Shown piece by piece: positions 1-64,000 of a DNA stretch of 64,000 bases (position 1 is the first letter of the stretch; each line of letters begins with the position of its first letter). The notes beneath the pieces were generated by a model. It was not told where the DNA came from. It saw nothing but the letters and a program-made list of their open reading frames with translations, and made no database searches. Source of the DNA: Rhodovibrio salinarum DSM 9154 (lineage in GTDB: Bacteria; Pseudomonadota; Alphaproteobacteria; Kiloniellales; Rhodovibrionaceae). A program made the translations under genes and the position numbers. The DNA lies in assembly GCF_000515255.1 (NCBI RefSeq), contig NZ_KI911559.1, positions 1,091,548-1,155,547 of the forward strand, read 5' to 3'.

Positions 1-373
1 GCTCCGTCTGTCGCACGCTGGCCAATGTGCTGCGGGTGACGGCCCGCGCGCTGTAGAGGTAGTGTACCCCCGCAAGGGCGCCCAGTAGATCGCCCGGGAA
101 CAGGAATCCGGTCACTTGCAGGTTCCGGTCGGCGCGTTGCTTCCACACCATGAGGCAGCCGTCGACGATCATGTGAACGTATGTCGATGGGGTGCCTTCC
201 GCGACGATCAGTTCGTTCTTCTGGACGTTGTGACACCGTAGCGACTTGACGAACGCCGCGCGCGCCGTAGCTTCACACGCCCTGAGCAGGGGGGACCTGT
301 CCAGCCGGTCTGGATGCCAAGACCCGGTATGGGCACGGGGGTCGGTGGGGGTGTGCGATCCGGTTCCAGACAT
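1..373 (-). CDS. Crp/Fnr-family transcriptional regulator, C-terminus cut by window edge
   Basis: The minus strand is open from an ATG at 373-371 through the left edge, giving the first 124 residues. After about 35 residues the frame matches a cyclic-nucleotide-binding (cNMP) beta-roll: LIVAEGTPSTYVHMIVDG is the first glycine turn and GFLFPGDLLG matches the Fnr-type FxxGDLLG signature. The C-terminal winged helix would lie beyond position 1. One cysteine occurs in RCHNVQ, but whether an FeS cluster could form cannot be judged from this fragment. It is divergent from the small gene at 443, with about 70 bp between starts, so the two may share a control region. Family assignment is strong; effector and targets are unknown. 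Confidence 0.85.
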   Translation of the reverse strand, partial: MSGTGSHTPTDPRAHTGSWHPDRLDRSPLLRACEATARAAFVKSLRCHNVQKNELIVAEGTPSTYVHMIVDGCLMVWKQRADRNLQVTGFLFPGDLLGALAGVHYLYSARAVTRSTLASVRQTE

Positions 374-442
374 CCAAACGCCCCGCGTTACCGTACACGT
401 TGTCGAGACGCGTGAACTAAGCCGATTGTGAGGCGGATCCGC

Positions 443-901
443 ATGAGCACGCCCTTCGTCGCCAGAGAGATGACTCGCACGGACGCGCAGCGCGCCTATG
501 CCCTCGTCGAAGCGATCCGACCCAACATAACACTTGATAATTGGCTTAACCATATTAAGCCGCTGATCGAGCGCGAGAGCACAACCGGAAGAGATGCGGG
601 GGCGATCGTGCTCAGTGCGGGCGGGGACTATCTCTATGGGGCGTTTACCTATCGCCTTTGGACGACGCTTGCGCTCGGTCGAACCTTGATGGTCGACGAC
701 TTCTGCGCGGTCGGTTTGGCGGGCGAACGGACGCCCGCGCACGCCCTGTTTGCCGCGGCTGACGAGGTGGCCCAGCAGCACGAATGCGAGGCCGTGTGCG
801 TCAAGTTTCTCGACGGAGACCGGGCCGAACAGAATTGGCACAGCTATGCGGACGGGGCTGCCTACGTTCCGATCCCCGCGGTGGCGAAACGGATCGACTG
901 A
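443..901 (+). CDS. Small GNAT-like protein, function unknown
   Basis: 152 residues from ATG 443, preceded at about 7 bp by GAGGCGG; a GTG at 428 is in frame but has no ribosome site. The protein looks like one compact domain: a helical N-terminus (AQRAYALVEAIRP), a central strand pair (AIVLSAGGDYLYGAFTYRL) and a C-terminal part ending in VCVKFLDGD. This is compatible with a divergent GNAT acetyltransferase fold, although the usual Q/RxxGxG/A acetyl-CoA loop is not obvious. It is divergent from the Crp/Fnr regulator and may be under its control. It ends 11 bp from the convergent histidine kinase. The gene looks real from codon use and ribosome site; the family call is tentative. Confidence 0.55.
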   Translation: MSTPFVAREMTRTDAQRAYALVEAIRPNITLDNWLNHIKPLIERESTTGRDAGAIVLSAGGDYLYGAFTYRLWTTLALGRTLMVDDFCAVGLAGERTPAHALFAAADEVAQQHECEAVCVKFLDGDRAEQNWHSYADGAAYVPIPAVAKRID

Positions 902-912
902 TTGGTCTGGAG

Positions 913-2712
913 TTAGCGCGCGCGCATATCTTCACGGGTGGTGCGCTGGGCGTCGATATTGATACCCGCGGAATCCTGAGCCATGGCGCTTGACTGGTTG
1001 GAACTGATCCGTGTGACGGGCAGTCGCACGGTCGCGCGGGTGCCTTCACCGGGGACACTGAAGATATCCAGTCCGCCGTCGTGTAGCTTGGCAAGCGCGC
1101 TGGTGATGTTGATGCCGAGGCCTGTGCCTTCTGCCCGGCGCGTCAAAGCATTTTCCGCCTGGCCGAACAGTTGCATCGCCCGTTCCAGGTCTGCCGGGCC
1201 CATCCCATGGCCGGTATCAGTAACTGACAGATAGAGCCACGTGTCGTCGCGCGCGACGGACACGGTCACGGACCCGCCCGGATCGGTGAATTTAAGCGCG
1301 TTCACGACCAGGTTCAGCAGCATCTGCTTCAAGGCGCGCGCGTCGGCGCGCAGGTGCAGATCGCTGTCTGGGACGAACAGCGCAACCTGCGTCTGTTCGG
1401 CTCGAAAGGCAGCCAGGCGGCGGACCGAGCGCAATGTCTCGGCGAGTTCGATCTCCTCTTCGTACAGCTTGTGGCGCTGCGCCTCGATCTTTGCCAGGTC
1501 GAGGATATCGTTGATCAGCGAGAGGAGGTGCTGTCCGCTTTCGTAGATATCCTGCGCATATTCGCGGTAGTTGGGATGGTTCGGGCCGAACGATTGCTTC
1601 GAGATGATCTCGGAGAATCCGATGACTGCGTTGAGGGGTGTGCGCAATTCGTGGCTCATCAACGTCAGGAACTCGGATTTGCTGCGGTTTGCCTCTGCCG
1701 CTTGTTCGCGCAACGTCTGCTCGCGTTGGCGCGCAGCCTCTGCGTCGCGCCGCGCATGATCCTGTATGCGGCTGGCAAGCTGTGCGCGGTGAAGCAGCAG
1801 CGTAAGGCCCAATACGCATGGCACCCCGGCGATCAACATGCCGCGGACATAATTCCACCAGCGGTCCCAGACCGCCGATGTCGGCGCGGCGGCGACGATG
1901 CCGATATCGTAGGTCGGACTCATCGCGACGGTGGCCAGCGCGTCGTGATCGTCCAGGAACGTTTTCTGTTGACTGGTCCAGGCGGACACGCCTGGCTTTG
2001 GCGTCTCCTTGAACAGGTTCTGGATGCGCGTCGGGTCCGTGGCAGTGCCGCGTCCACCGGTCACCATCGCCGTGCCGTCTGACCGGTAGATGCCGACCTT
2101 ACAATCCGCGCACGCGCTATCGGTGCGTAGAATCGGTAGGTAGTAGGCCGGCTCCACCGCTGCGGCGACGACGCCGCGGAAACCGTATGTGCCCACCGTG
2201 ATCGGCCGGCTGACCGGCACGAAGGTGTTGCCGGTGTACTTGCCTGGCATTGTCGGGCTGAAATGCAGGTGGGACTTCCTGCCGAAGCCGTGGGCGCTGA
2301 AATACTCCCGGTCGATCGTGTCGAGCGGTGGCGTTTCCCATTTTGCGCTGTACAGGCGCATGTAGCCGTTCTGGTCGACCAACCAGATCGAACGCAGTTG
2401 CGGCAGGCTATTGGCAATCTCGCGCATCCGATGCCAGACGTTGCGGCTGCGCGCAATCTCTTCCCAGGGCTGGGTGTCTACGGTGCGGATGACTTCCTTG
2501 AGCGCCATGTCGACCGCCTGGAAAGTGCGGTCGGCATGCTCTCTAAGCACGCGCGCTTCGTCTGTCGTCTGGGCCACGATCTCCTTGCGTGCAGCGAAGT
2601 ACGCTTCGGTGCTGGCGTAGGTGAGAAAGGCGACGAGGCCCACGATGGCCCCAAGGCCCAGCAGGAACAACGCACGGCCAGGACGTACGGACGAAGCGGA
2701 AGGCGTCAGCAT
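913..2712 (-). CDS. Membrane sensor histidine kinase with periplasmic Cache-type domain
   Basis: 599 residues. One N-terminal membrane segment (about 14-35) is followed by a long periplasmic region (about 40-275) of Cache/PDC type, with RSIWLVDQNGYMRLYS and the DREYFSAH motif typical of dCACHE sensors. A second membrane segment lies near 285-305, then a short coiled coil. The HisKA box SHELRTPLNAVIGFSE (about 350) carries the phospho-accepting His. The HATPase shows the N box NLVVNALKF and the glycine boxes DTGHGMG and GTGLGIN. No receiver domain is attached. The nearest partner is the LuxR-type response regulator 190 bp upstream on the same strand. A CxxC (ACADCK) in the sensor could bind a ligand or form a disulfide. 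Ligand unknown. Confidence 0.9.
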   Translation of the reverse strand: MLTPSASSVRPGRALFLLGLGAIVGLVAFLTYASTEAYFAARKEIVAQTTDEARVLREHADRTFQAVDMALKEVIRTVDTQPWEEIARSRNVWHRMREIANSLPQLRSIWLVDQNGYMRLYSAKWETPPLDTIDREYFSAHGFGRKSHLHFSPTMPGKYTGNTFVPVSRPITVGTYGFRGVVAAAVEPAYYLPILRTDSACADCKVGIYRSDGTAMVTGGRGTATDPTRIQNLFKETPKPGVSAWTSQQKTFLDDHDALATVAMSPTYDIGIVAAAPTSAVWDRWWNYVRGMLIAGVPCVLGLTLLLHRAQLASRIQDHARRDAEAARQREQTLREQAAEANRSKSEFLTLMSHELRTPLNAVIGFSEIISKQSFGPNHPNYREYAQDIYESGQHLLSLINDILDLAKIEAQRHKLYEEEIELAETLRSVRRLAAFRAEQTQVALFVPDSDLHLRADARALKQMLLNLVVNALKFTDPGGSVTVSVARDDTWLYLSVTDTGHGMGPADLERAMQLFGQAENALTRRAEGTGLGINITSALAKLHDGGLDIFSVPGEGTRATVRLPVTRISSNQSSAMAQDSAGINIDAQRTTREDMRAR

Positions 2713-2900
2713 CAGGGATTACTGCATGAGTGTAGACAGGGAAAATCCCCGTGACGAGAAGCTGGAGATCGCACTGTTCTTAACTCTCGTCTAAATCGCT
2801 TGCAGGCGTAGTGCGTGCCATCGCAGAACGATCCTTGGATGCTTTTGATGCGCTTAGATGGAGAAATGGAAGACTTGCCGGTCGCTGGGCCGGGTCTGTG

Positions 2901-3518
2901 TCAGACCAATCCCCCTTCCTTGGCGATCATCGCGGCATGGGTGCGGTTGCGGGCATCCAGCTTGCGGCACAGCGTCTTCACGTGCAGCTTGACCGTGACC
3001 TCTTGAATGTCGAGTTGCCGGGCGATTTCCTTGTTCGCCAAGCCTTGGGTCAGGCACAACAGCACTTCCCGTTCGCGCCGGGAGAGCTGAGTTGATAAGG
3101 CCGGGGTTTCTGGCTCCGGCGGTTTTTGATTCAGAAAGCTGAATGGGGCGTAGCATTCCCCGGCGGCCATCAGGTTGACCGCATGGATCAGCGATTTTGC
3201 GGCCATCGACTTCGGCACAAAGCCGGCTGCGCCGGCCGCCAGAGCCTGTTCGGCGACCGCGGGGCTCGCGGTTCCGGAGATCAGCCCCACGGGCTTTCCG
3301 GCATTCAGGCGGATGGCTTCGCTCAGGCCGTCCAGCTCGTGCATCCCCGGCATGGTATAGTCGAGCAGGACCAGATCGAACGGACCGGAGTTATTGATCG
3401 CGGTTCGGGCTTCATCAAAAGACCCAACCGCGCTGACTTTAATCTCGCCCGACTGTTGCAGATAGGCGGCAAGGGTATCCCGGACCAACTCGTGGTCGTC
3501 AGCGAGCAGGATGCGCAT
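2901..3518 (-). CDS. NarL/FixJ-type response regulator (REC + LuxR HTH)
   Basis: 205 residues from ATG 3518, with a GGA-containing ribosome site (TTGGAAGA) about 8 bp upstream; a longer frame to 3590 adds residues that do not look like part of the fold. The receiver has the acidic pocket DDHE (7-10), phospho-Asp53 in VLLDYTMPG and a Lys near KSMAAKS. The C-terminal LuxR helix-turn-helix contains LSRREREVLLCLTQGLANKEIARQL and VKLHVKTLCRKL. It lies between two kinases on the same strand, so either the Cache kinase (downstream) or the hybrid kinase (upstream) could phosphorylate it. The Hpt domain of the hybrid kinase makes a phosphorelay plausible. Target genes unknown. Confidence 0.92.
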   Translation of the reverse strand: MRILLADDHELVRDTLAAYLQQSGEIKVSAVGSFDEARTAINNSGPFDLVLLDYTMPGMHELDGLSEAIRLNAGKPVGLISGTASPAVAEQALAAGAAGFVPKSMAAKSLIHAVNLMAAGECYAPFSFLNQKPPEPETPALSTQLSRREREVLLCLTQGLANKEIARQLDIQEVTVKLHVKTLCRKLDARNRTHAAMIAKEGGLV

Positions 3519-3692
3519 CGTGTCTTCCAAGTCGCCTCGGTCAGATGACGTCAAACCGCGTTGTCCGCACTCCCCCGGGCGATTTCGCACTGGGTCCCAT
3601 GTCGATTCCCGCGGGTCAGTCCATTTAAAGCTCTTTTGGTTTAAAAGTGGTTCAAGGCGTGACCCAAAAAGGTGGCGTCGGGCAACCGTGTC
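3519..3692 (-). promoter_or_regulatory. Spacer between hybrid kinase and response regulator
   Basis: 175 bp without a gene. It has an AT-rich patch with two near-copies of TTTAAA (about 3625-3645) on an otherwise GC-rich background, so the response regulator may have its own promoter here. No transcription start is demonstrable from sequence. Confidence 0.25.
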
Positions 3693-6371
3693 TCAGGCAG
3701 CCGTTTCCTCGGCGAACTCGGCCAGGATGGACTCGGTCGCCATCGCAGAGTCACGCAATACGTCTATTTTCGCCCGGGCGGTTTCGCCGTCGCCGCGTTT
3801 GCACGCCTCCTCGATGACGCCGCAGACGCCATGTAGCGTGTATGCGCCGACCATTGCGGCGCACCCGGCCATGCGATGAACTTGCCGCGCCAGTTCCGCG
3901 TCGTCCGGACCGCGTGCCGTGGTTTCGATGACGGACAGGCCGCTGGCGATCTCCCGCCGGACCATGGAAATGGTCCGGTTAAGCGTTTCCGGGGGAAGAG
4001 TGACCGAGAGGTCGCTGAGCACGTCGGCGTCGATGATGTCGTCCTCTTCACCGAGTGCGTCGTCCTCATCCGGTGGTGTTGGAGACGGCGTTGCCGCCTG
4101 CGGGACCGCGGCCGCGGTGACGGATTCCTGCTTTTGCGTGACGTAGCGGGCCACGATGGCGAGCAATTCTGTGCGGCGCAGCGGCTTGATGATCGCGTCC
4201 TGCATGCCGGCGTCCGCGAACCGGCGGCGGTCTTCCGGCAGGGCGTGGGCGGTCAACGCGACGATCGGCGTATTCTTGGAGAAACCGCCGCCTTGACGGA
4301 TCGCTTGCGTCGCCTCGACACCGTCCATCGCAGGCATGCTGATATCCATCAGGATCAGGTCGAAGCGGCGCTGCGCAGCGGCGGCGATTCCAGACAAACC
4401 GTCATGCGCCTCGCTCACGTGGTGACCGGCCTGGCGCAGCATTTCCACGGCCACCATCCGGTTCACCTCGTTATCTTCGACCAGCAGCACTTGGTACCCT
4501 GCGGGAGTGGCGAGGTCTCCCCCGGCAGACTGCACGTTGGACTCGTCAGCCGCGTCCGTCGCCCAGGGAAGGGCCAGGCGGATCCAGAACCGGCTGCCGC
4601 GGTCCCCCGCGCCTGGGGTGACGCCGATCTCCCCGCCCATCGCTTCCACGATCCGCCGGCAGATTGCCAGACCCAGCCCGGAGCCGCCGGCGTTGCGGTC
4701 GTAGCTGCTGTTGAGCGTGACGAAGTCGTCGAAGATGCGCTTCCGGTCCGGCGGCGGGATACCCGGGCCGGTGTCGTTCACGGCGATCTCGACGTCGCTG
4801 GTATCGTCGTCTGTGTCCGCAACCCTGAGCTCCAGTTCGATGTGCCCGTTCCGGGTGAACTTGGCGGCGTTGGAGAACAGGTTGAGCAGGACCTGGCGTA
4901 GGCGGTGCGGGTCACCCAGCACGCGCCGGGTGGGCTCATCGCCGGTCACCTTGGCTGTATTGCCTTTCTGCTCCACCATCGGTGCACCGATCATCAGCGT
5001 TTCGTCGAGCACCGCCCGCAGGTCGATCGCTTCCTTCTGGAAAACCATCTTCCCGGCTTCGACCCGGGTGACGTCGAGCACGTCGTTGATGTGCTTGAGC
5101 AGGATCCCGCCGGAACCGACGGCGGTGGCGACATAGCGGCGCTGCTGCGCGTCCAGGTCGGTGCGCTCCAACAGATCGAGCACGCCCAGCACGCCGTTCA
5201 ACGGGGTCCGCATCTCGTGGCTCATCACCGCCAGGAAATCGGTTTTGGCGCGTTCGGCCGCCAGCGCTTCGTCGCGGGCGGCGACCAGCGCCGCCTGCTG
5301 GGCACGTCGGCTGGAGATGTCGCGCAGGTAGTAGATGATGATCGGTCCATCGGGACCCTGGCTGACGCCGAGCGCCAGTTCGACCGGAAACACCGTGCCG
5401 TGCGCGTTCAGGGCGGTGGTCTCGAACCGGCCGGTGTCGACACTGTTTATGCTGCTGTCGCGCAAGTAACGTTGCATCGTGCGCCGGTGCTGGGCCCGCT
5501 CGCCTTCTGGGATGATCAGGGCCGTCATCTCCGCGCCAACGGCCTGATCGTGGCTGTAGCCGAAGATCCGTTCGGCGGCGCCGTTCCAATCGACAATCCG
5601 GCCAGCGGCGTCGGCGACCACCACGGCATCCAGCGACGCGCCGATGGTTGCCGATAGACGGTCGCGGCTGTGGCTGACTTCCGCGGCCCGGCGCAGGGAT
5701 ATGCGATGCTGCCGGTCGAGCACGGCGAGCGTGAGGACCAGCAGCACGATCAGCCCGAATGCGACGGCCGAGGCGGTCAGCAGGGCATTGACGAAGTTCT
5801 GCCGTCTGGAATCCGACTGCGCCGCGTGAAGGCGGACGCCAGCGAGGGAAATGTCGCGCACCACCGGGAGCAGGCTGCGCACTTGGTTGTGCACCTGGTC
5901 CAGTTGACGGCGAAGCGTTTCGTTATCGGAATCGACGATCGGTACGATCGTCTCCAGAAAGCTTTGTACCTGCTGCAGGTCGCGGTCGACCTGTGCGACC
6001 CGCCGCAGCTCTGCGAACCCACGTCCCTGCCGGACTGTCTGCGCCCGGCTGTAGAAGAGATCGAAATGCCGGCGGACCTGAGCGATCTCGCCGTCGAACG
6101 CCTGGGCATCCTGCACGGCCGTTTGGAGCCTTAGCAGGTCGGCTTCGAGTTGGGCGAGGCTCCACTGCACATTGTCCTGCGGCGCTGCGCGCAGATCGCT
6201 CAACTGCTGGTACAGACTGACCCCGGTGCCGGTGGCGACCAGGGCGAAAAACGCCAGCACGGTGAGCGTAACCCCCCGACGACGATTGCGCAGGAGCAGA
6301 AGACCCGCCAGCTTTCGCCAGCGGGTTCCTGTCGGTCTGGAAGGAGATGCGTCGTTTAGGCGTTCGGACAT
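3693..6371 (-). CDS. Hybrid sensor histidine kinase: 4-helix sensor, PAS, HisKA, HATPase, REC, Hpt
   Basis: 892 residues. Two membrane segments (about 33-55 and 195-220) flank a helical periplasmic region rich in Gln and Leu heptads, resembling a four-helix-bundle sensor. A PAS domain follows (about 235-355; WNGAAERIFGYS, GRFETTALNAHG). HisKA is at about 380 (AVMSHEMRTPLNGVLG), the N box is NLFSNAAKF, the G boxes are NDTGPGIPP and GGSGLGLA, the receiver (about 620-740) has Asp in LILMDISMPAMDG, and a C-terminal Hpt has the phospho-His in QVHRMAGCAAMVG (about 833). This is a full ArcB/TorS-like phosphorelay in one chain; the Hpt can pass phosphate to a separate regulator, the obvious candidate being the LuxR-type regulator downstream. 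It follows the molybdopterin-fold gene by only 28 bp, so the secreted protein is a likely sensory partner. Confidence 0.93.
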   Translation of the reverse strand: MSERLNDASPSRPTGTRWRKLAGLLLLRNRRRGVTLTVLAFFALVATGTGVSLYQQLSDLRAAPQDNVQWSLAQLEADLLRLQTAVQDAQAFDGEIAQVRRHFDLFYSRAQTVRQGRGFAELRRVAQVDRDLQQVQSFLETIVPIVDSDNETLRRQLDQVHNQVRSLLPVVRDISLAGVRLHAAQSDSRRQNFVNALLTASAVAFGLIVLLVLTLAVLDRQHRISLRRAAEVSHSRDRLSATIGASLDAVVVADAAGRIVDWNGAAERIFGYSHDQAVGAEMTALIIPEGERAQHRRTMQRYLRDSSINSVDTGRFETTALNAHGTVFPVELALGVSQGPDGPIIIYYLRDISSRRAQQAALVAARDEALAAERAKTDFLAVMSHEMRTPLNGVLGVLDLLERTDLDAQQRRYVATAVGSGGILLKHINDVLDVTRVEAGKMVFQKEAIDLRAVLDETLMIGAPMVEQKGNTAKVTGDEPTRRVLGDPHRLRQVLLNLFSNAAKFTRNGHIELELRVADTDDDTSDVEIAVNDTGPGIPPPDRKRIFDDFVTLNSSYDRNAGGSGLGLAICRRIVEAMGGEIGVTPGAGDRGSRFWIRLALPWATDAADESNVQSAGGDLATPAGYQVLLVEDNEVNRMVAVEMLRQAGHHVSEAHDGLSGIAAAAQRRFDLILMDISMPAMDGVEATQAIRQGGGFSKNTPIVALTAHALPEDRRRFADAGMQDAIIKPLRRTELLAIVARYVTQKQESVTAAAVPQAATPSPTPPDEDDALGEEDDIIDADVLSDLSVTLPPETLNRTISMVRREIASGLSVIETTARGPDDAELARQVHRMAGCAAMVGAYTLHGVCGVIEEACKRGDGETARAKIDVLRDSAMATESILAEFAEETAA

Positions 6372-6399
6372 CGCATGGTCCCGATGGGGCCTGGGTCGG

Positions 6400-6957
6400 T
6401 CAGTCTGTCACCTGCAGCCGGTTGAGCTGCCAGATGCTGCGTGCGTAGACCGTTTCGCGCTGGAAGGCCGCATCCGAGTCAAAGGGATAGACGATCCACA
6501 GCGGACCCTTGTCGCGCACGGACATCGCTTCGCCGTCCATGGCGTAGGCGACCAGGGCGCCTTCCGCTGCGTCGATGGGCATGACGATCGCGTAATCGTT
6601 CAGGGCGGTTGCGCGCAGGGTCTTGCCCTTGGCTTCAACGGCCGACAGCAGGTCGCGCAGCGCCACGCCGGTGAAGCTGTGCTTGCCCTTGGTCCAGATC
6701 GTCGAGGTGGTGAAGCTGGTCTGGGGCAGTTCGCGCAGCATGGCGCGGTCGAACACCATCGCATCGTCGCGGTTGGTGCGCCCGATCTCGCCCGTGACGG
6801 TCAGCACAACCTTGCCTTCGGGCGTGCCGAGCGATTGGGCATGGCTGTCCATCGGGCCGACTAGCAGGCCGATCAGCAGCGCGACAGCGGCAAGTAGATG
6901 GCCGGTGGTATGGCCTGGAGTTGGTTGAAAACGGGAGGAAAGGAAGGGGAAGCGCAT
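6400..6957 (-). CDS. Secreted molybdopterin-oxidoreductase-fold protein, probable sensor partner
   Basis: 185 residues. An N-terminal hydrophobic stretch (about 18-40, LLAAVALLIGLLVG then SHAQS) looks like a signal peptide. The mature part has VVLTVTGEIG, the FTGVALRDLLSAV motif and WIVYPFD, all typical of the small SUOX-like molybdopterin-binding domain family. The usual molybdenum-ligating Cys is not seen, so it may be a non-catalytic version. It is the first gene of the unit with the hybrid kinase 28 bp downstream. Small proteins of this type next to hybrid kinases fit a periplasmic ligand-binding accessory role, which is inference. The start is the first ATG with a good signal peptide. 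Confidence 0.7.
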   Translation of the reverse strand: MRFPFLSSRFQPTPGHTTGHLLAAVALLIGLLVGPMDSHAQSLGTPEGKVVLTVTGEIGRTNRDDAMVFDRAMLRELPQTSFTTSTIWTKGKHSFTGVALRDLLSAVEAKGKTLRATALNDYAIVMPIDAAEGALVAYAMDGEAMSVRDKGPLWIVYPFDSDAAFQRETVYARSIWQLNRLQVTD

Positions 6958-7348
6958 GGGTCCTGACCAGCTGTCCGACCCCGCTGGCGGCGGGGCCGGA
7001 AGTGTTGAATGATCCGCCCACCATATGTTTTATCAGCAAACAACCACACCAAGAAGGCGTATAGGTTTCCTATCCATTCGCATAGGGCGGGCGGTCAACG
7101 GTGCGCACGCACCCGGTCATGCGGGTGATCTGTTCCGATAGGCGCCGGCGCCGCGCCAATGTAATACCCTTAAAATGCAATATCCTATCGTAGGAATACC
7201 TTCAGGTAAGATCGTCGCAAATTCGATCATGAATGACGCCCCACCGATTACGTGACGTATTGCCTTTTTGCATCTACGGTTTGCAGGCTTGAATGGCCTG
7301 TCGCCGCGTAATTGTGCAGATGTACAGTCAAAAATACGGGAGGCATGC
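6958..7348. promoter_or_regulatory. Divergent control region with two short inverted repeats
   Basis: About 390 bp separate the divergent starts of the molybdopterin-fold gene and nhaC. It holds the perfect short dyads ATAGG-TTT-CCTAT (7061-7073) and TCCTA-TCG-TAGGA (7183-7195), and the GC palindrome GGCGCCGGCGCC (7141-7152). The stretch 7160-7270 is more AT-rich than its surroundings and is the likely nhaC promoter area. No regulator can be assigned. Confidence 0.3.
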
Positions 7349-8881
7349 GTGAGTAATGACAGCACGGCGCCACGGGCGCCGGGAATCTGGCTTGCCCTCA
7401 CACCGGTGCTGCTAACCCTGGCGGTGCTCGCTCTGCAGCTCTTCTACTTCGGCGATTTTACCCCGCACATCCCGCTTGCCATCGGGTTGGCGATCACGGG
7501 GCTGGTCGGGCTCAAGCTGGGCTACGAATGGCCGTCGATCGAGCGTGGCGTGTTCCATGTCATCCACGTCTCGCTGCCCTCGGTCTCGGTGCTGATCACG
7601 GTTGGGATGATCATCGGCGTGTGGATCGCCAGCGGCACCGTGCCGACGTTGATCTATTATGGCCTGACCATCCTGTCGCCGCAGATCTTCCTGGCGGCGG
7701 CGATGATCCTCTGTTCCGTCGTGTCGCTGTCGCTCGGCACGTCCTGGGGCACGGTCGGCACCGTCGGTCTCGCGCTGATGGGGATCGGGGCCGGGTTCGG
7801 CATTCCGATGTACTGGACCGCCGGCGCGGTCGTCTCCGGCGCGTTCTTCGGCGACAAGGTCTCGCCGCTGTCGGACACCACCAACCTCGCCCCCGCGGTG
7901 ACCGGCACCAATCTGTTCGACCATATCAAGAACATGATGCCGACCACCGTGCCGGCGATGCTGATCGCCCTGGTGATCTACACCGGCGTCGGTTTCACGC
8001 TGATCGATTCCGAGCAGACCTCGTTCGACAAGATACAGGCGATCACAAGCGCGCTGCAGGCGAACTTCTGGATCTCGCCGATCATGCTGGTGCCGGCCCT
8101 GCTGGTGATCTTCCTGGCGGTGCGCAAACAGCCGCCGATCCCCTCGCTGTTCGCGGGCGTGGTCGTTGGCGGCCTGATGGCGATCTTCTTCCAGGGCGCG
8201 GGCATGCACGATGTCTTCCAGTTCGCCAACAGCGGCTATTCGATCTCCACCGGCGTGGACGAGATCGACAGCCTGCTGAACCGCGGCGGCGTGCAGTCGA
8301 TGATGTGGACCATCTCGCTCGTGCTGATCGCGCTCGGTTTCGGTGGCGCGCTGGAGAAGACCGGCTGCCTGGAGACGATCATCAACGTGATCATGACCAA
8401 GGTGCATAATTTTGCGGGCGTGCAGAGCTCGGCGATCGGCACCTCGATCGCGACCAACTTGGTGGCGGGCGACCCCTATCTGTCGATCGCGCTGCCCGGG
8501 CGGATGTACGCCCCGGTCTACCGGGGCATGGGCTACTCGACCCTCAACCTGTCCCGCGCGGTCGAGGAAGGCGGCACCCTGATGTCGCCGCTGATCCCGT
8601 GGAACGCCGGCGGCGCGTTCGTGATCAGCGCCCTGGCCCTGGGCGTGGGCGACGGGAACTTCGACAATCTACTTTACATCCCACTTGCCTTCGCCTGCTG
8701 GACCGCGCCGGTGATCGGCATCTTCTACGCCATGACGGGCCTGTTCTCCCCGAAGGCCACGCCCGCGGAGGTGGCCGAATGGCGTGACAGCGGCGAAGCG
8801 ATCAAGGACCTTAGTAGCCACGGCTACGAAGACCCATTGGCGGCTGCCGGCGTTTCAGCCTACGGTCAGAGTTCGAGCTGA
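7349..8881 (+). CDS. nhaC: NhaC-type Na+/H+ antiporter
   Basis: 510 residues from a GTG at 7349 with the ribosome site CGGGAGGC about 5 bp upstream; an upstream in-frame ATG at 7268 adds a non-conserved polar leader and has no such site. Eleven or more hydrophobic segments are visible. Family hallmarks include SLSLGTSWGTVGTVGLAL, the ion-path stretch FFGDKVSPLSDTTNLAPA, and GTSIATNLVAGDPYLSIALP plus EEGGTLMSPLIPWNAGG near the C-terminus. It exchanges cytosolic Na+ for protons at the inner membrane. putA follows 96 bp downstream on the same strand; proline is both an osmolyte and a Na+-coupled substrate in many bacteria, so co-expression would make sense, but this is inference. Confidence 0.93.
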   Translation: MSNDSTAPRAPGIWLALTPVLLTLAVLALQLFYFGDFTPHIPLAIGLAITGLVGLKLGYEWPSIERGVFHVIHVSLPSVSVLITVGMIIGVWIASGTVPTLIYYGLTILSPQIFLAAAMILCSVVSLSLGTSWGTVGTVGLALMGIGAGFGIPMYWTAGAVVSGAFFGDKVSPLSDTTNLAPAVTGTNLFDHIKNMMPTTVPAMLIALVIYTGVGFTLIDSEQTSFDKIQAITSALQANFWISPIMLVPALLVIFLAVRKQPPIPSLFAGVVVGGLMAIFFQGAGMHDVFQFANSGYSISTGVDEIDSLLNRGGVQSMMWTISLVLIALGFGGALEKTGCLETIINVIMTKVHNFAGVQSSAIGTSIATNLVAGDPYLSIALPGRMYAPVYRGMGYSTLNLSRAVEEGGTLMSPLIPWNAGGAFVISALALGVGDGNFDNLLYIPLAFACWTAPVIGIFYAMTGLFSPKATPAEVAEWRDSGEAIKDLSSHGYEDPLAAAGVSAYGQSSS

Positions 8882-8977
8882 GCCGTGCGGTGCTAAGGCG
8901 CCGTTCGACACAAGCCGCCCGTTCCCGGGGGCGTCACTGGCTAAGGCCGGGCGGCGTCCCCGGGCCGCCGGGCCGCA

Positions 8978-11900
8978 ATGTACGACTCACAACCGGTTGA
9001 GCCCATGCCCGAGAAGATGATCTTCAAGACGCCGCTGCCCGATCGTGGCGATCTGCGTGCCCGGATCGACGCCCATTACCGCGGCGACGAGACGGCCTGC
9101 ATCACGACCCTGCTGGCGGCGCTGGAGGACCTGCCCGAGGGCAGTCAGCGCACCATCCAGAGCTACGCCCACCAGTTGGTCGAGGCGGTGCGTGCGGAGA
9201 CCGCGCATCAGGGCGGGATCGACGCCTTCCTGCACGAGTACGGGTTGTCCACGCAGGAAGGCGTGCTGTTGATGTGCGTGGCCGAGGCGCTGCTGCGCGT
9301 GCCGGATGACGAGACGCGCGAGTGGCTGATCCGCGACAAGCTGGGCACGGCGGACTGGCGCCAGCACCTGGGGCACTCCCGCTCGCTGTTCGTCAACGCG
9401 TCCACCTGGGCGTTGATGATGACCGGCCGGGTGGTGCGCATGGCCGATGCCCGCGGGCAGGGGCCGGAGCAGGCGCTGCGTCGGCTGGTCGCGCGCCTGG
9501 GCGAGCCGGTGGTGCGCGAGAGCGTCAACCAGGCGATGCGGATCATGGGCCGGCAGTTCGTGATGGGCCGGACCATCGAGGGCGCGCTGGAGCGTGCGCA
9601 CGCCTGGCAGAAGCGCGGCTACAGCTATTCCTACGACATGCTGGGCGAGGCGGCGCGCACGATGGCCGACGCCCGGCGTTACTTCGACCACTATAAGCAC
9701 GCGATCCAGCAGATCGGCCAGCAGGCGGAGGGCAAGGGGCCGATCAACGGCCCGGGCATCTCGGTCAAGCTGTCTGCGCTGCATCCGCGCTACGAGGTTG
9801 CCAACCACGACCGGGTGATGGACGAGCTGATGCCGCGGCTGCGCGCGCTCTGTGTGGAAGCGGCGCGCTACGACATCGGTCTCAACATCGATGCGGAGGA
9901 AGCCGACCGCCTGGACATCTCGCTCGACTGCATCGAGGCGATCTCCGGCGACCCCGACCTGAAGTCCTGGCAGGGCTTCGGGGTGGTGGTCCAGGCCTAT
10001 CAGAAGCGCGCCTACTACGTGCTCGACTACCTGGCGGATATGGCCCGCCGGCACGAGCGCCGGCTGATGGTGCGCCTGGTCAAGGGCGCTTACTGGGACA
10101 TGGAGATTAAGCGCGCTCAGGAGCAGGGCGTAAGCGACTACCCGGTATTCACCCGCAAGACCAACACCGACGTCGCCTATCTCGCCTGCGCGCGCAAGCT
10201 GTTCGCCAATACCGATGCCTTCTATCCCCAGCTTGCTACCCACAACGCGCATTCGATCGCCAGCGTGCTGGAATTCGCGGGCAACAGCCGGGACTTCGAG
10301 TTTCAGCGCCTGCACGGCATGGGCGAAGAGCTGTACGAGCGGGTGATCGAGCACGACCAGGTCGGTGCGGGCTGCCGGATCTACGCGCCCGTGGGCCAGC
10401 ATGAGGACCTACTCGCCTACCTGGTTCGGCGGCTGCTGGAGAACGGTGCCAACAGCTCCTTCGTCAACCGGATTCAGGACGACTCTCTGCCGATCGAGGA
10501 GATTGTCGCCGATCCCGTCCGGGCGGTTCGCGGTCTGTCGCGGGTGCCGCATCCGCGCATCCCGCTGCCGCGCGACATCTATGGGGCGAACCGGGTGAAC
10601 GCGCAGGGCGTCGACCTGTCCGACCGGGTGCAGCTGGACAGTCTCGGTCAGGAGATGGAGCAGGTTCTGGCCGAACGCTGGACCTCGGGTCCGATCGTGG
10701 GCGGCGACGATGCGGCTGGCCAGGACGGCCGCGAGGTCAGCATGCCGCACGACCGCGCCCGCACGCTGGGCGAGGCGACGGAGGCCACCGACGATCAGAT
10801 CGAGCGTGCGATCGCGACGGCGCAGAAGGCGGCGGCCGATTGGGCCGCCAAGCCTGTGGTCGAGCGCGCGGCCTGCCTGGAGCGTGCCGCCGATCTGATG
10901 GAGCAGGAGATGTCGAGCCTGCTCGGACTCGTGGTGGCGGAGGTCGGCAAGACCCTGAACGACGCGGTTTCGGAGGTGCGGGAGGCGATCGACTTCTGTC
11001 GCTACTACGCCCTGCAGGCGCGCCAGAACCTGTCTGGCGAATTCCGGGTGCGCGCGCCTGCCGGCAGCGGCGAGAAGATCGCCATGCAGGGCGGCGGCGT
11101 GTTCACCTGCATCAGCCCCTGGAACCTGCCGTTTGCGATCTTCAACGGCCAGGTGGTGGCCGCCCTGGCGGCTGGCAATGCAGTACTCGCCAAGCCGGCC
11201 GAGCAAAGCCCGCTGATCGCCGCCCGGGCGGTGCGCCTGTTGCACCGCGCCGGCATCCCGCCGGAGGTACTGCACCTGTTGCCCGGAGATGGCGCGCGGG
11301 TGGGCGGCGCGCTGACCCGCGACCCGCGGATCGCCGGCGTCTGCTTCACCGGCTCCACCGAGACGGCGCGGCGGATCAACCGCACGCTGGCCGCCCGCGA
11401 TGGGGCGGCGATCCCCTCCCTGATCGCCGAGACCGGCGGCCAGAACGCGATGATCGTGGACTCGACCGCGCTCACCGAGCAGGTCGCCCGCGACGTCATC
11501 GTCTCCGCCTTCCAGAATGCCGGCCAGCGCTGTTCGGCGCTGCGCGTCCTGTATGTCCAGGAGGATGTCGCCGAGCGCACGCTGGACATGATCGCCGGCG
11601 CGATGGACGAGCTGCGCGTGGGCAATCCGCAACTGCTCTCGACCGACGTCGGTCCGGTGATCGACGACGACGCCCAGGCGATGGTTGACCAGCACATCAA
11701 GCGGATGCTGGGCGAGGCCAAGGAAATACGCCGCGCGCGCCTGGGCCAGGGCACCGAAAACGGCAGTTTCGTCACCCCGGCGGCGTTCGAGATCGACCGG
11801 ATCGGGCGGCTGGAGCGCGAGGTGTTCGGGCCGGTGCTCCACGTCGTGCGCTACCAGGCCGACCGGCTCGACCAGGTGGTCGACGAGATCAACGCCACCG

Positions 11901-12982
11901 GCTATGGCCTGACGATGGGGGTGCACAGCCGGATCGACGAGATGTGGAAGCGCGTCTACGACCGGGCGCGGGTCGGCAACTGCTACGTCAACCGCAACCA
12001 GATCGGCGCGATCGTCGGTGTGCAGCCGTTCGGCGGCCAGGGTCTGTCGGGCACCGGGCCGAAGGCGGGCGGACCGCTCTATCTTGAACGGTTCGTGGCC
12101 GAAGCGCCGCAGGACGGAGCGGCTTCCCCCACGTCCCAGGAGGCCGGTCAGGCGGTCGACCTCAAGGCGCCGCGGCTCGCCCGCAAGGCGTTGGAGCAGG
12201 CGCTCAAGACGCTGGACAAGCAGGGCCACGAATGGTTGCGACCGGCGGCCGACCGGGCCGCCATGCTGGAGCGTGCGGCTGCCGCGATTGAGGCGGGCGC
12301 GAAGCCGCTGCAAAAGCTCGGCAAAGCGGCCGGAGATGCCCAGGCCGGCGCGGACTTTCTACGCGTCTACGCCGCCCAGGCGGCCGAGGAACTGGCCGAG
12401 CCGAAGCAGATGCCGGGGCCGACCGGGGAACGCAACGAACTGTCCTTCTGGCCACGCGGTACGGTCGCCTGCCTGGCGCTCGGTGGCGACGGCACCGCCT
12501 CTCAGGTCAGCGCATTGATCGCGCAGGCGGGCGCGGCGCTCGCCGCCGGCAACACGGCGCTCTTGTGGGCCGAAGCGGACGGTGCGGCCGCCGCCGTTGC
12601 CAAGGTGCTGCAGGAGGCGGGGGTGCCTGATTACGCCGTGCAGGCGGTCGAGCCGGGCAAGGATGCCGGGCTGGACGCGCTGCTGACGGCCGAACCGGTG
12701 CATGCCACCGCGATCGCCAGCGACCGGGCGAGCGCGGCAGCGGTCAACGCCCTGCTGGCTGAGCTCGACGGGCCGATCCGCACGCTGATCCGCTTCCGCC
12801 CGACGCCGGCGGATGCGGGCGCGGGCGACCTTGGCCAGCCGGTGGCGAGCAGCCCGGCCTATCTGCATCGCTTCGTCCACGAGCGCAGCCTGTCGATCGA
12901 TACGACGGCCTCGGGCGGCAACGCCTCGCTGCTGTCGATCGAGGAGGGACCGCAACTGCCAGGGCAGGTCGCCGCGGAATAG
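8978..12982 (+). CDS. putA: Bifunctional proline dehydrogenase / glutamate-semialdehyde dehydrogenase
   Basis: 1334 residues if started at ATG 8978; ATG 9005 (MPEKMIF) is equally possible and neither has a clear ribosome site. The PRODH barrel (about 170-520) shows KLSALHPRYE, RLVKGAYWD, LATHNAHSIA and YAPVGQHEDLLAYLVRRLLE. The P5C dehydrogenase half (about 590-1050) shows CISPWNLPFAIF, CFTGSTETA, AETGGQNAMIVDS and the catalytic Cys in NAGQRCSALRV (about 851). A C-terminal ALDH-like domain follows (about 1070-1334). It oxidises proline to glutamate, passing electrons to quinone through FAD and making NADH. There is no N-terminal ribbon-helix-helix domain, so it cannot self-repress like the E. 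coli enzyme; the length matches the long PutA class with an extra C-terminal domain. Confidence 0.97.
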   Translation: MYDSQPVEPMPEKMIFKTPLPDRGDLRARIDAHYRGDETACITTLLAALEDLPEGSQRTIQSYAHQLVEAVRAETAHQGGIDAFLHEYGLSTQEGVLLMCVAEALLRVPDDETREWLIRDKLGTADWRQHLGHSRSLFVNASTWALMMTGRVVRMADARGQGPEQALRRLVARLGEPVVRESVNQAMRIMGRQFVMGRTIEGALERAHAWQKRGYSYSYDMLGEAARTMADARRYFDHYKHAIQQIGQQAEGKGPINGPGISVKLSALHPRYEVANHDRVMDELMPRLRALCVEAARYDIGLNIDAEEADRLDISLDCIEAISGDPDLKSWQGFGVVVQAYQKRAYYVLDYLADMARRHERRLMVRLVKGAYWDMEIKRAQEQGVSDYPVFTRKTNTDVAYLACARKLFANTDAFYPQLATHNAHSIASVLEFAGNSRDFEFQRLHGMGEELYERVIEHDQVGAGCRIYAPVGQHEDLLAYLVRRLLENGANSSFVNRIQDDSLPIEEIVADPVRAVRGLSRVPHPRIPLPRDIYGANRVNAQGVDLSDRVQLDSLGQEMEQVLAERWTSGPIVGGDDAAGQDGREVSMPHDRARTLGEATEATDDQIERAIATAQKAAADWAAKPVVERAACLERAADLMEQEMSSLLGLVVAEVGKTLNDAVSEVREAIDFCRYYALQARQNLSGEFRVRAPAGSGEKIAMQGGGVFTCISPWNLPFAIFNGQVVAALAAGNAVLAKPAEQSPLIAARAVRLLHRAGIPPEVLHLLPGDGARVGGALTRDPRIAGVCFTGSTETARRINRTLAARDGAAIPSLIAETGGQNAMIVDSTALTEQVARDVIVSAFQNAGQRCSALRVLYVQEDVAERTLDMIAGAMDELRVGNPQLLSTDVGPVIDDDAQAMVDQHIKRMLGEAKEIRRARLGQGTENGSFVTPAAFEIDRIGRLEREVFGPVLHVVRYQADRLDQVVDEINATGYGLTMGVHSRIDEMWKRVYDRARVGNCYVNRNQIGAIVGVQPFGGQGLSGTGPKAGGPLYLERFVAEAPQDGAASPTSQEAGQAVDLKAPRLARKALEQALKTLDKQGHEWLRPAADRAAMLERAAAAIEAGAKPLQKLGKAAGDAQAGADFLRVYAAQAAEELAEPKQMPGPTGERNELSFWPRGTVACLALGGDGTASQVSALIAQAGAALAAGNTALLWAEADGAAAAVAKVLQEAGVPDYAVQAVEPGKDAGLDALLTAEPVHATAIASDRASAAAVNALLAELDGPIRTLIRFRPTPADAGAGDLGQPVASSPAYLHRFVHERSLSIDTTASGGNASLLSIEEGPQLPGQVAAE

Positions 12983-13015
12983 GGGCTTGCGGTATGCGCG
13001 CCTGAGCGCCTGGCG

Positions 13016-13567
13016 TCAGTTCAGCGAAGCGAGTGTGCCGCGGCGGGGTCGGAAATAGGCGACCTCGCGCACCAGACGATCCGGGACGATGCCGAGCAGC
13101 CAGGGGTCGTAGTCGTAGACCGTCTCGGCGACCACCAGGGCCTCGCCACCGAAGGTGACCAGACCGTCGGGCACGTTGGCCGTCTCGCCGACCTGGCCGA
13201 CGGTGCTGGCCACGGACAGGCTGCCGCCCCCGGCCGACTGCCAGGCGACCTCGGGCGGTTGGTCCGCGCCCGGCACGATGACCCCGCTGACGATAATGCG
13301 CAGCTTCGCCCCCGCATCGAACGGGTTCATCATCACCGGGGCGGCCGAGAACAGGGCGGACAGGTCGCTGCCGGAGACCTCCTCCGGTCGGCTCATGATG
13401 TCGCCGACGTTGCCGGCGACGTTCTGCACCTTCATGGACAGCTGAACGAAACGCCCGACTTCCAGCGTGCCGAGCAGCGTGACCACCAGCAGCGGCAGGA
13501 TCAGTGCGAACTCGATCGCCGCAGCCCCACGGGTCGATTTGAGCAATCGTCTCACAGGCTGGGTCAT
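13016..13567 (-). CDS. TadE-family pseudopilin-like protein (last gene of Tad locus)
   Basis: 183 residues. The N-terminus has the type IV pseudopilin pattern: basic residues, then STRGAAAIEFALILPLLVV, where cleavage after Gly leaves Glu at position 5 of a hydrophobic helix. The rest is a periplasmic domain with many Val and Gly residues and YDYDPW near the C-terminus, as in TadE/TadG-like minor pilins. The start is 10 bp after the stop of the preceding TadE-like gene, so it is co-translated. It is the promoter-distal gene of the pilus locus and convergent with putA. CpaA, encoded upstream, is the expected processing peptidase. Confidence 0.85.
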   Translation of the reverse strand: MTQPVRRLLKSTRGAAAIEFALILPLLVVTLLGTLEVGRFVQLSMKVQNVAGNVGDIMSRPEEVSGSDLSALFSAAPVMMNPFDAGAKLRIIVSGVIVPGADQPPEVAWQSAGGGSLSVASTVGQVGETANVPDGLVTFGGEALVVAETVYDYDPWLLGIVPDRLVREVAYFRPRRGTLASLN

Positions 13568-13577
13568 TGCTGCCGGG

Positions 13578-14150
13578 TCATTGCTGATTGAACGGTTCGT
13601 TGCGGACCGGAACGGAGCTGGTCAGTTCGAGGTCCTGGACGATCGGCTTCATCAGCCCGGTGATGCCTTCCCAGGGGTAGCGGACCTCATAGACGACCAC
13701 CTCCTCGGCCTGGCCCAGCCCGGGCGCGCCCTGGTCGGCGTCCCAGCTGCCGTTGCCGTTGACATCGGTGAAGCTCTCGCCGTCGTCGTACGCGTCGTTG
13801 GCGTTGGCGTCGTCGAAGCCTTCGGCCTGATCGATGCTGTCGAACCCCTGATAGACCTGCGTCTCGATCACCAGTCGGTCCATATCGACAAGGCCGAAGG
13901 TGCGGTCCTGAATGATCTGGCGGATCATCTCCTCGCGTGTCCCGTCGGATGGCTGTGCGCCGGTGGCGCCATAGCGCGCGGCTTGCAGCGAGGCGCTGTC
14001 GAGCATGGAGGCAGTGGTCAGCAGCACCGCGAACTCCAGAAGGCCGCCCATCAGCAGCACCATCGGCAGCGCGATCAGGCCGAATTCCAGCAAGCTGCCA
14101 CCGCGCCGGTCGCGCAGCACGGCGAGACACTGGCGACCTTGCGGCCTCAT
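13578..14150 (-). CDS. tadE: TadE-family pseudopilin with acidic EF-hand-like insert
   Basis: 190 residues from ATG 14150, whose ATGA overlaps the stop of the upstream VWA-type gene by 4 bp, so translation is coupled; a longer open frame upstream runs antiparallel to that gene's sense and is not used. The N-terminal RRGGSLLEFGLIALPMVLL is a pseudopilin cleavage site with Glu5 and a transmembrane helix. Residues about 106-145 form a very acidic Asp/Asn/Gly-rich stretch containing FTDVNGNGSWDADQG, similar to calcium-binding loops of dockerin or thrombospondin-3 type. This is probably a structural minor pilin or assembly component of the Flp pilus whose fold may depend on calcium (inferred). Confidence 0.85.
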   Translation of the reverse strand: MRPQGRQCLAVLRDRRGGSLLEFGLIALPMVLLMGGLLEFAVLLTTASMLDSASLQAARYGATGAQPSDGTREEMIRQIIQDRTFGLVDMDRLVIETQVYQGFDSIDQAEGFDDANANDAYDDGESFTDVNGNGSWDADQGAPGLGQAEEVVVYEVRYPWEGITGLMKPIVQDLELTSSVPVRNEPFNQQ

Positions 14151-15580
14151 TCCACGATCCTCAGATTGGCCAGTTCCTGACCGATCGTCCGGAAGGCGGG
14201 TGCCAGATCGTCGTTGTCGGGGGCGTGGAAGTAGTTGCCGGGGTCGCTTGCGCAGGCGCGGAACAGATCCCGAATGCGGCCGCTGCTGGCGCCGCTGCCG
14301 AAGGTGATCGTGTAGATCGTGATCCCCCGGTCCTTCATCTTCTGGCAGACGTCGGCGAACTTGCCGTCGAGCGTGTCCAGGCCGTCGCCCTCGTTGGTCG
14401 CGGATGGCATGAACTCTTCGCCGATCCGGCCGTAGCCTGTGTAGTCGGAGACGTAGTCGTCGTCGCCGTCGTAGTCGAAGAACTGGTTCTGGCCGTCGGA
14501 CAGGACGATCGCGACCTTGGACACCTTCTCGTCGTTGTAGTCGACGGGCCAGACGCTGCCCGGCCAGACGCCGCGCCATCGCGGGGACAGCGTGCGCCAG
14601 CCCCAGACCAGCCCGAGGTTGCTGGTCGTGCCGCCGCGGTGCCAGGCGGCCATCGCGTCGATCGCGTTCGTGATCTCGGAGCGTTCGCGGGTCAGTGGCG
14701 TGATCGCCGGCCCACAGCCGAGGTTGGGCCCCGTCCCCGAGTTGCGCGACCACACCGATTCGTCGACGTCGGGCCACTGGTTGCCATTGGCGTCGCCATC
14801 CGGATCGTACAGCGTAGAAGGGTAATAAAAGACGTCGAAGCGTTCGGTGGTTGGCGGGGCGTCGGTCTCGTCGCGGTTGCTCTGCCAGCGGGCCTCGACG
14901 CATCCCTTCCAACTGGTCGGGCTGAAGTTTGGGCCGGCATTGACCCAGCCGCTGTGCTCCGCGCCGACGTTCACGGTCGCGGTGTAGGGCACCAGACTGA
15001 ACCACAGTTCGTCATATCGCTCGGCATCGCCGAACACGATGTTCACCAGCTGCTGCGCGGCGTTCTTCATCGCGTCGATCTTGCTGCCGTACATCGACCC
15101 GGTGTTGTCCATGACCAGCGCGATCTCCGTGCCCGATGTCACCCGCTGGATGACCGAGCGCGCCGAGACATTGATCGAGTCCTTTCCGAAGACGCGCATG
15201 AACCGGGTGGGCATGCTCGTCTGGGCGGTGACGGTGATAAACTCGGCGTTGCTGTCGATCTGGATGTCGATGTCTTCCGCCGAAATGTCGCTACCCATCA
15301 GGCCGTCGCGGTAGTTGGCGGCGAAGAAGGCGCGGGCGTCCGCTTCCACGCGGTCTTCCAACGCCACGCGTCCGGCCGCGAGGCCTGCGGCGTCCAGCGC
15401 CTTGCCCATGCGCGATTCGACGACGAACGCGCGGGTCGTATCGATCGCCAGCCCCGTGCCGCCGATCAACGGGATGGTGCTGAGCGCCATGATCACGCCC
15501 GCGCCGCCTTCGCACGCCCGCAGGCAGCGCCCCAGCGTCTTGAGTAACGGGTGTGTCCGGAGATTGATCGACGGTCGCAT
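14147..15580 (-). CDS. tadG: TadG-like pilus protein with VWA domain
   Basis: 477 residues from ATG 15580, preceded by the strong ribosome site GGGAGGATG. The N-terminal segment GGAGVIMALSTIPLIGGTGLAIDTTRAF is the TadG-type membrane region; its pseudopilin Glu5 is absent, as is common in TadG. A von Willebrand A domain follows with the metal site DNTGSM (about 150) and the strand VAIVLSDGQNQ (about 355). Asp-rich loops DPDGDANGNQWPDVDE and DYDGDDDYVSDY lie within or near the VWA domain and may bind calcium. It is the first gene of a three-gene unit separated from tadC by an AT-rich spacer, so it probably has its own promoter. Likely a surface or adhesive component of the Tad pilus. Confidence 0.87.
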   Translation of the reverse strand: MRPSINLRTHPLLKTLGRCLRACEGGAGVIMALSTIPLIGGTGLAIDTTRAFVVESRMGKALDAAGLAAGRVALEDRVEADARAFFAANYRDGLMGSDISAEDIDIQIDSNAEFITVTAQTSMPTRFMRVFGKDSINVSARSVIQRVTSGTEIALVMDNTGSMYGSKIDAMKNAAQQLVNIVFGDAERYDELWFSLVPYTATVNVGAEHSGWVNAGPNFSPTSWKGCVEARWQSNRDETDAPPTTERFDVFYYPSTLYDPDGDANGNQWPDVDESVWSRNSGTGPNLGCGPAITPLTRERSEITNAIDAMAAWHRGGTTSNLGLVWGWRTLSPRWRGVWPGSVWPVDYNDEKVSKVAIVLSDGQNQFFDYDGDDDYVSDYTGYGRIGEEFMPSATNEGDGLDTLDGKFADVCQKMKDRGITIYTITFGSGASSGRIRDLFRACASDPGNYFHAPDNDDLAPAFRTIGQELANLRIVE

Positions 15581-15722
15581 GTCATCCTCCCGAATTGGGA
15601 GCTTGACGATATTATCTGACGGTTAAATGGAGATAAATGTAGGCGATTTAATATTAATGTTAATTTCGTCTATAATTGAATTATTGATTTTATATTTGTT
15701 CTATTATTGTCTGTGCCATAAG
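15581..15722 (-). promoter_or_regulatory. AT-rich promoter region of tadG-tadE unit with triple TTAAT repeat
   Basis: 142 bp that are strikingly AT-rich against GC-rich genes on both sides. It holds three copies of TTAATN in direct repeat with a 6-bp period (15648-15665) and a fourth TTAA at 15623. It lies between the tadC stop and the tadG-like start on the minus strand, so it is the natural place for a separate promoter and possibly a regulator site. Confidence 0.45.
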
Positions 15723-16685
15723 TTAGTTGATGCTCTTGAACATGTCGCCGATGTCCATCACGGCTGGGCCGAGCAGCACGACGAACAGTGCCGGCAGGAT
15801 GAAGACGATCAGCGGCACGGTCATCAACGCGGGCAGGCGCGCGGCCTTTTCCTCCGCGCGCAGCATGCGGGTCTCGCGCATCTCGCCCGCCAGGACGCGC
15901 AGGGCCTGGGCCAGCGGGGTGCCGAACTTCTCTGTCTGGAACAGTGTGTTCACGAGCGCCGTGACGCCCTGCAGCGGGCAGCGCTTGGCTAGGTTCTCCA
16001 GCGCCACGCGGCGGTCGGGCATGAACCGCAGTTCGAGCAGCGTCAGCCCGAATTCGTCGGCCAGCGCGGGGCTGGCCGGCTTGATCTCGGTTGCCACCCG
16101 CTTGAACCCGGCGTCCAGACTTAGGCCCGATTCCGCGCAGATCACCATCAGGTCGAGCGCATCCGGCAGAGCCTTATTGATCTGCTTCGTGCGCTTTTGA
16201 ATCTGGTTTTTGACCAGCAATTCGGGCAGGTGGCTGCCGATCAGCGCGGCCATGATCACCCCCGCCAGCTTGAGCATGCTGGCGAGGTCGCCCGGGTAGG
16301 CGACGAACAGGTAAAGCGCCGCCAGCCCGGCCGCGATTCCCGGCAGCACCAGTTTCCCGAACAGGTAGAGCGTGACCGCGTCATTCGACCGCCAGCCGGC
16401 CTGGGCCAGCTTGACCGACAGCGCCGCCCCGCGACGGTCGCGCATGATGTTGAATCGTTCGACCAACCGCTTGATCAGCGCCATCGCGTCGTCGCCGGCG
16501 GCGGGTCCGCGACGTTGCGCTTGCGGCCGGCCGCGCCGGGCGGCGGCGGTGCGCACGCGCGCCACCCGCTCGCGCCTGGCCGCAGCGGCGTTGGACAGCA
16601 CGTACACGGCGATGAAGGCGCTGAGCGCGAAGGCCAGCGGGATCAGCGCCAGCGGGCTGGCCCACTGCGCCATCAGGTCGCTCAT
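15723..16685 (-). CDS. tadC: Tad inner-membrane platform protein TadC
   Basis: 320 residues from ATG 16685; its ATGA overlaps the tadB stop by 4 bp. An N-terminal membrane segment (LALIPLAFALSAFIAVYVL), a basic cytosolic loop, two mid membrane helices, then a GspF/TadC domain with INKALPDALDLMVICAESGLSLDAGF and LADEFGLTLLELRFMPDRR, and two C-terminal helices. With TadB it forms the inner-membrane platform that the CpaF ATPase drives during pilin assembly. The region upstream of 16685 in the same frame is open but belongs to tadB in another frame. Confidence 0.95.
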   Translation of the reverse strand: MSDLMAQWASPLALIPLAFALSAFIAVYVLSNAAAARRERVARVRTAAARRGRPQAQRRGPAAGDDAMALIKRLVERFNIMRDRRGAALSVKLAQAGWRSNDAVTLYLFGKLVLPGIAAGLAALYLFVAYPGDLASMLKLAGVIMAALIGSHLPELLVKNQIQKRTKQINKALPDALDLMVICAESGLSLDAGFKRVATEIKPASPALADEFGLTLLELRFMPDRRVALENLAKRCPLQGVTALVNTLFQTEKFGTPLAQALRVLAGEMRETRMLRAEEKAARLPALMTVPLIVFILPALFVVLLGPAVMDIGDMFKSIN

Positions 16686-17677
16686 ATCTCGAACCTCACC
16701 ATCTTGGCCATCACCGCCACCCCGATCAGTTCGCTGCACAGCCCCACTGCGATCAGCACGTGGCCGAACGGGTCGGTGAACAGCCGCGACATGTAGTCGG
16801 CGTTCAGCAGGAACAGCACGCCCGCCATCACGAACGGCAGGGCCCCCAGCAGATAGGCACTGGCCCGGGCTTCCGACGACAGTGCCTTGATCTTCAGGCG
16901 CATCTGCTGGCGCCGGCGCAGCAGGCGGGACAGGTTGTCCAGCGTCTCGGTCAGGTTGCCGCCGGTTTCCCGCTGCAGACCGACCGAGATCGCCAGAAAG
17001 TTGAACTCCGGCACGTCCAGCCGGCCGGCGACGTCCCACAGCGCGTCTTCCAGGTTGGTGCCCATGCGCACGAACCGGTCGATCTGTGTGAACTCGGCCC
17101 CGACCGGGCCCTCGAAGTCCTTGGCGACCGTGCCAATCGTCTCGGTCACCGGCAGGCCGGACTTGAGGCCGCGCACCATCACGTCGATCGCATCGGGCAG
17201 TTCCTGCAGGAACCGCTTCACCCGCTTGCCGCCCAGATAGCCAACCACGAACCGAGGCAGCAGCCAGCCGCCGCCCAGGCCGGTCGCGAGAACCGCCGGC
17301 CACAGTTCCTGGCCGACGAGAGCAAACGCGATCCCGGCGAACAGCGCCCCGATCGCCAGGCAGGCCATGACGTAGCGCGCCAGCGGCATGGTCAGGCCAG
17401 CCCGCGCCAGGCGCGCGCGCAGCTTGTCGCGGCCGGGCAACGCGCGACGCAACAGCAATTCCAGTTGGCGGAAGCGGCCCTGCACCTCGTCGCGGCGCAG
17501 GCTGGCCGGCGTGTTGCCGGTCGCGCCGGCTATCGTGCGCCGGTGGCCCGCCGCCCGCTGCAGGCGTCGGCGCCGCTGACCGTTGTTGCCCAGGGCGACC
17601 AGCAGGCCGCCGACCGTACCGGCCAGTGCGAGCGTGCCCAGGAACACCCCGGCCATGATCAGGGTCGGGTCGGTCAT
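16682..17677 (-). CDS. tadB: Tad inner-membrane platform protein TadB
   Basis: 331 residues from ATG 17677, overlapping the cpaF stop by 4 bp (ATGA). It has an N-terminal membrane helix (LIMAGVFLGTLALAGTVGGLLVAL), a basic linker, two central helices, the GspF-type stretch FLQELPDAIDVMVRGLKSGLP, then FNFLAISVGLQRETGGNLTE and two C-terminal helices. It pairs with TadC in the membrane platform. Overlaps at both ends make it part of a tightly coupled cpaF-tadB-tadC cassette in which equal synthesis is expected. Confidence 0.95.
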   Translation of the reverse strand: MTDPTLIMAGVFLGTLALAGTVGGLLVALGNNGQRRRRLQRAAGHRRTIAGATGNTPASLRRDEVQGRFRQLELLLRRALPGRDKLRARLARAGLTMPLARYVMACLAIGALFAGIAFALVGQELWPAVLATGLGGGWLLPRFVVGYLGGKRVKRFLQELPDAIDVMVRGLKSGLPVTETIGTVAKDFEGPVGAEFTQIDRFVRMGTNLEDALWDVAGRLDVPEFNFLAISVGLQRETGGNLTETLDNLSRLLRRRQQMRLKIKALSSEARASAYLLGALPFVMAGVLFLLNADYMSRLFTDPFGHVLIAVGLCSELIGVAVMAKMVRFEI

Positions 17678-19353
17678 TGGCCGGGCGCTTCCCGGTTGCA
17701 GCCCATTGCGTCCAGCAGTTTGTCGGCGAGGCCGAAGTATTCGGCCCGGGTGGTGAAGTAGGGCCGCAGGCCGGACGAGCGGAAGCTGCCGGTCAGCTGG
17801 CCGTCCGGGCCTTCGCCCTGGAACTCGAAGGCGAACAGGTCCTGGGTGGTGATCACATCGCCTTCCATGCCCACAACCTCGCTGACCTTGGAGATCCGGC
17901 GCTTGCCGTCGCGCATGCGCGAGATCTGCACGATCAGGTTCACGGCGTCGGAAATCTGGGTGCGCACGGCCTTCGCCGGCAGTTTGAAGCCGGACATCGC
18001 GACCATGTTCTCGAGGCGGGTCAGGGCTTCGCGCGGGGAGTTGGCGTGCAGCGTGCACATCGAGCCGTCGTGGCCGGTGTTCATTGCCTGCAGCATGTCC
18101 ATGGCCTCCGCCCCGCGAATCTCGCCCAGGATGATCCGGTCGGGGCGCATGCGCAGTGCGTTCTTGACCAGGTCGCGCATGGTAATCTCGCCCAGCCCCT
18201 CCAGGCTGGGCGGGCGGGTTTCCAGGCGCACCACGTGAGGCTGCTGCAGCTGCAGCTCGGCGGCGTCCTCGATCGTCACGATGCGCTCGCCATGATCGAT
18301 CAGGCGGCTCATGGCGTTCAGCAGGGTCGTCTTGCCGGAGCCCGTGCCGCCGGAGATCAACACGTTCAGCTGACAGCGCGCGGCGATCTTGAGCACGTTC
18401 GCCAGTGGCTCCGACACGTTGTTCTGTCGGGCCATCACCTCGAGGGTGATCTTCTTCTTGGCGAACTTGCGGATCGAGATCGACGCGCCGTCGATCGCCA
18501 GCGGTGGGGCGATGATGTTGACGCGGCTGCCGTCCTCCAGGCGCGCGTCGACCAGCGGGGAGGATTCGTCGATCCGCCGTCCGACCCGGGTGACGATCCG
18601 GGTTGCGATGTTCATGACGTGGGCGTTGTCGCGAAACTCGACGTCGGTCAGTTCCAGCTTGCCGCCGCGCTCGACGTAGACCTGGTTGGGGCCGTTCACC
18701 ATGATGTCGGTGACCGTCTCGTCGGCCAGCAGCGGCTCCAGCGGGCCCAGGCCCAGCATGTCGTTGAGCAGCAAGCGGCACAGCTGCTTTTGCTCGTTGC
18801 GGTTCAGCTGGACCTTCTGCTCGATCAGCACCTCGCCGATCATCTCGCCGATCTGACGTTCCAGCTCCGCAGGTTCGAGCGAGGAGGCGACCGCGACGTC
18901 GATCCGCTCCATGACGAACGGCTGCACCGTCTGCTTGGCCGCGCGCAGGCGGTTCGGTTTGCTGCGCCCGTTCTTGGGCGCGTCGTCGTTCGCCTCCGGC
19001 TCGGCCGTTGTGTCGGGTACAGGGGCCGCGGGCGGGGCGGGCGGCGTGGTGCCGTGGGCCTGCTGGGTCGCTGCCTTGGTTTCCGCCAGCAGGGCGTTCA
19101 GCACGTCGGTCACGACGTTGCGCTGGCTCAGCATGTCCAGCTGCTTGCCGTCCTGGCTCAACACCGCGTCCAGGCAGGCACCGACCTCCCGCGCCAGTTC
19201 CCGCCGGGAGTGGTTGGCGAGCGCCGCGATGTCCAATTGCGCGCGCACCTTGTCCTGGACACGCGCGACTAGACTGTCGTCGCGCGCGGACGCCGGGTTC
19301 GCGCCCTCTGCGGCAGTGGTATTGTCAGGGCTCGCCTGGGTGTCGTCGAGCAT
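17674..19353 (-). CDS. cpaF: Flp pilus assembly ATPase CpaF/TadA
   Basis: 559 residues. The first 160 or so are polar and low-complexity. The secretion ATPase core has NVLISGGTGSGKTTLLNAMS (Walker A, about 340), the Asp box RPDRIILGEIRGAEAMDML (Walker B) and the His box TGHDGSMCTLHANSPREAL. SRVNIIAPPLAIDGASISIRKF is the CpaF-type N-terminal motif before the core. It is the cytosolic hexameric motor for Flp pilus extension. It starts 9 bp after cpaE and overlaps tadB by 4 bp. The N-terminal extension is longer than in Caulobacter CpaF by eye. Confidence 0.96.
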   Translation of the reverse strand: MLDDTQASPDNTTAAEGANPASARDDSLVARVQDKVRAQLDIAALANHSRRELAREVGACLDAVLSQDGKQLDMLSQRNVVTDVLNALLAETKAATQQAHGTTPPAPPAAPVPDTTAEPEANDDAPKNGRSKPNRLRAAKQTVQPFVMERIDVAVASSLEPAELERQIGEMIGEVLIEQKVQLNRNEQKQLCRLLLNDMLGLGPLEPLLADETVTDIMVNGPNQVYVERGGKLELTDVEFRDNAHVMNIATRIVTRVGRRIDESSPLVDARLEDGSRVNIIAPPLAIDGASISIRKFAKKKITLEVMARQNNVSEPLANVLKIAARCQLNVLISGGTGSGKTTLLNAMSRLIDHGERIVTIEDAAELQLQQPHVVRLETRPPSLEGLGEITMRDLVKNALRMRPDRIILGEIRGAEAMDMLQAMNTGHDGSMCTLHANSPREALTRLENMVAMSGFKLPAKAVRTQISDAVNLIVQISRMRDGKRRISKVSEVVGMEGDVITTQDLFAFEFQGEGPDGQLTGSFRSSGLRPYFTTRAEYFGLADKLLDAMGCNREAPGQ

Positions 19354-19362
19354 GCCCGCGGC

Positions 19363-20586
19363 CTAGCCTTTCTTCAGGAAGCCGAGTAAGGCGCGTTTAC
19401 GCGTGCGTGGCGCGCCGACGAGGTCGACCAGCAGAGTGCGCAGGTCGGCCAGCAGCTTGGCCTTGGGCGCGCTGTGACTGAGCGTCCGGCCGGCCATCGC
19501 CGACTTGGCGACGTTCTCCGGATCGAAGCTCAACTGCGCGGCCAAGTCACTTTCCAGCTCTTTGTCGAACTCGCGCGCGTCGACGTGGCCGGGTGCCTGC
19601 TTGCCGACCCGGTTAGCGACGACCCGGACGCGCAGCTTGCCGTCCTGTTGCTTGGCCAGCCGGATCAGCCGGTTACAGTCGCGCAGGCCGGGCAGCGACA
19701 GGTCGGTCACGATCACCAGGTCGGTGACTTGTTCCAGCAGGTCGGGCTGCTGGCCCAGCAGATGGCGCGGCAGGTCGGCGACCAGAACGTCGCGGCTTTC
19801 GCGCAATTTGGCGAGCAGCTGGGTGACGGCTGTGCGCGGCATCACGGGGACGTCGTCGACCGCCTCTTCCGCAGCGAACACGCTCAGGCGCGCATCCGCC
19901 TTGACCGCCAGATTGTCGATCATGCTGTCGTCGACCCGTTCGGGATCCTCCAGCGCCTCGCGCAGGCCGGCGGCGGGCTGCAGGTCCAGCGACAGCGCCT
20001 GGCAGCCGTATTGCAGGTCAAGGTCGAGCAGGCCGGTCTGACGCTCCCGCTCGCTGGCGATCAGCCAGGCCAGGTTGCCCGCGACCGTCGAGGCGCCGAC
20101 GCCGCCGCGCGCGCCGACCACCGCGATGCAGCGCCCGCGTCGGACCGGCGCCGCCTGGCCAGCGGGGCGGCTGGTTTCCGCGCGCGCGACCGCGGCGGCG
20201 AGCTGTTGGGTGTGGACCGGCTTGACCAGGTAGTCGCAGGCGCCGGCATCCATCACCCGGCGGAACATCGCGACGTCGTTCTGCGTACCGAGCGCGATCA
20301 CCTTGCTGCCGGCCGCGAGTTCGCCGAGGCTGGCGGCGATGTCCTCGACATCCTCCATCCCCGATAGGTCGACCAGCAGGATATCCGGCGCTGCCACGAC
20401 GCCCAGCTGTCGTAGCGCTGCGCCCAGGCCGCCGCGCTGCACTTCGGCGGGCGGCCAGCCGCGCTTGCCGGCCAGTTGCACGGCCGCGGCGTAGGTGGTG
20501 TCGTCGGAAACGAACGCGCCGAACGGTTCGCGCGCATCCAGATCCGGATCGGCGGAGAATACCGACTGGTCTTCGGCCAGGCTCAT
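19363..20586 (-). CDS. cpaE: Pilus localisation ATPase CpaE/TadZ
   Basis: 407 residues: an N-terminal receiver-like domain (about 20-135; ILLVDLSGM, ALGTQNDVAMFRRVMDAGACDYLVKPV) followed by a MinD/ParA-like domain. The P-loop reads VVGARGGVGASTVAGNLAW: the deviant-Walker Lys is Arg and the second P-loop Lys is Ala, as in other CpaE/TadZ proteins with weak or no ATPase activity. Further motifs are LLDLDLQYG and VLVADLPRHLL. CpaE positions the Tad machine, at a pole in Caulobacter. The start overlaps the cpaD stop by 4 bp. The C-terminus is basic (RTRKRALLGFLKKG), possibly for membrane contact. Confidence 0.93.
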   Translation of the reverse strand: MSLAEDQSVFSADPDLDAREPFGAFVSDDTTYAAAVQLAGKRGWPPAEVQRGGLGAALRQLGVVAAPDILLVDLSGMEDVEDIAASLGELAAGSKVIALGTQNDVAMFRRVMDAGACDYLVKPVHTQQLAAAVARAETSRPAGQAAPVRRGRCIAVVGARGGVGASTVAGNLAWLIASERERQTGLLDLDLQYGCQALSLDLQPAAGLREALEDPERVDDSMIDNLAVKADARLSVFAAEEAVDDVPVMPRTAVTQLLAKLRESRDVLVADLPRHLLGQQPDLLEQVTDLVIVTDLSLPGLRDCNRLIRLAKQQDGKLRVRVVANRVGKQAPGHVDAREFDKELESDLAAQLSFDPENVAKSAMAGRTLSHSAPKAKLLADLRTLLVDLVGAPRTRKRALLGFLKKG

Positions 20587-21332
20587 TGCGCCATCCCCTC
20601 CTTGCTGCCGTTGCCAGTGGGCCGGTAGTTGCCGCTGCTGGCTTCCTTGTCGGCGGCGACATTGGCGCCTCTGTCGTCGTTCAGGAACGAGGGGGTGTAG
20701 CTGCGGCCGTCATGGTAGTCGCGCACCGGGATGGCCGTGCGGGCGCCGGACACCGGGCCCATCTCCCGGCCGCGCAGCAGGTCGCGCGGGTTCGCCACCA
20801 TCAGACCCAGGTTGCGTCGGTCGGCGCAGCCGAAGTTGCTGGACGGCAGGTTCGAGTTGTCGCTGATCCGGGTGCGGCTATAGTCCGGGCAGTCCGGCAG
20901 CACGACGTGGTAGCGCGCGATCCGCACCAGCACGTCGCCGTCGCCCGGTCCGGCGGTATCCAGCAGCGGGTCGCTGGCGCGCGGCGCGAAGCCGCGCTGA
21001 CGCAGCAGTCGGACGACCTGTTGCCGGCGTCGTTCGGCGATGTCGCCCGACGTCGGTGCCGCCGCGACCACCACGGTGGCCTGCCGGTCGGCGCCGCTGT
21101 CGCGCAGGAAGCGGTCGAGCGCGGCCCGTTCACCCGCCGACAGGTCGCTCGTATCGCCCGGGAAGGCGACGTCGTGGCGGTACAGCGTGCGCTCGACGCC
21201 CAGCTTGTGGGCCTGCGGACCGACCGCGTCCGGCGGGGTGACGGGGTAGCCGCAGCCGGTGAGCGCGGTGGCGGCGGTCAGCACGGCGCTTACGCCGACC
21301 AAGCACAAGACGCGGGGGAAACGAACGGTCAC
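20583..21332 (-). CDS. cpaD: Pilus lipoprotein CpaD
   Basis: 249 residues from GTG 21332, with ribosome site AGGGAG about 8 bp upstream that overlaps the cpaC stop region; a longer frame runs back into cpaC and is not used. The signal peptide ends in a lipobox, LTAATALTGC, so the protein is a lipoprotein. The CpaD family pattern is visible in LDRFLRDSGAD, VVVAAAPTSGDIAERRRQQV, DCPDYSR and the C-terminal SNFGCADRRNLGLMVANPRDLLRGREMGP (shown in part). It acts as a periplasmic or outer-membrane assembly factor for the CpaC secretin. Coupled to cpaE by a 4-bp overlap. Confidence 0.9.
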   Translation of the reverse strand: MTVRFPRVLCLVGVSAVLTAATALTGCGYPVTPPDAVGPQAHKLGVERTLYRHDVAFPGDTSDLSAGERAALDRFLRDSGADRQATVVVAAAPTSGDIAERRRQQVVRLLRQRGFAPRASDPLLDTAGPGDGDVLVRIARYHVVLPDCPDYSRTRISDNSNLPSSNFGCADRRNLGLMVANPRDLLRGREMGPVSGARTAIPVRDYHDGRSYTPSFLNDDRGANVAADKEASSGNYRPTGNGSKEGMAQ

Positions 21333-21345
21333 GGGCCAGCTCTCC

Positions 21346-22728
21346 CTATTCTTCCAACATGAAGCCGACGGGGCCGGCCAGTGACTTGCCGTCCAGCTCG
21401 TTCCGGGCGGCCATCCGCGCGCGGCTGTTCTCGCCCTGCATCCGGCCGAAGAAGATTCGCTCGATGTCATCCGGCGGCAGCAGCTCGTCGGTCGGCGCCG
21501 CCAGCTGCCGGGTGGAGACCGGCTTGACGATGTAGGGGGTGATGATGATCGCCAGCTCGGTCTCGCCGCGCTTGAACTTGTCGGACTTGAACAGCGCGCC
21601 CAGGATCGGCAGGTCGCCGAAGCCCGGCAGCTTGCGCACCTGCTGGTTCTGGGTGTTCTTCAGCAGGCCGGCGATCGCGAAGCTCTGACCGCTGGCAAGT
21701 TCCACGGTGGTGGAGGCGCGACGGGTGTTGATCGCCGGAACGGTGATGTTCTGGAACCGGAAACCTTCGTTGAAGTTGAGCTCGCTCACTTCCGGTGCCA
21801 CCGCCAGGGAGATCTGGCCGTTGTCCAGCAGGGTCGGGGTGAACTCCAGCTGGACGCCGAACTCCTTGAATTCGACGGTGATCCGGTCGTCGGTCTCGGA
21901 CACCGGGATCGGAAACTCGCCGCCCGCCAGGAAGGTCGCCGTTTCCCCGGACATCGCCGTCAGGTTCGGCTCGGCCAGCACGGTGATCAGGCCTTCCTGG
22001 CTCAGCACGTCGAGCGTGCCGGTCAGGCTGTCGTTGCCCGAGATGAAGTTGCCCATGGCGCTGTACGGATTGCCCGAGGCGAGGCCGCCCAGGCCGCCGC
22101 CCGCAAGACCGATCGCGCCATCGCCGCCGTTGAGCATCGCCTGCCAGTCGACGCCCAGTTCCTTGGTCAGTTCCCGGGCCACTTCGGCGACGCGGACCCG
22201 CAGGTTGATCTGCGTCGGGCCGGTCACCTGAAGGCGGTTGATCACGTTCTGCTCGCCCACAAACCGGGCGGCAAGGCGGCGTGCCTGCTCGGCCGCCGAC
22301 GGGGAGGGCAGGCGGCCCGACAGCAGGATGGCATCGCCGATCGCGCGCACCTTAATCGGCTGGGCCGGTGCAAGGTCGGCAAGGGCCCGCTCCAGGGCGG
22401 CCAGGTTGTGCTGCACGACCAGGCGTTCGCTCATCACTACCTGGTCGTTGGCGTCGACGGCGAACATCGTCGTCTCGCCCGGATTCTTGCCGAACACGTA
22501 CACCAGCCGGGGCGACTTGACCTGCACGTCGGCGATTTCCGGATCGGCGACGAAAACGCTGTTCACCGGCCGCTCCAGGCGCACCAGCACGCCCTGGTCC
22601 CGGTTCAATGCCACGCTGTTGTCGCCGGTATCGACGACTTCCGCGGCGCTGGCGGGGTGCGCCGCCGGCAGGGCCAGGGCAAGCGCGAAGCACGCCGCGC
22701 GCATCGGGCGGGAGAGGGGGAATACCAT
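21346..22728 (-). CDS. cpaC: Pilus secretin CpaC/RcpA
   Basis: 460 residues. A signal peptide (about 1-28, ends HPASA) is followed by the RcpA-type N domain (VLVRLERPVNSVFVADPEIADV), a BON-like segment (IKVRAIGDAILLSGRLPS) and the secretin C-domain with LITVLAEPNLTAMSGETATF and LPGFGDLPILGALF. It forms the outer-membrane ring through which the Flp pilus passes. The tail (about 420-460) after TPYIVKPV is hydrophilic. It lies 6 bp after cpaB and 13 bp before cpaD. Length and motifs match the family. Confidence 0.95.
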   Translation of the reverse strand: MVFPLSRPMRAACFALALALPAAHPASAAEVVDTGDNSVALNRDQGVLVRLERPVNSVFVADPEIADVQVKSPRLVYVFGKNPGETTMFAVDANDQVVMSERLVVQHNLAALERALADLAPAQPIKVRAIGDAILLSGRLPSPSAAEQARRLAARFVGEQNVINRLQVTGPTQINLRVRVAEVARELTKELGVDWQAMLNGGDGAIGLAGGGLGGLASGNPYSAMGNFISGNDSLTGTLDVLSQEGLITVLAEPNLTAMSGETATFLAGGEFPIPVSETDDRITVEFKEFGVQLEFTPTLLDNGQISLAVAPEVSELNFNEGFRFQNITVPAINTRRASTTVELASGQSFAIAGLLKNTQNQQVRKLPGFGDLPILGALFKSDKFKRGETELAIIITPYIVKPVSTRQLAAPTDELLPPDDIERIFFGRMQGENSRARMAARNELDGKSLAGPVGFMLEE

Positions 22729-22734
22729 CGGCCG

Positions 22735-23607
22735 CTATTCCTCGATCTCGATGCCGGTCATCTCGCTGCCGCGCACGACTACGACGGTGGGGCCGCGCTT
22801 GCTGCGCGGAGCGGACATGACGCGGCTGATTTCGCTGTCGGTGGTGAAGGTCGGTTGGGCGGGCGCTTCCGGGTCGCCCTCCCGGGCGATCGGGCGCAGC
22901 GACAGCGACAGGTCACCCAGCTTCTGGGCCAGTGACAGCTTTTCCGCCTCCTTCGGGTCGACCTCCAGGGTGGCGGTCTTGGCGACCACCCGCTCGCCCT
23001 CGACGTCGTCGGTGCGCTGGTCGAGCGCGAGCACCCGGATATCGGACAGCACGGTCTCGCTCGCCTTGCGTTCGTTCCGGCTGTCACCGTTCTGCCGGAT
23101 GCTGTGCGACAGGATCACGTCGACCCGGTCGCCTGGAAAAATCAGGCCGGAGATGCCGCTGGCGGCGTTTACCGGCACCGACAGAGCGCGGTGGCCCTCG
23201 CTCAGCATCGCCGCGAGGAAGCCCCGGTCGCCGGGGCGCACGACCCGGGCGTCGGTGACCGGCTCGCCGTTGACCATGCTGGCGCGCACCACCGCGCCCA
23301 GCAGGTCGTCGCGTCCGCTCAGCGCCTGATCCTCACTGCCCTGGCCGCGAACGACGTAGGCCTCGAGCAGTCCGTCCTCCGGCCAGGCCTGCCAGCGCAG
23401 ATGCTCCGATTTCAGGATGGTGCCGGCCTTGAGCGCGCCGTTGGCGACCAGAATCCGGGTCTCCTCCGGGACGTCGACCGGCGCCGGCGCCACGGCAGCC
23501 TGGGTCGCCTGACCCTGCTGCTGTTGCAGCCAGTTGTTGGTCATGACCGCGGCTCCGCCGGCAATCGCCAGCGATAGGGCGGTCAGCACGATGACGCGTG
23601 GGCGCAT
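22735..23607 (-). CDS. cpaB: Flp pilus assembly protein CpaB/RcpC
   Basis: 290 residues. An N-terminal membrane anchor (VIVLTALSLAIAGGAAVMT) is followed by a SAF-type domain (ILVANGALKAGTILKSEHLRW), then VPVNAASGISGLIFPGDRVDVILSH, the conserved core of the CpaB family, and DIRVLALDQRT. It is periplasmic and thought to link the secretin with the inner-membrane machine. The C-terminus ends in a basic-to-acidic patch (SKRGPTVVVVRGSEMTGIEIEE in outline). Second pilus biogenesis gene after cpaA. Confidence 0.94.
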   Translation of the reverse strand: MRPRVIVLTALSLAIAGGAAVMTNNWLQQQQGQATQAAVAPAPVDVPEETRILVANGALKAGTILKSEHLRWQAWPEDGLLEAYVVRGQGSEDQALSGRDDLLGAVVRASMVNGEPVTDARVVRPGDRGFLAAMLSEGHRALSVPVNAASGISGLIFPGDRVDVILSHSIRQNGDSRNERKASETVLSDIRVLALDQRTDDVEGERVVAKTATLEVDPKEAEKLSLAQKLGDLSLSLRPIAREGDPEAPAQPTFTTDSEISRVMSAPRSKRGPTVVVVRGSEMTGIEIEE

Positions 23608-23632
23608 GTTGCGGCCTCCTCGGAAAATCGGA

Positions 23633-24139
23633 TCAGGCGGCCGTCAGGCCATAGATGATCCACAAGCCGCCGGCCGCGAGGGCGACGCCGTAGGGGACGC
23701 TTTCTCCCATCGCGTCGCGGCCGCCGGTTTGGGGACCGGCCAGGATCGGCCCGTTGAACCAGTGCGCGCGCGGGCTGGTGCGGGTAGCCAGGATCAGAAG
23801 GGACAGTCCGGCCCCGGCAACTGCGGTGATCACCACGAAGCCCGCGAGGTCGGCGCTGCCTGCCCACAGGCCCAAAGCCGCCGCCAACTTGACGTCGCCA
23901 CCCCCAACCGCGCCGCGCGCGAAGCCGATCAGGCCGAGGGCGAACAGAGCGCTTGCGACCGCTGCGCCGGACCACCAGGGGCCGGGCAAGCAGCCGGCCG
24001 CCAGAGCGATCGGATAGAGCAAGCCGATCGCGACGACGGCGGTGTTTGGGATGCGCCGGCGCGAAACGTCTGCCCAGGCGCACCAGGACACCAGGGCGGC
24101 CAGCGACACCAATAACAACAAGAATATCGGATCGATCAT
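23633..24139 (-). CDS. cpaA: Prepilin peptidase CpaA/TadV
   Basis: 168 residues, short as usual for TadV-type peptidases without the N-methylation domain. Six or so hydrophobic stretches are present. The two catalytic aspartates are in the motifs WADVSRRRIPN (about 23) and GGGDVKL (about 80), and PYGVALAAGG is the C-terminal family signature. It cleaves the Flp prepilin and the TadE/TadG-type pseudopilins of this locus. It is separated from flp by 76 bp that hold a strong hairpin, so its expression is probably lower than that of the pilin. Confidence 0.94.
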   Translation of the reverse strand: MIDPIFLLLLVSLAALVSWCAWADVSRRRIPNTAVVAIGLLYPIALAAGCLPGPWWSGAAVASALFALGLIGFARGAVGGGDVKLAAALGLWAGSADLAGFVVITAVAGAGLSLLILATRTSPRAHWFNGPILAGPQTGGRDAMGESVPYGVALAAGGLWIIYGLTAA

Positions 24140-24169
24140 TGGCCTGGACCTGTAAGCGACGAGAGAGAA

Positions 24170-24202
24170 GCGGGCTCAAGCGCCGGCAGCGCTTGAACCC
24201 GC
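24170..24202 (-). terminator. Intercistronic hairpin between flp and cpaA (attenuator-like)
   Basis: Two 14-base arms (24170-24183 and 24189-24202) pair with a single mismatch around a 5-base loop (CGGCA). No U-run follows on the minus strand (CTTCTCTCTC), so it is more likely a leaky attenuator or an RNA 3' stabiliser for the flp transcript than a full terminator. Confidence 0.7.
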
Positions 24203-24215
24203 TTGGCTGTCAGCA

Positions 24216-24392
24216 CTACGGCGTGGCGCTGGTCAGCTCGCCGGAGACTGTCGTGAAAAGCCCGCTGATGTCGGTGCCGAGCGTGGTCGCAGCCGTGACA
24301 ATACCGACGGCGATCAGGGCGGCGATCAGGGCGTATTCGATGGCAGTCGCGCCCGAGTCATTACGGGCAAATTTGGTGATGAACTTCAGCAT
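24216..24392 (-). CDS. flp: Flp/Fap-type major pilin
   Basis: 58 residues from ATG 24392, with a perfect AGGAGG ribosome site at 24401-24406 and 8-bp spacing. The leader MLKFITKFARNDSG ends at the cleavage glycine (14); the mature protein begins ATAIEYALIAALIAV with Glu5 and Tyr6, the Flp signature, followed by a short hydrophilic tail. Expected to be the major subunit of the Tad (Flp) pilus, exported after cleavage by CpaA. An out-of-frame ATG directly precedes the true start but opens only three codons. The strong ribosome site, a hairpin behind the gene and an AT-rich promoter zone in front fit high expression. Confidence 0.95.
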   Translation of the reverse strand: MLKFITKFARNDSGATAIEYALIAALIAVGIVTAATTLGTDISGLFTTVSGELTSATP

Positions 24393-24406
24393 TGCTGCAT
24401 CCTCCT

Positions 24407-24783
24407 AGCTGTGGCTTCTGTCGAACGGCGTGGTGAACTTTGATGCTTGCCCGTAAAAATAAAATTAATGTACAGAATGAATATTTGTGTTGTATTCTAA
24501 AATATAATCTAATTGAATTTTATCAGCATCAGGATATTCTGCGCTTATATATACAACCTTATTGTGTACAAGGTGTTCCGTATGCATTTCATCCCAATCG
24601 TGCGCGCGCCCAAGGGCATCTCTAGCGACATGCAAAGTCCTGGTGATTGGGGAATACTTAGGTCGAATGCAGGATTTAACAGCCTGTTCACACCGTCGTT
24701 CGTAGCGTTGTCCGGCCTTGCGGGCGGCGGTCCCACCGCCGGCATTTCTCCCACGATGGCCGCAGCAGGAGCGTTCCGCAGCC
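24407..24783. promoter_or_regulatory. AT-rich divergent promoter zone flp / herA-like
   Basis: About 375 bp; 24440-24600 is markedly AT-rich inside GC-rich DNA. It separates divergent flp (minus) and the HerA-like gene (plus). Short open frames here have no ribosome site or coding signal. No clear CtrA box (TTAA-N7-TTAA) was found. Confidence 0.4.
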
Positions 24784-26379
24784 ATGACCAGCCAACTGGG
24801 CCGCGTCGTCGCGGTCGCTGGCGCCGGCGTTACCGTCAGCTTGACCCGTGACGAACACGGCGCTTCCGCCGCCCAGATCCAGGCGCTCGTGCGCGTGGAG
24901 GCGGCGCGGTCCGTCGTCTTCGCCACCGTGCGCGAACTGCGGGTCGACAGTCGCGCTGCCGGCGAGACGCAGATCGCCGAACTGGAGCTGATCGGGGAGC
25001 AGGCACGGATGCCGGACGGCGGCCTACACGCCTTCCAGCGTGGTGTGGTGCACTTCCCTGCTCTTGGCGATGCGGTCTGCGAGGCGGCGGCGGAGGATTG
25101 GCGGCGGGTTTACATGCCGGATACGGGCGCCAAGCAGATGCGTCTGGGCGATCTGGACCGCGACGGCAACCTGCCGGCGATCGTGTTGTCGGACGAGTTG
25201 TTGTCGAAGCATTTCGCCATCCTGGGCACCACCGGCAGCGGCAAATCCTGTTCGGTCGCGGTGCTGCTGCGCCAACTGCTCGATGGCCATCCGAACGGCC
25301 ACGTCATTCTGCTCGATCCGCACAGCGAGTATCAGGCGGCCTTCGGCGACCGGTGCGTCCTGGTCGATCCGCAGTCGATCTCGTTGCCCTACTGGCTGCT
25401 CAATATGGAAGAGATGATCGAGCTTTACTGCAGCCCGGAAGCAGCGCAGCGGGAGCTCGAAGCCGATATCCTGAAGCGCGCGGTGATCGCCGCCAAGCAA
25501 GCCTTTCACGGGAGCGAGCAAACCCACATCACCGTCGACACGCCCGTTCCTTTCCGTTTGACGACGGTGCTGCAGCACATCGACCGGGAGATGGGGCAGA
25601 TCAACAAGGGCAGCGACAGCCTGCCGTTCCTGCGGCTGAAGGCGCGGATCGAGACGCTGCGGTCGGATTCCCGCTTCGCCTTCATGTTCGGCCAGATCTC
25701 GGTCCAGGACACGATGGCCGACATCCTGTCCCGCGTGCTTCGGATCCCGGTGGCGGGTAAACCGATCACGATCGTCGATCTATCGGCCGTGCCGGTGGAG
25801 ATCGTGGACGCGGTCGTGTCGTTGCTGACACGGATGGTCTTCGACTTTGCCGTCTGGGCCGGTCCGAACGCGGAGGTGCCGATCCTGCTGGTCTGCGAGG
25901 AAGCGCACCGCTACATCCCGAACGACCCCGACAGTGGCTTCCAACCAACCCTCAAAGCGCTCTCCCGGATCGCCAAGGAAGGTCGGAAGTACGGCATCTC
26001 CCTCGGTCTTGTAACCCAGCGGCCGAGCGAGCTGTCGGAGACCATCCTGTCGCAATGCGGCACCCTGTTTGCACTGCGCATGTCGAACGACCGCGACCAA
26101 GCGTTCGTGCAGCGCGCGCTGCCGGATGGCGCGCGCGGTCTGTTCGCCGCGCTGCCGGCGCTCAGCAACCGCGAGGCCGTCGTGGTCGGGGAGGCGGCGG
26201 CCGTGCCGATGCGCATGCGGTTTGCCGAATTGCCGGCAGAAGCCCGGCCGCGGGCGGGGCAGGCCAACTTCGCCGCCGCCTGGCAGAAGGACGATCCCGG
26301 TCGCGAGGTGCTGGATGGCGTGATCACCCGCTGGCGTCGGCAGGACCGCAGCGCTACGGGGCGGATGGCGGCGGAGTAG
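24784..26379 (+). CDS. HerA-like hexameric ATPase (HAS-barrel + FtsK/HerA core)
   Basis: 531 residues from ATG 24784 (AGGAG 12 bp upstream). The N-terminus (GRVVAVAGAGVTVSL) resembles the HAS-barrel of HerA helicases. The core has HFAILGTTGSGKSCSV (Walker A, about 148), HVILLDPHSEYQ, ILLVCEEAHRYIP (Walker B with tandem acidic residues, about 367) and GISLGLVTQRPSELSETILSQC with its conserved Gln. HerA pumps DNA and usually pairs with NurA; no NurA lies here. Free-standing bacterial HerA-like ATPases also occur in defence and DNA repair settings. The flanks are the pilus locus and an AT-rich spacer, so no partner can be named. Confidence 0.88.
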   Translation: MTSQLGRVVAVAGAGVTVSLTRDEHGASAAQIQALVRVEAARSVVFATVRELRVDSRAAGETQIAELELIGEQARMPDGGLHAFQRGVVHFPALGDAVCEAAAEDWRRVYMPDTGAKQMRLGDLDRDGNLPAIVLSDELLSKHFAILGTTGSGKSCSVAVLLRQLLDGHPNGHVILLDPHSEYQAAFGDRCVLVDPQSISLPYWLLNMEEMIELYCSPEAAQRELEADILKRAVIAAKQAFHGSEQTHITVDTPVPFRLTTVLQHIDREMGQINKGSDSLPFLRLKARIETLRSDSRFAFMFGQISVQDTMADILSRVLRIPVAGKPITIVDLSAVPVEIVDAVVSLLTRMVFDFAVWAGPNAEVPILLVCEEAHRYIPNDPDSGFQPTLKALSRIAKEGRKYGISLGLVTQRPSELSETILSQCGTLFALRMSNDRDQAFVQRALPDGARGLFAALPALSNREAVVVGEAAAVPMRMRFAELPAEARPRAGQANFAAAWQKDDPGREVLDGVITRWRRQDRSATGRMAAE

Positions 26380-26806
26380 GGGAAGAGTCCCAGTGTTGTG
26401 CAGCCACGCCGCGAAACGTTGTCGTTCGGAACGAGGTCTCAGTCTCAGACTAGAATTAATATAATATATATTATTCATGACGACCCGCATATATACGCTG
26501 GGTGATTCTTGTCCATTTATTTGAAGTTTTTTTCATAGTGAGATTTTGTATATCCATCTTGGTAACGAGAGTTGACCGAGGATGGGTGTCAGATATATCG
26601 GCCAATTTCCTTCTATTTTTCAGGTAATGGCAGAATGCCCAATCTAGCACTTATTAAATGTCCCAGAGATGCTACCTCTTCAGGTTTAGGGATTTTTCTG
26701 GAGGGAGATGATACTTGTATAAATCATAGTGTTAGAAAATAGATATCTGTCGCCCTGGGCGGTGTTAGCTCGTTAGTTTTAACTATAGGCAGCGCAATGG
26801 TTGGCG
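26380..26806. other. AT-rich non-coding spacer
   Basis: About 430 bp. Most of 26440-26760 is AT-rich, in sharp contrast to the flanking genes. It contains a perfect 14-bp palindrome ATAATATATATTAT (26461-26474). No open frame with ribosome site and coding signal was seen. Likely the promoter region of the PAS_5 gene or a remnant of acquired DNA. Confidence 0.4.
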
Positions 26807-27355
26807 ATGCTTGAAGGCGACCTGAAAGCCCTCGTGGATCTGTGGCAGGAAATTCGTGACCCAGATCGAAAAATTCCGAGGCGTTCCGCCTTCGACCCAA
26901 TGCGCCTGCGCAGCCGATTGGCACAAGTTCATTTGCTTGAGTTCGATGGGCCGGCGTGCCTGATCTACCGTCTATCGGGCACGGCCGAGGTCGCGCGCCT
27001 GGGCGAGGATCCGAAGGGTAAAGACTGCTTCACCTTGGTCGATGCCGCGGCGGGGGATTACCTGCGTTGCAACATGCACGCGCTGCTCTTTCATCCCACC
27101 GGGGTGCTGGTGACGACCGAGGAGATCTACGCCGACGGCACCCGAACGCCGACACGGTATGTCGCCTTACCATTGCGCGATGAAGCGCGCCAACGCGATC
27201 AAGTCATCTCAATCGTTGCCGCGACGGCGGGAAGGCAGCCCACTGGCGTCCTCTCACCGCAACCCTCCGAACGGCCTTGGTACGATTATGTGATGACGGT
27301 TGAGCCGGTTGATCTCGGTTGGGGCGTTCCAGCCATTCCGACCTACAGGAGATAG
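26807..27355 (+). CDS. PAS_5-domain protein
   Basis: 182 residues from ATG 26807; a TTG at 26801 is also in frame and neither start has a strong ribosome site. The fold pattern LVDLWQEIRDPDRKIPRRSAFDPMRLR followed by VHLLEF, YRLSGTAEVARLGEDPKGKD and RYVALPLRDEA matches the PAS_5 family, common in Rhodospirillales and usually a single-domain protein of unknown ligand. The usual RxxGT strand is represented by IYRLSGT. It stands alone between an AT-rich spacer and a convergent gene pair. A second PAS_5-like protein is encoded at 30691. Confidence 0.8.
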   Translation: MLEGDLKALVDLWQEIRDPDRKIPRRSAFDPMRLRSRLAQVHLLEFDGPACLIYRLSGTAEVARLGEDPKGKDCFTLVDAAAGDYLRCNMHALLFHPTGVLVTTEEIYADGTRTPTRYVALPLRDEARQRDQVISIVAATAGRQPTGVLSPQPSERPWYDYVMTVEPVDLGWGVPAIPTYRR

Positions 27356-27422
27356 GCAGGCGCCAGTCTCGCGTAGGGCCGGTCTTGTGCGGGGCAGGCG
27401 CGTTACCGCAACAGGGCTTGCG

Positions 27423-27770
27423 TTAGACGAACAGCACCAGCAGCCCCGCCAGGCCGGCAACGCATGGCGCAGCGCGGTGGGTCCAGTGGGCAGGCGCGCC
27501 CTTCGCGCCCGTCTGTCGCCCGCCGGCCTGTCGCTGTTGGCTCATCGGTTCGCCGTCGATCGTCGTCCGCGGCGCCAGCGAGTCGATCAGGGAGGCGGCC
27601 TTGTGCAACGTGCCCTCGTCGAGTTGCTGGACGGCCAAGCGCGCGCGCAGGGCCAGGACATGCCGGCGCAACTGCTCGCCTTGCGGCTGCGACGCCAGGA
27701 TCAGAGCGATCCGGGTGTCGAGGAGGCGCAGCAACTGATCCTGCTGACTGGCGGTGGCGGGGCGATCCAT
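27423..27770 (-). CDS. Hypothetical protein with C-terminal membrane anchor
   Basis: 115 residues from ATG 27770, with a GGAGA ribosome site about 9 bp upstream. It starts 40 bp after the TPR/SPOR lipoprotein gene on the same strand. Helical N-terminal two thirds (LLRLLDTRIALILASQPQGEQ, LRARLAVQQLD), a polar linker, and a short hydrophobic C-terminus (CVAGLAGLLVLFV) that could anchor it in the membrane. No family recognised. Context suggests a role with the preceding lipoprotein, perhaps in envelope or pilus function. Confidence 0.55.
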   Translation of the reverse strand: MDRPATASQQDQLLRLLDTRIALILASQPQGEQLRRHVLALRARLAVQQLDEGTLHKAASLIDSLAPRTTIDGEPMSQQRQAGGRQTGAKGAPAHWTHRAAPCVAGLAGLLVLFV

Positions 27771-27809
27771 TGCAGTTGTCTCCGAACTTCGGCGGTCTCA
27801 GAGATGGGG

Positions 27810-29180
27810 TCAGGATTGTGGGGTAGTGCGTACCACCAGGCAGGCCTGGTCGCGTGCTTTCAGGGCTTGGCAGAGCTGTTTCGGCCGACTGGCATCTGCG
27901 AACGGGCCGCTGCGTAGGCGATAATAGGTGCCTTTGTCCGGCACCTCGGTTTTCTGAACGGAGGGGGACAGATCGGCCAACAGGGGGGCGTGCGCGTCCT
28001 GCAGGCGCTGCCACTCCTTCTTGGCTGCGGGGCGCGCGCGCAGGGACGCGATCTGCACCCAGTAGCGGGGGGCGTTGGCCGCAATCGCCTGATCGCGCGC
28101 AGGGTTGGGCGAGAAACTGGCGGGGACGATGCGGCCTTGCGCCGGCCCGGTCGAATTGGGATCGCTTACGTTTACGTGAGCATCCGTCGTAGGCTGCAGG
28201 GGCATTGGCATGGCTTCGGCGACCGGTGCGGCCGGCGTTGCCGTCTGGTCTCTTCCGGTGGTGTCCGTGCCCGAGTGAGCATCCGTGGCGGCCTCGGCCG
28301 TCTGGGTCGTGTCTGTTTCAGGTTCGGGCGTTTGCGGGGCGGTGGGCGCAGACGCCGCGACGTCCGTAATCGTCCGGGCGGCGCGCAGTGCACGGTAGTA
28401 CGCCAAATTACGTTCCACGGCATTGGATCCGAGATCGGCGTCACTGGCCGCCGCGGCGTCATCCATCTCACCGGCCAAACCATAAACCAGAGCGAGGTTT
28501 TGGCGGGTCCGGGCGGTCGCTTTGGGATCACGCGCGGCATCCTCCAGCACGCGGATCGCCGGCTTGTGCTGACCGGACAGCGCAAGCGACAGGCCCAGGT
28601 TGGTGCGTAGCGCGACGTTCATGGGCGCGAGTTCGAGGCCCTTGCGGTAAACCGTCTGGGCATCAGGGTGCCGGCCCAGCATGTCCAACGCCACCCCTTT
28701 TGCGACATAGGGGCGTGTGTCGGCGGCTTCCTGCGTGATCAACCGGTCGAACTGCTCGATTGCCGCCTCTGGCCGGTCCGCCGCCAGCAGCGCTTTCCCC
28801 AGGCCGTAGCGCGCGTCAACCGACCCGGGCGCGTAGGTCAGCGCGCGGCGGTAATGCTGCGCGGCTTCCGCAGGGTCGCCGCTGCGGTAGTTGGTACGGC
28901 CCAGGCCCAGGTGTCCCGCGGGCGCTTCCGGAAAGCGGGCGGCGATCTTGGCGTAGATGTCGCGCGCGGCGGTGACGTTGCCGCTGGATTCCGTGCGCGC
29001 GGCGAGCCGGAGCATGGCTTGCAGCGAGGTTTCCGCTGCGACCTGATCGGCGGCTGTCGTCGCGGTGGACTGTTGCGGGGTGCTGGCGCAACCCGCCAAT
29101 GCGAGGGATGCCAGCAGGGCCAGGGACGAAGAAAAGCGTGCGCGGCGATCTCTAACCCGGGAGCGTGGTGCTGGGACCAT
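27810..29180 (-). CDS. TPR-repeat lipoprotein with C-terminal SPOR domain (TadD-like)
   Basis: 456 residues from ATG 29180 (GGAAAG about 9 bp upstream); a GTG at 29258 would add a leader with no ribosome site. The lipobox LASLALAGCAS marks a lipoprotein. TPR repeats fill about 50-280 (GHLGLGRTNYRSGDPAEAAQHYRRAL, in part; VAKGVALDMLGRHPDAQTVYRKGL). A Thr/Pro/Ala-rich linker follows. The C-terminal 80 residues form a SPOR domain (YWVQIASLRARPAAKKEWQRL, YYRLRSGPFADASRPKQLC, in part) that would bind denuded peptidoglycan. TadD lipoproteins are TPR proteins of the Flp system, so this is a candidate TadD carrying an unusual SPOR tail; it is unlinked to the main locus by 3.4 kb. Confidence 0.82.
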   Translation of the reverse strand: MVPAPRSRVRDRRARFSSSLALLASLALAGCASTPQQSTATTAADQVAAETSLQAMLRLAARTESSGNVTAARDIYAKIAARFPEAPAGHLGLGRTNYRSGDPAEAAQHYRRALTYAPGSVDARYGLGKALLAADRPEAAIEQFDRLITQEAADTRPYVAKGVALDMLGRHPDAQTVYRKGLELAPMNVALRTNLGLSLALSGQHKPAIRVLEDAARDPKATARTRQNLALVYGLAGEMDDAAAASDADLGSNAVERNLAYYRALRAARTITDVAASAPTAPQTPEPETDTTQTAEAATDAHSGTDTTGRDQTATPAAPVAEAMPMPLQPTTDAHVNVSDPNSTGPAQGRIVPASFSPNPARDQAIAANAPRYWVQIASLRARPAAKKEWQRLQDAHAPLLADLSPSVQKTEVPDKGTYYRLRSGPFADASRPKQLCQALKARDQACLVVRTTPQS

Positions 29181-29538
29181 ATCGAACTGCTTTCCACTTG
29201 TAATCGGAGCCAGGCTGGCGGATGGCGGCGGCGATTGGTACGCAGTCGTCGGACGCACCGGTTTCAGGTCGTGCAGTCTGGCGTGAAAGCGTTAATAAAT
29301 AGTATTTACTGGTGCATTGCCATGAGATTGCCCAATTAACGATCCATTCAGATCCGTGTATCATTGTATCTCTGAGAATATATCAAATAAAATGTGTTTG
29401 CTAGAAATTGAATCTATATACCCAGAGAAAGCGTTTAGATTTCCACACGAATTCCGACTGCCTGCGACGACACGCAACGCCGAACGGCGAACGCGCATTT
29501 GCGCGTGGGACGCCAAATTCTAGGCAGGAGTAGACGTC
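29181..29538. promoter_or_regulatory. Divergent spacer with two adjacent dyads ahead of parA-like gene
   Basis: About 360 bp between the divergent lipoprotein and ParA-like genes; 29280-29440 is AT-rich. Directly upstream of the ParA gene are two adjacent perfect dyads: CGCCG-AA-CGGCG (29480-29491) and ACGCGCA-TT-TGCGCGT (29493-29508), ending about 30 bp before the start. They are good candidates for an operator or a small parS-like site bound by the cassette's own DNA-binding protein. Confidence 0.5.
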
Positions 29539-30246
29539 ATGCACGTGATCACCTTCGCCTCGCAGAAGGGCGGCTCCGGCAAAACCACGCTCGCTGGCCA
29601 TATGGCCGTGCAGGCATCGCGTGCTGGTGCGGGCCGGGTTTGTCTGATCGACACGGACCCGCAAGGTAGCCTGTCCGACTGGTGGAATGCCCGCGCCGAG
29701 GAGACGCCGGAGTTCGTCCATACTGCGATAGCGAGCCTGGCCGACGACCTGGCTGGGCTGGAAGGCCTGGGTGTGAATCTGGTCGTGATCGACACACCGC
29801 CGGCGATCACCGAAACGATCGAGCAGGTGATCGCGCTCTCCGATCTGGTTGTGATCCCAACCCGGCCAAGCCCGCACGACCTGCGCGCCGCCGGCGCCAC
29901 GGTCGCGCTTGTGGAGGCGGCTGGCAAGCCGCTGGTGTTCGTCGTCAATGCGGCTACCCAGCGGGCCCGGATTACCGGCGAGGCTGCGGTCGCGCTGTCG
30001 CAGCACGGCACGGTGGCCCCGACCACCGTGCACCAGCGTACCGATTTCGCCGCCAGCATGATCGACGGCCGCACGGTGATGGAGCTCGCCAAGGCGCAGA
30101 AGTCGGCACAGGAGATGAGCGATCTCTGGGGCTATCTCGCCAACCGGATTAGTGGTGACCGGCAGACTTTCCTGGGTGCCCACGCCGCTGCTCGCCCGGC
30201 CAAGTCGCCCATGGTGCCGACGCGTGCGGCGGGGGCGGTCGGCTGA
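29539..30246 (+). CDS. Orphan ParA/MinD-type ATPase
   Basis: 235 residues from ATG 29539 (AGGAG, 8-bp spacing). Full deviant Walker A: FASQKGGSGKTTLAGHMA, with both lysines. Walker A' is LIDTDPQGSLSDWW and Walker B VVIDTPPA, then VVIPTRPSPHDLRAA, as in ParA proteins that segregate plasmids, chemosensory arrays (ParC) or protein cargo. No parB gene is adjacent; the next gene encodes a small protein with a possible ribbon-helix-helix core and could be the partner. No replication gene is present, so plasmid origin is not supported. Likely positions a cargo or partitions a locus. Confidence 0.88.
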   Translation: MHVITFASQKGGSGKTTLAGHMAVQASRAGAGRVCLIDTDPQGSLSDWWNARAEETPEFVHTAIASLADDLAGLEGLGVNLVVIDTPPAITETIEQVIALSDLVVIPTRPSPHDLRAAGATVALVEAAGKPLVFVVNAATQRARITGEAAVALSQHGTVAPTTVHQRTDFAASMIDGRTVMELAKAQKSAQEMSDLWGYLANRISGDRQTFLGAHAAARPAKSPMVPTRAAGAVG

Positions 30247-30292
30247 ACCGTCGGTTAATGACCCTTGAGTCCCTTGTTTGGAGAGCCGTGCC

Positions 30293-30694
30293 ATGACCGT
30301 GGCTTCACTCAACGCCCGCCTGCTCGCGCGCAAGGGCGATGCCCGCCCGGCGCCGATCGACAGTGATGAAGACCGTGTACGGCCACCCGTCTGCCGCATG
30401 TCGGTGGGCGTAACCGAGTCCCTCTTACATAACGCCTCTCTACCTCACGAGCCCGGAACGGAAAATCCGCACGCGCGCGTCCGGGTCTCGCTGCGTTTGA
30501 CGGGCGAGCGGCACCGCCGGTTGCGGCTGGCGTCTATCCATCTGAACGCTTCGTTGCAGCAGATCTTGACCCACGCGCTCGACCAGTATCTGGCGCAACT
30601 GACCCCTGCGTGCCCTTGTATGGGGGAGGCTGGGGCCGGCAGCGGGACCGACGACTGCCTGGCTGCGACGTCGCAAGCTGGGGCACGCGCGTGA
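30293..30694 (+). CDS. Small putative DNA-binding partner of ParA (RHH-like core)
   Basis: 133 residues from ATG 30293, with GGAG 9 bp upstream. The N-terminal half is polar. Residues about 63-102 read VRVSLRLTGERHRRLRLASIHLNASLQQILTHALDQYL (outlined): a basic strand, then two helices, the pattern of a ribbon-helix-helix dimer. It starts 46 bp after the ParA-like gene and its GTGA stop overlap couples the third gene. Small RHH proteins are the usual second component of type Ib ParA systems (ParG, Omega). It ends in a Cys- and Gly-rich tail. Assignment is by pattern and context. Confidence 0.62.
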   Translation: MTVASLNARLLARKGDARPAPIDSDEDRVRPPVCRMSVGVTESLLHNASLPHEPGTENPHARVRVSLRLTGERHRRLRLASIHLNASLQQILTHALDQYLAQLTPACPCMGEAGAGSGTDDCLAATSQAGARA

Positions 30695-31395
30695 GCCGGC
30701 GCGTGCGGCAGGCAGATACGGCACAGAGCCAGCCCGAGTTGCCCCCTGCGGCGTCGTTGCTGAGCGTGCCGATCTTCCGCGCAGCCGCCCGGCAGCAGGT
30801 CACCCCCACGAGGGTCGGGACCCCTGCGGAGGCGACAAGCACCGATGCGCCACTGTCTACCGGTGCCCGTGCCGAAACAAGCGCAAGCGACACCGTCGTT
30901 GGGGGCATGGAGACGTCCGCTGCGGGGCTTGAGCCGGAGCAGCCAGCATCTGGCTCGAAGCCGGTCGCGACAGGACCGGAATATCGGCGTCTGCTGGACT
31001 ATTGGCGTGCACTTGCGCGCCAGGGACGGGTATCTGTCGAGAAGCTGGATGGGGACATGATCGCCGCGCGCTGGCCCTATGCGATGCTGTTACGCGTGCC
31101 GCCAGGTGGGATCGTTGATATCATCCAGGTGTTTGCACCGGCCTGCGACGCGAATGGAACGGGTGCCGAGACGGGGGTGTGCGCCCAGAACCCCTTCGCC
31201 CGGGATCAGGCCTCGCAGATCTCCAGTTGGGTGCTGCAGGTGGCTCAGGATGCCGTCGGCTGTCATCAGCCCAGCCGCCATCAGGAAACCTTTTACCAGG
31301 CGGGCCGCGCTCGGTGTTTGCTGGCCGAACTGTTGCCCTGCCACGTGGAAGGCGATCGTGCCGCGTATCTACTGCTGCACCTACAGGACGCGTGA
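30691..31395 (+). CDS. PAS_5-like protein, third gene of ParA cassette
   Basis: 234 residues from GTG 30691, whose GTGA overlaps the previous stop by 4 bp. The first 90 residues are a low-complexity Ala/Thr/Glu linker. Then EYRRLLDYWRALARQGRVS and DGDMIAARWPYAMLLRV follow the N-terminal helix-strand pattern of PAS_5 proteins; the central loop (DANGTGAETGVCAQNPF) is unusual, and the end YQAGRARCLLAELLPC plus AAYLLLHLQ gives the last strands. Translational coupling suggests it works with the ParA and RHH-like proteins, perhaps as sensor or cargo adaptor. Distant homology by eye only. Confidence 0.55.
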   Translation: MSRRVRQADTAQSQPELPPAASLLSVPIFRAAARQQVTPTRVGTPAEATSTDAPLSTGARAETSASDTVVGGMETSAAGLEPEQPASGSKPVATGPEYRRLLDYWRALARQGRVSVEKLDGDMIAARWPYAMLLRVPPGGIVDIIQVFAPACDANGTGAETGVCAQNPFARDQASQISSWVLQVAQDAVGCHQPSRHQETFYQAGRARCLLAELLPCHVEGDRAAYLLLHLQDA

Positions 31396-31550
31396 AGACG
31401 GGCCGCGGTTTTCAGCGTGCAGCCGGGACGTGCGCGATCGGTCTGGAAAACTGCATTCGCAGCGATGTGGCTTGACGGCGCTTGGCCGGGTCTTTACACG
31501 CAAATCTGAATGTAAAAGTTTTAAGACACACGCGGGCACACGCCGATCCG

Positions 31551-31940
31551 ATGAGCTACTCCCTCGAGCAGCGCCGCGTTTACCTCGACATGATCGACCA
31601 GGTGGGCCAGCGGTGGCTGCATCTGTTCCGCGGCGATCCTGAGATGTACTCGGCCGCTTACTGGGATCTGTTGACCAGTTTGTGGCGGGCGGGGCAGCCG
31701 ATGCGCAAGACCGATGCGCTGGCGGCGATGCATGGCATCCGCAGTGCGCACACCGCTGGCAAATACGTCGACGCGGCGATCTCGCGCGGGCTGATCTTGG
31801 AAGAGGATAATCCGCGCGACGCCCGTTCCAAGGTCCTGCGGCTCGCGCCGCAGACGCAGGAGCGCCTCGACGCGTTCTTCGAGGAGGCCGTCGGGGATCT
31901 GGTGGACGCCGCGCGGCGTGTCGAGGCGCACCAGGATTAG
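31551..31940 (+). CDS. Small winged-helix (MarR-like) protein
   Basis: 129 residues from ATG 31551; a TTG at 31482 is in frame but less likely. An N-terminal helical region (YSLEQRRVYLDMIDQVGQRWL) is followed by a DNA-binding-like core: LLTSLWRAGQPMRKTDALAAM, then AGKYVDAAISRGLILEEDNPRD with a wing (SKVLRLAPQTQERLD). The pattern is that of MarR/phage-type winged helices that read out as a regulator. No ligand pocket can be inferred. It follows the ParA cassette by 155 bp on the same strand and may control it. Confidence 0.68.
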   Translation: MSYSLEQRRVYLDMIDQVGQRWLHLFRGDPEMYSAAYWDLLTSLWRAGQPMRKTDALAAMHGIRSAHTAGKYVDAAISRGLILEEDNPRDARSKVLRLAPQTQERLDAFFEEAVGDLVDAARRVEAHQD

Positions 31941-31954
31941 CGCGCCTGCTGGGA

Positions 31955-32101
31955 TTAGCCGAGGTACGGCAGCAGCCCGGTAACGCCGACGAAGATCAGG
32001 TAGGCCGCGACGACGTAGTTCAGCAGTCGCGGGCTGATCAGGATCAGGATGCCGGCGATGAGGGCGACCAGCGGTTGGATCGTGTTGAAATCGATATACA
32101 T
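31955..32101 (-). CDS. DUF3096-type small membrane protein
   Basis: 48 residues from ATG 32101 with a GGAGG ribosome site 10 bp upstream. Two hydrophobic helices (LVALIAGILILI and YVVAAYLIFVGVTGLL) are joined by SPRLLN, the DUF3096 pattern. Function unknown; such proteins occur in many proteobacteria as single genes. Convergent with the winged-helix gene, with 14 bp between. Confidence 0.8.
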   Translation of the reverse strand: MYIDFNTIQPLVALIAGILILISPRLLNYVVAAYLIFVGVTGLLPYLG

Positions 32102-32299
32102 GGGCGCAAGACCTCCGGGTCGGATGTGTGCGTTGTCGGGCAGGTGTGGACGCGGCCCCGGGGTGGCACCTACCTGCAGCACCGGGCCCGTATGACTCCG
32201 GCTGTGCGCGTAGCAGAGCCGACCCGCCCCTGACTAGAGGCGGTATGCGGGCGTCCCATGATCGGACACACCAAAATCGCGAAGGAGCGCAGTTTGCAG

Positions 32300-32722
32300 A
32301 TGGCCAAGGTGAGCGAGGCCGCGAGACTCTACATCAGCGCCGAGCGGGTCTGGGAGACGATCGGCCGCTTCGAGAGCATCGACAGCTGGCATCCGTCAGT
32401 GCTGGGCATCGAGATGTCGGGTAGCGAGCATCAGCCGGAACGCCGGCTCGAACTGGGCGACCCGGAAAAGCTGGTGGACCGGCTGGAGAGCCATGACGAC
32501 GCGGCGATGAGCTATCGCTACAGCTATCGGGGTGGGCCATTGCCGCTGTCGGAGATGACGGCCGAACTGCGTGTCAAACCGGACGACGCGGCCAGTTGCA
32601 CGATCGAATGGTCCGCTGATCTGTCGCCGGACGGCGACACCGAACAAGACCAGGCCGTTGCCGAGTTGCAGAACTTCTTCCGCCGCGGGCTGGAGCACCT
32701 GCGCTTTACGCTGGCGGGTTGA
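32300..32722 (+). CDS. SRPBCC-fold protein (polyketide-cyclase-like)
   Basis: 140 residues from ATG 32300 (AAGGAG 13 bp upstream); ATG 32258 is an in-frame alternative that adds 14 residues. SAERVWETIGRFESIDSWHPSV is the classic START/SRPBCC opening with Trp and Pro, followed by the beta strands RLELGD, AMSYRYSYRGGPLPL and CTIEWSADLSP, and a long C-terminal helix (FFRRGLEHLRFTL). Binds a hydrophobic ligand in related proteins; the ligand is unknown. Followed by the DUF924 gene with 24 bp spacing. Confidence 0.85.
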   Translation: MAKVSEAARLYISAERVWETIGRFESIDSWHPSVLGIEMSGSEHQPERRLELGDPEKLVDRLESHDDAAMSYRYSYRGGPLPLSEMTAELRVKPDDAASCTIEWSADLSPDGDTEQDQAVAELQNFFRRGLEHLRFTLAG

Positions 32723-32746
32723 GCATAGCTTTGCCAAGCTGGCTGC

Positions 32747-33331
32747 ATGACCGACAGTGATCCGCCGATCGCGCGCCCCGAAGCCGATCAGCCACGGCTG
32801 GCCGACCTGCTGACCTTCTGGTTCGATCCAGCGAGCCGGCCCTATTGGTTCGACAGCACACCGGCGTTCGATGCCCAACTGCGCGAGCGCTTCCTGGATT
32901 TGTACGCGGCGGCGGCGGACGGCGGTCTCAGGCAGTGGCGCACATCCGCGCACGGCTGCCTCGGGCTCGTGCTGCTGCTGGATCAGGTGCCACGCAACGT
33001 CTTTCGCGGCACGCCGCAGGCATTTGCGACCGACCCCGAGGCGCGCGCCATCACGCTGGAGGCGCTGGATAAGGCGTTCGATCGGGAATTGGACGAGGCG
33101 CAGCGGCTGTTCCTCTATCTGCCGTTGGAGCACAGCGAGGATCTGGCCGATCAAGACCGCTCCGTAGCCTTGATCGCCCAATTGACCAGCGAGCCGGCGT
33201 GGAAGGACTACGCCGACAAGCATCGCGCCGTGATCGCCCGCTTCGGCCGCTTCCCCCACCGCAACGCCCTCCTGGGGCGGGAGAGCACGGCGGAGGAGCG
33301 GGAATTCCTGGAACAGGGTGTCGGCTGGTAG
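32747..33331 (+). CDS. DUF924 family protein
   Basis: 194 residues. LADLLTFWFD and YWFDSTPAFDAQLRERF open the family pattern; GCLGLVLLLDQVPRNVFRGTP is the DUF924 core and GRFPHRNALLGRESTAEE the C-terminal signature. It is an all-helical, TPR-like soluble protein common in proteobacteria with unknown role. Probably co-transcribed with the SRPBCC gene. Convergent with yqjG. Confidence 0.93.
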   Translation: MTDSDPPIARPEADQPRLADLLTFWFDPASRPYWFDSTPAFDAQLRERFLDLYAAAADGGLRQWRTSAHGCLGLVLLLDQVPRNVFRGTPQAFATDPEARAITLEALDKAFDRELDEAQRLFLYLPLEHSEDLADQDRSVALIAQLTSEPAWKDYADKHRAVIARFGRFPHRNALLGRESTAEEREFLEQGVGW

Positions 33332-33373
33332 GGCGTTCGGTGTGCGCGCTGACTCTGGCCGCAGGCCCTCGTG

Positions 33374-34366
33374 CTAGGCTGCCCCGGCGATTGCCCGCAG
33401 ACCGCCCGGACCGCCAAGCGCGTCGCGGCCGTGCGGGGCGGTCAGGTCCAGAACCGGGCCCTTGGGCACGATCTGGGTCGGGTTCACCATCGTGTGGCTG
33501 ACGTAGTAGTGCTTCTTGATGTGCTCGAAATTGGTCGTCTCGGCCACGCCCGGAAGCTGATAGATCTCCCGCGTCAGGCCCAGCAGGTTCGGATAGTCGG
33601 CGATCCGATACTTGTTGCACTTGAAGTGGCCGACATAGACGGGATCGAAGCGCACCAGCGTGGTGAATAGGCGGATATCCGCTTCCGTCAGCCGGTCGCC
33701 GGCGACGTAGCGCCGCTCGGCGAGCAGGCCCTCCAACCAGTCCAACGTCTCGAACAGGGCGTCGAACGCTTCCTCGTAGGCTTCCTGGGTGGTAGCGAAG
33801 CCGGCCTTGTACACCCCGTTGTTGACCTGATGGTAGACCCGTTCGTTCACTCGCTCGATTTCCGAGGCGAGATCGTCGGGGTAGAGGTCGAGATCGGGAT
33901 TGCGGGCGAAGGCGTTGAAGTCCGCGTTGAGGATGCGCACCAGATCCGCCGACTCGTTGTTGGCGATCGTGCCCTGCTTCTTGTCCCATAGCGTCGGCAC
34001 CGTGACCCGGCCGGTGTAGGTCGGGTCCGCCTTGACATACAGCTCCCGCAGATAGGCTGCGCCGTTCTCGTGGTCGGGACAGTCCTGGGTAAACTCCCAG
34101 CCGTTGTCGGCCATGTACCAGTGCACGACCGACACCGGCAGCGCATCCTCCAGGCCCTTCAGCGCGCGCATAATCAACGCGCGATGCGCCCAGGGGCAGG
34201 CGTAGGAGACGTAGAGGTGATAGCGGTCCGCTTCGGCCGGGAAGTTGCTGGAGCCGTTGGCGGTGACACGGTTGCGGAACTTCGTCTCCGGGCGGACGAA
34301 GCGGCCGCCGTGCTTATCGGTGTCGTACCACTGGGTGTGCCACTCACCATCGATCAGCAGGCCCAT
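33374..34366 (-). CDS. yqjG: Glutathionyl-hydroquinone reductase (Xi-class GST)
   Basis: 330 residues from ATG 34366, with AAAGGA 8 bp upstream; an ATG at 34384 lies before the ribosome site. The thioredoxin-like N-terminal half has the catalytic Cys in YVSYACPWAHRALIMRAL, VPTLWDKKQGTIANNESADL binds glutathione, and the helical C-terminal half ends with THE typical YYVSHTMVNPTQIVPKGP. It removes glutathione from hydroquinone conjugates. Neighbours pirin and WrbA (quinone reductase) on the same strand, under a divergent LysR gene, make a quinone and electrophile stress group. Confidence 0.95.
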   Translation of the reverse strand: MGLLIDGEWHTQWYDTDKHGGRFVRPETKFRNRVTANGSSNFPAEADRYHLYVSYACPWAHRALIMRALKGLEDALPVSVVHWYMADNGWEFTQDCPDHENGAAYLRELYVKADPTYTGRVTVPTLWDKKQGTIANNESADLVRILNADFNAFARNPDLDLYPDDLASEIERVNERVYHQVNNGVYKAGFATTQEAYEEAFDALFETLDWLEGLLAERRYVAGDRLTEADIRLFTTLVRFDPVYVGHFKCNKYRIADYPNLLGLTREIYQLPGVAETTNFEHIKKHYYVSHTMVNPTQIVPKGPVLDLTAPHGRDALGGPGGLRAIAGAA

Positions 34367-34428
34367 GACGGGATCCTTTCGCATGTCCTCATGAACAGGA
34401 AGCGGTGTCGGGCGGGGCGGCCGCGCGC

Positions 34429-35127
34429 CTAGGGCAGGTCGGCCAGCAGCAGCTCGCTCTCCGCCACGGCGGTGATCTCGATCTCGTCCTCTTCGGAGAT
34501 AACCGCGCCGTCGCGCGCGTCCAGCGTGGTGCCGTTCACGGTCAGTTGCCCCGTCGAGGCCACCAGATACCCCTGTCGCTCGCGCCCGAGGGCGTGACGC
34601 ACTGTCTGGCCCGCCCGGAGCGTCGCACCGAATAGCGCGGCGTCCTGATGGATCGGCAGGACTTCGTCGTGCCCCGGCCGGCCGGAGGCAAGCGGCACCA
34701 GCCGTCCGGCCCGTTCCTGGGAGGGAAAGGCACGCTGGTCCCAGCGGGGCGTCAAACGCTCCTGCGCCGGCTGGATCCAGATCTGGAAGAGTTGGGTGAT
34801 CTCCGGCTCGCGGTTGTATTCTGCGTGAATCACGCCCTTGCCCGCGGTCATCACCTGCACGTCGCCGGCGGGGGTGCGCCCCTGGTTGCCCAGGTTGTCT
34901 TCGTGCGTGATCGCGCCGCGGCGGACGTAGGTGATGATTTCCATGTTGCGATGGCCGTGGGGATCGAAGCCCGTGCCCGGTTGCACCGTGTCGTCGTTCC
35001 AGACCCGCAGCGGTCCGACGCCCATGCGTGCTGGGTCGTGGTACTGCCCGAAGCTGAAGTGATAGCGCGCGGACAGCCAGTCCAGTTCGAACGCGCCCAG
35101 GCTCTGGAAAGGACGATGCTCGATCAT
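34429..35127 (-). CDS. Pirin-family protein (YhaK-like)
   Basis: 232 residues. GFDPHGHRNMEIITYV holds the metal-binding HxH...E cluster of the pirin cupin; VQVMTAGKGVIHAEYN and WIQPAQERLTP are further family motifs. The shorter YhaK/bacterial bicupin class is typically a quercetin-dioxygenase-like or redox-responsive protein. It lies between yqjG (62 bp downstream) and wrbA (117 bp upstream, beyond a hairpin) on the same strand, supporting a role in quinone or flavonoid-type stress. Start ATG 35127 follows the ribosome site GGAACTCC by a short gap. Confidence 0.93.
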   Translation of the reverse strand: MIEHRPFQSLGAFELDWLSARYHFSFGQYHDPARMGVGPLRVWNDDTVQPGTGFDPHGHRNMEIITYVRRGAITHEDNLGNQGRTPAGDVQVMTAGKGVIHAEYNREPEITQLFQIWIQPAQERLTPRWDQRAFPSQERAGRLVPLASGRPGHDEVLPIHQDAALFGATLRAGQTVRHALGRERQGYLVASTGQLTVNGTTLDARDGAVISEEDEIEITAVAESELLLADLP

Positions 35128-35175
35128 CGCCGGAGTTCCTTTCGCAACAGGAGAGAAGGGTCGGAACGCGCCGCC

Positions 35176-35208
35176 AGGCCCCTTTTGCCGTGCGGCGAAA
35201 AGGGGCCT
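35176..35208. terminator. Hairpin terminator between wrbA and pirin gene
   Basis: Perfect 11-bp stem AGGCCCCTTTT / AAAAGGGGCCT (35176-35186 / 35198-35208) with an 11-base loop that itself can fold (GCCG/CGGC). It begins 36 bp after the wrbA stop. The T-rich side of the stem rather than a tail gives the weak-pairing element, so termination may be partial. Confidence 0.65.
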
Positions 35209-35244
35209 TTGCGATGGCGGTCGTACCGGCCGAGGTGCGTTGCC

Positions 35245-35850
35245 TCAGCCGTGCAGCTTCTTGGTGATCTCACTCACGTGGCGGCCTTGCGCGCGGGCGA
35301 TGGCGAGCTCGTTCTCGCTCGGCTGACGGCTGCCGTCAGCGCCGGCAATCGTAGTGGCGCCGTAAGGCGTACCGCCGGTGATCTCGCTCAGATTGCTGAG
35401 TTCCTGCACGGAATAGGGGACGCCCACGATCACCATGCCGTGGTGCAGCAGCGTGGTCTGCATCGAGATCAGCGTCGTCTCCTGGCCACCGTGCTGGCTG
35501 CCGGTCGAGGTGAACACGCTGCCGACCTTGCCGATCAGCTTGCCCCCGGCCCACAGGCCGCCAGTCTGGTCCAGGAAGTTGCGCAGTTGACCGGTCATGT
35601 TCCCGAAGCGGGTCGGCGAGCCAAGAATGATCGCGTCGTAGTCGCCAAGCGCGTTGGGATCCTCCAGCACCGGCGCGGTCTGGTCGGTCTTGTACCCGGC
35701 CTGCTGCTGCACACTCTCCGGTACCAGCTCGGGCACGCGGTAGATGTCGACCTGCGTCCCCTCGACGTCGCGGGCGCCGTCGGCGATTGTCTGCGCCAAC
35801 GTCTCCACGTGACCCCAGGTCGAATAGTAAAGTACCAGTACCTTCGCCAT
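35245..35850 (-). CDS. wrbA: NAD(P)H:quinone oxidoreductase WrbA
   Basis: 201 residues. Flavodoxin fold: [18 protein letters not shown] binds the FMN phosphate, [20 protein letters not shown] and [17 protein letters not shown] are WrbA signatures, and the length is standard. It makes a two-electron reduction of quinones, avoiding semiquinone radicals. Divergent from the LysR gene with 184 bp between starts and followed by a terminator-like hairpin. Neighbours pirin and yqjG suggest shared quinone-stress control. Confidence 0.97.
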
Positions 35851-35986
35851 CGTCGTCGCTCCTTTGCGCGTGTGGTTGGTCGTTTCCCGGGAAGCGGGCC
35901 GCAGCGGCCGCAGGCAGGGCCCGAGGCGGCGGGTCCGAAAGCCCGATCTACAAGGTCAGATAGGCGTTTACGCTCGAACGGAAAAC

Positions 35987-36006
35987 ATGCGAATCATGCA
36001 TCGCAT
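35987..36006. promoter_or_regulatory. Candidate LysR-type operator (20-bp dyad)
   Basis: ATGCGAATCATGCATCGCAT has outer arms ATGCGA/TCGCAT that pair perfectly, and 8 of 10 half-site positions match. It lies 28-48 bp upstream of the LysR start and about 137 bp upstream of the wrbA start, in the only spacer shared by both genes, as expected for an autoregulated LysR operator. Confidence 0.5.
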
Positions 36007-36034
36007 TGTTTCCCAGAAGAAACGAGAGCCGCGC

Positions 36035-36967
36035 ATGACCTATGAACACCTGAGCGCCATGGCCGTTTTCGCGCGGGTGGTGGAAGAGGGCAGTTTCTCG
36101 CATGCTGCGCGCGGGCTGGGACTGAGCAAGTCTGCGGTGTCCAAGCAGGTCGGCCGGCTTGAGGATCGGTTGGGCGTGCGGCTGTTGAACCGCACCACGC
36201 GCCAGCTCTCGCTAACCGAAGCCGGGACGGCCTTCTACGAGCACTGCCGCCAACTGGTCGCCGACGCCGAGGCCGCGGAAAGCGCCGTGACCCATCTGGC
36301 CGCCGCCCCGCGCGGCACGCTTCGGGTCAACGCGCCGATGTCGTTCGGGCAACTGCACGTCGCCCCGGCGCTGCCGGAGTTCCTGGCGGCTTATCCGGAG
36401 CTTTCGGTCGAGATGCAGCTATCCGACCGGACGGTGGACCTGATCGAAGAGGGGTTCGATCTTGCGATCCGGATCGGCCAACTGCGCGATTCCAGCCTGA
36501 TCGCCCGGCGGTTGGCGCCGCTGCGCCAGGTTCTCTGCGCCGCGCCGTCCTACCTCGCCGCCCAGGGGCGTCCGGAGCACCCGCATGATCTGAAGGATCA
36601 CGAATGCCTGATCTACTCCTACCTGTCTTGGGGGCGGGAATGGCGCTTTCAAGGCGTTGACGGGGAGTTGCGAGTTCCGATCCGGGGACGTCTCGAGATC
36701 AATAACGGCGATGCCCTGCTGGCTGCCGCGCGTCAGGGCTTCGGGATCGTCATGCTGCCGAGCTTCCTGGGCGCCGACGATCTCAAGGCCGGCCGGCTGG
36801 AGCCCCTGCTGCAAGACTGGTGCGAACCGGCGGCGGGCGGCATCCACGCTGTTTTCCCGGCAAGCCGCAATCTGTCCCCCAAGGTTCGCGTGTTCGTCGA
36901 CTATCTCGCCCGACGCTTCGCCGGGCAGCCCTATTGGGAGGTGGAACAGGCGGAGACGGCGGTGTGA
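36035..36967 (+). CDS. LysR-family transcriptional regulator
   Basis: 310 residues from ATG 36035; the open frame continues upstream to 35864 but that part overlaps the wrbA spacer. The helix-turn-helix is MAVFARVVEEGSFSHAARGLGLSKSAVSKQVGRLE (outlined), followed by LLNRTTRQLSLTEAG. The effector domain has GTLRVNAPMSFGQLH, FDLAIRIGQLRDSSL and a C-terminal GIVMLPSFLGADDL. It belongs to the CrgA/DsdC-like subgroup often found next to quinone or pirin genes. Likely controls wrbA and perhaps pirin and yqjG. A 20-bp dyad lies directly upstream. Confidence 0.95.
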   Translation: MTYEHLSAMAVFARVVEEGSFSHAARGLGLSKSAVSKQVGRLEDRLGVRLLNRTTRQLSLTEAGTAFYEHCRQLVADAEAAESAVTHLAAAPRGTLRVNAPMSFGQLHVAPALPEFLAAYPELSVEMQLSDRTVDLIEEGFDLAIRIGQLRDSSLIARRLAPLRQVLCAAPSYLAAQGRPEHPHDLKDHECLIYSYLSWGREWRFQGVDGELRVPIRGRLEINNGDALLAAARQGFGIVMLPSFLGADDLKAGRLEPLLQDWCEPAAGGIHAVFPASRNLSPKVRVFVDYLARRFAGQPYWEVEQAETAV

Positions 36968-37100
36968 GAGCATGAAAGCGGCTGGCAATGGCCACTTTTC
37001 TCGCTGGGCGGGGAAGAAGGCGCGCCTTGGCGGCGTTCCGGGGCTGTGGTAAGCGGACAGTAGTCTGTAGTCCCACGCGTGGGCGAAAGAGGACGTTTCG

Positions 37101-37679
37101 ATGACTGACGGTATGCTGCGCTTTCATATCGGGCCGGAGCGGCCCGACGACGCCGAACGGATCGAGCCGCTGCTCGACCGAACGTTCGGCGACGAGCGCC
37201 GTCAGAAAACCGTCTATCGCCTGCGCGCGGGCGTACGTCCGGTGCCCGAACTGTGCTTCGTCGCTACCGACGATTTTGGCAAGATGCTGGCGTCCTTGCG
37301 CTTCTGGCCGATCCAGGTGGCCGGACAGGGCGAACCGCCGGCGGACGGGCCGCAGGCGATCCTGTTGGGTCCGCTGTCGGTGGAGCCGAAGTACCAGGGC
37401 CGTGGCATCGGTCGCGCACTGGTGCGTCAGGGGCTGGACACCGCGCGGCGCATGCCGGTCGAGCTGTGCGTCGTGGTCGGCGAGCCTGGGTACTATCAGC
37501 CTTACGGTTTCATTCCGGCCACGCCGCAGGGATTGATCCTGCCCGGTCCGGTGGAGCCGCGTCGTTTCCAGGTGCTGGAGCTCAAGCCGGGCGCGCTGGA
37601 GGGTGTACGCGGTCGCATCCGCGCCGACCTCCGCTACGCCGAGCCGGGTGCGGCCGGGAGGCATCTTCGCCGGGCGTGA
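37101..37679 (+). CDS. GNAT N-acetyltransferase (YhbS-like)
   Basis: 192 residues. FHIGPERPDDAERIEPLLDRTF is the N-terminal helix, ILLGPLSVEPKYQGRGIGRALVRQGL contains the Q/RxxGxG/A acetyl-CoA loop, and VVVGEPGYYQPYGFIPAT is a YhbS-type C-terminal motif. Substrate unknown; YhbS-like proteins acetylate small amines or proteins. It stands alone downstream of the LysR gene and convergent with tspO. Confidence 0.92.
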   Translation: MTDGMLRFHIGPERPDDAERIEPLLDRTFGDERRQKTVYRLRAGVRPVPELCFVATDDFGKMLASLRFWPIQVAGQGEPPADGPQAILLGPLSVEPKYQGRGIGRALVRQGLDTARRMPVELCVVVGEPGYYQPYGFIPATPQGLILPGPVEPRRFQVLELKPGALEGVRGRIRADLRYAEPGAAGRHLRRA

Positions 37680-37733
37680 GCCGGACGAAGATGGCTGATC
37701 ACGAGATCGGGAAAATTTAACTGGCGGCGGCGA

Positions 37734-37754
37734 AGCCCCCGATTGGCGGGGGCT
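37734..37754. terminator. Bidirectional hairpin between GNAT and tspO genes
   Basis: Perfect 8-bp stem AGCCCCCG (37734-37741) / CGGGGGCT (37747-37754) with a 5-base loop, ending 3 bp before the tspO stop codon on the minus strand. Convergent gene ends and the stem make a shared terminator plausible; the tail on the minus strand is AT-rich after 25 bases. Confidence 0.6.
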
Positions 37755-37756
37755 GC

Positions 37757-38278
37757 CTAATAGTTCAGCCGCAGAATCTCGACGTTCAGGGCCGTGGCGA
37801 AGCAGACCCAGGCGAGGTAGGGCAGCATCAGCAGGCCGGCGGCGCGACTGACCTGCCAGAAGGCGGTGGTGGTGGCGAGGATCGCCAGGATCAGGGCAAC
37901 CACGTCGACCAGCGCCAGGAAAATGTCGCCCGCGCCGAAGAACAGTGCCGACCAGGTGAAGTTGAGCGCCAGTTGAACCAGGAAGCAAGCGAGCGGCCAG
38001 CCGAAATCCTCCCGCTGGGCCGCGCGCCAGGCTTGCCAGCCGGCTAGCGCCATCAGGAAGAAGATCGCCGTCCAGACGATCGGGAAGGCGAGGTTGGGCG
38101 GTGTGAACGTCGGCTTGGTGAGGTCGGCGTACCAGCCGTCGATCGCGGGCTGCGTGACCGAGACGGTCGCTCCTTCGACCGCGAATACGAGGGCCAGGAA
38201 GGCGATCAAGACGAGCGCTTGCTGTGCGAACGAGCGGCGCTTGGGCGGGTCGCTATCGATGGGGGCGGCGGTCATCAC
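37757..38278 (-). CDS. tspO: TspO/MBR-family membrane protein
   Basis: 173 residues with five membrane helices. Motifs: GWYADLTKPTFTPPNLAFPIVW and ALNFTWSALFFG, and YLAWVCFATALN at the C-terminus, all TspO/PBR signatures (the Trp- and Pro-rich ligand cavity). TspO binds tetrapyrroles or cholesterol-like ligands and affects stress and photosynthesis-gene regulation in alphaproteobacteria. Its ATG is 2 bp after the stop of the VWA-like membrane gene, so it is the last gene of the MoxR operon. Confidence 0.95.
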   Translation of the reverse strand: MMTAAPIDSDPPKRRSFAQQALVLIAFLALVFAVEGATVSVTQPAIDGWYADLTKPTFTPPNLAFPIVWTAIFFLMALAGWQAWRAAQREDFGWPLACFLVQLALNFTWSALFFGAGDIFLALVDVVALILAILATTTAFWQVSRAAGLLMLPYLAWVCFATALNVEILRLNY

Positions 38279-38280
38279 GG

Positions 38281-40362
38281 CTATTTACCCTCCCGGAACC
38301 AGGCGGCGATCAGGGTGCCAAGCACCAGGATGAGCGCGAGCACGGCCGGCAGCAAGGGAACTTCCGTCACACCCGCCACGCGGTAGTCGCGGTTGGCGTC
38401 CAGTCCGATCCAGCCGCGTCCGGCGCTGTCGCGGTCGGGATCGACCTTGCGCAGGCGCGGAATGCCGTCGGCGATGCGTACGTGTGCTCCGCCGCTCGCC
38501 TCGACCAGCGGGTGCAGACGTGCGCGCGTCGACCGGACGTCGCGGTATTCCAGTGGGTTCGGTGGCCCAGCGGCGGCGACGGCGGTACGCGTGCCGTCGC
38601 TGAGTTCGTAGGTGCCCAGTTGGTCGACCGGCATCGTCGTACTGGCACGTCCGTCCGGGCCGGGCTCGAGCTGCAGCGTCTGGGTGCTGCCGTCGGGAAG
38701 GGTGACCTCGACCGGTGGCAGTTCGGTCTCCAGCGAGCGCCGCTCGACCACCAGGCGGTCGCCCTCGACCCGGGCGCGCAACGCTTCCTCCTCCAGCTCC
38801 GGCTCTTTCATCAGCCAGTGCGCGACCCGGCGCATCAACTCTGCCTGCGGGCCGCCGCCCTCGTAGCCGCGCGCCCACAGCCAGGCGTGGTCGCTCATCA
38901 GTTGGGCAACCCGTCCTTCGCCGACCCGGTCGAGGATCAGCAGCGGCCGATCGCGCACGCCTTCCATCACGATATCGCCGCTTTGGACGTCGACATTCAG
39001 ATGCCGGAACCAGCGGCTCCAGTCGGCCTCTGCTTCGGGCCCGTTGGAGCCAGTCAGGCCGCGGGTCACCGGATGGCGGGTGCCAAGCTCGGTCACCTGC
39101 GGCTTGAAGCCCTGTTCGTAGATCTCGCCGGTTGGCGCGCCGGGCAGCACGCGGCCCAGCGGCGTGCGGTACAGCGACATCCGGCTGGCGAAGCTGGGGC
39201 CGCCGGCTTCCAAGAGCGCGCCGCCGTTGCGCACGTACTCGGCGACGTTGTGCAGATAGAGCGAGGGCAGCACGCCGCGGCGCTGGTAGCGGTCGAAGAC
39301 GATCAGATCGAACTCGTCGATCTTGACCTCGAACAGTTCGCGGGTCGGGAAGGCGATCAGCGATAGTTCCCGGATCGGCGTGCCGTCCTGCTTTTCCGGC
39401 GGCCGCAGGATGGTGAAGTGCACCAGGTCCACTGACGGGTCGGATTTGAGCAGCGAGCGCCAGGCGCGTTCGCCCGCGTGCGGTTGGCCGGAGACGAGTA
39501 GGACGCGCAGGCGGTCGCGCACGCCGTTGATCACGATCGCCGCCCGGTTGTTGGCCAGCGTCAGTTCGCGCGGGCCTTCCGCGACCTCCAGCTCCAGCAC
39601 GTTCTGCCCGCGGTGGGTCAGCTCGACCGTGATCTCGGTTTCCTCGCCGACCGGCACGGTGCGGGTGCGCGTCTCAGTGCCGTCGCGGGTCAGGCGCAAT
39701 TCGGCGCTCGCCGGGCCGTTTTCGGGTGCGGACAGGTCCTCGACCTTGACGGTGAAACGGATCTCCCGGCCGACAATCCCGTAGCCCGGTACGTCGCCGA
39801 CGCTCAGGCGGCGGTCGCCCTCGTCTTCCCGGCCGGTCATCAGGTGATGCACTGGCGCGTCGATATCCAGGGCGTCCAGGCTCTCCGGCACATCGTGGAT
39901 CTGCCCGTCGGACAGTACGACCAACCCGGCGAGGCGCGCGCGCGGGATCTCCGCCAGCGCGCGGGCGACATCGTCGAACAACCGCGTGCCGCCTTCCTGG
40001 TTGGGTCCGTCCGCGTCGCCGACCCGGATCACGCGGACCCGCGTATTTTCGAGAGTCGCGAGGTCGTCATCAAGCGCGTCCATCGCGCGCGCGACCTGCG
40101 CTTGCCGATCTTCCAGGCGGTTGCTGGCGCTTTCGTCGACCGCGATCAGAACGATGTCGGGTAACTCCTCGCGCTGCTCCCGGATCAACGACGGGTTCGC
40201 CAGCACCGCCAGGATCGCCGTCAGCGCCAGCGCGCGCCAGGCCGCCCCGCGGGCCTGGCACCAGGCGGCGACGCCGATTGCCAGCGCGCTCAGAACCGCC
40301 AGCGCGATCACCACCGTCCAGGGGACCAGCGGCGCGAAAGCGAGCGTGGTGGCGTTCAGCAT
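38281..40362 (-). CDS. Large membrane protein with VWA-like and glutamine-amidotransferase-like regions
   Basis: 693 residues. Two membrane helices at the N-terminus (VIALAVLSALAIGVAAW and ALTAILAVLANP) and one at the C-terminus (AVLALILVLGTLIAAWF). The VWA-like core begins DIVLIAVDESASNRLED with a DxSxS metal site and continues LAGLVVLSDGQIHDVP. The segment about 335-495 (FDLIVFDRY, EYVRNGGALLEAGG, VAQLMSDHAWLWARG) matches the class I glutamine-amidotransferase-like fold of the DUF1355 type, without an obvious catalytic Cys. It is downstream of the DUF4159 gene by 25 bp. Such proteins accompany MoxR-DUF58 modules, where they may form a metal-loading or chaperone complex at the membrane. Function not proven. 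Confidence 0.85.
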   Translation of the reverse strand: MLNATTLAFAPLVPWTVVIALAVLSALAIGVAAWCQARGAAWRALALTAILAVLANPSLIREQREELPDIVLIAVDESASNRLEDRQAQVARAMDALDDDLATLENTRVRVIRVGDADGPNQEGGTRLFDDVARALAEIPRARLAGLVVLSDGQIHDVPESLDALDIDAPVHHLMTGREDEGDRRLSVGDVPGYGIVGREIRFTVKVEDLSAPENGPASAELRLTRDGTETRTRTVPVGEETEITVELTHRGQNVLELEVAEGPRELTLANNRAAIVINGVRDRLRVLLVSGQPHAGERAWRSLLKSDPSVDLVHFTILRPPEKQDGTPIRELSLIAFPTRELFEVKIDEFDLIVFDRYQRRGVLPSLYLHNVAEYVRNGGALLEAGGPSFASRMSLYRTPLGRVLPGAPTGEIYEQGFKPQVTELGTRHPVTRGLTGSNGPEAEADWSRWFRHLNVDVQSGDIVMEGVRDRPLLILDRVGEGRVAQLMSDHAWLWARGYEGGGPQAELMRRVAHWLMKEPELEEEALRARVEGDRLVVERRSLETELPPVEVTLPDGSTQTLQLEPGPDGRASTTMPVDQLGTYELSDGTRTAVAAAGPPNPLEYRDVRSTRARLHPLVEASGGAHVRIADGIPRLRKVDPDRDSAGRGWIGLDANRDYRVAGVTEVPLLPAVLALILVLGTLIAAWFREGK

Positions 40363-40387
40363 GACCGACCCCTTGGCGTGCGCGCCG

Positions 40388-43183
40388 TCATTGGCCTAGC
40401 CGCTCCAGGATCGCCGGGACGTGCACTTGATCGGCCTTGTAGTTGCCGGTCATGGCGTACATCACCAGGTTTACCCCGACCCGATAGGCGATCTCGCGTT
40501 GACGTTCCCCGCCGGGCGTGACGGCGAAGCGCGGTTGCCCCGCCTGGTCGATTGCCCAGGCGCCGGCGTAGTCGTTGTAGCCGACCAGGACGCTCGCGAC
40601 CCCATCGCCGTCCCCGCCACCGGCGCGCGTGTCTTCGACCCATAGCTGGCCGCCGTCGTAGCGGCCCGGGAAGTCGTTCAGAAGGTAGAAGGTCTTGGTC
40701 AGCACGTGCTCTGGCGGCACGGGCTGCAGCGGCGGGATATCCAGGTTGCGGGTCAGTTGGCGCAGCGCCTGTGTCGCGCCCGACAGGCCGCCGCCCAGGT
40801 TCACGTTCGGCGTCGGATCGCGCAGGTCGAACAGGATCGTCCCGCCATTGGCAAGGTAGGCGTTGACCTTCCGCGTGGCCTTCGGACCGAGCGGGGCCTG
40901 CTCGGCCGTTACCGGCCAGTAGAGCAGCGGGAAGAAAGCGAGCGGATGCTCGTTCAAGCGCACCGGCAGCGGCGCTTCCGGCTCGATCGAGGTGCGCGCG
41001 CTCAGCGTGCGCGACAGGCCGCGCAGCCCCTGTTCGGCGATCTGGTCGACTCGCGCGTTCCCGGTCACGACGTAGCCCAGGCGCGTGTCCAGCGTGGCCT
41101 TCAGCGCGTAGCTCTCCGGGTCGTCGCTGCTGTCGACCTGCGCCTGTGCGCTACCGGGCGCCAGCGTGACGGCGAGCAGGATCGCCGCCGCACCGCCGGC
41201 CGCACGCCGTCCCATACCATCGCCCCCGGTCGGGCCGAACAGGCCGCGCAACAGCAGTGCGAGCACGAGATCGACCAGCAGCAGCGCCAGGGCGGCGACC
41301 AGCAGCCACGGTCCGATCGGACGTTCCGGTTCGGCCGAGAAGCCGCCGACCGAGATACCGTTTGGCAGGGCGGTGAGCGGCCGCGCGTCCACCACCGCGG
41401 GGCCCAGGTTATGCGCCCGGCGTTGACCTTCCAGACCGTACAGGCCCGGTGGATGGGCGGGATCGATCGTATTGGACTCCAGGGCCTCCGGCGACAGGGC
41501 CTGCACGCTTGCCGGCGCCGGGCCGAGCGCGCCAAACCCGTCGAGCACGCTGGACGGCGGTAGGGGGCTGCGCTCGGAGGATCGCGCGATCCCTTCGCCG
41601 ACCGCCACGACACGCCGGAGCATTTGCACGAACAGACCGGACAGCGGCAGGTTCGACCATTGCGCGTTCGCGGTGGTATGCACCAGCACGACCCAGCCGT
41701 CGCCGCGCTGATCGGCAGTGACCAGCGGCGTGCCGTCGGCGAGCCGGGCCCAGGTCTTCTCACCCAGGTCCAGGGCGGGTTGGGCCAGTACCTGGCGGTC
41801 GATGGTCAGGTCGTCCGGCACCGACAGGCCGGCGAACGGGCTGTTGGCGTCGAACGGCGCCAGCTTGGGCGGGCTGCCCCAACTCATCGTGCCTGATAGT
41901 GCGCGCCCGCCGCGGCGCAGGCGTACCGGCAGCAGGGGGTCGCCGCTGCCGTCCCGCGCGTCCGGCCCCGTCAGCTCGCGTGCCAGCCGCGGTCCGGCGA
42001 AACGCAGCAAGACGCCGCCGCGCTCGACCCAGCTGCGCACCTGGGTGCGCAGGTCGGTGCGCAGGGCGCCGCGGTCGGACAGCACGATCACCGCCTGGTC
42101 CTGGGCCAACAGCGCGCCCAGCCCCCCGCGTGTTACCTCGGCATAGGGGTTGAGCGCGCGTTCCAGGTAGTACACCTCCGACAGCAGCGGCTGCGCGTCG
42201 GCTTGCGCGCTCTCGGTCACCAGGCCGACCGGCCGGCGCTGCCAGCGGGAATCCAACAGCGCGACGCTGGCTGCGGTAGTCTCTCCCTCGACGCTGACGC
42301 GTGATATCCGGTTGCGCAGTTCCAGCGGCAGGTCGAAGCGCACGGTCGCGTCTCGGCTGCCGTCCTCGAAGCGTGCTTCGGCCGTGGCAACCAGCCGGCC
42401 GCGCTCGTCGTTGGCGACCACCGTGCGGGTGGTGGGACCGCGAGTGTCCGGGCGGTGGATCGGCACCGCGAGGTCGGTTCCGTCGCTGGACGGTGGCAGT
42501 ACGCTGAGCGGCAGGTTGCCCGGCCGCGGGCGCATCACCTCGACCCGGCCCAGGCGTTGCAGCCGGCTGGCGAGCGCGTCCGTGCCCGGCGTTTGCAGCC
42601 CGTCGTTCAGCCAGATGACATGTGCGCTGCCGGTGATCTGCAGGTCGGCCACCGCGGCCAACGCGGCGTCGTAGTCGCTTGGCCAGGGACGCGGCTTGAG
42701 CGCGCGGACCCGCTCGCGGGCGCGCTCCGGACGCAGCAGGTCGCTTGCCGCGAGCGGCGTATCTGGCCGTTCGGTGGCGGTGGTCAGAAGGTGCACCCGA
42801 CGCTCTTCCCGCACCGCGCGGTCGAGCGTGACTTCAGCCGCCTGCATCCGTTGCGACCAGTTCTTGGCCGCCGCCCAGCCGTTGTCGATCACCAGCACGA
42901 GCGGCCCGCTGCCGGAGAGCTGAGTGGCGGGGTGCAGCACCGGACCGGACAGGCCGACGATCAACAGCGCGGCCGCGGTCAGGCGCAAGAGCAGCAGCCA
43001 CCAGGGCGTGCGCGCGGGCGTCTCTTCCTTCGGCGCCAGGCCGAGCAGCAGGCGGATCGCGGGGAAGCGCTGCGTCTTCGGCGCTGGCGGGGTGACGCGC
43101 AGCAGGAACCATAGGGCCGGCAGCGCCAGAAGCGCGAGCAACAGCCACGGCTGGGCGAAGGCGAGGGGGCCGAGTGCTGCCAT
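40388..43183 (-). CDS. BatA-like N-terminal and DUF4159 domain membrane protein
   Basis: 931 residues. The N-terminal Aerotolerance/BatA-type region (AFAQPWLLLALLALPALWFL) has two membrane helices. The middle has a VWA-like stretch (GPLVLVIDNGWAAAKNW) with a poor metal site. The C-terminal 230 residues form DUF4159 (DQIAEQGLRGLSRTLSART, LAFFPLLYWPVT, VNAYLANGGTILFDLRDP). A membrane helix near 655 separates the halves. It is the third gene of the MoxR operon and is conserved in this order in Rhodospirillales and Rhizobiales. Probable envelope role with MoxR; biochemical activity unknown. Confidence 0.9.
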   Translation of the reverse strand: MAALGPLAFAQPWLLLALLALPALWFLLRVTPPAPKTQRFPAIRLLLGLAPKEETPARTPWWLLLLRLTAAALLIVGLSGPVLHPATQLSGSGPLVLVIDNGWAAAKNWSQRMQAAEVTLDRAVREERRVHLLTTATERPDTPLAASDLLRPERARERVRALKPRPWPSDYDAALAAVADLQITGSAHVIWLNDGLQTPGTDALASRLQRLGRVEVMRPRPGNLPLSVLPPSSDGTDLAVPIHRPDTRGPTTRTVVANDERGRLVATAEARFEDGSRDATVRFDLPLELRNRISRVSVEGETTAASVALLDSRWQRRPVGLVTESAQADAQPLLSEVYYLERALNPYAEVTRGGLGALLAQDQAVIVLSDRGALRTDLRTQVRSWVERGGVLLRFAGPRLARELTGPDARDGSGDPLLPVRLRRGGRALSGTMSWGSPPKLAPFDANSPFAGLSVPDDLTIDRQVLAQPALDLGEKTWARLADGTPLVTADQRGDGWVVLVHTTANAQWSNLPLSGLFVQMLRRVVAVGEGIARSSERSPLPPSSVLDGFGALGPAPASVQALSPEALESNTIDPAHPPGLYGLEGQRRAHNLGPAVVDARPLTALPNGISVGGFSAEPERPIGPWLLVAALALLLVDLVLALLLRGLFGPTGGDGMGRRAAGGAAAILLAVTLAPGSAQAQVDSSDDPESYALKATLDTRLGYVVTGNARVDQIAEQGLRGLSRTLSARTSIEPEAPLPVRLNEHPLAFFPLLYWPVTAEQAPLGPKATRKVNAYLANGGTILFDLRDPTPNVNLGGGLSGATQALRQLTRNLDIPPLQPVPPEHVLTKTFYLLNDFPGRYDGGQLWVEDTRAGGGDGDGVASVLVGYNDYAGAWAIDQAGQPRFAVTPGGERQREIAYRVGVNLVMYAMTGNYKADQVHVPAILERLGQ

Positions 43184-43232
43184 ACGGGCCTAATCCATCC
43201 TCCGTTCTGCGGTGCCTGCTGGGCCCATCGGG

Positions 43233-44111
43233 CTAGAGAGAGTGAGCTAAGGCGCTGTAAACCGCCAACAGCGCCGTCTGCGGCGACCGGTCCGTGCGGT
43301 GCCAGGTGCAGCGCCAGCCGGTGCGCCGGGCGATCTCCCGGATCGCATCGATCTGGGCCGATAGCTGGTCGCGATACTGCGCGCGCACCCCTTCCGCGCG
43401 CGACAGCAGCCAGGGGCGCTCCCCCTCGAGCCCTTCGAAGCGCACGCGTCCCGAATAGGGCAGCGTCTCCTCCGCGGGATCGAGCACCTGGACCAGATGG
43501 CCGTTCACCCCGCGCTCGGCGAAGCTGCGCAGGCTGCGTTCGATGTCCGCGGGATCGGCTAGAAAGTCGCCGAACAGCAACACCTGCCCGTAACGCGGCA
43601 GTGGCTCGGGCGCGGGAAGCTCCCGTGCGTCTTCCGGTTGCTCCCGGCGTAGCAATTCGCTCAGACGCACCAGCGTGCCGCGGTTGGCGGCTGGCGGCAG
43701 TCCGGTGCCGAGCAGGCTGACGTGTTCGCCCGCGCGGATCATCAAGGTCATCAGCGCGAGCATCAGCAATTCGGCGCGCTCGCGCTTGGTCGGCAGCTTG
43801 TTGGAAGAACGCCAGTCCATCGAGGCGGTGCCGTCGCGCCAGCACCAGACGGACTGCGCGGCTTCCCATTCCATTTGCCGGACGAAGACGCGATCGGCCT
43901 TGGCCGTCTGGCGCCAGTCGATCGCTTGCGGCGAATCGCCGGGCTGGTAGTCGCGAAACTGCCAGAACGCCTCGCCCTGGCCGACGCGCCGGCGGCCGTG
44001 CACCCCTTGGGCCACGCTGGCGGCGACCCGCTCGGCGTGCAGCAACAGCGGCGGCAGCGTCGCGGACAGCTGTTCCGCGCGCTGGCGCGGGGACAAGGTC
44101 GTGGGGCTCAT
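43233..44111 (-). CDS. DUF58 domain protein
   Basis: 292 residues from ATG 44111; a TTG at 44126 is in frame but less likely. GEAFWQFRDYQPGDSPQAIDW is the DUF58 signature (FRxYxxGDxxRxIDW type) and the following VWA-like part has WRDGTASMDW and QVLLFGDFLADP. DUF58 proteins partner with MoxR AAA+ ATPases. It starts 64 bp after the moxR-like gene on the same strand. Confidence 0.95.
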   Translation of the reverse strand: MSPTTLSPRQRAEQLSATLPPLLLHAERVAASVAQGVHGRRRVGQGEAFWQFRDYQPGDSPQAIDWRQTAKADRVFVRQMEWEAAQSVWCWRDGTASMDWRSSNKLPTKRERAELLMLALMTLMIRAGEHVSLLGTGLPPAANRGTLVRLSELLRREQPEDARELPAPEPLPRYGQVLLFGDFLADPADIERSLRSFAERGVNGHLVQVLDPAEETLPYSGRVRFEGLEGERPWLLSRAEGVRAQYRDQLSAQIDAIREIARRTGWRCTWHRTDRSPQTALLAVYSALAHSL

Positions 44112-44175
44112 GCGGGTCACGTCCAACGCCGGTGCCGGCTGCCGGTTTCCGAACTGACGGGCACCGTGGCTGTCA

Positions 44176-45225
44176 TCACTGCAGTGGCTGGCACAGCCGG
44201 TCGATCAGGGCGTCGAGCACCTGTCCCTCGGCGCGGGCGGCAAAGGTCAGGGCCATGCGGTGGCGCAGGATCGGGTGGGCGAGTTCCAGCACGTCGTCGA
44301 CCGACGGGGCGAACCGCCCTTCCATCAGCGCCCGCGCGCGCACGGCCAGCATCAACGCCTGGCTGGCGCGCGGGCCGGGACCCCAGGTGACCTGCTCCGG
44401 TACCTCAGGGATCGTACTGGTTTCGGGGCGGCCGTTGCGCACGAGCTGCAGAATCGCTTCGACCACGCTTTCGCCCACGGGCACGCGGCGCACCAGCTGC
44501 TGGGCGTCCATCAATTCCTGCGCGGTGAGCACGCTTTCGGCCTTGCTGTCTTGCGCTCCGGTGGTGGCGACCAGCATCTGGCGCTCGGCGTCGATATCGG
44601 GGTAGCCGACGTCGATCTGTAGCAGGAAGCGATCGAGTTGCGCCTCCGGCAGCGGGTAGGTGCCTTCCTGTTCCAGCGGGTTCTGGGTGGCCAGGACGTG
44701 GAACGGCTCGGGCAGCGCATGGCCGTGGCCGGCGACCGTGACCTTGCGCTCCTGCATCGCCTGCAGCAGCGCCGACTGCGTGCGGGGACTGGCGCGGTTG
44801 ATCTCGTCGGCCATCAGCAACTGCGAAAAGATCGGGCCGGGGATGAAGCGGAAGGCGCGCTTGCCCGCGTCCGTTTCCTCCAGCACCTCGGAGCCCAGAA
44901 TGTCGCTTGGCATCAGGTCGGGGGTACACTGCACGCGCCGCTCGTCCAGGCCGAACACCGTGCCCAAGCTTTCGACCAAGCGGGTCTTGGCCAGGCCGGG
45001 CACGCCGATCAGCAGCGCATGTCCGCCGCACAGCAGCGTAATCAGCGTTTGATCGACCACCTCCTGCTGACCGAAGATGACGGTTCCGACCGATTGCCGT
45101 GCCGCCTTGAGGCGGTCGCCCAGTTGTTCGATCTCCTGGGCCAGGCGATGGTCGGATTGCGCTTCCGCAGTGGAAGCGAACGGATCGGTGGTGGTCGTGT
45201 TCGCTGACAAGACGACGCCCTCCAT
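44176..45225 (-). CDS. MoxR-family AAA+ ATPase
   Basis: 349 residues from ATG 45225. A TTG at 45210 has a better ribosome site (GGAGGG, 7 bp) and may be the true start. AAA+ core: ALLIGVPGLAKTRLVESL (Walker A), FSQLLMADEINRASPRTQSAL (Walker B), HVLATQNPLEQEGTYPLPEAQLDRF (sensor 1, in part), and the lid domain ends LTFAARAEGQVLDALI. MoxR ATPases act as chaperones loading cofactors or assembling membrane complexes through VWA partners; here the DUF58, DUF4159 and VWA-like proteins follow. Divergent from the DUF1285 gene with only about 42 bp between. Confidence 0.95.
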   Translation of the reverse strand: MEGVVLSANTTTTDPFASTAEAQSDHRLAQEIEQLGDRLKAARQSVGTVIFGQQEVVDQTLITLLCGGHALLIGVPGLAKTRLVESLGTVFGLDERRVQCTPDLMPSDILGSEVLEETDAGKRAFRFIPGPIFSQLLMADEINRASPRTQSALLQAMQERKVTVAGHGHALPEPFHVLATQNPLEQEGTYPLPEAQLDRFLLQIDVGYPDIDAERQMLVATTGAQDSKAESVLTAQELMDAQQLVRRVPVGESVVEAILQLVRNGRPETSTIPEVPEQVTWGPGPRASQALMLAVRARALMEGRFAPSVDDVLELAHPILRHRMALTFAARAEGQVLDALIDRLCQPLQ

Positions 45226-45267
45226 CGTCAGAACCGCAGGACCGGATCGCCGGGGAGCACGCGAGGC

Positions 45268-45906
45268 ATGCCGCTGAGACGCGATCGCATAGAGAGAATA
45301 GGGCCAAGCGCGCCCCCTGACGAGGGGGGCGGCGGCACAAGCGCCGCGACCGGGGCCGACGACGGCACCCGGATCGGCACGCTGACAGGAATCGAGCCCG
45401 GCGACTTCGCGATCACCCGCGACGGCGTCTGGTGGCACGACGGTGCCCCGATCCCTCGGCGCGAACTGGTCAAGTTGTTCGCCACCGTGCTCAAACGCGA
45501 GGCCGACGGCGGCTACGCCCTCGTGACGCCGGCAGAGCGGGCGCGCGTGCACGTCGAGGACGTGCCGTTCCTGGCCGAGGAGCTGGAGGTCACACATGCG
45601 GACGGGCAGCAGGTGCTGACCTTCCGGACCAATACCGACCGCTGGATCGAGGCGGGGCCAGATCATCCGATCTGGGTCGAACACGTGCCTGACAGCGCGG
45701 AACCGGCGCCGTATATTCGGGTCTCGGACGGCTTGGATGCCCGACTCGTCCGTTCCGTATTCTATCAGCTGGCCGAGTTGGCCGAATCGCGGCCCACCGA
45801 GGGGCGCATGAATGCCAACGACGCAAGCGACTCGCAGGGACAGGAGGTCCTGGGCGTATGGAGCCGCGGCACGTTTTTCCGGCTGACCGCCGACGCGCCG
45901 GCGTGA
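45268..45906 (+). CDS. DUF1285 family protein
   Basis: 212 residues from ATG 45268 (GGAG 9 bp upstream). After a variable 35-residue leader, GDFAITRDGVWWHDGAPIPRRELVKLFATVL is the family opening (shown in part), with RVHVEDVPFLAEELEV and HPIWVE later. DUF1285 proteins are two-domain beta proteins of unknown function. Coupled to the NUDIX gene by a GTGA overlap and divergent from the moxR-like gene; the arrangement is conserved in alphaproteobacteria. Confidence 0.93.
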   Translation: MPLRRDRIERIGPSAPPDEGGGGTSAATGADDGTRIGTLTGIEPGDFAITRDGVWWHDGAPIPRRELVKLFATVLKREADGGYALVTPAERARVHVEDVPFLAEELEVTHADGQQVLTFRTNTDRWIEAGPDHPIWVEHVPDSAEPAPYIRVSDGLDARLVRSVFYQLAELAESRPTEGRMNANDASDSQGQEVLGVWSRGTFFRLTADAPA

Positions 45907-46547
45907 GCGCGGGGACGCCCAACCTCGACCGTTTGCGGATGCGCATCCAGGCGCAATGCCCGCTGGGCGGCGATCATCCGGTGCGTCGCAATCCCCGCCG
46001 ACGCGGCGACGACGATCTGAATCCCGGCATGATCGATCCCGCAGGGGCTTTCATCGATGCCGCCGTGCTGGTTGCCCTGGTGGCGCGGCCGGCCGGCCTG
46101 CAGGTTCTGTTGACCCGACGGACCGCGCATCTGAGCGCGCACGCCGGGCAGTGCGCCTTCCCGGGCGGCCGGATCGAGGCATGGGATGCCAGCCCGGAGT
46201 CCGCTGCGCTGCGCGAGGCGCAGGAGGAAGTCGGCCTGGACCCGGAGGGTGTGGAGATTCTGGGCCAGCTCGACACCTACCTTGTACGCACCGGCTACCG
46301 CGTAACGCCGATCGTCGCCCTGATGACGCGCCCGCAGGAACTGAAGCCCGACGGGTACGAGGCCGAGGCGGTGTTCGAGGTGCCGCTGGACTACCTGATG
46401 CGCCCGGAGTCCCGGCGTCTGGCTAGTCGCACCGATCTGGGTCAGGAACGCTTCTTCTACATCTTCGACTATGGCGACTACGACATCTGGGGGGCGACGG
46501 CGGGGATGCTGGTCAACCTGATCGAGGTGCTCGGCCACGAGCCCTAA
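45903..46547 (+). CDS. NUDIX hydrolase, CoA pyrophosphatase type
   Basis: 214 residues from GTG 45903, whose GTGA overlaps the DUF1285 stop; the ATG at 45858 lies inside that gene. The coenzyme A pyrophosphatase signature is seen in LTRRTAHLSAHAGQCAFPGGRIE and the NUDIX box in ALREAQEEVGLDPEGV. It cleaves CoA or acyl-CoA into 3',5'-ADP and phosphopantetheine in characterised YeaB/NUDT7-type homologues. Its operon partner DUF1285 suggests a coupled housekeeping role. Confidence 0.92.
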   Translation: MSAGTPNLDRLRMRIQAQCPLGGDHPVRRNPRRRGDDDLNPGMIDPAGAFIDAAVLVALVARPAGLQVLLTRRTAHLSAHAGQCAFPGGRIEAWDASPESAALREAQEEVGLDPEGVEILGQLDTYLVRTGYRVTPIVALMTRPQELKPDGYEAEAVFEVPLDYLMRPESRRLASRTDLGQERFFYIFDYGDYDIWGATAGMLVNLIEVLGHEP

Positions 46548-46657
46548 CCGAATGGCTGGCGCCACGGGCTGGCGACGGCGGCCGGCGCGGCTATATCCCC
46601 ACCCAGATTTCCGTTCCCAAGCCGCGAGCCCGCAAGCGCACAGATGCAATCGAACAG

Positions 46658-46978
46658 ATGCTGAAGAAGTTCCTCACAGTCGTCCTGCCGATCGCGCTGC
46701 CGTTCCTGGTCTACTGGGGCTACGTGATGCTGGCGCGCTGGCGGGCGCGCAAGACTGGTGGGGTTGAACGCGATATTCCCTGGCCCTGGGCGGTGCTGAC
46801 ATTGGTTGCGGTGGTGCTGATGGTGTCCACCCTGGTCGGCTACCGGGTGCTGGACGAGCAAGCAACGCCGGGTCAGCAGATTACGCCGGAGCGCTTGATC
46901 GACGGCCAGATCCAGGACAGCGACGTGGTCGACCGCCCCGAGTCGCCGCGCGAGGGCAGAGGGGCGGCAGGCGAGTAG
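46658..46978 (+). CDS. DUF6111-type small membrane protein
   Basis: 106 residues from ATG 46658. Two hydrophobic helices (FLTVVLPIALPFLVYWGYVML and WAVLTLVAVVLMVSTLVGY) are separated by a basic loop RWRARKTGGVERD and followed by a polar tail PGQQITPERLIDGQI. This pattern and the position directly before the CCA transferase fit the DUF6111 family of alphaproteobacteria. Function unknown. Starts 110 bp after the NUDIX gene. Confidence 0.8.
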   Translation: MLKKFLTVVLPIALPFLVYWGYVMLARWRARKTGGVERDIPWPWAVLTLVAVVLMVSTLVGYRVLDEQATPGQQITPERLIDGQIQDSDVVDRPESPREGRGAAGE

Positions 46979-47060
46979 CTGCTGGCGCAAGCCCAACTAC
47001 CAACCGCGTAGTCAAAAGCAGTCTTTGTCACCTGCCCGCGGGCCGCTTACAACGGCAGCC

Positions 47061-48317
47061 ATGCAGCCCGCCGGACGGATCGACCCGCAGGACTGGATGA
47101 CCGCGCCGGACACCCGCGCGGTGGTGGCCGCGCTGACCGCGGACGGGCAGGAGGTGCGCTTCGTTGGCGGCTGTGTCCGCGATGCGCTGATCGAGCGGCC
47201 GGTCGGCGACATCGACATCGCCACCCCCGACGCGCCCGAGACGGTGATGGCGCTGCTGCGGCGCGCGGGGCTGAAGGCGGTGCCGACCGGGATCGAGCAC
47301 GGCACGGTGACGGCCGTCAGTGGCCATCGGCCGTTCGAGATCACCACCCTGCGTGAGGATGTCGAGACCTACGGCCGGCACGCCCGCGTCGCCTTTACCG
47401 ACGACTGGGCGGCCGATGCCGCCCGGCGCGATTTCACCATGAACGCGATGTTCTGCGCGCCCGACGGGACGATTTACGATCCGTTCGGTGGCTGGGCCGA
47501 CCTGCTGGCGGGGCATGTGCGCTTCGTCGGCGATGCCGAGGCGCGGGTGCGCGAGGATTACCTGCGCCTGCTGCGCTTCTTTCGCTTCTACGCCCGCTAC
47601 GGCCAGGGGCCGCCGGATGCGGCGGCATTGCAGGCCGCCCAGCGCCACGCGGGTAAGCTGACCACCTTGGCGGCGGAACGGATTTGTCACGAACTGCTGA
47701 AATTCCTGGAAGCCGCCAATCCAGGGCCGGCGGCGCGGGTGATCCGCGATTACGGCATCCTGCAACCGGTTTTGCCCGAGGCGCGCTATGCGGAGCGGCT
47801 CAGTTGGCTGGCTGCGATCGAGCGCGAACAGGGGGTTGCGATCGATCCGCTGCGGCGGATGGCGGCCTGGCTCGACCTGCGCGAAGCGCATCGCCTGGGG
47901 GAACGGTTGCGGCTCTCGAAGAAGGCGGAGCGATACCTGCGCACACTCGCCGCGCCGACGGCAAGCGTGCGTGTCGACCGGGCGACCGCAACGCTCCGTC
48001 GGCCGCTGCATCGGTTGGGCCGGGAACTGACCCGCGACCTATACCTGCTCGACGCCGCCGAGCGTGCGGCGGCAGGCGGACGCCTCAACACCAAGGCGTT
48101 GGCAGCCGGTCTGGCGGAGATCGAGGCCTGGCAGCCCAAGCGTTTGCCGGTCGATGGGCGCGACGTGACCGCGCTCGGCGTCGCGCCCGGACCGCGGATC
48201 AAAGAGCTGTTGGAGGCGCTGGAAGAGTGGTGGGTCGACCAGGACTTCCAGCCCGGCCGCGAGGCCTGTCTTGCGGAACTGAAGCGCCGGGTCGCGGCCC
48301 TTCCTGGGGACGGCTAG
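47061..48317 (+). CDS. cca: CCA tRNA nucleotidyltransferase
   Basis: 418 residues from ATG 47061; a TTG at 47025 is in frame but less likely. The nucleotidyltransferase core is VRFVGGCVRDALIERPVGDIDIAT with the catalytic DxD (GDIDIA); ITTLREDVETYGRHA, RRDFTMNAMFC and YDPFGGWADL follow, then VREDYLRLLRFFRFYARYG. It adds or repairs the 3' CCA of tRNA. The stop TAG (48315-48317) uses the TA target duplicated by the IS630 element plus the first base of the element, and would read TAG before insertion as well. Last gene of the DUF1285 operon. Confidence 0.96.
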   Translation: MQPAGRIDPQDWMTAPDTRAVVAALTADGQEVRFVGGCVRDALIERPVGDIDIATPDAPETVMALLRRAGLKAVPTGIEHGTVTAVSGHRPFEITTLREDVETYGRHARVAFTDDWAADAARRDFTMNAMFCAPDGTIYDPFGGWADLLAGHVRFVGDAEARVREDYLRLLRFFRFYARYGQGPPDAAALQAAQRHAGKLTTLAAERICHELLKFLEAANPGPAARVIRDYGILQPVLPEARYAERLSWLAAIEREQGVAIDPLRRMAAWLDLREAHRLGERLRLSKKAERYLRTLAAPTASVRVDRATATLRRPLHRLGRELTRDLYLLDAAERAAAGGRLNTKALAAGLAEIEAWQPKRLPVDGRDVTALGVAPGPRIKELLEALEEWWVDQDFQPGREACLAELKRRVAALPGDG

Positions 48318-48327
48318 AGCATCAGAC
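48317..48327 (+). repeat. IS630 terminal inverted repeat, left
   Basis: GAGCATCAGAC, directly after the target TA at 48315-48316; pairs with the right repeat at 10 of 11 positions. Confidence 0.85.
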
Positions 48328-48329
48328 TT

Positions 48330-48948
48330 TTATTCGTGCACATAGCCTGCGTGGCGGAAGAAATTCCAGCATTCCTCTGGCTGGAACAGGTTGCAGATGT
48401 CGCCAGTGCGTCGCCAGAGGGCGTCGTAGGTGCGCGCCTCGGCGGCCCGGAGATGTGCCTTGAGCTTGGAGAACGCCAGTTCGATTGGGTTTAGGTCCGG
48501 CGAGTATTTCGGCAGGAACAGGAACCAAGCGCCGCGCTCGGCGAGGAGCGCTCTGGCGTGAGCGCTGTCGTGGGCGGACAGGTTGTCCAGGATGACGACG
48601 TCGCCCGGGCGCAGTGTCGGGGCGAGCTGGTGCTCGACGTAGGCTTCGAAGCGTTCGCGGTTGAGCGGCCAGTCGATCACCCAAGGCGCTGTCAGGCCGT
48701 CGCAGCGTAGGCCGGCGATAAAGGTTTGGGTCGCCCAGCGCCCGGCCGGCGCCTTGGCGTCGACCCGCGTGCCCCGCGGCGCCCGGCCGCGCAGGCGGGT
48801 CAGCTTGGTCGAGGTCGCGGTCTCGTCGACGAACACCAGGCGCCTGGGCTGCGCGCGCATCCGGGCTTGGCGCAGCCCGGTCCAGACGCGCCGCGCGGCG
48901 GCCACGTCCGGGCGGCGCTGCTCGGCGGCCGTCAGCGCCTTTTTTTGT
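48330..48948 (-). CDS. IS630 transposase, catalytic part (frame -1 product)
   Basis: About 205 residues read after the frameshift at 48940-48946. DDE catalytic motif: RRLVFVDETATSTKL (D1), VVILDNLSAHDSAHA (D2) and LPKYSPDLNPIELAFSKLK with Glu (E3), typical of IS630/Tc1. The stop TAA is at 48330-48332. It has no own start; the frame is open upstream of the shift but overlaps the DNA-binding part in another frame. The joined product is about 320 residues, normal for the family, so the copy is probably active. Confidence 0.9.
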
Positions 48949-49288
48949 AAGTGATGCCGTTGCGGCACAGGAAGCGGGACACAGATGCGGGCGCGACCGA
49001 CACGCCGCGTTCGCGCGCCAGCTTGTCCGCGAGCTCGGGCATCGTCAGGTCTGGCCGCTCGGCCAGACACGCCCGCAGATAGTCGAACTGGCCGGCCAGC
49101 TTGCCACCACCGCCCGGACGTCCTCGCGCATCCGGCGCAATCCGACCAGTCTGCGACCAGCGTTTTACCAGCTTGACCGCCGAACTCGGGCTGATCCGAA
49201 AGTGCCGGGCAGCCGCCCGCTTGCTGCCACCCGCCTCGACGTACTGCACCACCCGCTCGCGCAGGTCCTTGGAATGCGCACCGCTCAT
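48932..49288 (-). CDS. IS630 transposase, N-terminal DNA-binding part
   Basis: 118 residues from ATG 49288 with a perfect AGGAGG ribosome site 7 bp upstream. SKDLRERVVQYVEAGGSKRAAARHFRIS is a helix-turn-helix of the IS630 type (in part), followed by VKLVKRWSQTG and PTMPELADKLARE-like second HTH motifs. It ends KKRR at an A7 run where -1 slippage would continue into the DDE frame. Confidence 0.9.
   Translation of the reverse strand: MSGAHSKDLRERVVQYVEAGGSKRAAARHFRISPSSAVKLVKRWSQTGRIAPDARGRPGGGGKLAGQFDYLRACLAERPDLTMPELADKLARERGVSVAPASVSRFLCRNGITYKKRR
48940..48946 (-). promoter_or_regulatory. A7 slippery site for programmed -1 frameshift
   Basis: On the minus strand TAC AAA AAA AGG allows the ribosome to slip back one base within seven adenines, giving AAG GCG CTG and joining the DNA-binding and DDE frames. 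Both frames end or start with conserved sequence on the two sides of the run. Confidence 0.75.
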
Positions 49289-49353
49289 GATTCACCTCCT
49301 ACGACGGTGAATCACACAGCAGCGCCGAAGGGAATCCCTGATTCGATGAGCGG

Positions 49354-49364
49354 GTCCGATGCTC
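49354..49364 (-). repeat. IS630 terminal inverted repeat, right
   Basis: Reverse complement reads GAGCATCGGAC; followed by the second target TA at 49365-49366. Confidence 0.85.
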
Positions 49365-49717
49365 TAGCCGTTCGATTCGGCCGCGAACTGGTCGTAGGCG
49401 CGCAGCGCTTCCCCGCCGTAGACCATCGACGGGCCGCCGCCCATGTGGATCGCGGTCGCCACCGCCTCGGCAACTTCCTCGCGGGTCGCGCCGTAGCGCA
49501 TCGCTGACTTGGTATGCGCGGCGATGCAGCCGTCGCAGCGCAGCGACACCCCGATCGACAGCGCGATCAGCTCCTTCACCTTGGCGCTCAGCGCGCCGTC
49601 GGCATAGGTCGCCTTGCCCATCTGCACGAAGCCCTTCATCAGCTCCGGAGCAGCCTGGCGCAGCAGCTGCGCGTTCTCGCTTACGTTCTTCGCGGTCGCC
49701 GGATAGTCGGTCGCCAT
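49364..49717 (-). CDS. Carboxymuconolactone decarboxylase / AhpD-like protein
   Basis: 117 residues from ATG 49717 with AGGAGA 8 bp upstream; a longer in-frame start at 49801 lacks a site. VKELIALSIGVSLRCDGCIAAHTKSAMRYGAT holds the CxxC and the His of AhpD-like alkylhydroperoxidases (in part) and EEVAEAVATAIHMGGGPSMVY the C-terminal helix. It probably acts as a small thiol peroxidase-like enzyme. The stop TAG (rc of 49364-49366) includes the target TA duplicated by the IS and the last base of the element; before insertion the two convergent stops shared CTAG. Confidence 0.92.
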   Translation of the reverse strand: MATDYPATAKNVSENAQLLRQAAPELMKGFVQMGKATYADGALSAKVKELIALSIGVSLRCDGCIAAHTKSAMRYGATREEVAEAVATAIHMGGGPSMVYGGEALRAYDQFAAESNG

Positions 49718-49841
49718 CGTCGGGATTCTCCTGTTGCGGTGCTTCACGCGTTGACGATTACGTCTAGGCGAATGTGTTGTCCAAAAATGAGTGCGGTGCA
49801 ACAGGGCGCGACGATCTGCACCGGATCAGCCGTTGCACGGT

Positions 49842-50774
49842 TTACGGCCAGGACGCCATCGGCGGCAGGGACATCAGGATCGCTTCCGGGTTGCCGCCGG
49901 TCTTGAGGCCGAACTGGGTGCCGCGGTCGTAGACCAGATTGAACTCCGCGTAGCGACCGCGGTGGATCAATTGCTGGCGGCGGTCGTCGTCGCTCCAGGG
50001 TTCGTGCATGCGCCGGCGAACCAGCCGCGGAAAGATGTCCAGAAAGGTCGTGCCGACGTCCTGGGTGAAGGCGAAGTCCGCCTCCCAGTCGCCGGAGTTC
50101 AGGTAGTCGTAGAAGATCCCGCCGACGCCGCGCGCCTCGCCACGGTGCTTGTTGAAGAAGTACTCGTCCGCCCAGGCCTTGTAGCGTTCGTGGTCGGCAA
50201 CCGCATGGCGGTTGCAGCAGTCTTCCAGCGCCTTGTGGAAGTCGCGCGTGTCGTCGTCCTTGACCAGGGCCGGGTTCAGGTCGGCGCCGCCGCCGAACCA
50301 GCTTTGGGTCGTGACGATGTGGCGGGTGTTCATGTGCACCGCCGGGGCGTGCGGGTTCCACATGTGCGCCACCAGCGAGATGCCGGCCGCCCAGAAGCGC
50401 GGCGCCTCCGACGCGCCTGGGATCTGCGTTGCAAACTCGGGCGAGAAGTTGCCGGAGACGACGGAGATGTTGACCCCGACCTTCTCGAACACCCGGCCAT
50501 GCATCACCGCCATGGTGCCGCCGCCGGGATCGTCCACGCTATCGTCCGAGCGGGTCCAGGAGGTGCGCTGGAAGCGCCCGGGCGGGATGTCGCCCATGCG
50601 CTCGGCCGTTTCGCCGGACAGCTCGTCCTCCAGGGTCTCGAACGCCGCGCAGATGCGGTTGCGCAACTCGGCGAACCATTCGGTGGCACGGTGCTGGCGC
50701 TCGGAGACCGCGCCGACGCCCTCCGCGCTGACTTGGCTGGTCGGGCTGTCCTGGCTGCTATCGGCGTCACTCAC
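49842..50774 (-). CDS. hemF: Coproporphyrinogen III oxidase, aerobic
   Basis: 310 residues from GTG 50774 (AAGAAGG 9 bp upstream); a TTG at 50816 is less likely. [45 protein letters not shown] and the dimer motif [17 protein letters not shown] are HemF signatures with the conserved His and Arg residues. It oxidatively decarboxylates coproporphyrinogen III to protoporphyrinogen IX with O2. It follows trmL by 29 bp and may be co-transcribed. Haem supply fits the adjacent bc1 complex operon. Confidence 0.96.
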
Positions 50775-50803
50775 GGGGGATGGCCTTCTTCGCTGCTCGG
50801 TCT

Positions 50804-51286
50804 TTACGTCTCGCAAGGCGGCACGGCGGCGTCCTGGGCCGCCGGGTAGCCGCCGGTCTGGCGTAGCGCCTCGCCCGCCACCATCGCTGCGGCAAGCGCC
50901 ACGTTCAAGCTGCGCATGCCGGGCGCCAGCGGAATTCCGACCCGCGCGCCGGCAGCGTCATGCACGGCCTGCGGCACGCCGGCGCTTTCCCGCCCCAGCA
51001 GCAGCACGTCGTCGGGTCGGAACTCGAAATCGACATGTCGGGTTGCGGCATGCGTGGTCAGCAGCACGAGCCGCCCGGGCTCCGTCGCCAGGAAACGGTC
51101 GAACGAGCCGTGCCGGCGCAGGTCCATATGACGCACGTAATCCATCCCGGCGCGCTTGAGACGCTTGTCGTCGAGCTGGAAACCGAGCGGTTCGATCAGG
51201 TCCACGCCCAGCTCTAGGCAGGCGGCGAGGCGCAGGATGGTGCCGGTGTTCTGGGGGATGTCGGGTTCGTAAAGCGCCAGGCGCAT
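50804..51286 (-). CDS. trmL: tRNA (cytidine/uridine-2'-O-)-methyltransferase TrmL
   Basis: 160 residues from ATG 51286. SPOUT-knot fold: [21 protein letters not shown] at the N-terminus, [19 protein letters not shown] and [18 protein letters not shown] at the C-terminus, the trefoil knot that binds SAM. It methylates the wobble position 34 of tRNALeu. Length and motifs match TrmL well. Divergent from the petA gene. Confidence 0.95.
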
Positions 51287-51544
51287 GGCCGAGAATCGGT
51301 GTCGAGGCGGGCTTTCGGGGCTTTGCGTTTGTCGGGCATTTCCTCTATAGGAGGGCCGCAACTTTGCCTGTATGGGGTGTGGGCTGCGCTAGCATGTCGC
51401 ATCCATGCGCCCAGGCATAGCCCTAGCTTTCGGCCATACGCGCCGAGTAGTTTGGCCGCTTGCATTTTGACTGCCAAAATCTCGGTGTGCCTTGTGCGGG
51501 CCAAGGGCACCCTTAGTGAAGCCAGCAAGGGAACGTTAGTCACT
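51287..51544. promoter_or_regulatory. Divergent promoter region trmL / petABC
   Basis: About 260 bp without a gene between the divergent trmL and petA starts; the promoter of the bc1 operon must lie here. No clear regulator site was identified. Confidence 0.4.
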
Positions 51545-52093
51545 ATGGCGAACACGGCGAACACCGGGCAGAAAGGCGGCGGCTCTTCGCGCCGCGATTT
51601 TCTGTACCTCGCCACCGGCGCCGTCGGCGCCGTCGGCGTTGGCGCCACGGCTTGGCCGTTTATCGATCAGATGAACCCCAGCGCGGCTGTGCTGGCGCTG
51701 GCCACGACCGAGGTCGACCTGAGCCCGATCTCCGAAGGCATGGGCATCACCGCGATGTGGCGGAGCAAGCCCGTGTTTGTACGCAAGCGCACTCAGAGCG
51801 AAATCGACGAGGCGCGCTCGGTGGATGTGAACGCGCTGCCTGACCCGCAGACGGACGAGGCGCGCGTGCAGCAGCCGGAGTGGCTGATCGTCGTCGGCAT
51901 CTGCACGCACCTTGGGTGCATTCCGCTGGGCAACAAGCAGAGCGAACCGCGCGGCGATTACGGTGGTTGGTTCTGCCCGTGCCACGGCTCGCACTACGAT
52001 ACGTCCGGACGGATCCGTAAGGGGCCGGCTCCCGAGAACCTCGCGGTGCCGACCTATAATTTCGTCAACGATTCGACGGTCCAACTCGGGTAG
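51545..52093 (+). CDS. petA: Ubiquinol-cytochrome c reductase Rieske iron-sulfur subunit
   Basis: 182 residues from ATG 51545. A Tat-like leader [24 protein letters not shown] is retained as membrane anchor in this family. Cluster motifs are [10 protein letters not shown] and [15 protein letters not shown], with the two His and two Cys ligands, and [10 protein letters not shown] is the C-terminal strand. It transfers the first electron from ubiquinol to cytochrome c1. Twelve bases before petB; the three genes form one operon with a terminator after petC. Confidence 0.98.
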
Positions 52094-52105
52094 GGAAACG
52101 GCCAC

Positions 52106-53371
52106 ATGGCTAGTGATTACCAGACGCCATATAAGGGCGTGCTGGGTTGGCTAGACGATCGACTGCCGGTCATCAACTTCGCCGACCAGCATTTGCGCTT
52201 CTATCCTACCCCGAAGAACCTGACTTACGCCTGGAACTTCGGGTCGCTCGCCGGCATCGCGCTCGTGATCATGATCGTCACGGGTGTCGTGCTGGCGATG
52301 CACTACACACCGCACACCGCCTACGCGTTCGACTCGATCCAAAAGATCATGCGCGACGTCAACTACGGTTGGCTGCTGCGCTACATCCACATGAACGGGG
52401 CGTCGTTCTTCTTCATCGTGGTGTACATCCACATCTTCCGCGGCCTTTATTACGGCTCGTACAAGCAGCCGCGCGAGGTCTTGTGGGGGTTGGGCGTGAT
52501 CATCCTGCTGCTCATGATGGCAACCGCCTTCATGGGCTATACGCTGCCCTGGGGCCAGATGAGCTTCTGGGGCGCCACGGTGATCACCAACCTGTTCTCC
52601 GCGGTGCCGGTGTTCGGTGACGAGGTCACGCGCTGGCTGTGGGGCGGTTTCGCTGTCGGCAACCCGACGCTGCAACGCTTCTTCGCGCTGCACTACCTGC
52701 TGCCCTTCGTGATCCTGGGCGCGGTGATCCTGCACCTTGTCGCGCTGCACCGGTACGGCTCGAATAACCCGACCGGCATCGAGCCCAAGGGCAAGCAGGA
52801 CCAGGTGCCGTTTCACCCCTACTACACGGTGAAGGACCTGTTCGGCCTGGGCGTATTCCTGATCGCGTTCTCGCTGTTCGTGTTCTACGCGCCGAACTAC
52901 ATGGGGCACGCGGATAACTACATCCCGGCTGACCCGCTGGTGACGCCGCCGCATATCGTGCCCGAATGGTACTTCCTGCCGTTCTACGCGATCCTGCGGG
53001 CGATCCCGAGTAAGCTGGGTGGGGTGCTCGCGATGTTCGCCTCCGTGCTGGTGCTGTTCGTTCTGCCGTGGTTGGACCGCAGCCGGGTGCGCTCGGGCCG
53101 CTACCGTCCGATCTTCAAGCAGTTCTTCTGGCTGCTGGTGCTGGATGCCCTGGTGCTCGGCTACGTCGGCGCGATGCCGCCGGAAGGCATCTGGATCCCG
53201 ATTGGCCAGATCGCGACGGCATACTACTTCGCCTTCTTCCTGGTGATCCTGCCGCTGCTGGGCATTTTCGAGCGACCGAAACCGTTGCCCAACAGCATAT
53301 CCGATCCCGTCCTGAAGAAAGGTGGCGGACAGCCCGCTGGCGCAACCGCGAAGCCGATGGAGAAAGCGTAA
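52106..53371 (+). CDS. petB: Cytochrome b of bc1 complex
   Basis: 421 residues. Eight membrane helices are expected. The bis-His haem ligands lie in [35 protein letters not shown] and [24 protein letters not shown] (in part); [18 protein letters not shown] is the Qo-site PEWY region. It oxidises ubiquinol at Qo and reduces quinone at Qi. Starts 12 bp after petA (AGGGAAA ribosome site) and ends 5 bp before petC. Confidence 0.99.
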
Positions 53372-53376
53372 CCGCC

Positions 53377-54141
53377 ATGAAGAAGCTGTTTGCCGCAGTG
53401 GCGATGGCCGCGACCATGGGGCTGGCCTCCGGGCCGGCCCAGGCCGCCGAGTCCACGTCGCTTCCCGAGCACACCTGGGAATTCGAGGGCGTGTTCGGGA
53501 CTTTCAACCGTGCCTCCGCGCAGCGGGGCCTGCAGGTCTACAACCAGGTTTGTTCCAGCTGCCACGGCATGAAGTATGTGGCGTTCCGCACGCTGGAGGA
53601 CCTTGGCTATAACGAAGACCAGGTCGAGGCGATCGCTTCGCAGTACACCGTGACCGATGGTCCGAACGACCAGGGCGAGATGTACGAGCGGCCGGCGGAG
53701 GCGAACGACACTTTCCCGTCGCCCTATCCCAACGAAGTGGTGGCGAAAAACGCCAACGGCGGCGCCGCGCCGCCGGATCTCTCGGTGATCACCAGCGCCC
53801 GTCCGGGTGGCCCGGAATACGTCCGTGCGCTGATGATCGGCTACGAGGAGGCGCCGGCGGATGCCGAGCTCGCGCCGGGGCAGTACTGGAACGAGTACTT
53901 CCCGGGCCACAAGATCGGCATGCCGCAGATGCTGATGGACGGCGCGGTGGAGTACCAGGATGGCACCAAGGCGACCGCCGAGCAGATGGCGCACGACGTG
54001 ACGACGTTCCTACATTGGGCGGCCAACCCGCACATGGAGGAGCGCAAGCGCATGGGCCTGAAGGTGATCCTCTTCCTGATCGTCCTGACCGGGCTGCTCT
54101 ATGCCGTGCAGCGCAAGGTCTGGAGCGACGTCAAGAAGTAG
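53377..54141 (+). CDS. petC: Cytochrome c1
   Basis: 254 residues from ATG 53377 (GGAG 12 bp upstream). A Sec signal peptide (about 1-23, ends AQA) precedes the haem c motif CSSCHGMKYVAF; the axial Met is in KIGMPQMLMDGA. A C-terminal membrane anchor (VILFLIVLTGLLYAVQ) fixes it in the inner membrane with the haem in the periplasm. It passes electrons from the Rieske protein to soluble cytochrome c. Last gene of the operon. Confidence 0.98.
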   Translation: MKKLFAAVAMAATMGLASGPAQAAESTSLPEHTWEFEGVFGTFNRASAQRGLQVYNQVCSSCHGMKYVAFRTLEDLGYNEDQVEAIASQYTVTDGPNDQGEMYERPAEANDTFPSPYPNEVVAKNANGGAAPPDLSVITSARPGGPEYVRALMIGYEEAPADAELAPGQYWNEYFPGHKIGMPQMLMDGAVEYQDGTKATAEQMAHDVTTFLHWAANPHMEERKRMGLKVILFLIVLTGLLYAVQRKVWSDVKK

Positions 54142-54173
54142 CCTTCCCACGGGCCGTCCGTGCCCGCGATGAT

Positions 54174-54209
54174 AAGGGCCGCATCCGCAGGGCGGGTGCG
54201 GCCCTTTTT
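54174..54209 (+). terminator. Rho-independent terminator of petABC
   Basis: Perfect 10-bp stem AAGGGCCGCA (54174-54183) / TGCGGCCCTT (54197-54206), loop of 13 bases, followed by a run of T. It lies 32 bp after the petC stop. Confidence 0.9.
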
Positions 54210-54318
54210 CGTGCCATGGGGGAGATTTGCCGCGGTGCCGTACGCTTGCGTTCGCGCGGGCCACGCGGTTAGGTGACCGCTGGACCCGTCAGCAACCGTA
54301 AAGCGGACACGGCATCTC

Positions 54319-55206
<888 letters not shown>

Positions 55207-55266
55207 CTGGACGCCTTCCAACGGGCGCGAAGCGGGGCGCGCGGGGAGACGGGAAGGAGGACGACC

Positions 55267-56373
55267 ATGCAGGTCGACGGCATCGCGTACCGCACGATCT
55301 GGCCGGCCGCCGACGGCCGGGCGGTGGAGATCATCGACCAGACTAAGCTGCCGCACAGGTTCGAGACGGTGCGGCTGGAGACGGTGGATGCGGCCGCGCA
55401 CGCGATTCGCGCCATGCTGGTCCGTGGTGCGCCGCTGATCGGTGCGACGGCGGCCTACGGCCTATGGCTGGCGCTGCGTTCCGATCCGTCCGATGTGGGT
55501 CTGGATGCGGCGGCCGAGAAGCTGGTGGCCACCCGGCCGACCGCGATCAATCTGCGTTGGGCGGTCGACGCGGTGGTGCAGGAAGTGCGCCCGCGCGACA
55601 CCGGCGCGCGTGCCGAGGCCGCTTTCGCCAAGGCGGGCGCGATCTCAGACGAGGATGTAGCGATCAACCGCGCGATCGGCGAACACGGTCTGGAGCTGTT
55701 CAAGCGCGCCTACGCCGAGAAGGGCGGGCAGGGGCCGCTCAACGTGCTGACCCACTGCAACGCCGGCTGGCTGGCCACGGTCGATTGGGGCACCGCGTTG
55801 GCGCCGATCTATATGGCGCACGACGCGGGCATCCCGGTGCATGTCTGGGTCGACGAGACCCGTCCGCGCAACCAGGGCGCGGCGCTGACGAGTTGGGAGC
55901 TCGGTCGCCACGGCGTGCCGCACAAGGTGATCGTCGACAATACCGGCGGCTTGCTGATGCAGCGCGGCCTGGTCGACCTCTGCATCACCGGCACCGACCG
56001 CACCAGCGCCAACGGCGACGTCTGCAACAAGATCGGCACCTACCTGAAAGCGCTTGCCGCCCAGGACAACGGCGTGCCGTTCTACGTCGCCTTGCCGGGG
56101 CCGACGATCGACTGGACGCTGGACGACGGCACCCGGATTCCGATCGAGGAGCGCGACAGACGCGAGGTCACGCACCTCACCGGCCAAACCGACGATGGCC
56201 GGATCGAGACGGTCCGCGTCACCCCACCCGATGCTGAGGCGGCCAACTACGGCTTTGACGTCACGCCGGCGCGTCTGGTCACCGGCCTGATCACCGAACG
56301 CGGCGTGGCAGCCGCGAGCCATGCGGGTCTGGCGGGCCTGTATCCGGAGCGCGCCTGCACAGCCGCCGAATAA
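55267..56373 (+). CDS. mtnA: Methylthioribose-1-phosphate isomerase
   Basis: 368 residues. RGAPLIGATAAYGLWLAL, NVLTHCNAGWLATVDWGTAL (catalytic Cys), WVDETRPRNQGAALT and CITGTDRTSANGDVCNKIGTY (catalytic Asp) are eIF2B-like MtnA signatures. It converts MTR-1-P to methylthioribulose-1-P. Starts 60 bp after mtnP, with GGAAGGAGG about 5 bp upstream. Later salvage genes are not in the window. Confidence 0.96.
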   Translation: MQVDGIAYRTIWPAADGRAVEIIDQTKLPHRFETVRLETVDAAAHAIRAMLVRGAPLIGATAAYGLWLALRSDPSDVGLDAAAEKLVATRPTAINLRWAVDAVVQEVRPRDTGARAEAAFAKAGAISDEDVAINRAIGEHGLELFKRAYAEKGGQGPLNVLTHCNAGWLATVDWGTALAPIYMAHDAGIPVHVWVDETRPRNQGAALTSWELGRHGVPHKVIVDNTGGLLMQRGLVDLCITGTDRTSANGDVCNKIGTYLKALAAQDNGVPFYVALPGPTIDWTLDDGTRIPIEERDRREVTHLTGQTDDGRIETVRVTPPDAEAANYGFDVTPARLVTGLITERGVAAASHAGLAGLYPERACTAAE

Positions 56374-56519
56374 CGGACGAGTCTCCAAGCTGCGATGGAC
56401 ACTCCCGACCTGAGACAGGACATCTGCGACACCGCCCGGCGCGTCAGCGCCCGGGGATTGGACCGGGGTTGGAAACGCCCTCGATCGACGTGCGGTCCGC
56501 GCGCGGCCGGGGGCATGTG
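56374..56519. other. Spacer, no feature recognised
   Basis: 146 bp between mtnA and the VOC gene. No hairpin or clear open frame was seen. Confidence 0.3.
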
Positions 56520-57398
56520 ATGAGCCCGAGGTCCCTGAACGGTCCGCCGCCCGAACGTCCGGTGCGCGGCCTGGACCACTTGTTGATCGTGGCGCACGAT
56601 CTGGAAGCTGCCCGGTCGACCTACGAACGTCTGGGGTTCCGCACCGCGCCGCGCGGCCGGCATATCGGTTGGGGCACGGCCAACTACTGCCTGATGCTGG
56701 AGCAGGGCTATCTGGAGCTGCTGGGTATCGTCGACCACAGCCAGTTCCTGAACGGTCTGGACGAGACGTTGGCGACGCGGGGAGAGGGGCTGTCGGCGGC
56801 CGCCTTCGCCGGTGACGACCTGGACCGTTCGGCCGGGCTGTTGCGCGAGACAGACGTTAATGTCGGCGCGCCGCAGGACCTGCAGCGCACGATCGAGGCG
56901 GACTCGGGCGATCTGTTGCCGCGCTTCCAGCTATTGCACCTGCCGCGCACGGCCACACCGGGTCTACCGGCCTTCATCTGCAAGCACCTGACCCCGGAGC
57001 TGGTCTGGCAGCCCGGCTGGACCGACCAGCCGAACGGCGCGCGACGGATCGCCGGTTTGACCGTGATGGTCGAGGATCCGGGCGCGGTCGCGGTGCCGTA
57101 TGCCGACATCTTCGGCTTCCGGTCGGTGACCAACACCGACAATCTGGTCACGGTGGATTGTGGCGGGTGCTATCTGCGCTTTACCGACGCCGATGGCTTG
57201 CTGGCGTTGCATCCCCAGGCCCGCGCCTTTACCTCGCCGCCGCCGCAAGGCCCTGTTGCCATGCGGGTCGAGGTCGCGGATAAGGCGCACACCGCGAGCG
57301 TCCTGCAGGCCAACGGCGTTAGCTTCGAGCGGGACCGCGATGGTCCGCTGCACGTGCCAGCCGCCGAGGCGGCTGGCGTGATGCTCGATTTCGTCTAG
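56520..57398 (+). CDS. VOC-family protein (Glyoxalase_3-like)
   Basis: 292 residues from ATG 56520; an in-frame TTG at 56469 is less likely. [25 protein letters not shown] opens a VOC half (in part), and [21 protein letters not shown] resembles Glyoxalase_3 family proteins; the second half ([25 protein letters not shown]) repeats the fold and ends [13 protein letters not shown]. Metal ligands would include His16/17 and Glu near ELLG. Substrate unknown. On the same strand as gltX, 55 bp upstream of it. Confidence 0.85.
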
Positions 57399-57453
57399 GC
57401 CGGCACTGCGCCCGGGTCTCTCATTCACATCCGAGTCTGGAGTTCCATTCGCC

Positions 57454-58800
57454 GTGGCCGCCCCGATCACCGTCCGCTTCGCGCCCAGCCCGACCGGCTA
57501 CCTGCAGCTCGGCAACGCGCGCGCGGCGCTCGTCAACTGGCTGTTCGCCCGTCAGCAGGGTGGAGAGTTCATCCTGCGTCTGGACGATACCGACCAGGCG
57601 CGCAGCGAGTCCGCCTATGCCGAGGCGATTCGGGAAGACCTGACCTGGCTCGGTCTCGGGTGGGACCGGGAGTTCCATCAGAGCGAGCGGCTGGACCGCT
57701 ACCAGGAGGCGCTGCGCGACCTGGAAGCCGCCGGACACATCTACCCCTGCTACGAGACCGAGGCAGAGCTGGAGGCCAAGCGCAAGGCGCAGGCCGCGCG
57801 TCGGCAGGCGCCGGTCTACGACCGCGGCGCGCTCAACCTGACGGACGCAGACAAGCGCGCCTACGAGGCCGAGGGGCGCCAGCCGCACTGGCGCTTCAAA
57901 CTCGCGGGTGGGCAGGTAACCTGGGACGATCGGGTGCGCGGCCGGCAGAGCGTCCAGGCGGGTGCGGTGTCCGACCCGGTGCTGATCCGGGCCGACGGCC
58001 GGCCGCTCTACACGCTGACCAGTGTCGTCGACGATCTGGACTCCGGCGTTAGCCACGTGATCCGTGGGGAGGATCACGTCACCAATACCGCGGCCCAGAT
58101 CCAGTTGTTTGAGGCATTGGGCGGCACGGCGCCGGCGTTCGCCCACCTGCCGCTGCTGCTGGACGCGCACGGCGAGAAGCTGTCCAAGCGCACCCAGGGC
58201 CTTTCCCTGCGGGAATTGCGTGCGGACGAGGTCGAGGCGATGGCGCTCAACAGCTATCTCGCCAAGCTTGGCACGCCGGACCCGATTGAGGAGCGGCAGA
58301 GCTTGAACGCCCTGATCGAGGAGTTCGACTTAACGCGCATGGGGCGGGGGGCGCCCAGGTACGACGGCGATGAGCTGATGCGCCTCAACGCGCGCCTGCT
58401 GCACGTCACCGACTACGCCACCGTGCGTTCGCGTTTGGAAGCGCTCGGCCTGGCGGACGCCGACCAGGACTTCTGGGAGACGGTGCGTCCGAACCTGACC
58501 CGCTTGTCGGAGGCCAGGCAGTGGTACCAGATCTGCCGCGGTACCATTCAGCCGATCGTGGAGGAGCCGGACTACCTCGCCACCGCCGCCGAGCTATTGC
58601 CGCAGGAGCCTTGGGGCGAGACCACCTGGCAGCAGTGGACGAGCGCGGTGAAGGAGCGGACGGGGCGTAAGGGTAAAGGCCTGTTCCTGCCGTTGCGCAA
58701 GGCGCTGACCGGCATGGAGAAGGGGCCCGAACTCGCCCACTTCCTGCCCCTGATCGGCCGCGAGAAGGCGCTCAAGCGCCTGAACGGGGAAACGGCCTAA
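57454..58800 (+). CDS. gltX: Glutamyl-tRNA synthetase (GltX2 type) with altered HIGH motif
   Basis: 448 residues from GTG 57454. [18 protein letters not shown] is the class I signature region; the HIGH-equivalent normally reads HVGNAR or HIGNAR in this family, and here the His is Gln18 (CAG at 57505-57507). Other landmarks are normal: [37 protein letters not shown] and the KMSKS-like [10 protein letters not shown] (about 245). It charges tRNAGlu (and possibly tRNAGln) with glutamate. The rest of the gene is intact, so it is probably functional or specialised; a second GltX may exist elsewhere. Confidence 0.95.
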
Positions 58801-58834
58801 GCGGCCCTTGGTCGAGAATTTGCAGGGTACCGCA

Positions 58835-58859
58835 GCGGGTCATCGTCCTTATGACCCGC
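58835..58859. terminator. Bidirectional hairpin at convergent gltX / deacetylase ends
   Basis: Perfect 9-bp stem GCGGGTCAT (58835-58843) / ATGACCCGC (58851-58859) with a 7-base loop that includes most of the TAA stop of the minus-strand gene. It lies 34 bp after the gltX stop and serves both convergent genes. Confidence 0.6.
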
Positions 58860-59886
58860 GTGCCCGCTCGAACCCGGCAAGGAAGCTTTGCAGGTTGGCG
58901 CCCAGGGCGTCCTGCAGATAGCCGCCTTCCTGAACCAGCACGGTCGGCAGATCGAGGCCGGCGATCGCCGCTGCGATCTCGGCGAAGCCGTCGGTGGTGA
59001 CGGCAAGCCCCTTCAGCGGGTCGCCCTCATGCGCGTCGAGGCCGAGCGCCAGCACCAGTGCGTCCGGCTGGAAGGCGCGGATGCGCTTGAAGCCGGCCTC
59101 TAGCGCAGCCAAAACCCCTTGTGTGTCGGTCCCGCGTGCGAGCGGCAGGTTCAAGTTGCAGCCCAGCCCGTCGCCTTCCCCGCGCTCGTGTGCATGGCCC
59201 CAGAAGAAGGGGTAGAAGCGTACCGGATCGGCGTGGACCGAGACGGTCAGGACGTCGCCGCGGGTCCAGAAGATGCCCTGGGTGCCGTTGCCGTGATGGA
59301 CGTCGACGTCGAGGATCGCGACCCGCGCGTGGTCATGGTCGCGTAGCCATTGCGCGGCGATCGCGCAGTTGTTCAGGAAGCAGAAGCCGCCGGCCATGTC
59401 GGTGTAGGCATGGTGCCCCGGCGGCCGGCACAGCGCGTAGGCGTGGCGCGCACCCTCGGCGACCAGTTGGGCGGCTGTGACCGCGATCTCCGCGCTTGCC
59501 ACCGCGGCTTCCCAGGTGCCCTCGGAGATCGGGCAGGCGGTGTCGGCCTGGTGGTAGCCGGCCTGGCCAACGGCGCTCGCGGGATAGCTGGCGGGCCAGC
59601 GGCCTTGCGGGTGGACGTTCGGGATCACCTCCGCGCTCGCGCCCTCGATCCGCTGCCAGCGCGGCACGATGTGCTCCAGGAACTGCAGGTACTCCGGCGA
59701 GTGCACGGCGGCGATCGGCCCGCGGCCGTGGTCTGCCGGGGCCATCAGTTGGTGGCCGTCGTCGCGCGCGGCCTGCGCCAGGCGTCGGGCGCGCTCCGGC
59801 ACCTCCGGGCTGTCCTGGACCGCGCCGTTCACCAGGAAATGCTTGGGATGGTGGCTTGCGTGGGCGTCGGACTGCACGACCCGCAT
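58849..59886 (-). CDS. Histone-deacetylase-family acetylpolyamine amidohydrolase-like enzyme
   Basis: 345 residues from ATG 59886 (GGAGGAAC upstream); the open frame continues upstream but overlaps BKACE. ALCRPPGHHAYTDMAGGFCFLNNCAIAA carries the tandem His of the active site (in part); VAILDVDVHHGNGTQGIFW supplies the zinc Asp and His; ALVLALGLDAHEGDPL is the second Asp. Bacterial members remove acetyl groups from acetylated polyamines or amino-acid derivatives. It is the last gene of an operon with BKACE, an aminotransferase and a PotA/D-like transporter, so its substrate is likely the imported N-acetyl compound. The stop lies in a hairpin shared with gltX. Confidence 0.92.
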   Translation of the reverse strand: MRVVQSDAHASHHPKHFLVNGAVQDSPEVPERARRLAQAARDDGHQLMAPADHGRGPIAAVHSPEYLQFLEHIVPRWQRIEGASAEVIPNVHPQGRWPASYPASAVGQAGYHQADTACPISEGTWEAAVASAEIAVTAAQLVAEGARHAYALCRPPGHHAYTDMAGGFCFLNNCAIAAQWLRDHDHARVAILDVDVHHGNGTQGIFWTRGDVLTVSVHADPVRFYPFFWGHAHERGEGDGLGCNLNLPLARGTDTQGVLAALEAGFKRIRAFQPDALVLALGLDAHEGDPLKGLAVTTDGFAEIAAAIAGLDLPTVLVQEGGYLQDALGANLQSFLAGFERARGS

Positions 59887-59917
59887 GGTCCTCGTTCCTC
59901 CTCCGTCGTGATTTCGG

Positions 59918-60850
59918 TCAGAAGGCGACCTGATCGACGCCCTTGAGTTGCAGCATTTCCCGCGCCTCGGTTGGCGTGGCGGGTTCGAGCGACAGCTCCT
60001 CCAGGATGCGGCGGATCTTGGCCACCTGCTGTGCGTTCGACTGCGCCATCTCGCCCTTCGCGATGAACAGGCTGTCCTCCAGCCCGACGCGTACGTGACC
60101 GCCCAGCGCCGCGCCCATGGTAACCAGCCGCAGCTGATGCCGTCCGGCCGCGAGTACGGAGAAGTGGTAGGCGTCGCCCAGGACGGCATCGGCGGTGCGC
60201 TTCATGTGCAGCAGGTTGTCCGCCGTCGGCCCGATCCCGCCCAGCACGCCCAGGACGAACTGGACGAACAGCGGTGGCTTGACCAAGCCGCGCTCCAGGA
60301 AGTGCCCCAGGGTGTGGATGTGGCCGACGTCGTAGCACTCGAACTCGAAGCGGGTGCCGTTCGCCTCGCCCAGGTCGTGCAGGATCGTCTCGATGTCGGC
60401 GAAGGTGTTCTTGAAGATGAAGTCGCGGGTATCTTCCAGGTACTTGGGTTCCCAGGCGTGCTTCCAATCCGAGAAGCGTTCCGCGGCCGGGAATAGGCCG
60501 AAGTTCATCGAGCCCATGTTGAGCGAGCACATCTCCGGCGCGAGTTGCCGTCCGGCGGCCGTGCGTTCTGCCACGCTCATGTTGTGCCCGCCGCCGGTGG
60601 TGACGTTGACCACCGCATCGGTGGCGTCCTTGATCCGGGGTAGGAACTGGCGGAACACCTCGGGCTCGGGGGTGGGGCGGCCGTCGGCGGGATCGCGCGC
60701 GTGCAGGTGCAGGATCGCCGCCCCCGCTTCCGCCGCGCCCACCGCCTGTTCGGCGATCTGCTCCGGCGTCACCGGCAGCGCCGCGCTCATGGTCGGCGTG
60801 TGGATCGACCCGGTCACCGCGCAGGTGATGATGACCTTCTCGCTTGGCAC
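59918..60850 (-). CDS. Beta-keto acid cleavage enzyme (BKACE, DUF849)
   Basis: 310 residues. VIITCAVTGSIHTP, GAAILHLHARDP with the zinc His pair, VVNVTTGGGHNMSVAER and FECYDVGHIHTLG are BKACE motifs; VRVGLEDSLFIAKGEMAQSN near the end completes the family. These enzymes condense a beta-keto acid with acetyl-CoA to acetoacetate plus a new acyl-CoA; the known example Kce uses 3-keto-5-aminohexanoate in lysine fermentation. Next to an aminotransferase that could make a beta-keto acid from a beta-amino acid, and a deacetylase. Substrate not known. Confidence 0.95.
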   Translation of the reverse strand: MPSEKVIITCAVTGSIHTPTMSAALPVTPEQIAEQAVGAAEAGAAILHLHARDPADGRPTPEPEVFRQFLPRIKDATDAVVNVTTGGGHNMSVAERTAAGRQLAPEMCSLNMGSMNFGLFPAAERFSDWKHAWEPKYLEDTRDFIFKNTFADIETILHDLGEANGTRFEFECYDVGHIHTLGHFLERGLVKPPLFVQFVLGVLGGIGPTADNLLHMKRTADAVLGDAYHFSVLAAGRHQLRLVTMGAALGGHVRVGLEDSLFIAKGEMAQSNAQQVAKIRRILEELSLEPATPTEAREMLQLKGVDQVAF

Positions 60851-60924
60851 GGCGGGACCTTCTCCCCAGTCTTTTTGTTGTGTCTGGCGCTGCTGCAGCG
60901 GGTGTTTCTGTCCGGCGGACCCGC

Positions 60925-62310
60925 TTACCCGCCCGGCAGCCCGGCTTCGCGCGCGAAGGCGGCGAGCGCGGCGGCGAGCATGCCGACCAACTCATCGAGT
61001 TGCGCTTCGGTCACGATCATCGGTGGGCAGACCATGATGTGGTCGCCCTCCATACCGCCCCGGGTCCGTCGGGAGTAGACGATCAGCCCACGCTCGTAAG
61101 CGAGTTCCACGACGCGGGCGTGGGCGTTCAGGGACGGTGGCAGCACCGCCATCGTCTCCCGGTCCGCGACCAGCTCGATCGCGGTCAGCAGGCCCTTGCC
61201 ACGGACGTCGCCGATGAAGGGAAAGCGTTCCTTCAGCTCGGCCAGGCGCTGCAGCAGGCTGGTGCCCCGGATGGCCGCATTGTCGATCAGGTGCTTGCGG
61301 TCGATCTCCTCCAGCACCGCCAGCCCGGCAGCGCAGGCAAGCGGGTTGCCGGCGTAGGTGTAGCCGTGCAGGAACCCGCCGGCGTCCAGAACCGGTTCGA
61401 CCAGCCGACCGGGCGCCGCCATCGCGCCCAGCGGCGCGTAGCCGGCGGCGAAGCCCTTGGACAGCACCATGATGTCGGGCGTGATGCCCCAGTGCTCCGC
61501 GGCGACGAAGGCGCCGGTGCGTCCGGCCCCGCTCATCACCTCGTCGTAGATCAGGAGCACGCCGTAGTGCCGGCAGATCTCGGCCACTCGGGTGTAGTAG
61601 CTGTCGGGCGCGACGAGCGCCCCGGTGGAGGCCCCGCCGACCGGCTCCATGATGAACGCGAGCACGCTGTCCGGGCCTTGGCGCTCGATCTCGTCGGCCA
61701 GCAGGTCGGCGTAGCGACGGCCGCGTTCCTCCATCGACAGCGCGTCGCGGTCCAGATAGGCGGTCGGTGCGGGGATCGCCGGCATCTCCCGCATCATCGG
61801 GCGGAAGGGGGCGTTTAGCGGTTCGTAGCCGGTGATCGCGAGCGCGCCGAGGGTGGAGCCGTGGTAGGACGGCTGCCGGGTGATCACCTTCCAGCGGCTG
61901 TCCTGGTCGGTCGCCACTGCCCATTGCCGGGCCAGCTTGATCGCGGACTCCACCGCTTCCGACCCGCCGGAGACGAAGAACACCCGGTCCAGATCGCCCG
62001 GCAGGCGGTCGGCCACCCTGGCGGCCAGTTCCTCCGCCGGGGCATTTTCGAAATGCAGCCGGTAGGCGAAGGTGGCGCGCGCCATCTGCGCCTGCATCGC
62101 TTGCAGCACGTGTGGGTTGGAATGGCCGATGTTCGAGACCATCGCGCCGGACGAGCCGTCCAGGTAGCAGCGGCCGTGGACGTCCCAGATGTAGAGGCCG
62201 TCCGCCCGGTCGATCAGCGGCCGGCGCTGGCGGCCTTGATAGAACAGGTGGGACGGTGGATGGGCCTCGTGACGCGTTCTTTGCGGGGCGGCGTTCTGTG
62301 CGTTGGTCAT
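60925..62310 (-). CDS. Class III PLP-dependent aminotransferase
   Basis: 461 residues from ATG 62310. FVSGGSEAVESAIKLARQW binds the cofactor phosphate, TRQPSYHGSTLGALAITGYE, LLIYDEVMSGAGRTGAFVA and the PLP lysine in MVLSKGFAAGYAPLGAM (about 280) are class III hallmarks; GYTYAGNPLACAAGLAVLEE follows. Substrates of this class are omega- or beta-amino groups. Seven bp after the ABC ATPase gene and 74 bp before BKACE. In this operon the likely product is a beta-keto acid for BKACE. Confidence 0.94.
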   Translation of the reverse strand: MTNAQNAAPQRTRHEAHPPSHLFYQGRQRRPLIDRADGLYIWDVHGRCYLDGSSGAMVSNIGHSNPHVLQAMQAQMARATFAYRLHFENAPAEELAARVADRLPGDLDRVFFVSGGSEAVESAIKLARQWAVATDQDSRWKVITRQPSYHGSTLGALAITGYEPLNAPFRPMMREMPAIPAPTAYLDRDALSMEERGRRYADLLADEIERQGPDSVLAFIMEPVGGASTGALVAPDSYYTRVAEICRHYGVLLIYDEVMSGAGRTGAFVAAEHWGITPDIMVLSKGFAAGYAPLGAMAAPGRLVEPVLDAGGFLHGYTYAGNPLACAAGLAVLEEIDRKHLIDNAAIRGTSLLQRLAELKERFPFIGDVRGKGLLTAIELVADRETMAVLPPSLNAHARVVELAYERGLIVYSRRTRGGMEGDHIMVCPPMIVTEAQLDELVGMLAAALAAFAREAGLPGG

Positions 62311-62317
62311 GGCGCGA

Positions 62318-63442
62318 CTATTCCGCGGCGGCCTTGGCCGCTGTGTTCTCGTCGGCGTCGAGCAGCACCACGTCTTGGGCGCGGATGCGCAGCTTGACCG
62401 GCTGGCCTTCATGGAAGGGATGGCGGTCGATCGGGTTGATCGCCTGCAGGCTGAGCGGTCCCGCCTGGAGGAAGTAGCGCGCGGCCTGCCCCTGGTAGTC
62501 GACGGCCGTTACCTTGCCGTCCAGCACGACCGAGTCCGGGTCGGGCTCCGGGGCGGCCTCGGACAGGAAGATCTTCTCCGCGCGCACCGCAAGGCGCACC
62601 CGTTCGCCCTGTCGTGCGGCGCGGCCGTCGCGGGGGTGGCCCAGCAGCTCACTGCCTGCGTCGAGCGTGAGGCGGGCGGTGGTGCCGGACAGCTCCGCCA
62701 CCCGCCCGGAGAAGATGTTGGAGATACCGAGGAAGTTGGCGACGAATTCGCTCGCCGGCTCGTTGTAGACCTGCTCCGGCGTGCCTTCCTGCTCAATCCA
62801 TCCCTCGCTCATCACCACCACCTTGTCGGACATCGCCAGCGCCTCCGACTGGTCGTGGGTGACGAAGATGGTGGAAATGCCAAGCTCGCGCTGGATGCGC
62901 TTGAGCTCGACGCGCATCTCCTCGCGCAGATTGGCGTCGAGCGCGCTCAACGGCTCGTCGAGCAGCAGCACGTCCGGCTCGATCACGATCGCCCGGGCGA
63001 GCGCGATGCGCTGCTGCTGGCCGCCGGAGAGCTGCTTGGGCACCCGGTCCTCGACGTGCGGCAACTGCACGAGCTGCAGCGCCTCGCGCACCTTCTGGCG
63101 GGCGGTTTCCTTGTCGACGTCGCGGTACTTCAGGCCGAAGGCGACGTTCTCGTAGATCGTCTTGTGCGGGAACAGCGCGTAGTTCTGGAACACGATGCCC
63201 AGGTTGCGCTTGTGGATCGGCACGTCGTTGACGCGCTGGCCCTTGATCCGGATGTCGCCTTCGCTGGCGTTCTCCAGCCCGGCGATCATGCGCAGCGTGG
63301 TCGTCTTGCCGCAGCCGGACGGGCCCACGAAGGTGACGAACGAGCCGCGCTCGACATTCAGGTCCATGCGGTGGACGGCCGTGAAGACGCCGAACCGCTT
63401 GACGACGTTGCGCAGTTCCACCGCGTGTTGGGGGTCGGCCAA
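62318..63442 (-). CDS. ABC transporter ATP-binding protein (PotA-like, TOBE_2)
   Basis: 374 residues. FVGPSGCGKTTTLRMIAGLE (Walker A), VPKQLSGGQQQRIALARAI (signature), LLLDEPLSALDANLRE (Walker B) and TIFVTHDQSEALAMSD (switch His) are complete. After residue 250 a TOBE-type domain follows (GERVRLAVRAEKIFLSE, GKVTAVDYQGQAARYFLQ). Subfamily of spermidine/putrescine importers. Permease genes are not between this gene and the binding protein; they are expected to the right of the window. 156 bp with a strong hairpin separate it from the binding protein gene. Confidence 0.95.
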   Translation of the reverse strand: MADPQHAVELRNVVKRFGVFTAVHRMDLNVERGSFVTFVGPSGCGKTTTLRMIAGLENASEGDIRIKGQRVNDVPIHKRNLGIVFQNYALFPHKTIYENVAFGLKYRDVDKETARQKVREALQLVQLPHVEDRVPKQLSGGQQQRIALARAIVIEPDVLLLDEPLSALDANLREEMRVELKRIQRELGISTIFVTHDQSEALAMSDKVVVMSEGWIEQEGTPEQVYNEPASEFVANFLGISNIFSGRVAELSGTTARLTLDAGSELLGHPRDGRAARQGERVRLAVRAEKIFLSEAAPEPDPDSVVLDGKVTAVDYQGQAARYFLQAGPLSLQAINPIDRHPFHEGQPVKLRIRAQDVVLLDADENTAAKAAAE

Positions 63443-63598
63443 GGCGGGCTCCCGCGGGGTTGGAACGCACGGCTGGCGCAGGCTGCGCGCGGCCGAGGTC
63501 GGTGAAGGGGTGGGCGCGGGAGAACGGCGGATGGTTCGACATTGTGTCGTGAACCGCCGTCTCCCGCGCCCGGTTCGGACGGGGCTAGGCGCGCCCGT
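63443..63598 (-). other. Intercistronic spacer
   Basis: 156 bp between binding-protein stop and ATPase start, dominated by a long hairpin at 63512-63571; the remaining sequence shows a GC-rich stretch and no open frame. Confidence 0.5.
63512..63571 (-). terminator. Long intercistronic hairpin after the binding-protein gene
   Basis: Left arm 63512-63530 and right arm 63554-63571 pair over 18 positions with one bulged A; the tip holds the additional pairs GACA/TGTC (63538-63541 / 63545-63548). It lacks a U-tail, so it is likely an RNA-stabilising or attenuating structure that keeps the binding-protein message above that of the ATPase, as known for malE and similar operons. Confidence 0.75.
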
Positions 63599-64000
63599 TT
63601 AGTAGCCGCGCTGGATCCGGCCGAAGGTCTTGGACCAGTCGGCTTCGTTGCTGTTCCAGTAGTCGGGCTTGTAGAAGTTCAGGCCGTCCAGTTTGCCGGT
63701 CGGGTCGTAGGCCGGCAGGTTCTTGATCTTCTCGGTCAGTTCGACCTTGTTCGGGTCGAGCGCCGGGGGATAGTTCTGCCCCTCGGCGACCGCGATCGCG
63801 ACTTCCGGCTCCAGCATGAAGTTGAGCAGCTGTTCGCAGGCTTCCATCGGCGAGCCCTTGAGCACGAACAGGCACTCCTGCCAGCCCAACCCACCCGGCG
63901 GGTCGTAGTAGCCGATATTGTGGCCCTGCGCCTGCAGCGCCGCGATCCGGCCGGACCAGCCCTCGGTTGCGTAGATTTCGCCGTTCGCCAGCAGACTCAT
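63599..64000 (-). CDS. Periplasmic substrate-binding protein (PotD/PotF-like), N-terminus beyond the window
   Basis: Last 133 residues of a larger protein; the frame is open at the right edge and the Met at 64000 is probably internal. SLLANGEIYATEGWSGRIAAL, IGYYDPPGGLGWQECLFVLKGSP and LNFMLEPEVAIAVAEGQNYPP match the C-terminal lobe of polyamine-type binding proteins (PotD/PotF), with the acidic ligand contacts of the hinge visible. First recognisable gene of the operon; a signal peptide and permease genes should lie to the right. Substrate likely a diamine, polyamine or amino-acid derivative. Confidence 0.9.
   Translation of the reverse strand: MSLLANGEIYATEGWSGRIAALQAQGHNIGYYDPPGGLGWQECLFVLKGSPMEACEQLLNFMLEPEVAIAVAEGQNYPPALDPNKVELTEKIKNLPAYDPTGKLDGLNFYKPDYWNSNEADWSKTFGRIQRGY

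Follow-up and report, generated by a model that had tools for sequence, protein, structure and literature searches.

A chromosomal ParA gene of Rhodovibrio salinarum and its RHH-type and PAS_5-like partners, a probable relative of type Ib plasmid partition

Introduction

What might a ParA ATPase do on a bacterial chromosome when no ParB is encoded beside it? Many ParA/MinD ATPases are called orphans in the excerpted source, their partners being too diverse to recognise (PMC10241942). One such case lies in a 64,000-nucleotide stretch of Rhodovibrio salinarum DSM 9154 DNA (hereafter the window), for which the original prediction proposed a chromosomal positioning or partition module that uses an RHH adaptor and a PAS-like partner.

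Results

A complete ParA ATPase gene was confirmed at 29539..30246 (+ strand), encoding 235 aa with a deviant Walker A motif, KGGSGKT, at residues 10-16. It is followed by an RHH-like adaptor gene (30293..30694, +; 133 aa, ATG at 30293), whose product comprises a peptide at residues 1-21, a variable linker and a C-terminal RHH-type domain at about residues 60-102, and by a PAS_5-like partner gene (30691..31395, +; 234 aa, GTG start), in whose product a short motif near the N-terminus (motif B) precedes a variable linker and a PAS_5-like domain. The predicted coupling of the RHH-like gene to the PAS_5-like gene through a GTGA overlap was borne out, at 30691-30694. The gene order and homology of the cassette are read directly from sequence. 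It sits in a single 4,176,524-bp contig, and the plasmid maintenance of type Ib systems is not found here. Nor does ParB stand beside ParA as in canonical chromosomal ParABS systems; the window was rightly said to hold no parB, as the sole ParB above cut-off genome-wide (G000:383925) is far outside it.

The ParA resembles the small ParAs of type Ib systems in having no N-terminal DNA-binding domain. Its nearest PDB structure is ParF of TP228 (3.6e-19), with ParA 5u1g also among the best, and the Walker A and other residues are at least 95% conserved across 95 chromosomal and plasmid relatives. The score with NCBIfam ParA_partition (NF041546), 176.8 bits, is below the cut-off of 180. The ParA of Rhodovibrio sodomensis is 88% identical.

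The RHH-like pattern noted earlier in the adaptor is weak in the single protein (RHH_10 at E 0.028, below cut-off) and better supported by its family. A profile of 30 RHH-type partners matched 13 PDB sequences at E <=1 (best 0.0043), of which 12, all but RbcX, are RHH proteins by name or family; all matches, including those to ParG (E 0.037) and omega (E 0.13), are weak. Through these family-profile matches, the adaptor, encoded directly downstream of parA, corresponds to the small RHH protein encoded after parA in type Ib systems. An AlphaFold2 model of the monomer (two input sequences; mean pLDDT 55.8, residues 20-58 below 50) has one long helix at residues 71-103 and not strand-helix-helix, and a Foldseek search with this model returned zero matches at E 0.001. 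An NCBIfam hit of the adaptor tail to a sactipeptide family (E 0.0013) was discounted, scoring 18.6 bits against a cut-off of 42. The whole adaptor matched a single locus in the genome contigs, that of R. sodomensis (L001), where residues 1-23 are identical and the RHH part is conserved while the linker differs.

The adaptor begins with MTVASLNARLLARKGDARPAP (30293..30355, +), a form of a 25-residue N-terminal peptide on the gene after ParA, which we call motif A (A-x-L-T-x-x-L-L-A-R-K-G-x-A-x-P). Its conserved RKG may correspond to the basic, ATPase-activating residue in the flexible tail of type Ib partners. Within 360 nt of the ParA stop codon, 63 of 82 subfamily loci have the strict motif, as against 0 of 16 with a more distant ParA; a six-frame reading of 852,930 bp showed it at 4 other places. 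Among the other 19 subfamily loci, some show degenerate forms by eye. These counts are independent of the automatic partner picker, which gave no partner for 5 loci and a few wrong frames (a better start was seen in L103). When 38 related genomes were searched for the peptide, 25 of the 28 matches adjoined a ParA of the subfamily. A sample of 299 genomes of the phylum, with at most 28 candidates scored per genome, yielded matches in 15, and in 14 of these the match was in the gene after a subfamily ParA; nine of the 14 had contributed no peptide to the search profile. Motif A and its strict linkage to ParA are firm as sequence observations.

The C-terminal part behind motif A differs among bacteria, being of RHH, SPOR or DUF2336 type. 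SPOR is inside the partner protein itself in 20 further loci, and a SPOR gene stands beside 14 of 47 RHH-type loci and none of 16 controls; the genome of the window has only 6 SPOR matches in total. MipZ is encoded near all 6 DUF2336-type loci, 11 of the 20 of SPOR type and 5 of the 47 of RHH type, but near none of the 12 unlabelled or the 16 control loci, in counts that do not down-weight related genomes and that use SPOR and MipZ models partly built from the same loci. For the window ParA, MipZ was absent within 3 kb upstream and 6 kb downstream. In the genomes compared, the exchange of domains and the linkage to SPOR and MipZ are established for the wider family. We found no description in the open-access literature of a family-defining peptide with exchangeable C-terminal domains, nor of recurrent SPOR and MipZ neighbours of this ParA subfamily.

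The third gene carries motif B (PAASLLSVPIFR), which is conserved in R. sodomensis. The proposed gene-neighbourhood search recovered the ParA/RHH/PAS_5-like trio in 21 loci, the window included, among 80 subfamily loci whose next gene was extracted. The 21 were chosen by motif B and by eye, and exclude L097, where the next gene has a motif-B-like stretch without the YW pattern. Such recurrence argues against a chance neighbourhood. The window's third protein alone had no Pfam match, while 10 of the 21 family members match PAS_5 (PF07310; best 9.5e-7); hhalign related the family to PAS_5 at 98.4% (6e-15) and the subgroup of four that contains the window protein at 91.7% over 44 columns. A PDB profile search with the family gave zero matches, and AlphaFold2 with single-sequence input gave an uninformative model of the third protein (43.7). 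Pairwise searching recovered the third protein from no more than 5 of 38 relatives, and in one of these it does not adjoin a subfamily ParA. The locus had been called undescribed; this stands for the third gene, as we found no open-access description of a PAS_5 gene beside a ParA-RHH pair, but not for the pair, which has the known type Ib plasmid arrangement.

Divergent from parA lies a TPR-SPOR gene (27810..29258, -), a recurrent neighbour of the pair. Further away are Tad pilus genes, all on the minus strand: cpaA (23633-24139), cpaB (22735-23607), cpaC (21346-22728), cpaD (20583-21470) and, in the cpaE place, a gene for a receiver-ParA protein (19363-20586). In the flanks examined of the window family's two other genomes (G001 and G002), TPR-SPOR and Tad genes are not beside the pair. 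Four genomes of family f8 (L051, L053, L054 and L055) have Tad-like genes contiguous with the trio, and these and the window were the only ones with Tad matches among 30 loci tested, many of them with short flanks. The Tad genes at 19363..24139 are a possible functional context of the cassette. The ORF at 31551..31940 (+; 129 aa) did not prove to be a winged-helix gene, its sole match being DUF1376 at E 0.21, and it was rejected as a cassette member, since none of 29 other loci has a match to it next to the pair. The second PAS_5 protein predicted upstream does exist (26801-27355; Pfam PAS_5, 6.7e-14); its gene likewise had no match in the 29 other loci and was rejected, PAS_5 matching 11 times in the genome. 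The PAS_5 alignment left out two of 11 PAS_5 matches (L160 and L162), which are partial.

The divergent intergenic region (29259..29538) contains a block near 29285-29315 that is conserved in R. sodomensis. Two adjacent dyads were found 2 bp from where they had been placed, spanning 29478..29506: one at 29478-29489 (5-bp arms, 2-nt centre) and one at 29491-29506 (7-bp arms, 2-nt centre). When the 128 bp were resampled 2000 times under a first-order Markov model, 0.45% of the resamples held such an adjacent pair. However, the dyads are missing from R. sodomensis, the relative in which their conservation was checked, and so do not form a conserved centromere. The larger dyad has a 14-base core that occurs exactly once in the genome and, with up to one mismatch, at 9 places vs 12 for a reversed control. 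A role for the dyads is doubtful. A search upstream of parA brought up a single 9-nt direct repeat pair in 282 bp but no conserved array of repeats, and so nothing like the upstream centromere of direct or inverted repeats of type Ib systems.

Close relatives of the ParA occur in 46 plasmid records. In all ten that we examined, ParA is directly followed by a small ORF in which the peptide can be recognised by eye; nine of the ten have KG.A.P complete, and in five the stretch viewed includes an annotated replication gene. Plasmid and chromosomal ParAs are intermixed in the ParA tree. Of the 79 genera of family f20, 57 have the subfamily, each genome with a single match (62-70% identity), and 13 of these matches lie beyond 1 Mb of a contig. 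By this distribution the ParA-RHH pair is widespread and old. The pairing is already known from type Ib plasmids, and there are plasmid relatives that carry the same pair.

Discussion

The cassette is, we consider, probably a positioning module built on a chromosomal ParA and of common ancestry with type Ib-like plasmid partition. This retains the ParA, RHH-type adaptor and recurrent PAS_5-like partner of the original prediction and drops the dyads as its site, the 31551 gene and the second PAS_5 gene. Systems are known in which a basic, disordered N-terminus activates the ParA/MinD ATPase, according to the passages cited (PMC7993993, PMC10241942, PMC5016525). For docking, ATPase activation, the DNA site and the cargo, we infer the following. 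Motif A of the RHH protein would dock on the ATP-bound, nucleoid-associated ParA dimer and trigger hydrolysis, while the RHH domain would hold a DNA site. The PAS_5-like protein would be a second partner, with motif B as its own short peptide and a sensory or targeting domain. Docking peptides would thus contact ParA and C-terminal domains choose the target, and by repeated tethering and release ParA would place whatever the adaptors hold. In R. salinarum, the target is perhaps an envelope or polar structure (the TPR-SPOR lipoprotein, possibly the Tad pilus) or a chromosomal locus tied to it.

Three other explanations deserve weighing. ParA and the RHH protein could deliver a substrate, DNA or protein, to a Tad apparatus at the cell pole, in the manner of VirC1-VirC2. 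The Pfam VirC1 domain is above cut-off on this ParA (48.7 vs 24 bits) and Tad genes accompany the cassette in the window and, contiguously, in the four f8 genomes, but the VirC1 equivalog (PRK13849) scores 46.2 bits, far below its cut-off of 313, and Tad matches are confined to so few of the loci tested, short as many flanks are, that we think this unlikely. We hold it very unlikely that the RHH protein mainly represses the parA and TPR-SPOR genes, with ParA as modulator and no positioning. RHH centromere-binding proteins do double as repressors, as stated in the part of the source cited (PMC5016525), and a divergent promoter region with a conserved block is directly upstream; however, the same peptide is found on SPOR and DUF2336 partners without a labelled RHH domain, and DNA binding is therefore not the common function.

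Least probable of all, in our judgement, is an integrated-plasmid remnant, an ordinary type Ib pair that stayed behind in the chromosome and today has no cargo. The plasmid relatives with the same pair, half of those examined having a replication gene, and the mixed ParA tree would suit such an origin. Against it stand the presence of the subfamily in most f20 genera as one match per genome, in 13 cases beyond 1 Mb of a contig, the PAS_5-like third gene shared by the trio loci, and R. sodomensis, which keeps ParA, peptide and RHH part while linker and dyads have changed.

The positioning module that we favour could have a longer history, which we offer tentatively. A plasmid ParA may have moved onto alphaproteobacterial chromosomes and become a general positioning motor tagged by a fixed N-terminal peptide; domain changes, with RHH directed at DNA, SPOR at septal peptidoglycan and DUF2336 at a further target, may have retargeted the motor to cell division and the polar envelope beside MipZ, and the window version would add a PAS_5-bearing partner and serve the TPR-SPOR/Tad locus. 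That one short conserved peptide beside ParA is joined to different domains in different bacteria suggests a new use for a plasmid segregation device, the placing of other cellular cargo. It also indicates an alphaproteobacterial positioning system next to MipZ and SPOR proteins, of which we found no description in the open-access literature. Motif A identifies a ParA partner by sequence alone and comes with a natural series of domains behind it, so that the proposal of an adaptor made of a basic peptide plus any binding domain is directly testable by domain swaps.

Among known systems, type Ib partition (ParF-ParG of TP228, delta-omega of pSM19035) likewise has a small ParA without N-terminal DNA-binding domain and then a small RHH protein, whose basic N-terminal tail motif A may parallel. 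The cassette differs in its 4.18-Mb contig, third PAS_5-like gene, highly conserved peptide and lack of a detected conserved upstream repeat array. VirC1-VirC2 of Ti plasmids also combine a ParA-like ATPase with an RHH partner, and the Pfam VirC1 match is shared, whereas our ParA is below the equivalog cut-off and no T-DNA or type IV secretion context was seen nearby. SegA-SegB of archaea are, by description rather than by sequence, a similar chromosomal pair of ParA-like ATPase and RHH partner, as the excerpt cited presents them (PMC9178275). MopJ of Caulobacter, a polar PAS_5 protein in the portion of the report cited (PMC4432633), shares the PAS_5-type domain, but NCBIfam MopJ does not match the window's third protein, in which motif B lies in a long N-terminal region. 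In PomX-PomZ, McdA-McdB and PpfA-TlpT, as outlined in the cited sections, a charged N-terminal peptide is similarly grafted onto a cargo-binding domain (PMC7993993, PMC10241942); those, however, are unrelated partners of different ATPases, whereas here one ParA subfamily and one recognisable peptide are combined with a differing domain.

A conserved peptide follows the ParA subfamily

As the original prediction had it, the window (1,091,548-1,155,547 of a single contig of 4,176,524 bp) contains genes for a ParA (29539-30246), an RHH-like protein (30293-30694) and a PAS_5-like protein (30691-31395, GTG start), the last two joined by a GTGA overlap; a TPR-SPOR gene lies on the opposite strand (27810-29258). 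Among named relatives, searching with the RHH protein led only to Rhodovibrio sodomensis, where the gene arrangement is the same and identities are 88% for ParA, 64% for the RHH protein (117 residues) and 79% for TPR-SPOR (240 residues). The nearest solved structure to the window ParA is ParF, and some ParA match was found in 34 of 38 genomes of the order. The RHH protein gave 16 matches in 14 of these genomes; judged by coordinates, 13 immediately follow a close ParA, and the remaining three have E values of 3e-5 to 0.004.

The open reading frame after the ParA stop begins with a conserved peptide, motif A (MTVASLNARLLARKGDARPAP in the window). Among 64 aligned copies K and G are conserved in 98%, A in 95% and P in 94%, percentages that are somewhat favoured by a selection pattern demanding K/R and G/S. 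Free of this bias is a count over subfamily loci (ParA identity at least 45%, at least 400 nt downstream), in which the strict pattern occurs within 360 nt of the ParA stop in 63 of 82 loci; it occurs at that distance in none of 16 control loci, whose ParAs are more distant. Elsewhere in 852,930 bp it was met at four places. By eye, some of the 19 loci missing the strict pattern have degenerate forms (e.g., HVVRKGA in L049 and L050), while no form was found behind the ParA of L125. When the whole genomes of the 38 relatives were searched with a profile of 35 peptides, 28 matches reached E ≤ 0.05, of which 25 fall in the gene that follows a subfamily ParA and three elsewhere (E 0.022-0.048); as many of the matched loci had supplied the profile, the independent result is the scarcity of matches elsewhere. 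Across the phylum, 15 of 299 genomes had a peptide match at E 0.001, and further matches elsewhere are possible because scoring was limited to 28 candidates per genome. Fourteen of the 15 are exactly the genomes with a ParA at E < 1e-80, the peptide lying just after it, and the profile includes no peptide from nine of these. In the fifteenth (3.5e-4) no ParA reaches that threshold, and two genomes with a 45-47% identical ParA gave no peptide match among the candidates scored.

Partner proteins with exchangeable C-termini

We labelled 80 chromosomal and 10 plasmid partners by the domain behind motif A, using simple profiles made from these same proteins, and obtained 52 RHH (47 chromosomal, 5 plasmid), 20 SPOR, 6 DUF2336 and 12 unlabelled proteins; five of the unlabelled come from plasmids and, by eye, resemble RHH proteins. 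Pfam scans of two partners recovered SPOR in the SPOR-type L057 and DUF2336 in the DUF2336-type L122. An approximate tree shows the RHH types and the plasmids as basal and the SPOR and DUF2336 types as nested; since many supports are low, a change from RHH to SPOR or DUF2336 is likely rather than proven. In L057 an apparent single membrane helix, seen by eye, separates the peptide from the SPOR domain.

That the second protein is RHH held at the level of the family. A profile of 30 RHH-type partners, picked from loci in hand, matched 13 PDB sequences at E ≤ 1 (best 0.0043), including ParG (0.037) and omega (0.13); except for RbcX, we take all of these to be RHH proteins by name or family. Single Pfam RHH families were found in at most 13 of the 30 members at E 0.1, and a fold model of the RHH protein did not settle the matter. 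Based on these profile and Pfam counts, the predicted RHH assignment holds well for the family and weakly for the window's protein taken singly.

A third protein comes after the RHH gene in 21 loci, the window's among them, which were chosen by motif B and by visual inspection. It has an invariant S-L in motif B (a short peptide near its N-terminus), conserved tryptophans and a PAS_5-like C-terminus. The window's own protein matches in 5 of 38 genomes by pairwise search, so the wider family rests on alignment. The predicted PAS_5 likeness is seen in the family: 10 of the 21 proteins match PAS_5, and the family profile matched a profile of nine of the genome's eleven PAS_5 proteins at 98.4% (6e-15), the window's subgroup of four doing so at 91.7% (7.9e-7, 44 columns). 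We infer that motif B may be a second ParA-docking peptide. In several SPOR-type partners, one chain carries both motif A and a stretch resembling motif B (ASLLPFALH).

Neighboring genes

Of 47 RHH-type loci, 14 (belonging to four families) have a separate SPOR gene between -2.5 and +3.9 kb, as against none of six DUF2336-type and 16 control loci. Between -3 and +6 kb, MipZ is present at 5 of the 47 RHH-type loci, at 11 of 20 of the SPOR type and at all 6 of the DUF2336 type, and at none of 12 unlabelled and 16 control loci. All these figures count loci and not independent events, because the same loci had partly gone into the models and related genomes carried full weight. The window's genome has six SPOR matches. 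Pfam SPOR exceeds its cut-off in the window gene and in the scanned genes of L078, L075, L069, L049 and L045, and that of L053 falls below it (19.2 vs. 21).

MipZ stands just beyond the SPOR-type pair, on the other strand, in L057, L058, L060, L061, L095, L110, L112, L113, L115, L117 and L119, and in several of these genomes the SPOR-type subfamily ParA is a second copy. At six loci (L062, L120, L122, L123, L124 and L141) ParA stands between a DUF2336-type protein, encoded after it, and MipZ, an arrangement that hints at a part for DUF2336 in division.

In L051, L053, L054 and L055 the trio forms one uninterrupted stretch with TPR-SPOR, receiver-MipZ, Flp pilin and Tad genes. A receiver-MipZ fusion follows the trio at L053:6480-7901 (PF09140 3.6e-87, Response_reg 4.2e-27), with homologues in L045, L051, L054 and L055, and precedes the Tad pilus genes in L051, L053, L054 and L055. 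In the window, 24139-19363 is taken up by cpaA-cpaD and the gene of a receiver-ParA protein. The pair in two other genomes of the window's family (G001 and G002) has neither a Tad nor a TPR-SPOR match in the flanks searched, which makes us slightly less confident in our leading explanation, a chromosomal ParA positioning module. Between the Tad genes and the cassette lies a HerA-like ATPase (24718-26379; DUF87 1.3e-39), whose best NCBIfam match is anti-phage HerA at 289.6 bits, below the cut-off of 850. A methyl-accepting chemotaxis protein gene stands beside the cassette in L051 (Pfam) and in L043, L047 and L054 (BLAST).

Origin and upstream dyads

Relatives also occur on plasmids: ParA matches at E < 1e-40 stand in 46 plasmid records, and in all ten opened a small peptide-bearing ORF follows ParA by eye (KG.A.P complete in nine), with an annotated replication gene in the stretch viewed in five. 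The non-plasmid form is widespread: within the class it occurs in 40 of 289 genomes (E < 1e-45), and it is found once each in 57 of 79 genomes of one family (f20; E < 1e-60), every genome another genus and 13 of the matches more than 1 Mb into a contig. A recent insertion of a plasmid does not account for this spread.

The two dyads proposed to belong to the system do exist (29478-29489 and 29491-29506), and they are not conserved in R. sodomensis, where the stretch is an alignment gap. The larger dyad's core has one exact copy genome-wide and, with up to one mismatch, nine places vs. 12 for a reversed control pattern, which is no excess, and we discarded the dyads as a component. A block at ~29285-29315 (GCGTTAA.AAA.AGTATTTACT) in the divergent intergenic region is kept in R. 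sodomensis, possibly as a promoter or a site for a regulator.

Proposed function and relation to type Ib partition

Septal peptidoglycan is the ligand of SPOR domains, and MipZ positions the site of division; given these roles, a target in division or in the envelope is probable for the wider ParA-peptide family, and such a target may also apply to the window cassette. Passages in two papers describe known ParA/MinD partners as modular, with a basic, disordered N-terminus that binds and stimulates the ATPase (PMC7993993, PMC10241942), and a third has type Ib RHH proteins binding and stimulating it through an arginine-finger tail (PMC5016525). By analogy with these partners, motif A would be a ParA-docking peptide, the RHH domain would hold DNA and the PAS_5 protein would serve as a second adaptor. 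Our searches of the open-access literature turned up no paper that describes this family of peptides, a PAS_5 partner or an exchange for SPOR. Its ParA and RHH proteins place the cassette with type Ib partition, whereas it does not match that type in centromere or in plasmid role; the most fitting name for it is a chromosomal variant of the type Ib pair, predicted to work alike.
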